The notes under the pieces are model-generated. The model saw nothing but the letters and a program-made list of their open reading frames with translations. It did not search any database and had not been told where the DNA came from. Below are positions 1-27,750 of a DNA stretch of 27,750 nucleotides, piece by piece. The stretch spans positions 1-27,750 of IMG/VR virus record IMGVR_UViG_3300046010_001424; one strand, given 5' to 3'. The stretch is from a virus. Numbering within the stretch: the stretch's first letter is position 1; every line of letters begins with the position of its first letter. The translations under genes were made by a program, and so were the position numbers.

Positions 1-75
1 GAAGGCACAAAGGCTGGTAAACAGTTTGTTGCCCAACCTAAAGCAATAGCAAAGAAAACAGCAAAGTTTAGATGA
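1..75 (+). CDS. C-terminal end of an unknown phage protein (partial)
   Basis: An open frame enters from the left edge and ends at TGA 73-75, giving 24 Lys/Ala-rich residues ending in AKKTAKFR. The next gene starts only 7 bases later, which fits the tight packing of this late operon. The visible part is too short and too basic to assign a function. It is most likely the tail of a small structural or head-associated protein. The call as coding rests on frame continuity and context only. Confidence 0.55.
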   Translation, partial: EGTKAGKQFVAQPKAIAKKTAKFR

Positions 76-82
76 GGTAGAT

Positions 83-376
83 ATGAAAAGTCCTGCTTGG
101 CAAACAAAAGAAGGAAAAAACCCCAAAGGGGGCTTGAATGCTAAAGGCAGAGCATCGTATAATGCAGAAACAGGTGGCAATTTAAAGCCACCAGTTAAGT
201 CGGGAGATAACCCTCGTAGGGCATCCTTTTTAGCACGAATGGGCAATATGCCTGGCGCTGAGATGAAAGATGGAAAGCCTACCCGACTTTTACTTTCTCT
301 TAGAGCTTGGGGCGCAACGTCCAAGGAAGACGCTAAGGCTAAGGCTAAAGCGATCTCTAAGAGGAATAGTAAATGA
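83..376 (+). CDS. Small basic conserved phage protein (97 aa), DUF6321-like
   Basis: A 97-aa, strongly basic, Gly/Asn/Lys-rich protein. It opens with MKSPAWQTKEGKNPKGGLN and later has an RRASFLARMGNMPG segment and a PTRLLLSLRAWG segment. From memory this layout (SPAWQ..EGK...GGLN, FxARMG, PTR) matches a small phage family annotated as DUF6321, whose function is unknown. A GAGG ribosome site at 74-77 sits 5 bases before ATG 83. The stop overlaps the next start by 4 bases (ATGA 373-376), indicating translational coupling in the structural operon. No membrane segment or signal peptide is visible. A nucleic-acid-binding role could be guessed from the charge, but nothing shows it. Confidence 0.8.
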   Translation: MKSPAWQTKEGKNPKGGLNAKGRASYNAETGGNLKPPVKSGDNPRRASFLARMGNMPGAEMKDGKPTRLLLSLRAWGATSKEDAKAKAKAISKRNSK

Positions 377-708
377 GGCCAGTATCTGTCGGACTTAACC
401 CCACAGCAAATACGCTGACAACTGTTTATACAGTTCCTACGGGTTATTACGCCAAGTTTACTGTGATGTACATTCACAACACTGGTGGTTCGACTAAGCA
501 CATTACTGTTCAATGGTATGACGCAAGTGCGGCTACTACTTTAGATATTCTTACTTCGTATAACTTAACTTCTAAAGAATACCTGCAATTTGATGGTGCG
601 GCTTATATCGTTTTAGAAGAGGGCGATAGGATTCAACTTACTACTGAAGCGGCTAGTTCCTTTAGTTTTATTGCAACATTTGAAGTATCAGGAGCGCAAC
701 GAACATGA
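373..708 (+). CDS. Putative small virion structural protein (111 aa)
   Basis: A 111-aa protein rich in Thr/Ser/Val/Tyr with alternating hydrophobic residues, so probably mostly beta-sheet; it has no cysteine, signal peptide or membrane segment. It is coupled by 4-base overlaps both upstream (373-376) and downstream (705-708). It lies just before the adaptor and nozzle-like genes, where small head-completion or decoration proteins often lie. I do not recognise a named family. The beta-rich composition and position suggest a minor capsid, head-decoration or head-tail joining protein, but this is inference. Confidence 0.75.
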   Translation: MRPVSVGLNPTANTLTTVYTVPTGYYAKFTVMYIHNTGGSTKHITVQWYDASAATTLDILTSYNLTSKEYLQFDGAAYIVLEEGDRIQLTTEAASSFSFIATFEVSGAQRT

Positions 709-1349
709 CCTACTTAGAACTTGTTAACGATGTGTTGGTTCGCTTGCGTGAAAGCACAGTATCTACTGTTGGCGAAACAACTTATTCTTCTTTGATTGGC
801 AAGTTTGTCAATGATGCCAAGCGTCAGATTGAGGATTCCTACACTTGGAATGCCTTGGCGCAGACAGTCACTATCACCACTAGTTCTGGCGTAAGTTCTT
901 ATGCCTTAACAGGTGCTGGTCAGAAGTTTCGTGTTACTGATGCTATTAATACAACTAGCGTCATTACCCTAGATAACATCACTGTTGCGGATATGAACCG
1001 CAAGCTCAACTTTGGTACACCTTCACAGTCTATTCCTAGCGAGTTTTGCTATAACGGAGTAGATGGTAATGGCGACACAAAGGTTGACTTGTTCCCTGTT
1101 CCCAATGGCGTATATACATTGTTGTTTGACCTAATCATTCCACAAGCTAATCTCTCTGCTGATGGCACTTCAGTCAAGGTTTTGGACTACTTGGTGACTC
1201 AAAGTGCCTATGCAAGGGCTTTGATTGAGCGTGGAGAAGATGGTGGAACTAACTCTAATGAGGCTTATGCTTTGTTTAGAGGAATGCTCTCTGATGCTAT
1301 TGCATTGGAAAGCACTCGTTATCCTGAAGACAACTTTGTGGCGGTCTAA
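705..1349 (+). CDS. Head-tail adaptor protein (SU10 adaptor / P22 gp4-like)
   Basis: A 214-aa protein beginning MTYLELVNDVLVRLRES. It has a helical N-terminus with a VNDAKRQIEDSYTWNAL segment, a beta-rich middle, and a helical C-terminus (YLVTQSAYARALIERGEDGG...ALFRGMLSDAIALES). This order, with its N-terminal 'L.el.n.vL.rL.e' helix and 'f.n.Ak..i...y.W..L' helix, is what I associate with short-tailed-phage adaptor proteins (Pfam phage SU10 adaptor; P22 gp4-like). These form a dodecameric ring between portal and tail nozzle. The gene lies directly upstream of a nozzle-like gene and shares one base with it (1349), as expected for partners. The family match is from memory, not a search. Confidence 0.72.
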   Translation: MTYLELVNDVLVRLRESTVSTVGETTYSSLIGKFVNDAKRQIEDSYTWNALAQTVTITTSSGVSSYALTGAGQKFRVTDAINTTSVITLDNITVADMNRKLNFGTPSQSIPSEFCYNGVDGNGDTKVDLFPVPNGVYTLLFDLIIPQANLSADGTSVKVLDYLVTQSAYARALIERGEDGGTNSNEAYALFRGMLSDAIALESTRYPEDNFVAV

Positions 1350-2893
1350 TGGCATCAGCACTCCAAAGTTACAGTCTCTCAGCACCAGGCTTCTACGGCC
1401 TAAATACTGAAGATTCTCCCCTTGATTTAGGGGCTGGCTTTGCTTTGGTTGCGACTAACTGCATTTTGGATCAGTATGGTCGTATAGGTGCTAGAAAAGG
1501 TTGGTCAAGGGTTAACTCTTCCTCTGGTGCTTTGGGTGCTAACGATGTTGGCGTGATCCATGAGTTAGTCCAGACTGACGGGACTCTTACAGTTCTGTTT
1601 GCTGGCAACAACAAGATATTTAAACTTGGCACTTCTAATGCGGTGACTGAGTTGACCTATGGTGGTGGTGGTACTGCTCCTACTATTACTGCGTCTAATT
1701 GGCAAACTGCCACTCTTAATGGGATTGCATACTTCTTCCAAACTGGTCACGATCCACTGATTTATGACCCTGCCATAAGTACAACTACTTATCGCAGAGT
1801 CTCTGAGAAATCTGGTTATGTAGCTACAGTTCCTCAAGCAAACATCTGCATTTCAGCATTTGGTCGCTTATGGGTGGCTAATACATCTACAGACAAAGTA
1901 ACTGTTACCTTCTCTGATCTGATTGCAGGTCATGTATGGGGTGGTGGCACTTCAGGCTCGTTGGATGTATCCCGTGTATGGCCTAATGGTGCTGATGAGG
2001 TCATGGGCTTGGCAGCTCACAATGATTTCTTGTTTATCTTTGGTAAACGACAGATTCTTGTGTACTCTGGTGCTTCTACACCCGCTTCTTTAGTTCTGAG
2101 CGATACAATTGGCTCTATTGGATGTATTGCTAGAGATACCATTCAAAGCGTTGGCTCTGATGTGATTTTCTTGTCAGATTCAGGTGTTCGTTCACTAATG
2201 AGGACAATCCAAGAGAAGTCTGCACCCCTAAGAGACTTGTCTAAGAATGTTCGTTTTGACCTAAATTCATCTTTGGCAGGTGAGACATTGGCTAATCTGA
2301 AGTCTGTTTACTCAGAAAAAGAAGCCTTTTATCTGCTTGTTTTACCTGCATCTTTGCAAGTTTACTGCTTCGATACCAAACAATCTTTGCAAGATGGTGC
2401 ATCTAGGGTCACTAAATGGGACTCTATTGCACCAACATCCTTGCGTTCTTTGCGTAATGGCGACTTGTATATTGGTAAAAATGGGTATATTGGTAAATAT
2501 GGAACTTATCTTGATGACGCATCAACGTACCGATTTGCGTACTACACCAACAATGCCGACTTGGGAAACCCTAATCAGATTTCCATTTTGAAGAACATTA
2601 CTGCTATTGTGATTGGCGGGTCTAATCAGTTCTTAACGATTAAGTGGGGTTTTGATTATTCTGGTTCTTACCAATCAGAGAATGTCTATATTCCAACACA
2701 AATAAGCTATGAGTATGGTATTGCTGAATACAACATTGCTGAATACACAAGTGGCGTTCCAATTAAGACTTTGACCGCTAATGCTTCTGGAGCAGGAAAG
2801 ATTGTCCAAACTGGTTATGAAACAACGATTAACAATGCTTCATTTTCTCTGCAAAAAATTGAAATTCAAGCCAAAGATGGCAAAATAGGTTAA
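1349..2893 (+). CDS. Tail nozzle / DNA-stabilization-like protein (P22 gp10-like)
   Basis: A 514-aa protein with an N-terminus ([19 protein letters not shown], then [17 protein letters not shown]) typical of short-tailed-phage proteins annotated as packaged-DNA stabilization or nozzle proteins. Repeating blade-like motifs follow, for example [39 protein letters not shown] and [12 protein letters not shown]-type strands, consistent with a beta-propeller. The C-terminus is a beta-rich domain. The role inferred from family and context is the hexameric nozzle plugging the tail channel. The start overlaps the adaptor stop by one base (TAATG). The size (P22 gp10 is about 470 aa) and neighbourhood agree with the call. 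Confidence 0.65.
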
Positions 2894-2904
2894 GGAGAAT
2901 TATC

Positions 2905-4875
2905 TTGTCCAATTATACAAAAAGTACCAATTTCGCTACTAAAGATAACTTATCACCTGGCAATCCTTTAAAGATTGTTAAGGGTGCTGAGATTGATACC
3001 GAATTTAACAATATTGCTACTGCTGTTGCGACAAAGACAGATAATGCTTCTGCGGCAATTACGGGCGGTACGATTACGGGCATCACCGATCTAGCGGTTG
3101 CTGATGGCGGTACAGGCGCTTCTACAGCTGCTAATGCAAGAACTAATCTTGGCGCAGCCGCAAGTGGAGCTAACTCTGATATCACATCAATTACTGGTCT
3201 TACAACAGCTTTGACAGTTTTACAAGGTGGTACAGGTGTAACCACTTCTACAGGAACTGGTAATAATGTATTGTCCACATCACCAACTTTGGTGACTCCT
3301 GTATTAGGTACGCCTTCTAGTGCAACATTAACCAATGCCACAGGGCTTCCAATCTCTACTGGTGTATCTGGTCTAGGTACTGGTGTTGCTACATTCTTGG
3401 GTACTCCATCATCTGCTAACTTAGCTTCTGCCGTATCTGACGAAACAGGTAGTGGTGCTTTAGTATTTGCCAATAGCCCAACTCTAGTCACTCCTGCCCT
3501 TGGAACGCCCTCTAGCGGCACTTTAACCAATGCTACTGGCTTGCCTATCAGCACAGGCGTTTCAGGTCTTGGAACAGGTGTAGCAACCTTTCTAGCGACT
3601 CCATCAAGTGCAAACCTAATTTCTGCTGTAACAGATGAAACTGGCACAGGATCGTTAGTTTTTGCAACAAGCCCAACATTGGTAACACCCGCCTTGGGAA
3701 CTCCATCTGCTTTGGTTGGCACAAACATCACGGGTACTGCTTCTGGTTTGACAGCAGGTAATGTTACAACTAACGCTAACTTAACAGGTGCAGTCACTTC
3801 TGTTGGCAATGCAACATCTTTGGGTTCATTTAGTTCAGCAAACTTGCTTTCTGCTTTGACTGATGAAACAGGAACAGGCGTTGTTGTTTTTTCCACTTCA
3901 CCTACTTTGGTAACTCCTGTTCTGGGTACACCAACATCTGTCACATTGACCAATGCAACTGGTTTGCCTCTGTCAACAGGTGTTACAGGCAATCTACCAG
4001 TAACCAATTTGAATAGTGGTACATCTGCAAGTGCAACTACTTTTTGGCGTGGTGATGGTTCTTGGGCTACACCCGCAGGCGGTGGTGGTGGTGTCGCTTA
4101 TACATCAGTCAAAACATCTAATTACACAGCATCAAACAATGATGGTGTTCTAACAGACACAACAAGTGGTTCTTTTACAGTTACTTTGCCTTCAAGCCCA
4201 TCAGTAGGCAATATTGTTCTTGTTATTGATTCTTTAAGCCAATGGGGAACTAATAACTTAACCATTGATCCTACAGGCTCTATTAAGATCGCTGGCAATA
4301 CGGCTGGCGACACATTGGTCTGCGATATTACAGGTGCAACTGTTACGCTTGTTTATACAGGTGCAAGTTATGGTTGGAATGTGGCTGCACAAGTTGGTGG
4401 TAATGGCGGCACAGCAGTTACATTGACAGGCACACAAACGCTTACTAACAAGACTCTGACAAGTCCCGTATTAACAACCCCTCAGTTGGGTACACCATCT
4501 AGTGGCACACTTTCAGCTTGTACAGTTGATGGAACAAATGAAGTTGGCTTTAAGAACATTCCTCAGAATAGTCAGAGTGCTGCTTATACATTAGTTTTAG
4601 CTGATGCTGGCAAACACATCTTCCATCCCTCTGGTGATGCTAATGCAAGGACATACACAATCCCTGCAAATAGTTCTGTGGCTTACCCCATCGGCACAGC
4701 AATTACATTCATCAACATGACAAGCCAAGTGGTGACAATTGCAATCAATACTGACACGATGTATTTGTCTGCTGCTGGCACAACAGGCTCTCGTAGTTTG
4801 GCTCAATATGGTTCAGCTACAGCAATAAAAATTACGTCTACAAACTGGCTAATTTCAGGGAGTGGTTTGACATGA
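2905..4875 (+). CDS. Tail fibre protein with tandem shaft repeats (656 aa)
   Basis: The N-terminus ([17 protein letters not shown]...[16 protein letters not shown]) matches a widespread virion-attachment segment of uncultured-phage fibres. A Thr/Ser/Gly-rich shaft follows, with 65-residue repeats (see 3283-4000), a [11 protein letters not shown] module, a Gly stretch and a beta-rich C-terminal region containing [16 protein letters not shown]. No ATG or GTG start fits the conserved N-terminus; the start is TTG 2905, with AGGAGA at 2893-2898. The rare TTG may lower expression of a low-copy fibre. The stop overlaps the next adhesin gene by 4 bases. Role: trimeric fibre for host recognition. The receptor is unknown. 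Confidence 0.82.
3283..4000 (+). repeat. 65-residue protein-level tandem repeats in the tail-fibre shaft
   Basis: The block beginning PTLVTP[VA]LGTPS recurs at 3283, 3478 and 3673, exactly 195 bases apart. A fourth, longer-spaced copy starts at 3901 and a remnant near 4465. Each unit also carries TNATGLP[IL]STGV, FL[GA]TPSSANL and DETG[ST]G segments, though the third is partly replaced. At DNA level the copies differ at many third positions, so these are old duplications kept by protein selection rather than a recent expansion. Confidence 0.85.
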
Positions 4876-5777
4876 GTGGCGCACTACAGGCTATATTTCA
4901 AAATCAAAGAAGTTTTGTACCCCCTGCAACTCCAGAATATCTTGTTGTTGCTGGAGGCGGTGGTGGGCCATCTGGATTTGGTGGAGGTGGCGGTGCTGGA
5001 GGTTATAGAGCAGGAGAGTTAACATTTTCTACTGCAACAAATTACACAGTAACTGTCGGTGCGGGTGGAGCTGGCGGTGCAGCAAATCAATCAATTGGCT
5101 CTGCTGGTAGCAATTCAGTTTTTAGCACTATTACATCTGATGGCGGTGGTTTTGGTGGTACTTCGGGGCAAAGTGGTGGTACTGGAAGTGGTGGTGGAGG
5201 CAATGGTGGCTCAGGTGGTGGTGCTTCTGGTTATGCAACAACATCAATAGGAACAGCGACTTCTGGACAGGGTAATAATGGTGGTCAGGGTTTTGGATCA
5301 AATTATGGTAGTGGTGGCGGTGGCGGTGCTGGTGCAGCTGGTGCTAACGCTACATCTAGCGGTGGTGGCAATGGTGGCGATGGTCTTTCCAATAGCATTT
5401 CTGGAACAGAAACTTATTATGCTGGCGGTGGTGGTGGTGGCATTTATTATGCTGGTGGCCCTTACACAAACGCTACTGGTGGATTAGGTGGTGGTGGTGA
5501 TGCTGGCGCATATAGTACATCATCACCAATAGGAAATCCTGGCGGTAATGGAACTGCAAATCGTGGCGGTGGAGGCGGTTCAGCTATGCGAGGAAATGAT
5601 GAAAATCCAGATTACAAGGCTGGTGGTTCTGGTGGTTCTGGTATTGTTATTTTTAAATATGCCGACACACTTACAATCACGATTGGCGCTGGTTTAACGG
5701 GTTCAACAGCATCAGCATCGGGTGGGTTTAAAGTCACAACCATTACTGCTGGCACTGGTAATGTGCAATGGAATTAA
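4872..5777 (+). CDS. Glycine-rich tail adhesin-like protein (301 aa)
   Basis: After a 28-residue head ([29 protein letters not shown]) the protein is dominated by Gly clusters separated by short Ser/Ala/Thr/Tyr linkers, ending near residue 260 with a [14 protein letters not shown] strand. A short C-terminal beta segment ([30 protein letters not shown]) follows. Such Gly-rich domains occur in phage fibre tips; in T-even gp38 adhesins, poly-glycine-II sandwiches display receptor-binding loops. The gene shares 4 bases with the fibre stop (ATGA 4872-4875), so the two are probably made together. It may be the fibre's receptor-binding tip. No catalytic motif is visible. Confidence 0.75.
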
Positions 5778-5787
5778 GGAATTAAAC

Positions 5788-6153
5788 ATGGCACATTATG
5801 CATTTTTAGATTCAAACAACATAGTTACTGAAGTTATTGTCGGTAAGGATGAGGGTGAAGGCGGTATTGATTGGGAACAACACTATGGTGAGTTTCGTGG
5901 TCAAACTTGCAAACGCACAAGTTACAACACAGTTGGCGGTGTTCATTTAAGTGGTGGCACACCTTATCGAAAGAATTATGCTGGCATTGGTTACACATAT
6001 GATGCAATTCGTAATGCGTTTATTTCCCCAAAACCATTTGCAAGTTGGGTTTTAAATGAAACATCTTGTCTTTGGGATGCACCTATTCCAATGCCTAATG
6101 ATGGCAAATTATATTTGTGGAATGAAGAACAGTTATCTTGGGTTGAGATTTAA
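5788..6153 (+). CDS. Conserved tail-associated hypothetical protein (121 aa)
   Basis: The frame is open from 5722, but ATG 5788 is the better start: it follows AAGGA at 5776-5780 and lies after the adhesin stop. The protein starts [18 protein letters not shown]. It contains [23 protein letters not shown]-type sequence and W-rich motifs near the end ([25 protein letters not shown]). I recall this layout (opening MA.FA.LD..N.V..VIV, then [11 protein letters not shown]...F.pPkP..SW.L.....W.aP) from many marine and freshwater phage genomes, always within fibre clusters and without known function. A small fibre accessory or decoration protein is plausible. It has no signal or membrane segment. Confidence 0.82.
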
Positions 6154-6176
6154 ATGAAACACGCAGAGGATTAATC

Positions 6177-6935
6177 ATGGCTACAGTAGCACTATCTGGA
6201 ATCATCACGCCTACAAATGTTGTCACGGCAACAAGCACAACTACGCTGACTAATAAAACGATCAGCGGTGCAAGCAATACGCTTTCAAATATACCCCTAG
6301 CTACGGCTGTAACAGGTAACCTACCAGTAACAAATCTGAACTCAGGAACATCCGCTAGTTCGTCAACATTCTGGCGTGGTGATGGTACTTGGGCTGCTGC
6401 TGGTGGTGGTGCATGGACTCATCTGTCTACTGTAACTGCAAGCAATTCAGCAACAGTTGATATTGAAACCACATTTGATAGCACATACCAAAACTATGTA
6501 ATTGTTGCTTCATCAGTTAAACCAGTAGATAGTGTGGTTCAGTTACGAGCTAGACAAAAACAAAGTGGCTCATATGTAACTTCTGGTTATAAATACCACT
6601 TTACTAGAAGTAATGATACATCTACAACTTATGCCGCATCAGTGACTAGTGCTGGTAGTGAATATTTAGTAGCAGTAGATTTGTCTGCGCCTGGCGATGG
6701 CTCACATGGCGGTGTAAGTTTTGTAATGCATATACCAAATCCATCTAATACAACTTTACAAAAAGGCGTATTTTCTACTGGCGTGGCTCATTCTGCATAT
6801 CTTGATGTTGGGCAAATCACTTTGGCAGGTGCAAATACTGGCTCAACAGCAGCAGTAACAGGAATTAGATTTTTAATGGAATCAGGCAATATATCTACTG
6901 GCACATTCCGTTTGTACGGCATCAAGAATAGTTAA
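6177..6935 (+). CDS. Second tail fibre / receptor-binding protein (252 aa)
   Basis: Starts [19 protein letters not shown], followed by [18 protein letters not shown] and the module [17 protein letters not shown]...FWRGDGTW, which is nearly the same protein module as at 3986-4080 in the first fibre gene. From about residue 80 a different beta-rich domain begins ([21 protein letters not shown]...YVIVASSV), ending [11 protein letters not shown], a common terminal strand of jelly-roll-like phage fibre tips. GAGG at 6165-6168 precedes ATG 6177. The layout suggests a shared shaft joint with an exchangeable tip. The role as a second host-recognition fibre is inferred. Confidence 0.78.
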
Positions 6936-6944
6936 GGAACAATC

Positions 6945-7232
6945 ATGGCAAGATTTCACACAACGGCAGAAGGCAATATTCCATTTACTGCCGAGGAAGA
7001 AACTGAAAGAGATGCGGAAGAAGCGGCATGGGCCGCCAATGCTAATTCTCGTAAAGCCGCTAAAGTGCGTGAGCAACGCAATATAAAACTAGCTGCGACA
7101 GATTGGACTCAAACTGCTGATGTTCCACAAGCAGTTAAAGATAGCTATGTTACTTATCGTCAAGCATTGCGTGACATTAGCAATCAGTCTGGTTTCCCCA
7201 ATGAAATCACTTGGCCTGTTGAGCCACAATAA
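6945..7232 (+). CDS. Phage tail assembly chaperone-like protein (95 aa)
   Basis: A short acidic, helical N-terminal half (FTAEEETERDAEEAAWAAN) leads into the signature RNIKLAATDWTQTADVP...YRQALRDISNQSGFPNEITWP. The pattern 'R...L..tDWTQ.aD.p......Y..YRQALRDi..Q.GFP..i.WP' is the hallmark of the Phage_tail_APC family (PF16778), found beside fibre genes and thought to help fibre folding or assembly. AAGGA at 6934-6938 overlaps the preceding stop and lies 6 bases before ATG 6945. The size is typical. The mechanism in this phage is not shown. Confidence 0.85.
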   Translation: MARFHTTAEGNIPFTAEEETERDAEEAAWAANANSRKAAKVREQRNIKLAATDWTQTADVPQAVKDSYVTYRQALRDISNQSGFPNEITWPVEPQ

Positions 7233-7241
7233 GGAGCAATC

Positions 7242-9122
7242 ATGGCTGTAACTAGCGCACAAATTGTAGATTTTCTGCTGAAGAATCCAGACATGACTGA
7301 CGATCAGATCGTCAAGGCTATGGAGGTTAATGGAGTTTCTCCTGCTCAGATGGCTCAAGCTGTTGGGTTAGATGAGGGTGCAGTTGCGGCTCGTGTAGGC
7401 GCAGTTATTCCTCCTAATCAAGCGGTATTGCTTGGTGATACTTATGTCCAAGCGGTTAACCAAGTAATTGGTTCTGGTGAGGATCAGCAAGTTGGCCCAT
7501 TAGAAAATGTTATTACCTATAAAGCTAGTGAGAACCAAGTTGGTGGAAACATCAATTATTACTCTCCTACTGGTGAATACCAACAAACTACTCAACAACA
7601 AAAAGTTGCAGGTTCATTTTTAGAGGGATTAGGACAAGCAATTACAGACCCTGTAGTTCTAGCTGCTTTAGCAGGTGGCTATGGTGCTGGATTGTTTGGT
7701 GGTGCGGGAGCATTAGGTGGTGCTGCTACTGCTGGAGCTACAGGTTTAACAGCGGGAGAAATTGCGGCACTAACTGCGGGAGACTTGGCTATAGGTGGCG
7801 GTGCTTTAGCGGGTACTGCACCATTGACTGCGGCTCAAATTGCCGCATTAACAGCTACAGATTTAGCTATTGGTGCGGGTACTCCTAGTGCGGCAGGTAC
7901 AGCGGGTTTACTAAGTCCTGCTGTAAGTGCGGTAACTCCTGCTGTTGCAAGTACAACTGCGGCAACTACAATTCCTGCGGCAACTGCGGCTACTACTGCG
8001 GCTACAACTGCGGCAACTGCGGCAGCTACAGGTCTTACTACAACTCAAGTTGCTGATTTGGTTAAAACAGGCTTAACAACTGCACAGATTGCTAATTTGT
8101 TCTCAACAGGAGCAACTACTGCGGCTGGTCTTCTCCAACAACAAACATCCCGTGAAGCGGCTCAAAAAGCCCAAGCAATGATTGACAGAGAGACTGCGGC
8201 TGCTAAAGCGGCTGCTCAGTTTAGACCTGTTGGAATGACTACTCGGTTTGGTGCTTCACAATTTGGCTTTGATCCTGTAACAGGTCGATTAACAAGCGCA
8301 GGATACACACTAAGTCCTGAAGCTAAAGCGGCTCAAGACAGATTTGTTAAGTTGGCTGAAACTGGTATTCAACAAGCAGAAGGCGCTCAGAAAGCCTTTG
8401 AACCACTCCAAACAGGCGCTCAGAGTTTGTTTAAACTTGGTCAAGGTTATCTTGCTCAAAAGCCTGAAGATGTTGCTAAGAACTATTTAGCTTCTCAAAT
8501 GGCTCTATTGCAACCAGGCAGAGAACTTGAACTTGCTAATCTGCAAAACAGACTCCAACAACAAGGTCGTGGTGGTTTAGCGGTTGCTCAAGGCGGTGCT
8601 TTAGGTGCTACTACTCCTGAACTACAGGCTTTGTTCAATGCTAGAGCGCAACAAGAAGCTCAATTGGCGGCTAATGCTCAACAGTATGGTCAACAGAATG
8701 TGTTGTTTGGTGCTGGTCTATTGGGTCAAGGTTCTCAAGCTATGGGTCAGTACTATGGTGGTCAGCAAGCCGCCTACGCACCTTATACAACTGCTATGGG
8801 ACAAGTTCAAGGTCTTGAGACTGCTGCACAACAACCCTTCCAATTGGGCGTTGGTCTTGGTAAAGAAACGTCTACAGCAGGTTACAACGTAGGTCGTTTA
8901 GGCTTAACGGGTGCGGGTCAAAGCGTTGCTCTAGCTACTGGTGCAGATGCCACTAGAAACCCATACGCTTCTGCATTGTCTGGAGCAGCGGCTAATCCTT
9001 TGTTTGGTCAAGTAGTTGGTGGATTGTTTGGTGGCACAGCACCAGTAAACGCATTAAGTTCAACTGCATATGGGCCAGGCAATGCTGGTTTCCAAAATAT
9101 GCTCAATGACATTTACGGATAA
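7242..9122 (+). CDS. Putative internal virion / DNA-ejection protein (626 aa)
   Basis: Starts AVTSAQIVDFLLKNPDMTDDQIVKAM, a small helical domain, then a Gly/Ala-rich hydrophobic stretch near residues 130-160 that could insert in membrane. An Ala/Thr low-complexity zone follows (about 200-265, many TAAT units), then long Gln/Ala-rich helices (about 295-500). The C-terminus is glycine-rich. AAGGAG at 7231-7236 precedes ATG 7242. It is the first of three consecutive large Ala/Gly/Gln-rich genes between fibres and lysis, the position and composition of ejection proteins in short-tailed phages (functional analogues of T7 gp14-16 or P22 gp7/16/20). I recognise no specific family. Confidence 0.62.
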   Translation: MAVTSAQIVDFLLKNPDMTDDQIVKAMEVNGVSPAQMAQAVGLDEGAVAARVGAVIPPNQAVLLGDTYVQAVNQVIGSGEDQQVGPLENVITYKASENQVGGNINYYSPTGEYQQTTQQQKVAGSFLEGLGQAITDPVVLAALAGGYGAGLFGGAGALGGAATAGATGLTAGEIAALTAGDLAIGGGALAGTAPLTAAQIAALTATDLAIGAGTPSAAGTAGLLSPAVSAVTPAVASTTAATTIPAATAATTAATTAATAAATGLTTTQVADLVKTGLTTAQIANLFSTGATTAAGLLQQQTSREAAQKAQAMIDRETAAAKAAAQFRPVGMTTRFGASQFGFDPVTGRLTSAGYTLSPEAKAAQDRFVKLAETGIQQAEGAQKAFEPLQTGAQSLFKLGQGYLAQKPEDVAKNYLASQMALLQPGRELELANLQNRLQQQGRGGLAVAQGGALGATTPELQALFNARAQQEAQLAANAQQYGQQNVLFGAGLLGQGSQAMGQYYGGQQAAYAPYTTAMGQVQGLETAAQQPFQLGVGLGKETSTAGYNVGRLGLTGAGQSVALATGADATRNPYASALSGAAANPLFGQVVGGLFGGTAPVNALSSTAYGPGNAGFQNMLNDIYG

Positions 9123-9131
9123 GGAATCATC

Positions 9132-10847
9132 ATGGCAGAAAATATCGTAGCGGGTCTGTTCGGGTTGACCCCTGAAATGTATGGTGAACAACAGCGCAGA
9201 AGTGCTTTGCGTGAGGGTATTGATTTTGCTAAACTGACTCCTGGCGAAGCGGGTGCGGCAATGACCTATGCAGGGGCTAGAGGGCTTACTGGTGCTATTG
9301 GTGGTGCTTTAGGCATTCAAGACCCACAACTTCAGCGCATCACTCAGCAATCACAATTGTTGCAGAGCTTGGACTTGCGTGATCCGAAGTCTTTAGAGGC
9401 GGCGGCTATAGAGGCTAATCGAATGGGCAATACCCCATTGGCTTTTAAATTGCTTGAATTGTCGGATGCGGCACAAGTAAGGGCGCAACAGATGCAAACT
9501 CAAAGACAAACTTCTTTGGCTCAACTTGTTGCACAACGTGCCTTTCAACCAGGCACTCCGGAAAGACCTCAAATATTGGACGTTCAAGAACGTGAACAGA
9601 TGGCAGATCAAGGCACTCCAATGCCTGAGAACATTGCTGCGGTTGCACCAAGTTTCGACATTGGCAGAGTTGCGCCTGAGTTGATGCGTACTCCAGAGGG
9701 TCGGAAACAACTTGAGGAGTTGTCAAAGGCTCAAGCATCTGTTGAAACCGCATCTGTTAATCAATTAGCGGCACAATTATTTAATCCTGATGGCACACGC
9801 AACAAGGCAGTGGAAGCAAGATTGCGGACATCATTGACAGGTCAGAAAATATTGAAGACTGTTGAGCCTGAAACAAAAATCTTGAAAAAAGGCGACACGC
9901 TTGCTACATTTAATCAAGCAACTGGATCATATGATGTGGTGACACCAACTGGAATTGCTCCAACTCCACCAGGGGCTAATCCAATCACTGCAATGCTTCA
10001 GTCTGGGTCAATCACTCCAACAGTAAGAGCGTATGCAGCAGAACTTGAAACACAGTGGCCTAGCTTGGATGCGGATGAAAGACGAAATGAGTTGTCAAAA
10101 TTGGCAACAAAAAATCAAACCGCAACAAAAATAGCACAAAAAGATGCTGAATCTAAAGCAGGTGGCAATGAGAAAGTTCAGTCAAGCAAAGTAACTCCAA
10201 ATGGCACAACAATCATTGTTATGAAAGACGGCACAACAAGAGTGGTGTCGGCTACAGGAGAAAACTTAACGGGTCAAGCAAGGGCTGACGCAATTATTGC
10301 ATCAGAAGAATTTGGCGCAACAACACAAGGTACTAGAGCGCAAGCAAGGGTTGGTGGCGAATTGACGGCAAAAGAAGTAGGCAAAGCGTTTGCTGAGATT
10401 GGCAAAATCAAGAAAAATATTGGCAACATTGATGATGCAATTAAAGCCATTGACGAGGGTGCAAACACAGGTGTTATTGCAAGCAAATTTCCAAATATTA
10501 CAACGGCATCAATTACGTTAAACAATGTTAGAAGTCAGTTGGGTTTGGATGTGATTGGATCGGTTACCTTTGGCGCTTTGTCAGAGGGAGAGCTTAACCT
10601 TGCTCTTGACACCGCCCTTCCAACAACTTTGCGCCCCCAAGCCCTTAGACAATATTTGACTGACAAAAAAGCTGCTCAAGAAAAATTGATTGGATATTTG
10701 ACTAAACAGGTTTCTTACCTCAACAAGCCAGGCAACAATTTGTCGGGTTGGTTGGAACAAGCTGGAAAACAAGGTCAGTCAAACTTACCCGCTAGTGCTG
10801 CAGACATACCATCTGGCGTAATTGTAAAGAAAAAAGAAGGTAAATAA
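9132..10847 (+). CDS. Putative internal virion protein (571 aa)
   Basis: Starts AENIVAGLFGLTPEMYGEQQR. The first 250 residues are helical and Gln/Ala-rich; the middle is low-complexity. The C-terminal 150 residues form a compact helical domain with KKNIGNIDDAIKAIDEG, LGLDVIGSVTFGALSEGEL, LALDTALPT and LRQYLTDKKAAQEKLIGYL segments. I have seen this C-terminal domain at the ends of several phage internal or 'coil-containing' proteins, so it is probably a conserved assembly or pore-forming unit. AAGGA at 9121-9125 precedes ATG 9132. It ends one base before the next gene. There are no catalytic motifs, so a role in DNA ejection is inferred from context. Confidence 0.62.
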   Translation: MAENIVAGLFGLTPEMYGEQQRRSALREGIDFAKLTPGEAGAAMTYAGARGLTGAIGGALGIQDPQLQRITQQSQLLQSLDLRDPKSLEAAAIEANRMGNTPLAFKLLELSDAAQVRAQQMQTQRQTSLAQLVAQRAFQPGTPERPQILDVQEREQMADQGTPMPENIAAVAPSFDIGRVAPELMRTPEGRKQLEELSKAQASVETASVNQLAAQLFNPDGTRNKAVEARLRTSLTGQKILKTVEPETKILKKGDTLATFNQATGSYDVVTPTGIAPTPPGANPITAMLQSGSITPTVRAYAAELETQWPSLDADERRNELSKLATKNQTATKIAQKDAESKAGGNEKVQSSKVTPNGTTIIVMKDGTTRVVSATGENLTGQARADAIIASEEFGATTQGTRAQARVGGELTAKEVGKAFAEIGKIKKNIGNIDDAIKAIDEGANTGVIASKFPNITTASITLNNVRSQLGLDVIGSVTFGALSEGELNLALDTALPTTLRPQALRQYLTDKKAAQEKLIGYLTKQVSYLNKPGNNLSGWLEQAGKQGQSNLPASAADIPSGVIVKKKEGK

Positions 10848-10848
10848 A

Positions 10849-12792
10849 ATGGCTAAATTTAGTTACGAAGTTACCATTCCCAACAGCGGAACGTATGAGG
10901 TGGAGTCGGATAAAGAGTTATCAGATGCAGAAGCATATAAATTTGCTTTAGCACAAGCAACGCCATCGGCTCAAACATCGCAACCTAAACCACAAAAGTC
11001 AGGCGGCCTTGCTGACCTACTCATTGGTGCTGCTGAAACTGCATTGACACTAGGCACGGCGGCTACAGGCGGTTTATTTGGAACAGTTGGCGGGGCAATA
11101 ACTGGCGCTCGTGAAGAAATAAAAGCGGGCAGATTTGGCACACCACAGGCGGCTCGGGCTATTAGTGAACGTGCGGGGGCTGGAGCACAGCAATATACCT
11201 ATATGCCGAGGACTGAGGCTGGCATGGAGCAGGTTCAAGCTATTGGGCAAGTTGCAGGATTGTTGCCACCAGTATTGCCTGGTGCTTTACCTCCTGGTAT
11301 GTTGAGTCAGTCTGTTCGGCAAGCTGCTCCCATTGTGTCGGCTACAGCACTGCGTGGTGCTGATGTAATCAGACAAGGTACAGGCCAAGTGGTTGCCGCA
11401 GCCAAAAAGACACCAACCATTGTGCGTGAGTCTTTAGGTTTAGATGTTGCACCAACAACCCAAACAACTCGGGGGAGTGCTGGCGCTGCCGCTACTCCAA
11501 TGGGTTTACAGAGAGAGCAAACTGCTGAAAGTCTTGGTGTAAAACTTACACTTGGCGAAAAAGAGCGTGAGCCTTCACAACTTGCCTTTGAAAAAGAGGC
11601 AGTTAAAGGGCCACTTGGTCAGCCATTGATAACCAGAGCAGAACAAAATAATCTTTCAATCATGCAAAGATTTGATGAATTGCTTGATGAAACAGGTGCT
11701 GACGTTGCTAAAAGTGGCGACATGACTTTGACCGGAAACAAATTAATTGATGCTTTGTCGTCTGGATATTCTGGCGCAAAAGCAAAAACCAAAGCGGCTT
11801 ATGAGCGAGCAAAATTACAAGGCGAGCTTGAAGTTCCCACATCAATAACAAATGTTGCTGATTACCTAAATCAAAATGCACCAGAGGCCACTGTTGCACC
11901 AATTTTAAAAGTAGCAAAAGAAAAAGGTTTGTCGCTTGGCATATTTAAAGAATTAGAAGATGGCACATTGCAAGCTCAACCTTCTACTTTGGCAGACGTA
12001 GAACTTTTGAGAAGGTCAATTAACAAGTCTATTGGTATTGACCCAACAAACAAGAATTTTGGACGAGAACTTAAAGAAAAAATTGATTTGTCAACCGAAG
12101 GGTTGGGCGGTGAGGCTTACAAAGAAGCTAGAGCACTTCGTAGACAGCAAGCTATAAAATACGAAGGTCGTGCAATTGTTGCCAATTTGTTGACAAAAGT
12201 TCGTGGGCGTGATGATCCAAAAATTGAGGCAAGCCAAGCATTTCAAAAGTCTATTCTTAACTCAACACCGGAAGAAATTACATTCTTGCGTAGAGTTCTT
12301 TTCACTAGTGGAAAAGATGGGCAACAGGCTTTCCGTGAATTGCAGGGCGCAACAGTTGATTACTTACGCAAAGAGGCCGTAAAGAGTGGGCGCACTGATT
12401 CTCAGGGTCGTCCAGTAGTTGACACTGGTGCAGTTCGCAAAGCAACAGAAGCACTTGATGCTAATGGTCGGTTGGATATTATGCTTGGCAAAAAAGGAGC
12501 GCAAAACATTCGTGATGTAAATGAGGTTTTAAGTTACATCAATACTGTTCCGCCTGGCACTCTTATAAATAATTCAGGGACTGCTGCCACACTAATGGAG
12601 AATTTGAGAAACAATTTTGCTGTTGGTGGCGCTGAAATGGCTTTGACTGGATTTTTTACAGGCATTCCAGCGCCTGTTTTGACTTCATTGCGTGTTGGTA
12701 TAAATCAAATTAAAACAAACAGGCAAAACGCTAAATTAAAAGCCAGAATAAATCAGGCTTTGAATGAGGCTGAAAAGGCTCAAAAGCCATGA
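10849..12792 (+). CDS. Putative internal virion / ejection protein with membrane-active N-region (647 aa)
   Basis: Starts AKFSYEVTIPNSGTYEVESDKELSDAEAYKFAL, a small beta-alpha domain seen at the start of several phage internal proteins. A Gly/Ala/Leu-rich hydrophobic segment follows (about 48-80, LADLLIGAAETALTLGTAATGG). The rest is mostly charged helix with coiled-coil-like stretches, and a second hydrophobic patch lies near 590-620 (ALTGFFTGIPAPVLTSL). Two hydrophobic patches flanking long helices fit a protein that crosses the envelope during DNA entry. The start lies just after the previous TAA, and the stop overlaps the next microprotein by 4 bases. No lytic-transglycosylase motif was found. 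Confidence 0.62.
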   Translation: MAKFSYEVTIPNSGTYEVESDKELSDAEAYKFALAQATPSAQTSQPKPQKSGGLADLLIGAAETALTLGTAATGGLFGTVGGAITGAREEIKAGRFGTPQAARAISERAGAGAQQYTYMPRTEAGMEQVQAIGQVAGLLPPVLPGALPPGMLSQSVRQAAPIVSATALRGADVIRQGTGQVVAAAKKTPTIVRESLGLDVAPTTQTTRGSAGAAATPMGLQREQTAESLGVKLTLGEKEREPSQLAFEKEAVKGPLGQPLITRAEQNNLSIMQRFDELLDETGADVAKSGDMTLTGNKLIDALSSGYSGAKAKTKAAYERAKLQGELEVPTSITNVADYLNQNAPEATVAPILKVAKEKGLSLGIFKELEDGTLQAQPSTLADVELLRRSINKSIGIDPTNKNFGRELKEKIDLSTEGLGGEAYKEARALRRQQAIKYEGRAIVANLLTKVRGRDDPKIEASQAFQKSILNSTPEEITFLRRVLFTSGKDGQQAFRELQGATVDYLRKEAVKSGRTDSQGRPVVDTGAVRKATEALDANGRLDIMLGKKGAQNIRDVNEVLSYINTVPPGTLINNSGTAATLMENLRNNFAVGGAEMALTGFFTGIPAPVLTSLRVGINQIKTNRQNAKLKARINQALNEAEKAQKP

Positions 12793-12881
12793 AAGATTGG
12801 GCTGAAGCAATTATTGCTTTGGCCTGTGTTGCTTGCTTTGTCATCTTTTGTAGTTACATTATTGTTTGGGCGTACCCGTGA
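12789..12881 (+). CDS. 30-aa single-span membrane microprotein
   Basis: ATG 12789 overlaps the preceding stop (ATGA). The frame encodes 30 residues: a charged head (MKDWAEA), one hydrophobic helix of about 20 residues (IIALACVACFVIFCSYIIVW) and a short AYP end. It has three cysteines in the helix. Its own stop TGA 12879-12881 lies inside a GTGA junction with the next small gene. The two tight couplings and the clear membrane segment support coding despite the length. A holin-related or envelope role is possible but unproven. Confidence 0.55.
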   Translation: MKDWAEAIIALACVACFVIFCSYIIVWAYP

Positions 12882-13030
12882 AATGGCTACTAGTGCTGTC
12901 AGTGTTGTTTACATTGGTGGTATCTAGTAAAGAGAAAACTGAATACAGATGTGTTAGATGGGCATGGACAGGTGATGTTTACAACCGAAAAGTAGTATGC
13001 CTTGAGTGGCAAAAGGTAGATAAGAGATGA
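12878..13030 (+). CDS. 50-aa small protein with N-terminal signal/anchor, GTG start
   Basis: GTG 12878 overlaps the preceding stop as GTGA. The product starts MKWLLVLSVLFTLVVSS, a short signal or anchor helix, followed by KEKTEYRCVRWAWTGDVYNRKVVCLEWQK. The two Cys (25 and 41) could form a disulphide outside the cytoplasm. The stop TGA 13028-13030 overlaps ATG 13027 of the next gene. The Trp/Arg-rich YRCVRWxWTGDVYNRxVVCLEW pattern looks conserved to me from related phage genomes, though unnamed. A periplasmic or inner-membrane accessory near the lysis cassette is the most likely setting. Confidence 0.62.
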   Translation: MKWLLVLSVLFTLVVSSKEKTEYRCVRWAWTGDVYNRKVVCLEWQKVDKR

Positions 13031-13530
13031 TTCCCATCGATCCAATGACGGCCCTAGCAGGGATACAAAGCGCCATCAGCATGGTGAAGAAGGCTGCTGG
13101 CGTGGCCCAAGACCTTTCTTCCCTAGCCCCCATGCTCGGGAAGCTCTTCGATGCCAAGTCAACTGCTACCAAGGCCATGCTTCAAGCCAAACAGTCTGGC
13201 AAAGGCTCTAACATGGGTACGGCTTTGCAAATTGAGATGGCTTTAGAGCAAGCTAGAGCGTTTGAAGAAGAACTCAAGATGCTCTTTATGCAGACAGGTA
13301 AGATTGACGTTTGGAACAAGATTAAGGCTCGTCAAGCAGAGATGGACTTAGCAGATGCTAAAGAGATAAGCGCATTAAAGAAGGCAGAGAAAGCAGCCAA
13401 AGAGAAAGAGCAAGAACAACTAGAGATTGGCCTGGCAATTGGTGGAATCTGCTTTGTCTTGTTTCTGGTGTTTGTCGGTGTGAATGAATTGATGGAATTT
13501 TGCGCAGCTACCAGAAGGTGTGGTCGGTGA
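13027..13530 (+). CDS. Helical protein with C-terminal membrane anchor (167 aa)
   Basis: Starts MIPIDPMTALAGIQSAISMVKKAAGVAQDLSSLAPMLGKLFDA. A long charged helix follows (about 75-135, with KKAEKAAKEKEQEQ), then one membrane span (about 137-155, GLAIGGICFVLFLVFVGVNEL). This is a tail-anchored, coiled-coil-like layout. I recall similar 'PVDPMTAIAGIQ' proteins from uncultured phages without a function. Coupled at both ends (ATGA upstream, GTGA downstream) and just ahead of the lysis genes, it could be a lysis accessory or an internal virion protein. Neither is proven. Confidence 0.72.
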   Translation: MIPIDPMTALAGIQSAISMVKKAAGVAQDLSSLAPMLGKLFDAKSTATKAMLQAKQSGKGSNMGTALQIEMALEQARAFEEELKMLFMQTGKIDVWNKIKARQAEMDLADAKEISALKKAEKAAKEKEQEQLEIGLAIGGICFVLFLVFVGVNELMEFCAATRRCGR

Positions 13531-13682
13531 ATGAGTATCAGAAGACCTTTGACTTGTGCCTCAAAATCTTCGTTTACGGGTGTGTGGCTTTATATGCCCT
13601 TGGCTTCCTCAAATTTTTGCCAGATGACTTGTCGGACAGGATCGTCAATTTACTGTTGGGTAGAATAGGATTAGGCAAATGA
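13527..13682 (+). CDS. Small one-span membrane protein (51 aa), GTG start
   Basis: The frame can be read from TTG 13500, but that would overlap the previous gene by 31 bases. GTG 13527 forms a GTGA junction with its stop and has AGAAGG at 13512-13517, so it is preferred. The product is MNEYQKTFDLCLKIFVYGCVALYALGFLKFL..., with one membrane helix around residues 11-28 and an amphipathic end. The stop overlaps the lipoprotein gene by 4 bases. Size and neighbourhood would fit a small holin or antiholin, but several membrane microproteins here compete for that role. Confidence 0.62.
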   Translation: MNEYQKTFDLCLKIFVYGCVALYALGFLKFLPDDLSDRIVNLLLGRIGLGK

Positions 13683-13882
13683 GATATTTATTGCTTCTTT
13701 TACTGCTCACTGGCTGCGAAGATCGCTACAGGTACAAGTGCCAGAATCCTGACCATTTCCATGCGCCAGAGTGCCAAAAGCCTAGATGTCTGTTTACTCA
13801 GCAATGTCCAGAATACTTGGTTGCACCTATCTTAGAGAAAAAAGTTGACGAAGTTAAACCGCAAGAGGAAGCCAAAAAATGA
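13679..13882 (+). CDS. Small Cys-rich lipoprotein (67 aa)
   Basis: N-terminus MRYLLLLLLLTGCED: a very short hydrophobic signal followed by lipobox LLTGC, so Cys13 should be lipidated and the mature protein anchored in the envelope. The mature part starts with EDRYRY and has five Cys (20, 31, 36, 42 and one in the QQC region), Pro residues and a charged Lys/Glu tail (EKKVDEVKPQEEAKK). It precedes the two-span protein by a 4-base overlap. It resembles small phage lipoproteins with 'GCEDRYRY.CQ.P' that I recall without function. It is not the o-spanin, which is embedded at 14614. Confidence 0.75.
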   Translation: MRYLLLLLLLTGCEDRYRYKCQNPDHFHAPECQKPRCLFTQQCPEYLVAPILEKKVDEVKPQEEAKK

Positions 13883-14406
13883 AACTTTCTGAAGTTAAAA
13901 GCACAGAGGAAACTATTGAGCTTATAAAGGTTTATGCGTGGCTTTTTTCTGTGGTTGTTGTCATGCTTGTATTTGGCTTCACAGTGTTTGCCATGCTTTA
14001 TTCTGTAATTTTTGTCACACAGCCCCTCAAATCAATGAGTCCGATAGACAGCGCTTTTACCAAGCTCTTGAACGACGTTGTGCTTTTATTGGTTGGAAGT
14101 ATTAGCACATTGATCGGAATGTTTGCCATTAACAAGGGTGCTAAATCATTTGCTGAAAGAAGAAACCCAACACAACCTATGTGTGGCGGCTATCAAGGCG
14201 GTTATCAATCAAGTCCTCCAACCTATAACCCTCAAGGTGCTTATGGCGGCTTGCCTAGTCAACCTTTTGGTGCTATGCCTGTTTGGAAGAATCCAGAGTT
14301 GGATGAATCTTGGACACCTGGCCCTCCTCCAACTACCCCACCTGACCACCTAGAAGATGACCAAGAGCGTGAAGAATTAGCACAAGCAAGAAAAGAGGCT
14401 GAATAA
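13879..14406 (+). CDS. Two-span membrane protein with Pro-rich tail, holin candidate (175 aa)
   Basis: Two hydrophobic segments are clear: about residues 20-50 (WLFSVVVVMLVFGFTVFAMLYS) and 68-88 (VVLLLVGSISTLIGMFAI). A Gly/Tyr/Pro-rich cytoplasmic-type tail follows (GGYQGGYQSSPPTYNPQGAYGG...PGPPPTTPPD), with a charged end. It lies between a lipoprotein and the i-spanin, sharing 4 bases with the former and one base (TAATG) with the latter. Position and two-span topology make it the best holin candidate in the cassette. However, the long Pro-rich tail is unusual for a holin, so the call is tentative. Confidence 0.6.
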   Translation: MKLSEVKSTEETIELIKVYAWLFSVVVVMLVFGFTVFAMLYSVIFVTQPLKSMSPIDSAFTKLLNDVVLLLVGSISTLIGMFAINKGAKSFAERRNPTQPMCGGYQGGYQSSPPTYNPQGAYGGLPSQPFGAMPVWKNPELDESWTPGPPPTTPPDHLEDDQEREELAQARKEAE

Positions 14407-14882
14407 TGTTTGGCATACCTTTACCCTACCTTGCTTTAGCTATTGCCATTGCTTTGTTTGGCAGTTACCGAGGTGGCTATCACTTTGGATGGGAAGACAG
14501 AGACAATGACATGAAGATTGCCATTGCCCAAAAGAATGATGAAGCCAGAGCCAAAGAGAAAGAGCTTGGCGAGAAACTGCAAGATCAGGAAACGAAACTC
14601 AGAAAGGCCCAAGATGATGTCAAGAAAAAACAGTCTGCTATGCATGAGCTTGCTAGGACTGGCCGGCTGCGCCTCCCAACCCCAAGTTGTCCACAAGCCA
14701 ATGCAAGTACCCCCATTAGCATTGGAAATCCACAACCCACAGATACCACTGAAACCGAACTTGAGCGACAGACTATTGCAGCTCTTATCGACATCGCAGC
14801 CGAAGGAGACAAAGCCATTGTCAAGCTCAACGCCTGCGCCAGCGCCTATGAAGAAGTAAGGAGATTAGTCAATGGTCAGTAA
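14406..14882 (+). CDS. Rz: i-spanin, Rz-like inner-membrane lysis protein (158 aa)
   Basis: One N-terminal membrane helix (about residues 5-22, PLPYLALAIAIALFGSYRGG) is followed by a periplasmic coiled coil (about 35-85, rich in K/E/D/Q with AKEKELGEKLQDQETKLRKAQDDVKKKQ) and a C-terminal helical region. This is the classic Rz i-spanin plan: it bridges the periplasm to the o-spanin and fuses inner and outer membranes at the last step of lysis. The +1-frame o-spanin embedded at 14614-14859 and the endolysin directly downstream confirm the context. It starts on the preceding TAA (TAATG) and overlaps the endolysin by 11 bases. Confidence 0.88.
   Translation: MFGIPLPYLALAIAIALFGSYRGGYHFGWEDRDNDMKIAIAQKNDEARAKEKELGEKLQDQETKLRKAQDDVKKKQSAMHELARTGRLRLPTPSCPQANASTPISIGNPQPTDTTETELERQTIAALIDIAAEGDKAIVKLNACASAYEEVRRLVNGQ
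14614..14859 (+). CDS. Rz1: o-spanin, Rz1-like lipoprotein embedded in the Rz gene (81 aa)
   Basis: In the +1 frame inside the i-spanin gene, ATG 14614 (or 14617) follows AGAAAGG at 14601-14607. The product starts MMSRKNSLLCMSLLGLAGCASQPQ: a basic head, a hydrophobic stretch and lipobox GLAGC, predicting lipidation at Cys19 and outer-membrane sorting. The mature part is Pro-rich (PMQVPPLALEIHNPQIPLKP...TPAPAPMKK), as in Rz1. An embedded Rz1 is the best-known spanin architecture, and the fit of lipobox and Pro content makes the call strong. It is completely contained in Rz, so length-based gene calling often misses it. Confidence 0.88.
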   Translation: MMSRKNSLLCMSLLGLAGCASQPQVVHKPMQVPPLALEIHNPQIPLKPNLSDRLLQLLSTSQPKETKPLSSSTPAPAPMKK

Positions 14883-15465
14883 AGAACAGTTGGCTCAACT
14901 TCACATTGGTGAGCAATGGTTAGATGCCCTTAACGCTACTTTTGAGCGTTTTGACATTATGAATCCACTTAGAAAAGCGGCTTTTATTGGTCAATGTGGG
15001 CATGAATGCGCTAATTTCAGGATGCTAGAAGAGGGTTTGTCATACTCTGCGGCTGGTTTAATGAAGACATGGCCCAAGCGCTTTGATGCTGAAAAGGCTC
15101 AAGCCTGTCAGAGAAATCCAAGGCTCATTGCCAATACTGTTTACGCAAATCGGATGGGCAACCGAGATGAAGCCTCTGGAGATGGGTATCGTTTTCGCGG
15201 CAGGGGTTGCATCCAATTGACAGGCTCTAGCTCGTATTTTCACGCTGGCAAGGCCTTGGGTGTTGACTTCTGGGCAAACCCCGATCTTGTGGCTACACCT
15301 CAGTATGCTGCCCTGACTGCGGGTTGGTTTTGGGACACCCATAAACTCAACCAGTATGCAGACTCCCAAGATTACAAAACTTTAACCAAAAAAATCAATG
15401 GTGGCTTTATTGGCTTGGAAGACCGGATCAAACACATTAACCATGCTTTAGAGGTTCTTACTTAA
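14872..15465 (+). CDS. Endolysin, glycoside hydrolase family 19 (197 aa)
   Basis: A GH19 chitinase/lysozyme-type fold that cuts peptidoglycan. Visible motifs: GQCGHECANF (catalytic Glu45), YRFRGRGCIQLTG (about 106-118, substrate cleft), YADSQDYKTLTKKINGG and a terminal GLEDRIKHI segment. The length matches stand-alone phage GH19 endolysins. No signal peptide or SAR helix is visible, so release probably depends on a holin. AAGGAG at 14856-14861 sets the start at ATG 14872, within the last codons of Rz. It is the last plus-strand gene of the late operon and overlaps the converging minus-strand gene by 18 bases. Confidence 0.92.
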   Translation: MVSKEQLAQLHIGEQWLDALNATFERFDIMNPLRKAAFIGQCGHECANFRMLEEGLSYSAAGLMKTWPKRFDAEKAQACQRNPRLIANTVYANRMGNRDEASGDGYRFRGRGCIQLTGSSSYFHAGKALGVDFWANPDLVATPQYAALTAGWFWDTHKLNQYADSQDYKTLTKKINGGFIGLEDRIKHINHALEVLT

Positions 15466-15642
15466 ATCTCTATAAGCCTCAAGCGCCGTCTTCAGATCAC
15501 ACTCAAGCTGTTGAATGCGGTCATCTTGTTCGCACAGTTTGACGTAGCACTCCCCTGCAAAGTCAACCAAGCTCTCGCGCTCCCAAATGTCAAACTTGGG
15601 CATTTGAATTTGGCGCTTGCGCCAGCCGCTTTGGTTAGTCAT
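15448..15642 (-). CDS. Small hypothetical protein, last gene of the minus-strand operon (64 aa)
   Basis: Starts MTNQSGWRKRQIQMPKFDIWERESLVDFAGECYVKLCEQDDRIQQLECDLKTALEAYRDLSKNL. A basic head is followed by a helical, coiled-coil-like C-terminal half (CEQDDRIQQLECDLKTALEAYRDL). ATG 15642 overlaps the preceding stop by 8 bases, with a weak AAAGAAG ribosome site; longer upstream readings run through the neighbour in another frame. The stop lies inside the converging endolysin gene. Function unknown; a small regulatory or structural helper is possible. Confidence 0.68.
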   Translation of the reverse strand: MTNQSGWRKRQIQMPKFDIWERESLVDFAGECYVKLCEQDDRIQQLECDLKTALEAYRDLSKNL

Positions 15643-15826
15643 TGACTTCTTTCTTTGAAGGCGCGTCCAGTTCACGGCGGTAATATTTGGCAGGCATCTT
15701 GGCCTTCTTATCCAACTGCTTACGCAGCCACTCAGCGCCGCCAAGTTCTTGCAAGATCATCCAATGTCTATCTGACATTCGGACTTGTCTTCCCAATAGG
15801 GGTTCAGGTGGTTTCGGTCTTGGCAT
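15635..15826 (-). CDS. Small basic conserved phage protein, possible ribbon-helix-helix (63 aa)
   Basis: MPRPKPPEPLLGRQVRMSDRHWMILQELGGAEWLRKQLDKKAKMP...: a proline-rich head, then QVRMSDRHWMILQELGGAEWLRKQLDK, a short strand followed by two helices. This fits the ribbon-helix-helix pattern of small DNA-binding regulators, and similar 'VR.SD..W..L..LGG.eWLR..l' proteins occur widely in phages. The fold is inferred from pattern only. It overlaps the upstream gene by 23 bases and the downstream one by 8. Confidence 0.7.
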   Translation of the reverse strand: MPRPKPPEPLLGRQVRMSDRHWMILQELGGAEWLRKQLDKKAKMPAKYYRRELDAPSKKEVND

Positions 15827-15992
15827 TTTGTCTTAGGTGTTTACCAGTTATTCGTCTGACCCAACAGAGTTGGCAGTTCCATTTTGCGCCCATATCAACG
15901 CCTCCCTCTGGTGGCTTGTCTGCTTGGCACTTAGTGCAAAACTTTAGCTTATGCACAGGATTGACTAGGCCCATTTGAATTGGAGGCATCAT
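15804..15992 (-). CDS. Small zinc-ribbon-like protein (62 aa)
   Basis: MMPPIQMGLVNPVHKLKFCTKCQADKPPEGGVDMGAKWNCQLCWVRRITGK...: two CxxC knuckles (FCTKC and NCQLC) separated by about 18 residues, the layout of a small zinc ribbon, with a basic C-terminus (RRITGKHLRQNAK). This suggests nucleic-acid or protein binding. The start at 15992 overlaps the preceding stop (TGATG); the second Met at 15989 is equally possible. Partners are unknown. Confidence 0.7.
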   Translation of the reverse strand: MMPPIQMGLVNPVHKLKFCTKCQADKPPEGGVDMGAKWNCQLCWVRRITGKHLRQNAKTETT

Positions 15993-16177
15993 CAGCGCAC
16001 TCTCCGAAGTGGCACATCCATGACACGCTCGGGCGGTGGGGGTGGCATACCCTCACTAGGAGGTGTCCAACCATGCTTGCGCCAGAGGGTTTGAACGTCT
16101 GATCCTGACTCCCATTTGAAGTCTTTTAGAGGGACTGATGGGTAACTAATCTTTGAATATGGTGGTTTTTCTAACAT
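15992..16177 (-). CDS. Small conserved hypothetical protein (61 aa)
   Basis: MLEKPPYSKISYPSVPLKDFKWESGSDVQTLWRKHGWTPPSEGMPPPPPERVMDVPLRRVR: Pro-rich at both ends with a central DVQTLWRKHGWTPPSE motif and a C-terminal DVPLRRV. I recall the same 'DVQ..WR.fGWtPPSe' plan in other phage genomes with no function. A strong AAGGAGA site lies 4-10 bases upstream of ATG 16177 (16188-16182 on the minus strand), among the clearest ribosome sites of this operon. Confidence 0.72.
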   Translation of the reverse strand: MLEKPPYSKISYPSVPLKDFKWESGSDVQTLWRKHGWTPPSEGMPPPPPERVMDVPLRRVR

Positions 16178-16186
16178 GATGTCTCC

Positions 16187-16387
16187 TTAAAAAGGGATTT
16201 GATCCCATTCCCAATGTTCGCACTCAACTGTGCCAGTAATCCACTCTAGCGGTGGTTTTGCTCCAAACTGCTTACAAATGCCTGTCTCAAAATTATTACA
16301 TTGTTGGCAGTTGATTCTGATTGTATTGATCTGTTTGACCTGACTGTCCAAATGCCTCTTGATTGCGTTTATTTCAATTAAATTCAT
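16187..16387 (-). CDS. Small Cys-rich (zinc-binding-like) protein (66 aa)
   Basis: The likely start is ATG 16387, which overlaps the helicase stop by 14 bases; a longer upstream reading lies wholly inside the helicase gene. Product: MNLIEINAIKRHLDSQVKQINTIRINCQQCNNFETGICKQFGAKPPLEWITGTVECEHWEWDQIPF. A helix is followed by CQQC, then GIC and VEC, giving a four-Cys C-x2-C-x7-C-x15-C pattern that could bind one metal ion. The end 'CEHWEWDQIPF' resembles small phage proteins I have seen in replication modules. Function unknown; coupling to the helicase suggests a helper. Confidence 0.74.
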   Translation of the reverse strand: MNLIEINAIKRHLDSQVKQINTIRINCQQCNNFETGICKQFGAKPPLEWITGTVECEHWEWDQIPF

Positions 16388-17984
16388 AGTCTTTGACCTC
16401 TGTGTATTTTCCATTTTTACGGGTTGCGATCCTAACTGGCTCTTCAATGTTTTTAAACTCAAGCCACTCAAGCGCTTCTTGTGTGCCTGATGGCATAGAC
16501 TTCTTCTCCCTTCGCATCCACCAGTTCTCGGCCTTTTGCCTAGCATAGCCAATGTGACTAAAACAAACCCATTCAGTCGCAACCCGAAGCAGGCCAGCGT
16601 AGTAGTCAACTCTCAATGAGTCTGGTTTGCCTTCCTTTCGGTGCAGGCCGTAGTCAACTCGGGTTACATCGTGCCAAATCAGTTCTGAGATGCTTGCCTG
16701 ATTCGACAAGAGCGCTGCCAATGAAACCCTTGCATCAATTGGTTTAGCCTCTTCTTCTCGGATTTGACCACCGCAATGAATGCAGACAAGAGCTGTCGGT
16801 GCATTGCGTTCACCGCAGTCTGGGCAGATGCTGTAGGGCGCTTCCTGTGGGCCTGACCTCTTCTTAGCCCTGCCTTGGATAGTATCCACTGGCCCAAGGC
16901 GCTCAACTGTGTCGGTGAAGTCAAGCACCAGGCAATCTGTCTTGCCGTCTGCAATTCGAGTACCCCTGCCCATGCCCTGCACATAAAGCACTGGCGACTT
17001 GGTTGGCCTGCACCAAATAATGCAGTCTACGTCTGGTACATCAAAGCCAACCGACAAAGCCAAGACAGTAACCAAGCAGTGAATCTCGCCATTCTTGAAC
17101 TGGCGAATCAGGTCTTCGCGCTCCTGCTTGGGGGTTTCACCACAAACAACGGCGCTTACGATCCCAAGTGCATTTAGCTTGTCAGACAGGCTTTCAGCGT
17201 TTTTGACACTCGGTGTAAAGGCAATCCATTTCTTGCGCTCTGAGGCGATTTTAGAGGCTTCTGTGGCTACTTTGGACAGGTATTTTTCAACCTCGCGGGA
17301 AAGTTCGCCAACTTTGTAGTCGCCATTGGCTATCCCAACATTGCTGGCATCGATGCGGGTTTCAATGTGATCTGGCGGGACAAGCGGCGCAATGAACTTG
17401 GCATCAAGCAATTCGCGCATGGACACTCGGCTTGCAATGCCTGTGAACAATGGCTCATCCCCATCGGTCAGCCAAACGCCATTGCCCCTAAAAGGCGTGG
17501 CGGTCATGCCAACAGTCCTGAACTCGCAAAGTTCGCCTAACTTGGACAAGAAGGTGCGGTACATCCCTGCATCCCCTGCCTTCTGGCTCACCAGATGAGC
17601 CTCATCGATCACCACAGCCTTGATGTTGCCAAGCAGGTGAGATGCTTTGTGGATGCTTCCAATGGTGGCAACAATCACATCTGCTTGGTGTTGCTTCTTT
17701 CCCAAGCTGGCGCTGACAAAGCCAACGCTGATGTTTGGGGGAAGCAAGGCTCTAAGTTTGGCAGCGTTCTGCTCGGCAAGTTCCTTGGACGGCACAAGCA
17801 CCACAGTTCGAGGGTGAAACAGAGGCCATTGATCCCACATTTGGCGCACAATCTCAGCGCAGATCACAGACTTGCCTGCGGCGGTGGGTAGCACTAGCAA
17901 GGGAATGTCGTGATCCTCTTGATGCTTTGTCCACCAAGCAAACAAGTCTGTAACTGCGCGAGACTGATACTCACGAAGGATCAA
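16374..17984 (-). CDS. DEAH-box superfamily 2 DNA helicase with zinc finger (536 aa)
   Basis: From TTG 17984 the protein begins MILREYQSRAVTDLFAWW. Motifs in order: Q-like LREYQ (3-7), Walker A PTAAGKS (33-39), DEAH (127-130), GMTATPF (motif III), then the second RecA lobe with QGMGRGTR (motif VI). A CPDCG...CIHCG zinc finger and a C-terminal domain follow. Family: UvsW/SSL2-like helicases, which unwind branched DNA or remodel forks. GAGGAG (17997-17992) lies 7 bases before TTG but only 1 base before GTG 17990, so TTG is preferred. Earlier starts would overlap the 62-aa upstream gene more deeply. It sits in the recombination operon, so a replication/recombination role is likely. Confidence 0.9.
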   Translation of the reverse strand: MILREYQSRAVTDLFAWWTKHQEDHDIPLLVLPTAAGKSVICAEIVRQMWDQWPLFHPRTVVLVPSKELAEQNAAKLRALLPPNISVGFVSASLGKKQHQADVIVATIGSIHKASHLLGNIKAVVIDEAHLVSQKAGDAGMYRTFLSKLGELCEFRTVGMTATPFRGNGVWLTDGDEPLFTGIASRVSMRELLDAKFIAPLVPPDHIETRIDASNVGIANGDYKVGELSREVEKYLSKVATEASKIASERKKWIAFTPSVKNAESLSDKLNALGIVSAVVCGETPKQEREDLIRQFKNGEIHCLVTVLALSVGFDVPDVDCIIWCRPTKSPVLYVQGMGRGTRIADGKTDCLVLDFTDTVERLGPVDTIQGRAKKRSGPQEAPYSICPDCGERNAPTALVCIHCGGQIREEEAKPIDARVSLAALLSNQASISELIWHDVTRVDYGLHRKEGKPDSLRVDYYAGLLRVATEWVCFSHIGYARQKAENWWMRREKKSMPSGTQEALEWLEFKNIEEPVRIATRKNGKYTEVKDYEFN

Positions 17985-18159
17985 AGTCACTCTCCTCAAG
18001 CATGGCATCTGCAATTGCATACGCCCTTTGTGCAATCTTTTTAGGATCATGCCACCATTTGTAGTTACTATCGTTCGCTCCTTGTTCGAGATCGCCAGCA
18101 AGAGCTTGCCCTGCAAAGTAGTCACGCAATGTAATTTTGTTAATTGATGGTGTTTTCAT
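17971..18159 (-). CDS. Small conserved phage protein in the recombination operon (62 aa)
   Basis: MKTPSINKITLRDYFAGQALAGDLEQGANDSNYKWWHDPKKIAQRAYAIADAMLEESDFDPS. The frame 'I.LRDYFAgqAL.g.l........iA..aY.iADAML..r' is a very common small phage protein with unknown function. It is coupled by ATGA (18156-18159) to the nuclease gene and overlaps the helicase start by 14 bases. It is all helical, with no metal or membrane motif. Confidence 0.82.
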   Translation of the reverse strand: MKTPSINKITLRDYFAGQALAGDLEQGANDSNYKWWHDPKKIAQRAYAIADAMLEESDFDPS

Positions 18160-19244
18160 ACAAATCTCGCATTATGTTGTTTACGTAAATCCAAAGCAAA
18201 CTCATCCACCAAGGCGGTCTTGTCTGTGCAGGCATGGATTTCTGCGCTACTGATGTGATCAAAGTTTTTGTCTGGATCGCCATTGATAAACTGTTTGCCA
18301 TCTGCCATTTTGTAGATCACATTGTCACTTTGATCAAGGTCAACTGGATGGCCTGTTTTGGCAAGCAAAATGGGAATATATCGATGATCATTGCAACCTT
18401 TTCGTTGCATTCCTTCTGACAAAACTGTGCTATGTGAAGCGCATGACCAAACTGCATTGCCGCCCAATTCAGGCGTGGCGTGAACGCATGAACGGCACGT
18501 TGGCATGGGGACATCTGTGCCGTGGCAAATAGCCTGGTAGTCGCAGAACTTGCACTCAAACCAAGTTGGATCGGTAGACACTCCAACTGGTGGCTCGGGT
18601 GCGGTGATCACAGCCATAGCTTTGTCAACCAGTGCTTGTGCCTCTTGCTTGTTGTACTCCAAGCGCTCGGTGTAAATGTCATCGTTGTCTTTGTTCACCA
18701 CAAAGTAAAGTGCCCTGCGGCATCCATCTTCCCCAAACTGATCAAGTGACCACTTCATGTATATTTGCATCTGCGCGTAGTGTTCGGGCTTGGCCTTCTT
18801 TACGCCATTTTTCTGCATATCTTTAAACATCTTGTCAGATGCGGTCTTGATCTCCAACAAGTGCGGAGACTTCGGCGCTTGCGGCAGGCCCGTGATGATG
18901 CCGTCCGCATTACCCTGAAAGTGGTGACCAGTTGCGGGTTCAGTGAATGACCACTGCTTGCCCGTGGTAGGGTTAATTTGGTAGACAGTGCAACCAATGG
19001 CTGCCAAGTCTGCATAAACTCTTGGCTCTTGCAAGTGACCAGACTGAAACACTCGGTAAAGCCTACCAGAGAACTGAGCAGGCTTAGACCACCGAAAAGA
19101 GTACCAATGTTGGCGCAGACAGGGCTTGCCAATGCTTGACGCACCAAGGTAGGGGCGTTGTAACTCTGAGCCAAACTTTGCCTTGTAGAAGGCAAAGATG
19201 GCATCAGCCACAGGATCAGAAACTGATTGTGGAAGTAAAGCCAT
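18156..19244 (-). CDS. Cas4/RecB-like PD-(D/E)XK nuclease with Fe-S-type cysteines (362 aa)
   Basis: Motifs: GASSIGKPCLRQHWYSF (Cys42), GNADGII (Asp114), LLEIKTAS (Glu131, Lys133) and HYAQMQIYM (Gln158/Gln160, Tyr162). Then CKFCDYQAIC follows (Cys231, 234, 240). Asp/Glu-x-Lys plus Gln-x3-Tyr is the PD-(D/E)XK core. One Cys before the core and three after match the 4Fe-4S ring of Cas4/AddB-type exonucleases. An extra Cys cluster (CRSCVHATPE...WSCASH, CNDH) lies beyond it. It sits between a DUF669 protein and a helicase, next to Sak4, a common phage recombination set. The probable role is resecting DNA ends to give single strands for annealing. It starts at TAATG on the DUF669 stop. Confidence 0.87.
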   Translation of the reverse strand: MALLPQSVSDPVADAIFAFYKAKFGSELQRPYLGASSIGKPCLRQHWYSFRWSKPAQFSGRLYRVFQSGHLQEPRVYADLAAIGCTVYQINPTTGKQWSFTEPATGHHFQGNADGIITGLPQAPKSPHLLEIKTASDKMFKDMQKNGVKKAKPEHYAQMQIYMKWSLDQFGEDGCRRALYFVVNKDNDDIYTERLEYNKQEAQALVDKAMAVITAPEPPVGVSTDPTWFECKFCDYQAICHGTDVPMPTCRSCVHATPELGGNAVWSCASHSTVLSEGMQRKGCNDHRYIPILLAKTGHPVDLDQSDNVIYKMADGKQFINGDPDKNFDHISSAEIHACTDKTALVDEFALDLRKQHNARFV

Positions 19245-19756
19245 TATTTTCTAGCCCAAGCAGGTGCTTTAGACTTGGCGGCTTCTTGCTCGGCGGTAGG
19301 CCATGCAGGGGCTTCAGCAACAGGCGCGGGAGTTGGTGCAGTAGCTGGTGCGCTAATGCCACCACCTGCGGCCTCATAGCCCTTGATGTTGTTACTGGCC
19401 TTGTACTGCCCGACTGCCTCGCGCACAGTCACATTGATGCGAACTGGCTTGAAGTGTAGGGCGGCGGTATCCATCAACTTGATGACATTCACCGCATGGC
19501 AAAGTGCAGACAACTGGCTTTGGGCAATGCGCTGAGTGTCTTCGCTACTGTGGCGAATGTTGAGATTCTCCCAAACCTTGCGGCCTTTGTGCTGACCATC
19601 AATGATTTCAAAGGTGAGTTTCAAGCCTTCGCCGTTGCCAGACTTCAAGGGCTGAACATCAGACTCAACAATGTGAGCCAGATAAACACCCGCAGGCAGT
19701 GGGCCTGTGGATGCTTGGGGTGCAATTTGGGATGCGTCAAAATTAAACTGAGCCAT
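19244..19756 (-). CDS. DUF669 family ssDNA-binding-like recombination protein (170 aa)
   Basis: MAQFNFDASQIAPQASTGPLPAGVYLAHIVESDVQPLKSGNGEGLKLTFEIIDGQHKGRKVWENLNIRH...: the 'f.fdas...p.....lPaG.Y...I..s..k..ksG.G..L.l.fei..G...Gr.vw..Lni' pattern is DUF669 (PF05037). This family is often found beside Sak4/Erf-type recombinases and annotated as single-strand binding or annealing. An OB-like core is followed by a Pro/Ala-rich tail ending APAWARK. It has its own site (AGGAAA, about 8 bases before ATG 19756). The direct DNA-binding function is known for relatives, not tested here. Confidence 0.85.
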   Translation of the reverse strand: MAQFNFDASQIAPQASTGPLPAGVYLAHIVESDVQPLKSGNGEGLKLTFEIIDGQHKGRKVWENLNIRHSSEDTQRIAQSQLSALCHAVNVIKLMDTAALHFKPVRINVTVREAVGQYKASNNIKGYEAAGGGISAPATAPTPAPVAEAPAWPTAEQEAAKSKAPAWARK

Positions 19757-19795
19757 GATAAATTTCCTAAAAAGTTAAGTTACGAACTGGGGTGA

Positions 19796-20542
19796 TCAAG
19801 ACTGCGCTTGGGTAAGCGCTGCTTGGAATGCCGTCCAGTCAAGCGGCATATTCTGAAGGCCAAAGCGGTTACCACCGCAATGAGCCGGATGGGGTTCAAC
19901 GTGCAAGATTCGCTCACCTGTTGTCGTGGCCTTGGTTTCTTTCTTAGAGAACCCTGCATCGGTCTTGCTTGTGAAGATGCGGTAGCCTGCGTAGCCAATG
20001 ACATCTGCCCACTCTTGGACTAGGCCAGCGGCCTTGTCGTGCAGTTTCAGGACATGGCTGTCATAGCCCTCGGTCAGCGGGTCTTCAATGCGCTTGATCT
20101 TGTCGTGAGCAATCAGGATGATGCCCATGCCCTTGGCAGAACGCAGGACTTCTAAGCCAGACAGAAGATTACGCCACTCCTCGGCGGCGGCAACGTAGCC
20201 CTTACCGAAGCCTGGTGCTTCAATGTTCTTCCAGTTATTCTGCTTGCACACATACTCTTGGATCATGGGTTCGAGCCAATCCAGACTGTCAATGAACAAG
20301 GTCTGGAAGTCATGGTCTTTGTTAATTAAGGTGTCGATGGCGGCATACACTTCCACCAAGCTAGAGGCCAGTGGGAAGGCGTTTGCGTCTACCGCATCAG
20401 CGCCGTCTTCGGTCAGGATGCCAATGGCGTTAGGCGACATGGCGGCAAAGGTGGTCTTGCCAATCTTGCCTTGGCCTACCACCACAATCTTGGGTGAGCG
20501 TACACGTTTGGTTTTAGAGATGGATGAGAGATCGAAGGCCAT
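19796..20542 (-). CDS. Sak4-like RecA-fold ATPase, single-strand annealing recombinase (248 aa)
   Basis: Opens MAFDLSSISKTKRVRSPKIVVVGQGKIGKTTFAAM: Walker A GQGKIGKTT (Gly23-Thr31). Walker B is TLFIDSLDW (Asp85, with Asp88 nearby). IILIAHDKIKRIEDP and HVLKLHDKAAGLVQEWADVIGYA follow. Short single-domain RecA/Rad51-like proteins with this 'GkTTFA...dsLdwLe...ahdk.k..eD' order are the Sak4 group (AAA_24, PF13479). They promote annealing and recombination with phage SSB-type partners. It starts one base after the upstream stop and is followed by the DUF669 partner. The length is typical. Confidence 0.88.
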   Translation of the reverse strand: MAFDLSSISKTKRVRSPKIVVVGQGKIGKTTFAAMSPNAIGILTEDGADAVDANAFPLASSLVEVYAAIDTLINKDHDFQTLFIDSLDWLEPMIQEYVCKQNNWKNIEAPGFGKGYVAAAEEWRNLLSGLEVLRSAKGMGIILIAHDKIKRIEDPLTEGYDSHVLKLHDKAAGLVQEWADVIGYAGYRIFTSKTDAGFSKKETKATTTGERILHVEPHPAHCGGNRFGLQNMPLDWTAFQAALTQAQS

Positions 20543-20543
20543 G

Positions 20544-20912
20544 TTAGTCTTTCAGTTCAATGGATGGTTTTGCGGGTTTGCTAGTTACGAACACTGCTGC
20601 CTTGTTGTAGGCGGAAGGGTCAATTTCTGAGAGGGAGCGAAGGTAAGCCAAGTTGACCTCGGCCTTCCATCTAAATGCTCTTTGGGCGTTGTCTGGCAGA
20701 TCGTCAAAATCAGCAGATAAACGATCTGTGTCCACTGAACGGGTGAGCTTCCAAGTGATAGTGAACTCTTCATCCTTGTGGACTCCTTCGCCAGATTGGG
20801 GTTTGGCGAATTGTTCTTCAATCAAGCCCTCAATGCGTAGGCGCTCGGCCTTGGCTTCGTTCTCGGCTTGCTTGGCCTTTCGTAGCAGTGTTGCCAGTTC
20901 AGAGATCGTCAT
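20544..20912 (-). CDS. Gp157/DUF7173-like small helical protein (122 aa)
   Basis: The best start is ATG 20912 (MTISELATLLRKAKQAENEAKAERLRIEGLIEEQFAKP...), overlapping the upstream stop by 14 bases; a further in-frame Met lies within the previous gene. An N-terminal coiled coil (about 5-35) is followed by a small beta-alpha domain with EEFTITWKLTRSVDTDRLSADFDDLPDNAQ. Small 'isELi..l....' coiled-coil proteins next to Sak4/DUF669 genes are annotated as Gp157 or DUF7173. The match is by layout only. It probably assists recombination or replication. Confidence 0.68.
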   Translation of the reverse strand: MTISELATLLRKAKQAENEAKAERLRIEGLIEEQFAKPQSGEGVHKDEEFTITWKLTRSVDTDRLSADFDDLPDNAQRAFRWKAEVNLAYLRSLSEIDPSAYNKAAVFVTSKPAKPSIELKD

Positions 20913-21174
20913 TTTTGTAGTCCTCAAGTGCGGTGGTTGTAATGTGGTCAACAAGGCCCTGCAAGAGCAAGTGACCAATGTCTATGTCTGTGCCTTTGAT
21001 GTAGGCGCTGACAAGTTCCATAGTTTCGGCGTAGTCAGGCTCATCAGATAAGCCACGGCTATCGAGTGCGCCAAGTTCTTCAGGGATGTACTCCAAGTGG
21101 CAAACCAGATCGACACCTTCGAGTTCGCAGGCAAACTCAATTAAACCTTGAGGGCAGGCGGGTGTGGGGTTCAT
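20899..21174 (-). CDS. Acidic small hypothetical protein (91 aa)
   Basis: MNPTPACPQGLIEFACELEGVDLVCHLEYIPEELGALDSRGLSDEPDYAETMELVSAYIKGTDIDIGHLLLQGLVDHITTTALEDYKNDDL: very acidic, three Cys near the start (7, 16 and 25), helical C-terminal half. The AGGAGA site about 6 bases upstream of ATG 21174 is clear, and the start overlaps the previous microprotein by 4 bases. Small proteins of this 'E.EL..e..Y.Pa..g......ep.y.E......GvDi..ll' type are common in phage early operons with unknown function. Strong acidity could suggest DNA mimicry, but this is only speculation. Confidence 0.74.
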   Translation of the reverse strand: MNPTPACPQGLIEFACELEGVDLVCHLEYIPEELGALDSRGLSDEPDYAETMELVSAYIKGTDIDIGHLLLQGLVDHITTTALEDYKNDDL

Positions 21175-21284
21175 GCAGTTCTCCTACATTGTTTGTTGCA
21201 AGCTGGGTTGTGCTTAGACTGACAAACGCCAAGAATTTCGCATCGTGTCAATTTAGGTTTGATGGGTATTAAGACTGTTTTCAT
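21171..21284 (-). CDS. 37-aa four-cysteine microprotein
   Basis: ATG 21284 overlaps the preceding stop (ATGA), and the stop overlaps the next start the same way (21171-21174). Product: 37 aa, MKTVLIPIKPKLTRCEIL... then VCQSKHNPACNKQC... with Cys at 15, 21, 29 and 33. The net charge is strongly basic. C-x5-C-x7-C-x3-C could bind a metal ion. Exact coupling on both sides and the cysteine pattern support coding. Function unknown. Confidence 0.6.
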   Translation of the reverse strand: MKTVLIPIKPKLTRCEILGVCQSKHNPACNKQCRRTA

Positions 21285-21424
21285 GCTGACCACCATGCAA
21301 CCAGTAGGGCTGCCAAGCTGATGCCAATGGCAAGGGCTGTAAGAAGGTCAAGACCTGCTTCTGCGCGGGCGGTTAGCCTTGCGTTCTTGACTTCGGGGTA
21401 GTAGAAATGTTTGCTGTGTTTCAT
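21281..21424 (-). CDS. 47-aa small membrane protein
   Basis: ATG 21424 to TGA 21281. The product has a basic head (MKHSKHFYYPEVKNARLTAR) and one membrane helix (residues about 26-44, LLTALAIGISLAALLVAWW). The stop overlaps the next start (ATGA). The ribosome site is weak (GAAAG), so it may be translated by coupling or at low level; a GC hairpin lies just upstream (21435-21451). A small early inner-membrane protein could affect host physiology or superinfection, but there is no evidence for a function. Confidence 0.6.
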   Translation of the reverse strand: MKHSKHFYYPEVKNARLTARAEAGLDLLTALAIGISLAALLVAWWSA

Positions 21425-21434
21425 GTTGTGCTTT

Positions 21435-21451
21435 CGGGGGCTTGCGCCCCG
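21435..21451 (-). promoter_or_regulatory. GC-rich hairpin between the first two genes of the minus operon
   Basis: CGGGG (21435-21439) pairs with CCCCG (21447-21451) across a 7-base loop. In the minus-strand mRNA this lies after the stop of the 71-aa gene and just before the membrane microprotein. There is no downstream U-run, so it is not a standard terminator. It could stabilise mRNA or shield the weak ribosome site of the next gene. Folding judged by eye. Confidence 0.4.
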
Positions 21452-21460
21452 TGGGTTGGA

Positions 21461-21676
21461 TTAGGCTGCGGCTTGTTGAGCTATTTTGTTTTGTGCAAAA
21501 GAAAAACACATTTCATGGAGTTTGGAGTTTTTGCGAATTTTGCGGAAGTTTGAGTTTTCGTAAACTTCATTTTTAGTAGTGCCGTAGTTGTCAACAAATA
21601 CGCAATACTCAATATTGTTTTTTTCAACAACAACACTTGTGTGTCCGCAGGCTTGATCAATGCTGATAAGTTTCAT
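21461..21676 (-). CDS. First gene of the early minus-strand operon, unknown 71-aa protein
   Basis: ATG 21676 with AGGAAA about 5 bases upstream; a longer reading would start inside the leader hairpin region. Product: MKLISIDQACGHTSVVVEKNNIEYCVFVDNYGTTKNEVYENSNFRKIRKNSKLHEMCFSFAQNKIAQQAAA. It has a small beta-rich front and a basic helical end. No family recognised. Codon choice looks more A/T-rich than in the neighbouring genes (many AAA/AAT/TTT), suggesting separate acquisition. As the first gene after the putative regulated promoter it is probably the earliest expressed, so a regulatory or host-takeover role is possible. Confidence 0.65.
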   Translation of the reverse strand: MKLISIDQACGHTSVVVEKNNIEYCVFVDNYGTTKNEVYENSNFRKIRKNSKLHEMCFSFAQNKIAQQAAA

Positions 21677-21702
21677 TTTGTTTCCTATGGCCTTTCGGCG
21701 TG

Positions 21703-21728
21703 ATGCCAACAAACTATTTCGTTGGCAT
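21703..21728 (-). promoter_or_regulatory. Hairpin at the predicted 5' end of the early mRNA
   Basis: ATGCCAAC (21703-21710) and GTTGGCAT (21721-21728) form a perfect 8-bp stem with a 10-base loop. On the minus strand the predicted transcription start falls at about 21728, so the transcript would begin with this stem. A second small hairpin, GCC-GAAA-GGC with a GNRA loop, follows at about 21690-21699, just before the ribosome site. 5'-terminal stems can block 5'-end-dependent decay. Alternatively the DNA palindrome may be a protein site. Confidence 0.5.
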
Positions 21729-21734
21729 GGATTG

Positions 21735-21764
21735 ATTATCTAGCATCTTGCTAGGTATCGTCAA
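21735..21764 (-). promoter_or_regulatory. Sigma70-like promoter for the minus-strand early operon
   Basis: On the minus strand: -35 TTGACG (21764-21759, 5/6 to consensus), an 18-bp spacer, and -10 GATAAT (21740-21735, 5/6). The expected start is near 21728. It drives the replication/recombination genes beginning at 21676. Operator O1 lies in the spacer and O2 overlaps the -35, a layout typical of phage repressor control. Assigned by eye. Confidence 0.62.
21740..21754. promoter_or_regulatory. Operator-like palindrome O1
   Basis: CTAGCA-TCT-TGCTAG, a perfect palindrome with 6-bp arms and a 3-bp centre, placed in the spacer of the minus-strand promoter. It shares its pattern with O2 and O3. Binding by the YdaS-like protein at 21851 would block polymerase; this is inferred. 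Confidence 0.6.
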
Positions 21765-21776
21765 GCGTTTTGCTAG
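21762..21776. promoter_or_regulatory. Operator-like palindrome O2
   Basis: CAAGCG-TTT-TGCTAG, same pattern as O1 with two arm mismatches. Its centre is 22 bp from O1, about two helical turns, allowing cooperative binding on one DNA face. It overlaps the -35 of the minus-strand promoter. Confidence 0.58.
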
Positions 21777-21824
21777 AAATATTTAAATTATTTGTGTAGG
21801 TGCTTTCCCTAATGTCGTTTTGCT

Positions 21825-21839
21825 CAAGCAATCTGCTAG
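21825..21839. promoter_or_regulatory. Operator-like palindrome O3
   Basis: CAAGCA-ATC-TGCTAG, one arm mismatch. Its centre is 63 bp from O2, about six helical turns, and its end is 11 bases before the regulator ATG, so it may mediate autoregulation. An overlapping shorter palindrome TTGC-TCAA-GCAA lies at 21820-21831. No convincing plus-strand promoter could be defined nearby. Confidence 0.55.
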
Positions 21840-21850
21840 ACTTATTGGCT

Positions 21851-22066
21851 ATGAACACACAAATACCACCAGATGAGCGCCGACAACTGGCAGAAAAAGT
21901 TGGCATAAACGAGCAATATCTTTACCAGTGCCTGACAGGGCGCAGGGAGATGTCTGCATGGGAGGCTGTCAGAGTGGAGCAGCAGAGCGAAGGGCGGCTA
22001 ACTCGGCAAATGGTCTGTCAGGGCAGTTGGCAGTCTATTTGGCCTGAGTTGGTGGAGCAAACGTGA
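21851..22066 (+). CDS. YdaS/Cro-like helix-turn-helix transcriptional regulator (71 aa)
   Basis: The preferred start is ATG 21851; the frame also opens at 21800, but that would run across O3. Product: MNTQIPPDERRQLAEKVGINEQYLYQCLTGRREMSAWEAVRVEQQSEGRLTRQMVCQGSWQSIWPELVEQT. 'LAEKVGINEQYLYQCLTGRREMSAWEAVRVE' is a Cro/YdaS helix-turn-helix. The ending '.W..IWPEL' is characteristic of the YdaS group (PF15943), which act as Cro-like regulators in prophages despite the 'antitoxin' name. It is divergent from the early operon and next to three operators, so it likely controls both directions. No CI-type repressor or integrase is seen in this window. Confidence 0.8.
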   Translation: MNTQIPPDERRQLAEKVGINEQYLYQCLTGRREMSAWEAVRVEQQSEGRLTRQMVCQGSWQSIWPELVEQT

Positions 22067-22626
22067 ATGAGTTGGCTCTTTTCGCGGGCGCTGGTGGTGG
22101 AATACTTGGGGGAAAACTTCTCGGATGGCGAACAGTGTGCGCCGTTGAGTGGGAAGCCTATCCCGCAAGCGTATTGTGCGCCAGACAAAATGACGGCTTT
22201 CTCCCGCCTTTCCCGATATGGGATGACGTATGCTCCTTTGACGGAAAGCCGTGGAGAGGAATTGTTGACGTTGTATCGGGAGGCTTTCCATGTACCGACA
22301 TTTCCGCAGCAGGAAAAGGAGCAGGAATTGATGGAGAAGCCTCTGGAATGTGGCGAGAAATGGCGAGGATCATTTGTGAAGTACAGCCTCAATTCGTCTT
22401 CGTGGAAAACTCACCAATGCTCACTTCTCGGGGACTTGGACGAGTTCTTGGAGACTTGGCCTCGATGGGGTTTGATGCGCGGTGGGGAGTGTTGGGAGCA
22501 GCAGACGTTGGTGCAGTCCACCAAAGGGATCGTATTTGGATTGTCGCAGAGTTACCCCCCCCCCCTCGAAATGGCCTACACCAACAGCAACAGATTGGAA
22601 AGCGACAGGCAAATTGGAAACATTAA
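22063..22626 (+). CDS. C5 cytosine DNA methyltransferase, N-terminal two-thirds; frame broken at an 11-C tract
   Basis: Starts MNELALFAGAGGGILGGKLLGW: motif I. Further motifs: GGFPCTD (catalytic Cys77, motif IV), VFVENSP (Glu115, motif VI) and HQRDRIWIVAE (Gln154-Arg157, motif VIII). These give the AdoMet-binding and catalytic core that transfers methyl to cytosine C5. After LPPPP the literal frame ends in a 20-residue non-homologous tail at 22626. The target-recognition region and motif X are therefore missing, so the 187-aa product should be inactive. The break coincides with C11 at 22555-22565. The start overlaps the regulator stop by 4 bases. See the downstream entry for the alternative endings. 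Confidence 0.85.
   Translation: MNELALFAGAGGGILGGKLLGWRTVCAVEWEAYPASVLCARQNDGFLPPFPIWDDVCSFDGKPWRGIVDVVSGGFPCTDISAAGKGAGIDGEASGMWREMARIICEVQPQFVFVENSPMLTSRGLGRVLGDLASMGFDARWGVLGAADVGAVHQRDRIWIVAELPPPPRNGLHQQQQIGKRQANWKH
22555..22565 (+). repeat. 11-cytosine homopolymer at the methyltransferase frame break
   Basis: Eleven consecutive C. With 9 or 12 C the core reads into the 22563-22838 ending. With 10 C it reads into the other frame, ending at 22831. With 11 C, as given, it stops at 22626. Long C-runs are classic slippage sites, and also classic places for sequencing or assembly error. Confidence 0.8.
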
Positions 22627-22838
22627 AACGGCAAGGAAACAATTTCGAGGCAGGTGGACAAAATCGTCCTCAATATCATTACTCACGCCTTATGAACATG
22701 AAAATGCCTGTAAGTGCGTCAGAGATGCTGATGTTGTGGCCTATCGAGTGGACAGACTTAAAGCCATTGGAAACGGACAAGTTCCAGCAGTGGCAGCAAC
22801 AGCATGGAAATTACTCAGTGAAAGAATTTAATGACTAA
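22563..22838 (+). pseudogene. C-terminal part of the methyltransferase in a shifted frame
   Basis: In the frame reached with 9 or 12 C, codons from 22563 read PSKWPTPTATDWKATGKLETL, then RQGNNFEAGGQNRPQYHYSRLM, and end with MLWPIEWTDLKPLETDKFQQW...; TAA is at 22836-22838. 'WPTPTA.DWK' and 'WPi.WTDLKPLe.DKFqqW' match endings I recall in phage C5 methyltransferases. The third frame (10 C; open 22067-22831) reads MAYTNSNRLESDR and then RLKAIGNGQVPAVAATAW, which is motif X. Without a start of its own this stretch is not a separate gene. It is either a broken gene, an assembly artefact or the alternative 'on' ending. Confidence 0.6.
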
Positions 22839-24921
22839 CCTAACAACAATTTTCCCCAATGGCTTTGCCGTAGCAACAGAGAGCCAAGACTTGATCAACC
22901 CTGAAGAGGGGTTTCGCAGGCACTGTGAGGCTGCGGGTCTTGTGATCAAAGACCAGATCGTGGCAGATGGTGAGATTCACAGGGTGGCTCATGTATCGAG
23001 CAAGAAGGGTGCATTGGATGGTTGGTACATCCTGCACTCCAGTGGCAAAGTGCCTGTGGGCATTGCAGGGTGCTGGAAAGAGCCAGTGTTTGAGAGTAAG
23101 TGGGTAGCAGATACTGGCAGGCAGATGTCGTTCACTGAGCGCTTTGAGCATGACAAGTGGATAGCAGATGTCAAGGCCAAGAAAGAGGCTGACAGGCTGG
23201 CTTCGCAGGCCGTGGCTGCCGAACGTGCAGAGGATGAGGTTGGGACGTATGCAGATGCGTCTGATGATCATCCATACCTTGTGAGGAAGCACATTCAAGC
23301 GCATGGGATCAAGATTGATCGTGCAGGCAGGCTTGTTGTGCCTGTGATCAACCAAGGTGGGGAAATCCTGAGTTATCAGACCATTGATGCAGATGGCAAC
23401 AAGCGGTTCTTAAAGGGTGGCAAGATCGAGGGTGGGTTTTATGAACTCAGGGGTAACAGAAAGATTGTGTTCATTGGTGAGGGTTTTGCAACCTGCGCCA
23501 GTATCCATGAGGCAACAGACTACACAGTGTTGGTGGCGTTTGATTGTGGGAACTTAGCCAAGGTAGCGAAGAGCGCCAAAGAGATGTTCCCAGGCTCGAA
23601 GATCATCATCGGTGCAGACAATGACCAGTTCACAGAAGGCAACCCTGGTGTGGCGAAAGGCAGGGCTGCGGCGGCTCTGGTGTTTGGGGAGATTGTTTAC
23701 CCATCATTTGGAGAGTCTGACATGGTGGACAACAAACCAACAGACTTCAATGACCTGCACTGCCTGCAAGGTCTGGATGCGGTCAAAGAGCAGATCGAGC
23801 GCGTAGCAGGCCCAATGCGTGACAAACTGGCGTTTGAGTTCACTCGGGCAGATAACTTACAACTTAGCCAGATCAACTGGATTGTGGATGACTACATTGA
23901 AAGTGACTCCCTAGCGCAAGTGTTCGGTGACCCAGGCGGTGGTAAGTCGTTTGTCTCCATCGACATAGCTTGTTGCGTAGCAACAGGAAAGCCTTGGCAT
24001 GGGCATGAGGTCAAGCAAGGCAGTGTGTTCTACATTGCCGGAGAAGGGCATAACGGCCTTGCGAGGCGGTTTAAGGCTTGGCAGTTGGGTAATGGGCAAA
24101 CCTTGGATGGAGCGCCGTTATACAAAAGCCATAGGGCAGCGCAGTTGTACGATGCAACCGAGGCGGCTGTTGTGGCTGAGAGCATCAAGGAGCTGTCAGC
24201 GCAAGCAGGAACTGTCCCTAGCCTGATCATCATTGACACTCTAGCGCGTAACCACGGCGGTGATGAGAACTCCACCCAAGACATGAATGCCTTTATCCAG
24301 CATCTGGATGTCTATCTGCGCCAACCTTGGAAATGCTGTGTCTTGGTGGTTCACCATTCAGGCGTGGCAGACAAGGATCGGTCTAGAGGAAGCACCGCCC
24401 TGAAGGGTGCGCTTGATGCTGAATATCGTTGCCAATTGGATTCGGGAACTAAAACCATAGCCTTTGAGTCCAAAAAGATGAAGGATGCAGAGATGCCTGC
24501 ACCCAAGAACTTTCAGATCACTCAGGTTGACCTGCCCATCCAAGACAAAAACGGCGCGCCAGTTCGGGGTGCATACCTCACGGCGGTGGACATCAGCGGC
24601 CTGACTAACTCAATCCAGAAGAAAACCTATCTCGCAGGCAACCAAAGGAAAACCCTAGACTGCTTGGTTTCAATCCAAATGAACCATGAAAAGAATGGCA
24701 TTGTGGACTTGGTGACCTACGATGAGTGGCGCGAATCTGCCAAAGAACATGGCATCAAGTCCAACAGGTTTAGGGAAGTTGTGGACAGTTTGGTCAAAAA
24801 ATTACTGGTTCTTGAGGACTCCAAAGGCTATAGAATTAAGCCAAATGATGGGAAGATGATTGAACCGAAACTTACCGAATCGGTAACCGAATCGGCTAAT
24901 TCGGTTGAACCGAAACTATGA
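22831..24921 (+). CDS. Primase-helicase: TOPRIM domain fused to RepA-like hexameric helicase (696 aa)
   Basis: N-terminal unit about 1-200 (no CHC2 zinc finger visible; HSSGKVPVGIAGCWK and a helical linker). TOPRIM about 210-330: VFIGEGFAT (Glu217), GADND (Asp263/Asp265), FNDLH. RepA/AAA_25 helicase about 350-560: GDPGGGKSF (Walker A, Lys372), SLIIIDTLARN (Walker B), HHSG and RGSTALKGALDAEY. The C-terminus has HTH-like helices, then a repetitive TESVTES tail caused by DNA repeats. It would make primers and unwind DNA at the phage fork. ATG 22831 overlaps the methyltransferase end. Confidence 0.9.
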   Translation: MTNLTTIFPNGFAVATESQDLINPEEGFRRHCEAAGLVIKDQIVADGEIHRVAHVSSKKGALDGWYILHSSGKVPVGIAGCWKEPVFESKWVADTGRQMSFTERFEHDKWIADVKAKKEADRLASQAVAAERAEDEVGTYADASDDHPYLVRKHIQAHGIKIDRAGRLVVPVINQGGEILSYQTIDADGNKRFLKGGKIEGGFYELRGNRKIVFIGEGFATCASIHEATDYTVLVAFDCGNLAKVAKSAKEMFPGSKIIIGADNDQFTEGNPGVAKGRAAAALVFGEIVYPSFGESDMVDNKPTDFNDLHCLQGLDAVKEQIERVAGPMRDKLAFEFTRADNLQLSQINWIVDDYIESDSLAQVFGDPGGGKSFVSIDIACCVATGKPWHGHEVKQGSVFYIAGEGHNGLARRFKAWQLGNGQTLDGAPLYKSHRAAQLYDATEAAVVAESIKELSAQAGTVPSLIIIDTLARNHGGDENSTQDMNAFIQHLDVYLRQPWKCCVLVVHHSGVADKDRSRGSTALKGALDAEYRCQLDSGTKTIAFESKKMKDAEMPAPKNFQITQVDLPIQDKNGAPVRGAYLTAVDISGLTNSIQKKTYLAGNQRKTLDCLVSIQMNHEKNGIVDLVTYDEWRESAKEHGIKSNRFREVVDSLVKKLLVLEDSKGYRIKPNDGKMIEPKLTESVTESANSVEPKL

Positions 24922-25061
24922 ACCGAATTAACCGAAACTTACCGAAACTTACCGAAACTGGAAGCCCAAACAGTCGGTATTTCGAACCGAAACTTACCGA
25001 AAGGGTATACATACCCATTCGGTTTCGGTTCGTAAACTGTTTCGGTTCGGTTCGGTTCGGT
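24863..25061. repeat. ACCGAA/TTCGGT repeat field, possible origin or regulatory iterons
   Basis: Ten ACCGAA copies at 24864, 24874, 24886, 24909, 24922, 24931, 24941, 24951, 24986 and 24996, many 9-13 bases apart. TTCGGT occurs at 24900, 25018, 25024 and 25041, then four overlapping copies (TTCGG period 5) up to 25061. The start encodes the last residues of the primase-helicase; the rest is between genes. Short, helically spaced, inverted iterons beside a replication gene are typical of protein-bound origins. The 67-aa frame through it (24918-25121) is probably a by-product of the repeats. Confidence 0.8.
24983..25032. promoter_or_regulatory. Long imperfect hairpin centred on GGGTATACATACCC
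   Basis: Inside the repeat field the left arm from 24983 (GAACCGAAA, then CCGAA, GGGTAT) pairs with the right arm (ATACCC, TTCGG, TTTCGGTTC) around a 2-base centre. It has one A-A mismatch and a 4-base bulge. It may cruciform in DNA or, if transcribed, stop polymerase, though no U-run follows directly. Confidence 0.65.
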
Positions 25062-25113
25062 TTTTGGGAAATCGGGCAAGGTTGGGAAAGTTGGGAGTTG
25101 GTTGGGAGTTGGC

Positions 25114-25461
25114 ATGATTGAGGTCAGGATGAACATGAAAATTGTCAGTGTGGCGAACATGAGATTGCATTGGGCGGTCAAGGCGAAATTGACGAGGGAT
25201 CAGAGAACGAGGACTCGGATGAGCTTGGCTGCCGTGGCTCAGTCCTCTGGTTTGGAGATGCTTCCGGCGACTGTGGTTTTGACCAGAGTTGCGCCAAGGA
25301 AGTTGGATGGGGATAATTTGCAGTCTGGGTTTAAAGCAGTCAGGGATGGTGTCGCTGATTGGCTTGGCGTGGATGATGGCAATCGTCTGGTGGATTGGCA
25401 GTATGCCCAAAGGTCAGGCAGAGCAGGCGAGTACGCCGTGGAGATTGAGGTGATAAGATGA
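25114..25461 (+). CDS. RusA-like Holliday junction resolvase (115 aa)
   Basis: Start ATG 25114 with GGGAG 5 bases upstream; TTG 25102 is possible but has a poorer context. Core: KLDGDNLQSGFKAVRDGVADWLGVDDGN, with Asp65, Asp67 and Asp87/88 matching the three-Asp active site of RusA ('lDnl.K...D.l...gv..DD'), and a basic N-terminal strand (MNMKIVSVANMRLHW). RusA cuts four-way junctions symmetrically; in phages it resolves recombination intermediates before packaging. Length about 120 aa, as usual. Its stop is followed by an uncertain 30-codon frame and a T8 run. Confidence 0.85.
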   Translation: MIEVRMNMKIVSVANMRLHWAVKAKLTRDQRTRTRMSLAAVAQSSGLEMLPATVVLTRVAPRKLDGDNLQSGFKAVRDGVADWLGVDDGNRLVDWQYAQRSGRAGEYAVEIEVIR

Positions 25462-25539
25462 GCTTGTGCGCGGTTGCCATTGCTGCACATTCGGGGAAAG
25501 CGCCTTTGGGCGTGAGTACCCTTTTTTTTGGGGGTTGTT

Positions 25540-25761
25540 ATGGCTAATGCCAATGGTAGACCGCCTAGCATAAATTCCAGATACTTCTATCGTGAGTTAA
25601 CGATGCCCGACAAAATGGTCTTGGCCTGCGCGGGTGCTGGCAATATTACAGTTGGATTTCGTAATGTCATCGATGCCTATCAAGTTCTCTGGAATGCAGG
25701 ATATCGCCCTGAGATGGATTTAATCGATTTCCTAAGTCAGTACAAGGGTGAGGCGCAATAA
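25540..25761 (+). CDS. Small hypothetical protein (73 aa)
   Basis: Start ATG 25540 is preceded by GGGGG (25530-25534) after a T8 run; TTG 25528 is a weaker alternative. Product: MANANGRPPSINSRYFYRELTMPDKMVLACAGAGNITVGFRNVIDAYQVLWNAGYRPEMDLIDFLSQYKGEAQ. It has a basic 'GRPP' head followed by GNITVGFRNVIDAYQVLWNAGYRP, a helical C-terminal half, and no metal or membrane motif. It lies between RusA and the long non-coding region, so it might belong to the early/replication set. I do not recognise the family. Confidence 0.66.
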   Translation: MANANGRPPSINSRYFYRELTMPDKMVLACAGAGNITVGFRNVIDAYQVLWNAGYRPEMDLIDFLSQYKGEAQ

Positions 25762-25838
25762 CGCCGTATGGATCGTTTTGATGCGTTCTAGGCATGGGTT
25801 GCTTGGTTTGCGTTGATGCTTTGCGAAGAACTTTTTGG

Positions 25839-25859
25839 GTTATAACAAAATGTTATAAC
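25839..25859. repeat. Paired GTTATAAC palindromes
   Basis: Two perfect 8-bp palindromes GTTATAAC (25839-25846 and 25852-25859) separated by AAAAT. Together they make a larger inverted/direct repeat that can fold as an 8-bp stem. It lies about 80 bp before the DnaA-box cluster. It could be a regulator site or part of an easily melted element. Confidence 0.6.
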
Positions 25860-25937
25860 TGGTGGTCAGGTATGCGTGGAATGCACCCACCGCCTCTTTC
25901 CCTTTTTTCTCCCGCCCCGAAATCGATCCGAACCCAG

Positions 25938-26026
25938 TTATCCACAAGGGTCTTGTTCAACTTGTCCACAGTTTGCGGTGGATAACTTGCCGAGTACAAA
26001 CAAAGTATTCAAATATCTGTGGATAT
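25938..26026. other. Cluster of four DnaA-box-like sites, candidate replication origin
   Basis: TTATCCACA (25938-25946, perfect consensus, plus) and TTGTCCACA (25962-25970, plus, 1 mismatch). GGTGGATAA (25977-25985; minus-strand TTATCCACC, 1 mismatch) and TGTGGATAT (26018-26026; minus-strand ATATCCACA, 1 mismatch). Four sites in 89 bp next to an A/T-rich stretch is far above chance. They point to host DnaA binding, either as an origin or for control of the terminase promoter. Confidence 0.68.
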
Positions 26027-26033
26027 CTTTGCG

Positions 26034-26062
26034 TCAACTTAACATAATGGTCATTGTATAAA
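26034..26062 (+). promoter_or_regulatory. Weak candidate promoter for the terminase genes
   Basis: -10 TATAAA (26057-26062) with a poor -35 (TCAACT, 26034-26039) at 17-bp spacing. It is close to the DnaA-like sites and about 150 bp upstream of the small-terminase start. The -35 is only 3/6, so an activator or a phage-specific factor would be needed. Low support. Confidence 0.3.
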
Positions 26063-26209
26063 GCAGAATCGGGAAAACCCTAGTTTTTGGGCGGTTTGCA
26101 TGGGGGGGGAGGGGGTCGGCCTCGCCGTGATAATTGTAGATGCCCCCCACCCACCGAAAAAGCGAAATGGACTACAATTGTCAAAACCCATCTTCCCGAA
26201 AGGAAAAAA

Positions 26210-26602
26210 GTGGAATTCACACCTGCAACTGAAGAGAGAAAGAAAAAGCCTGGTCGTCCCAAGGGTTCGGTCAAGATGACCATTCAGCGCTATGCGAACA
26301 ACCCACCGAAGGTTTTGCCTAAGACGGATCACCAGCGCCTGAAAGAACTCAAGGAGTTAATGATCCGGTCTGGCGGCAAGGATGTAGCGCAGAAGGTAAT
26401 TGACATTGCGCTCAACGATGACCACCCAGGCCAGATGGCAGCGCTCAAGATGTGCATTGACCGAACACTACCGATCTCAATGTTTGAGAAAGACAAGAGT
26501 CAAAGGTCAGCAGTCACGATCAATATCACTGGTTTGGGGCAAGAGCCAACGATCATCGACACCTCTGATGAGCCTCAAGACGTAGAGGCCAAATATGGCT
26601 GA
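26210..26602 (+). CDS. Terminase small subunit-like protein (130 aa), GTG start
   Basis: The frame is open from TTG 26087, but the first ~40 residues are low-complexity translations of G/C runs. GTG 26210 has AAAGGA 5 bases upstream and gives MEFTPATEERKKKPGRPKGSVKMTIQRYANNPPK..., beginning with an AT-hook-like KKPGRPKGS. The rest is helical (LKELKELMIRSGGKDVAQKVIDIALNDDHPGQMAALKMCIDRTLPISMF), ending with an acidic tail. Small terminase subunits bind the packaging start site and stimulate TerL. The match is by layout and by its position, overlapping TerL by 8 bases. ATG 26276 is an alternative start. Confidence 0.75.
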   Translation: MEFTPATEERKKKPGRPKGSVKMTIQRYANNPPKVLPKTDHQRLKELKELMIRSGGKDVAQKVIDIALNDDHPGQMAALKMCIDRTLPISMFEKDKSQRSAVTINITGLGQEPTIIDTSDEPQDVEAKYG

Positions 26603-27750
26603 CCTCAACTTCTCCCTTCTTCCTTGGCAACAACAAGTTTTTGCCGATAAAACAAGGTTCAAGGTAGTAGCTGCCGGAAGACGTTGTGGCAAAAGCCGTA
26701 TGGCGGCAGTTACCCTGCTGATTGAAGGACTCAAGTGTCCACAAGGCTCTGCGGTTCTCTACGTTAGTCCCACTATGGGACAATCAAGACAGATTATTTG
26801 GGACTTACTGCTAGACCTTGGTAGAGAGGTTATTCAGAGCAGTCATGTGAACAACCTAGACATTACCCTGATAAACGGGGCTAGGATATACGTTCGTGGT
26901 GCGGATAGACCTGATACCTTGCGTGGAGTCTCATTGACCTATGCCGTTCTGGACGAGGTTGCTGACATTAAACCCGAGGCTTGGGAACAGGTCATTCGTG
27001 CCAGTTTGTCTGATAAACGAGGGAGAGCCTTGTTCATCGGCACTCCAAAGGGCAGAAATTGGTTCTACGATACCTTCAAGTTGGGTGAGTCAGAAGATGA
27101 TCCTGATTGGAAGTCATGGCACTTCACCACTGCTGATAACCCCTTGATTGACCAAGCAGAGATAGATTCCGCTAAAAAGACCCTAAGTTCCTTCGCTTTT
27201 AAGCAAGAGTTTATGGCTTCGTTTACCAATGCAGGTTCTGACATCTTCAAAGAAGAGTGGATCAAATACGGGGTAAAGCCTGAACATGGAAGCTATTACA
27301 TCGCTGTTGACCTTGCAGGGTTCGAGGAGGTTGCCAAACAAGCAGCCAACTCTAAGAAGCGTCTGGACGAGTCTGCTATCTCAATCGTTAAGGTGACAGA
27401 CGATGGAAAGTGGTTTGTTGAGAAGATTGAACATGGAAGATGGGACATCCGAGAGACTGCCTCTAAGATACTGATTGCCATTCGGGACTACCGCCCTTTG
27501 AGTGTAGGGATAGAGAGGGGGGCGCTAAAGAACGCTGTTTTGCCCTATCTGTCAGACCTGATGCGTAAGAACAACACCTATGCTCACATCATAGATTTGA
27601 CCCATGGGAATAGAAAAAAAGCAGACAGAATCATCTGGGCTTTACAAGGTAGGTTCGAGCATGGCAGAATTGTGTTAAATTCGGAAGAAGATTGGGATGA
27701 GTTTGTAGACCAGTTAATCCTGTTCCCTGCTCAAGGAGTCCATGATGACT
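26595..27750 (+). CDS. Terminase large subunit (TerL), partial at the window edge (385 codons seen)
   Basis: ATG 26595 lies in the last codons of the small subunit. MADLNFSLLPWQQQVFADKTRFKVVAAGRRCGKSRMA: Walker A GRRCGKS (Lys33). Walker B YAVLDE (Asp120, Glu121). Motif III FIGTPKGRNWFYD. The RNase-H-like nuclease region begins with IAVDLAG (Asp239) and VGIERGA (Glu307), and the last visible residues, FPAQGVHDD, hold the third acidic site. This is the ATPase-nuclease motor that cuts concatemers and pumps DNA into the prohead. The frame has no stop before 27750, so only the last part is missing. Nothing looks damaged. Confidence 0.93.
   Translation, partial: MADLNFSLLPWQQQVFADKTRFKVVAAGRRCGKSRMAAVTLLIEGLKCPQGSAVLYVSPTMGQSRQIIWDLLLDLGREVIQSSHVNNLDITLINGARIYVRGADRPDTLRGVSLTYAVLDEVADIKPEAWEQVIRASLSDKRGRALFIGTPKGRNWFYDTFKLGESEDDPDWKSWHFTTADNPLIDQAEIDSAKKTLSSFAFKQEFMASFTNAGSDIFKEEWIKYGVKPEHGSYYIAVDLAGFEEVAKQAANSKKRLDESAISIVKVTDDGKWFVEKIEHGRWDIRETASKILIAIRDYRPLSVGIERGALKNAVLPYLSDLMRKNNTYAHIIDLTHGNRKKADRIIWALQGRFEHGRIVLNSEEDWDEFVDQLILFPAQGVHDD

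Follow-up and report, generated by a model that had tools for sequence, protein, structure and literature searches.

A conserved early control region with three operators and a single YdaS/Cro-like regulator in a freshwater-type tailed phage

Introduction

We analyzed the early control region of the window, a 27,750-base record that represents a whole viral contig. Sequence comparison suggests that this region most probably mediates a Cro-only shut-off of early transcription in a lytic-type, freshwater-type tailed phage, rather than a bistable switch. In the mechanism that we propose, a leftward PL-like promoter would drive a recombination operon (Sak4, an SSB-like protein, a Cas4-type exonuclease and a helicase), and a rightward PR-like promoter, placed back to back with it, would drive the regulator, followed by a primase-helicase. 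The regulator, a 71-aa YdaS/Cro-like protein probably translated from a leaderless mRNA, would bind CTAGC-N5-GCTAG as a dimer. Occupation of operators O1 and O2 would block the leftward −10 and −35 elements and occupation of O3 would block the regulator's own −10, such that accumulation of the regulator would turn early transcription off. Protection of the leftward mRNA is the most likely role of its 5′ hairpin, and a conserved element, TAGGTG...CCCTAATG, is most likely bound by a factor that activates the rightward promoter.

Results

We first describe the three operators. A sequence-only reading of this DNA had claimed three copies of a 15-bp pattern, and exact matches of the form CWAGC-N5-GCTAG were indeed recovered as O1 (CTAGCATCTTGCTAG, 21740–21754), O2 (CAAGCGTTTTGCTAG, 21762–21776) and O3 (CAAGCAATCTGCTAG, 21825–21839), at the center spacings of 22 bp (O1–O2) and 63 bp (O2–O3) that it had given. 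A search of the entire 27,750-base record, which that reading had called for, returned these three sites as the only exact matches. Three similar 5-N5-5 dyads come together in 110 bp at a single place in the window, O1–O3, and nowhere in 100 shuffled versions of it (first-order Markov). O1 overlaps the spacer and −10 of the leftward promoter, the left arm of O2 overlaps its minus-strand −35 TTGACG, and the right arm of O3 coincides with the extended −10 of a rightward promoter.

Scans of viral contigs yielded 126 usable regulator-containing loci, among which 69 upstream regions were distinct, and conservation was counted over 68 of these, with L142 (59%-identical) set aside. The operator arms were nearly invariant across the 68 regions and the central N5 was variable. 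The right-arm GCTAGA of O3 was present in all 68; in O2, the CAA arm and the GT before it were conserved, as a −35 TTGAC demands. In a few relatives, the L057 group, the TTGAC −35 is missing and O1 and O2 are degenerate. The control region is thus, as judged from these alignments, real and strongly conserved in many related phages. The proposal that the operators lie on one helical face holds for O1–O2, which are 22 bp apart in the relatives, or 21 bp in one subgroup, across all relatives measured. It does not extend fully to O2–O3, where the spacing is variable: 54 or 63 bp predominate, and 52, 53, 62, 66 and 67 bp occur in a few relatives. Most of these spacings fall close to a whole number of turns; two do not. 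The length change between relatives falls between O2 and the TAGGTG element, not between this element and O3.

A scan of the window recovered the leftward promoter as TTGACG-N18-GATAAT on the minus strand, with the −35 TTGACG at 21759–21764 and the −10, either TAGATA or GATAAT, at 21735–21742. This supports the minus-strand promoter of the sequence-only reading, as does the presence of TTGACA/G/C in 59 of 68 relatives. Because relatives that are two bases shorter retain the conserved form TTGACA-N16-TAGAAT, the O1-overlapping TAGATA is an equally plausible −10 for the window; over the 68 relatives, the −10 reads TAGAAT (41) or TAGATA(AT) (27). In the upstream regions of the relatives, the −35 and −10 likewise overlap O2 and O1. 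The placement of O2 on a promoter element was therefore correct, and O1, described as lying between the elements, in fact covers the −10 and the spacer.

The predicted leftward transcript begins with a stable hairpin (21703–21728, minus strand), whose claimed perfect 8-bp stem, ATGCCAAC/GTTGGCAT, is present and extends to 11 pairs. The folding energy of the leader is −18 kcal/mol (z −3.9). Almost every one of 61 relatives forms a hairpin at the same place, built from alternative stems (GCCAAC/GTTGGC or GGCAGGG/CTCTGTC) around a conserved loop core, GAAATnGTT. Covariation was modest, with 2 of 9 pairs covarying in the consensus fold. On this comparative evidence, the hairpin at the predicted 5′ end is conserved as a structure. 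A second, small stem-loop, GCC-GAAA-GGC (21690–21699, minus strand), with a GNRA-like tetraloop, lies just before the ribosome-binding site and shows one compensatory change, in L128.

Transcripts from lambdoid PL promoters begin with nut or put sites. The neighboring stem-loops with which the leftward transcript would start, carrying the GAAATnGTT loop core and the GNRA-like tetraloop, might by analogy form an antitermination signal of the nut or put type and not only a stabilizing cap. We consider this rather unlikely, as an Rfam search with the leader stem-loops gave no match, the small stem abuts the ribosome-binding site, and terminators are not established in the leftward operon. We retain mRNA protection as the most likely role of the 5′ hairpin.

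The first leftward gene (21461–21676, minus strand; 71 aa from its ATG) is an open frame with a ribosome-binding site and gave no informative Pfam or PHROG match; a Shine-Dalgarno sequence precedes it in 64 of 68 relatives. The leftward early operon (16374–21174, minus strand) encodes DUF7173, a Sak4-like annealing protein, an SSB-like DUF669 protein, a Cas4-type exonuclease and a helicase. Just past the leftward ribosome-binding site, the sequence varies widely among relatives while the control region is constant, which suggests exchangeable early cargo genes.

O3 belongs to a second, rightward promoter that the sequence-only reading did not recognize. Its extended −10, TGC-TAGACT (21834–21842, plus strand), lies 8 nt ahead of the regulator ATG, and TGC-TAGACT or TGC-TAGAGT was found in the right arm of O3, 8–9 nt from the ATG, in 68 of 68 relatives. 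Given this short distance and the absence of a Shine-Dalgarno-like sequence before the regulator in all relatives (0/68), the regulator mRNA is likely leaderless. The rightward promoter has no conserved −35 across the relatives, and we propose that an activating factor acts at the TAGGTG element. The rightward operon continues with a TOPRIM primase-helicase gene (22831–24921, plus strand). A DNA cytosine methyltransferase gene that follows the regulator (22063–22831) is split by a frame change in the window, and also in L004 and L116, and is in a single frame in L017, L053 and L008; it occurs in only 41 of the 126 loci, and the frame change may reflect decay or an assembly error.

Next, we consider the regulator itself (21851–22066, plus strand; 71 aa), whose ATG at 21851 places O3 just before the YdaS-like gene, as had been reported. 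Comparison with PF15943 gave E 1.2e-4 and 22.2 bits, under the curated cut-off of 30 for membership, and a regulator profile matched the solved YdaS chains PDB 8co2/8c7k with E about 1e-9. The top three Foldseek matches of a structure model, which was only moderately confident (pLDDT 76.8), were YdaS chains (TM 0.68–0.69), with that of CP-933P first, and the model accordingly predicts a helical HTH fold like that of CP-933P YdaS. The gene occupies the cro position, first in the rightward early operon and divergent from the leftward operon. Together, these comparisons identify the protein as a distant relative of YdaS, a Cro analogue. In its own immunity region, YdaS of CP-933P leaves footprints at both promoters, and it has been assigned as a Cro analogue (PMC8630535), and Rac carries three similar repeats between racR and ydaS (PMC5700373).

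The Pfam family name "Bacterial toxin YdaS" and the slowed growth upon ectopic expression of Rac YdaS (PMC5700373) would fit a YdaS-type toxin, with the operators as part of a toxin module. This is highly improbable, considering that YdaS has been reassigned as a Cro analogue (PMC8630535), that the regulator is a solitary gene flanked by early operons and lacking an antitoxin partner, and that the operators are placed on phage promoters.

The sequence of the operators appears to follow the recognition helix of the adjoining regulator. Regulators with an EQYLYQCL helix go with CTAGC-N5-GCTAG, also in Burkholderiales loci whose proteins are 44–66% identical and which retain the operator ahead of the ATG, and the YLR-helix YdaS-like Cro proteins of PseuP_224 and mEp043 both go with TTACC-N4-GGTAA. 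L148 is an exception, as its recognition helix is kept, yet its arms read CTAGAT; the relationship is a correlation. Double-operator loci in viral contigs contained the regulator gene in 48 of 64 cases, and the 16 without it were dismissed as TGCTAGC repeats or chance. The operators are palindromic, as many host sites are, and another conserved element of this region may well be one, such that the operators might themselves be sites for a host protein with the regulator adjoining them incidentally. We regard this as very improbable indeed, because the dyads change with the recognition helix in phages that have other Cro-type genes, and because most double-operator loci adjoin the regulator gene, the others resembling repeats. 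Binding by the regulator remains our preferred interpretation.

Tandem TGCTAGC repeats were also noted in the viral contigs L091, L099, L109, L115 and L134; several are followed by a purine-rich GAGAAGAG tract, some lie within apparent coding sequence, and they may be replication origins (iterons).

Six relatives (G003, G004, G008, G011, G012 and G013) carry an identical extra operator, CTAGCATATTGCTAG, that the sequence-only reading had missed. The site, at another leftward start, lies where the conserved leftward operon ends, about 5.5–5.9 kb away in the measurable cases. It adjoins or overlaps the end of a small gene, and a TAGANT-like −10 comes next, along with variable small genes. In L151–L156 (near 950–1010), this fourth operator falls at the end of a 65–67 aa gene. 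No counterpart with up to 2 mismatches was found in the window near 16.2 kb.

We then looked for the partners that a switch would need. No S24 CI, tyrosine integrase (PF00589), serine recombinase/resolvase (PF00239) or second HTH_3 gene was found in 16 relatives of 33–39 kb. A search with the L146-type CI-like protein, which had no positive control, gave no match. As linear contigs with no estimate of completeness, the window and its relatives could in some cases stop short of a CI or integrase gene, and the CI searches used would overlook a non-S24 repressor from an unknown family. Related roseophages are missing integrases, and a strictly lytic life cycle has been suggested for them (PMC12629253).

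With these results, the earlier statement that the region is a one-repressor switch rather than a CI/Cro pair can be divided. A single YdaS-like regulator without CI is what we find; "switch" is probably wrong, because without CI and integrase the region resembles Cro-type early shut-off with autoregulation. A true one-repressor switch between lysis and lysogeny or pseudolysogeny, with the regulator acting as a CI analogue to impose long silence, could draw on cooperative binding at O1 and O2, which are 22 bp apart, and on the presence of operators on all early promoters, including the distal one in the six relatives. It appears quite unlikely nonetheless, given the lack of CI and integrase genes in the 16 long records, a 71-aa protein too small for an oligomerization or cleavage domain, and YdaS homologues that are experimentally Cro analogues (PMC8630535).

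In three Burkholderiales loci (L144, L146 and L147), a divergent HTH gene and a YdaS-like gene are separated by three operators, spaced at about 24 and 22 bp; the divergent gene of L147 is an S24 CI. Comparison of these arrangements suggests that the region derives from a lambda-type CI/Cro intergenic region from which the CI gene was lost, and that the window phage is CI-less.

Finally, we characterized the 18-bp TAGGTG element, TAGGTGCTTTCCCTAATG (TAGGTGYTTTCCCTAATG; 21797–21814, plus strand), which lies between O2 and O3 and had not been noticed in the sequence-only reading. It stands about 44 bp ahead of the rightward start that we predict; TAGGTGYTTTCCCTA likewise falls between O2 and O3. 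The element was present in 61 of 69 upstream regions, at a constant distance to O3 in 60 of these 61. In L006 and L011 it is absent, with CCCTTAAGGG at the corresponding place and a changed O3 left arm. The 18-bp form was found in at least 120 stretches of viral contigs versus 8 for a reversed control. Among the matches to TAGGTGYTTTCCCTA in other phages, 43 of 105 were non-coding, compared with 2 of 88 in the reversed control; AT or GT came next in 53 of 105 and 5 of 88, respectively. The largest other group of downstream genes encodes a 50-aa Cro-like protein (20 contexts), and the distance from the element start to its ATG is often the same, about 53 nt. Most contigs that share the element do so without the replication genes of the window phage. 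By these counts, the element is enriched in phages, including those with unrelated replication genes.

TAGGTGYTTTCCCTAATG recurs in the unrelated contigs L159, L172, L199, L161 and L518, among many others, often within a divergent control region ahead of a small Cro-like gene; L518 holds the form TAGGTACTTTCCCTAATC at 6856–6870.

Regarding the owner of TAGGTG...CCCTA, the CrbR/ACTU motif was rejected, since the acs promoter primers in the corresponding paper show an ACCAT...ATGGT repeat instead, and a search for the exact element text in papers gave no match. A host regulon was likewise set aside: 301 Burkholderiaceae genomes gave 18 matches versus 1 for the control, scattered and partly in open frames. 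A 17-bp form had 3 matches in 399 Burkholderiales genomes, and with one mismatch allowed the element was only weakly in excess, in one genus. As matches are rare in Burkholderiales and scattered, no host regulon is established for the element.

Discussion

The system closest to the one described here is CP-933P of E. coli O157:H7 (PaaR2/YdaS/YdaT; PMC8630535), which shares a YdaS-type Cro analogue on divergent early promoters and several dyad operators overlapping both promoters, and which provides the nearest solved structures (8co2 and 8c7k). Both have a leaderless first gene on one side, paaR2 in CP-933P and, by prediction, the regulator itself here. Unlike CP-933P, the window phage has no CI-type partner and no CII/YdaT, and its operator is CTAGC-N5-GCTAG. 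The lambda PL/PR, OL/OR and Cro system is similar in its divergent early operons (recombination leftward, replication rightward), its small Cro-type HTH protein and its three operators. It differs in that the window phage has no cI-rex block, PL and PR stand back to back within about 180 bp, and an integrase was not found in the relatives. Neither a second CI-type repressor nor integration functions, which define a bistable lambda-type CI/Cro switch, were detected in the relatives.

The one-regulator layout is already known from the cultured Alteromonas phage PB15, Idiomarinaceae phage 1N2-2 and Salicola phage CGphi29, which carry Sak4/Cas4/helicase genes leftward and one Cro-family gene followed by a primase rightward. 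Their regulators belong to different Cro subfamilies, that of PB15 being a YdaS-family member, with no obvious shared operators, and the TAGG-N7-CCTA element was not seen in the intergenic sequences of these phages that we inspected. The Burkholderiales immunity regions L144, L146 and L147 share the regulator family, the operator half-sites and the number of operators, and differ by the presence of the divergent HTH or S24 CI gene; the TAGGTG element was absent from the upstream regions of these loci that we inspected.

We thus view the region as a small, testable lambda-type immunity region that appears reduced to its Cro half. The Burkholderiales loci would represent living intermediates, in which a divergent repressor-type gene still stands beside the same operators. 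The region also illustrates that a single half-site, GCTAGA, is able to double as operator and −10 element. Beyond this phage group, we see about an even chance that TAGGTGYTTTCCCTAATG is a common early-promoter element of several unrelated aquatic phage lineages, positioned at a set distance ahead of differing cro-like genes that are probably leaderless, and read by a factor on which all of them can rely, with Cro proteins and operators swapped around a constant activating core. The shared 18-bp element offers a direct handle on this factor, which may be responsible for initiating early transcription across many aquatic phages.
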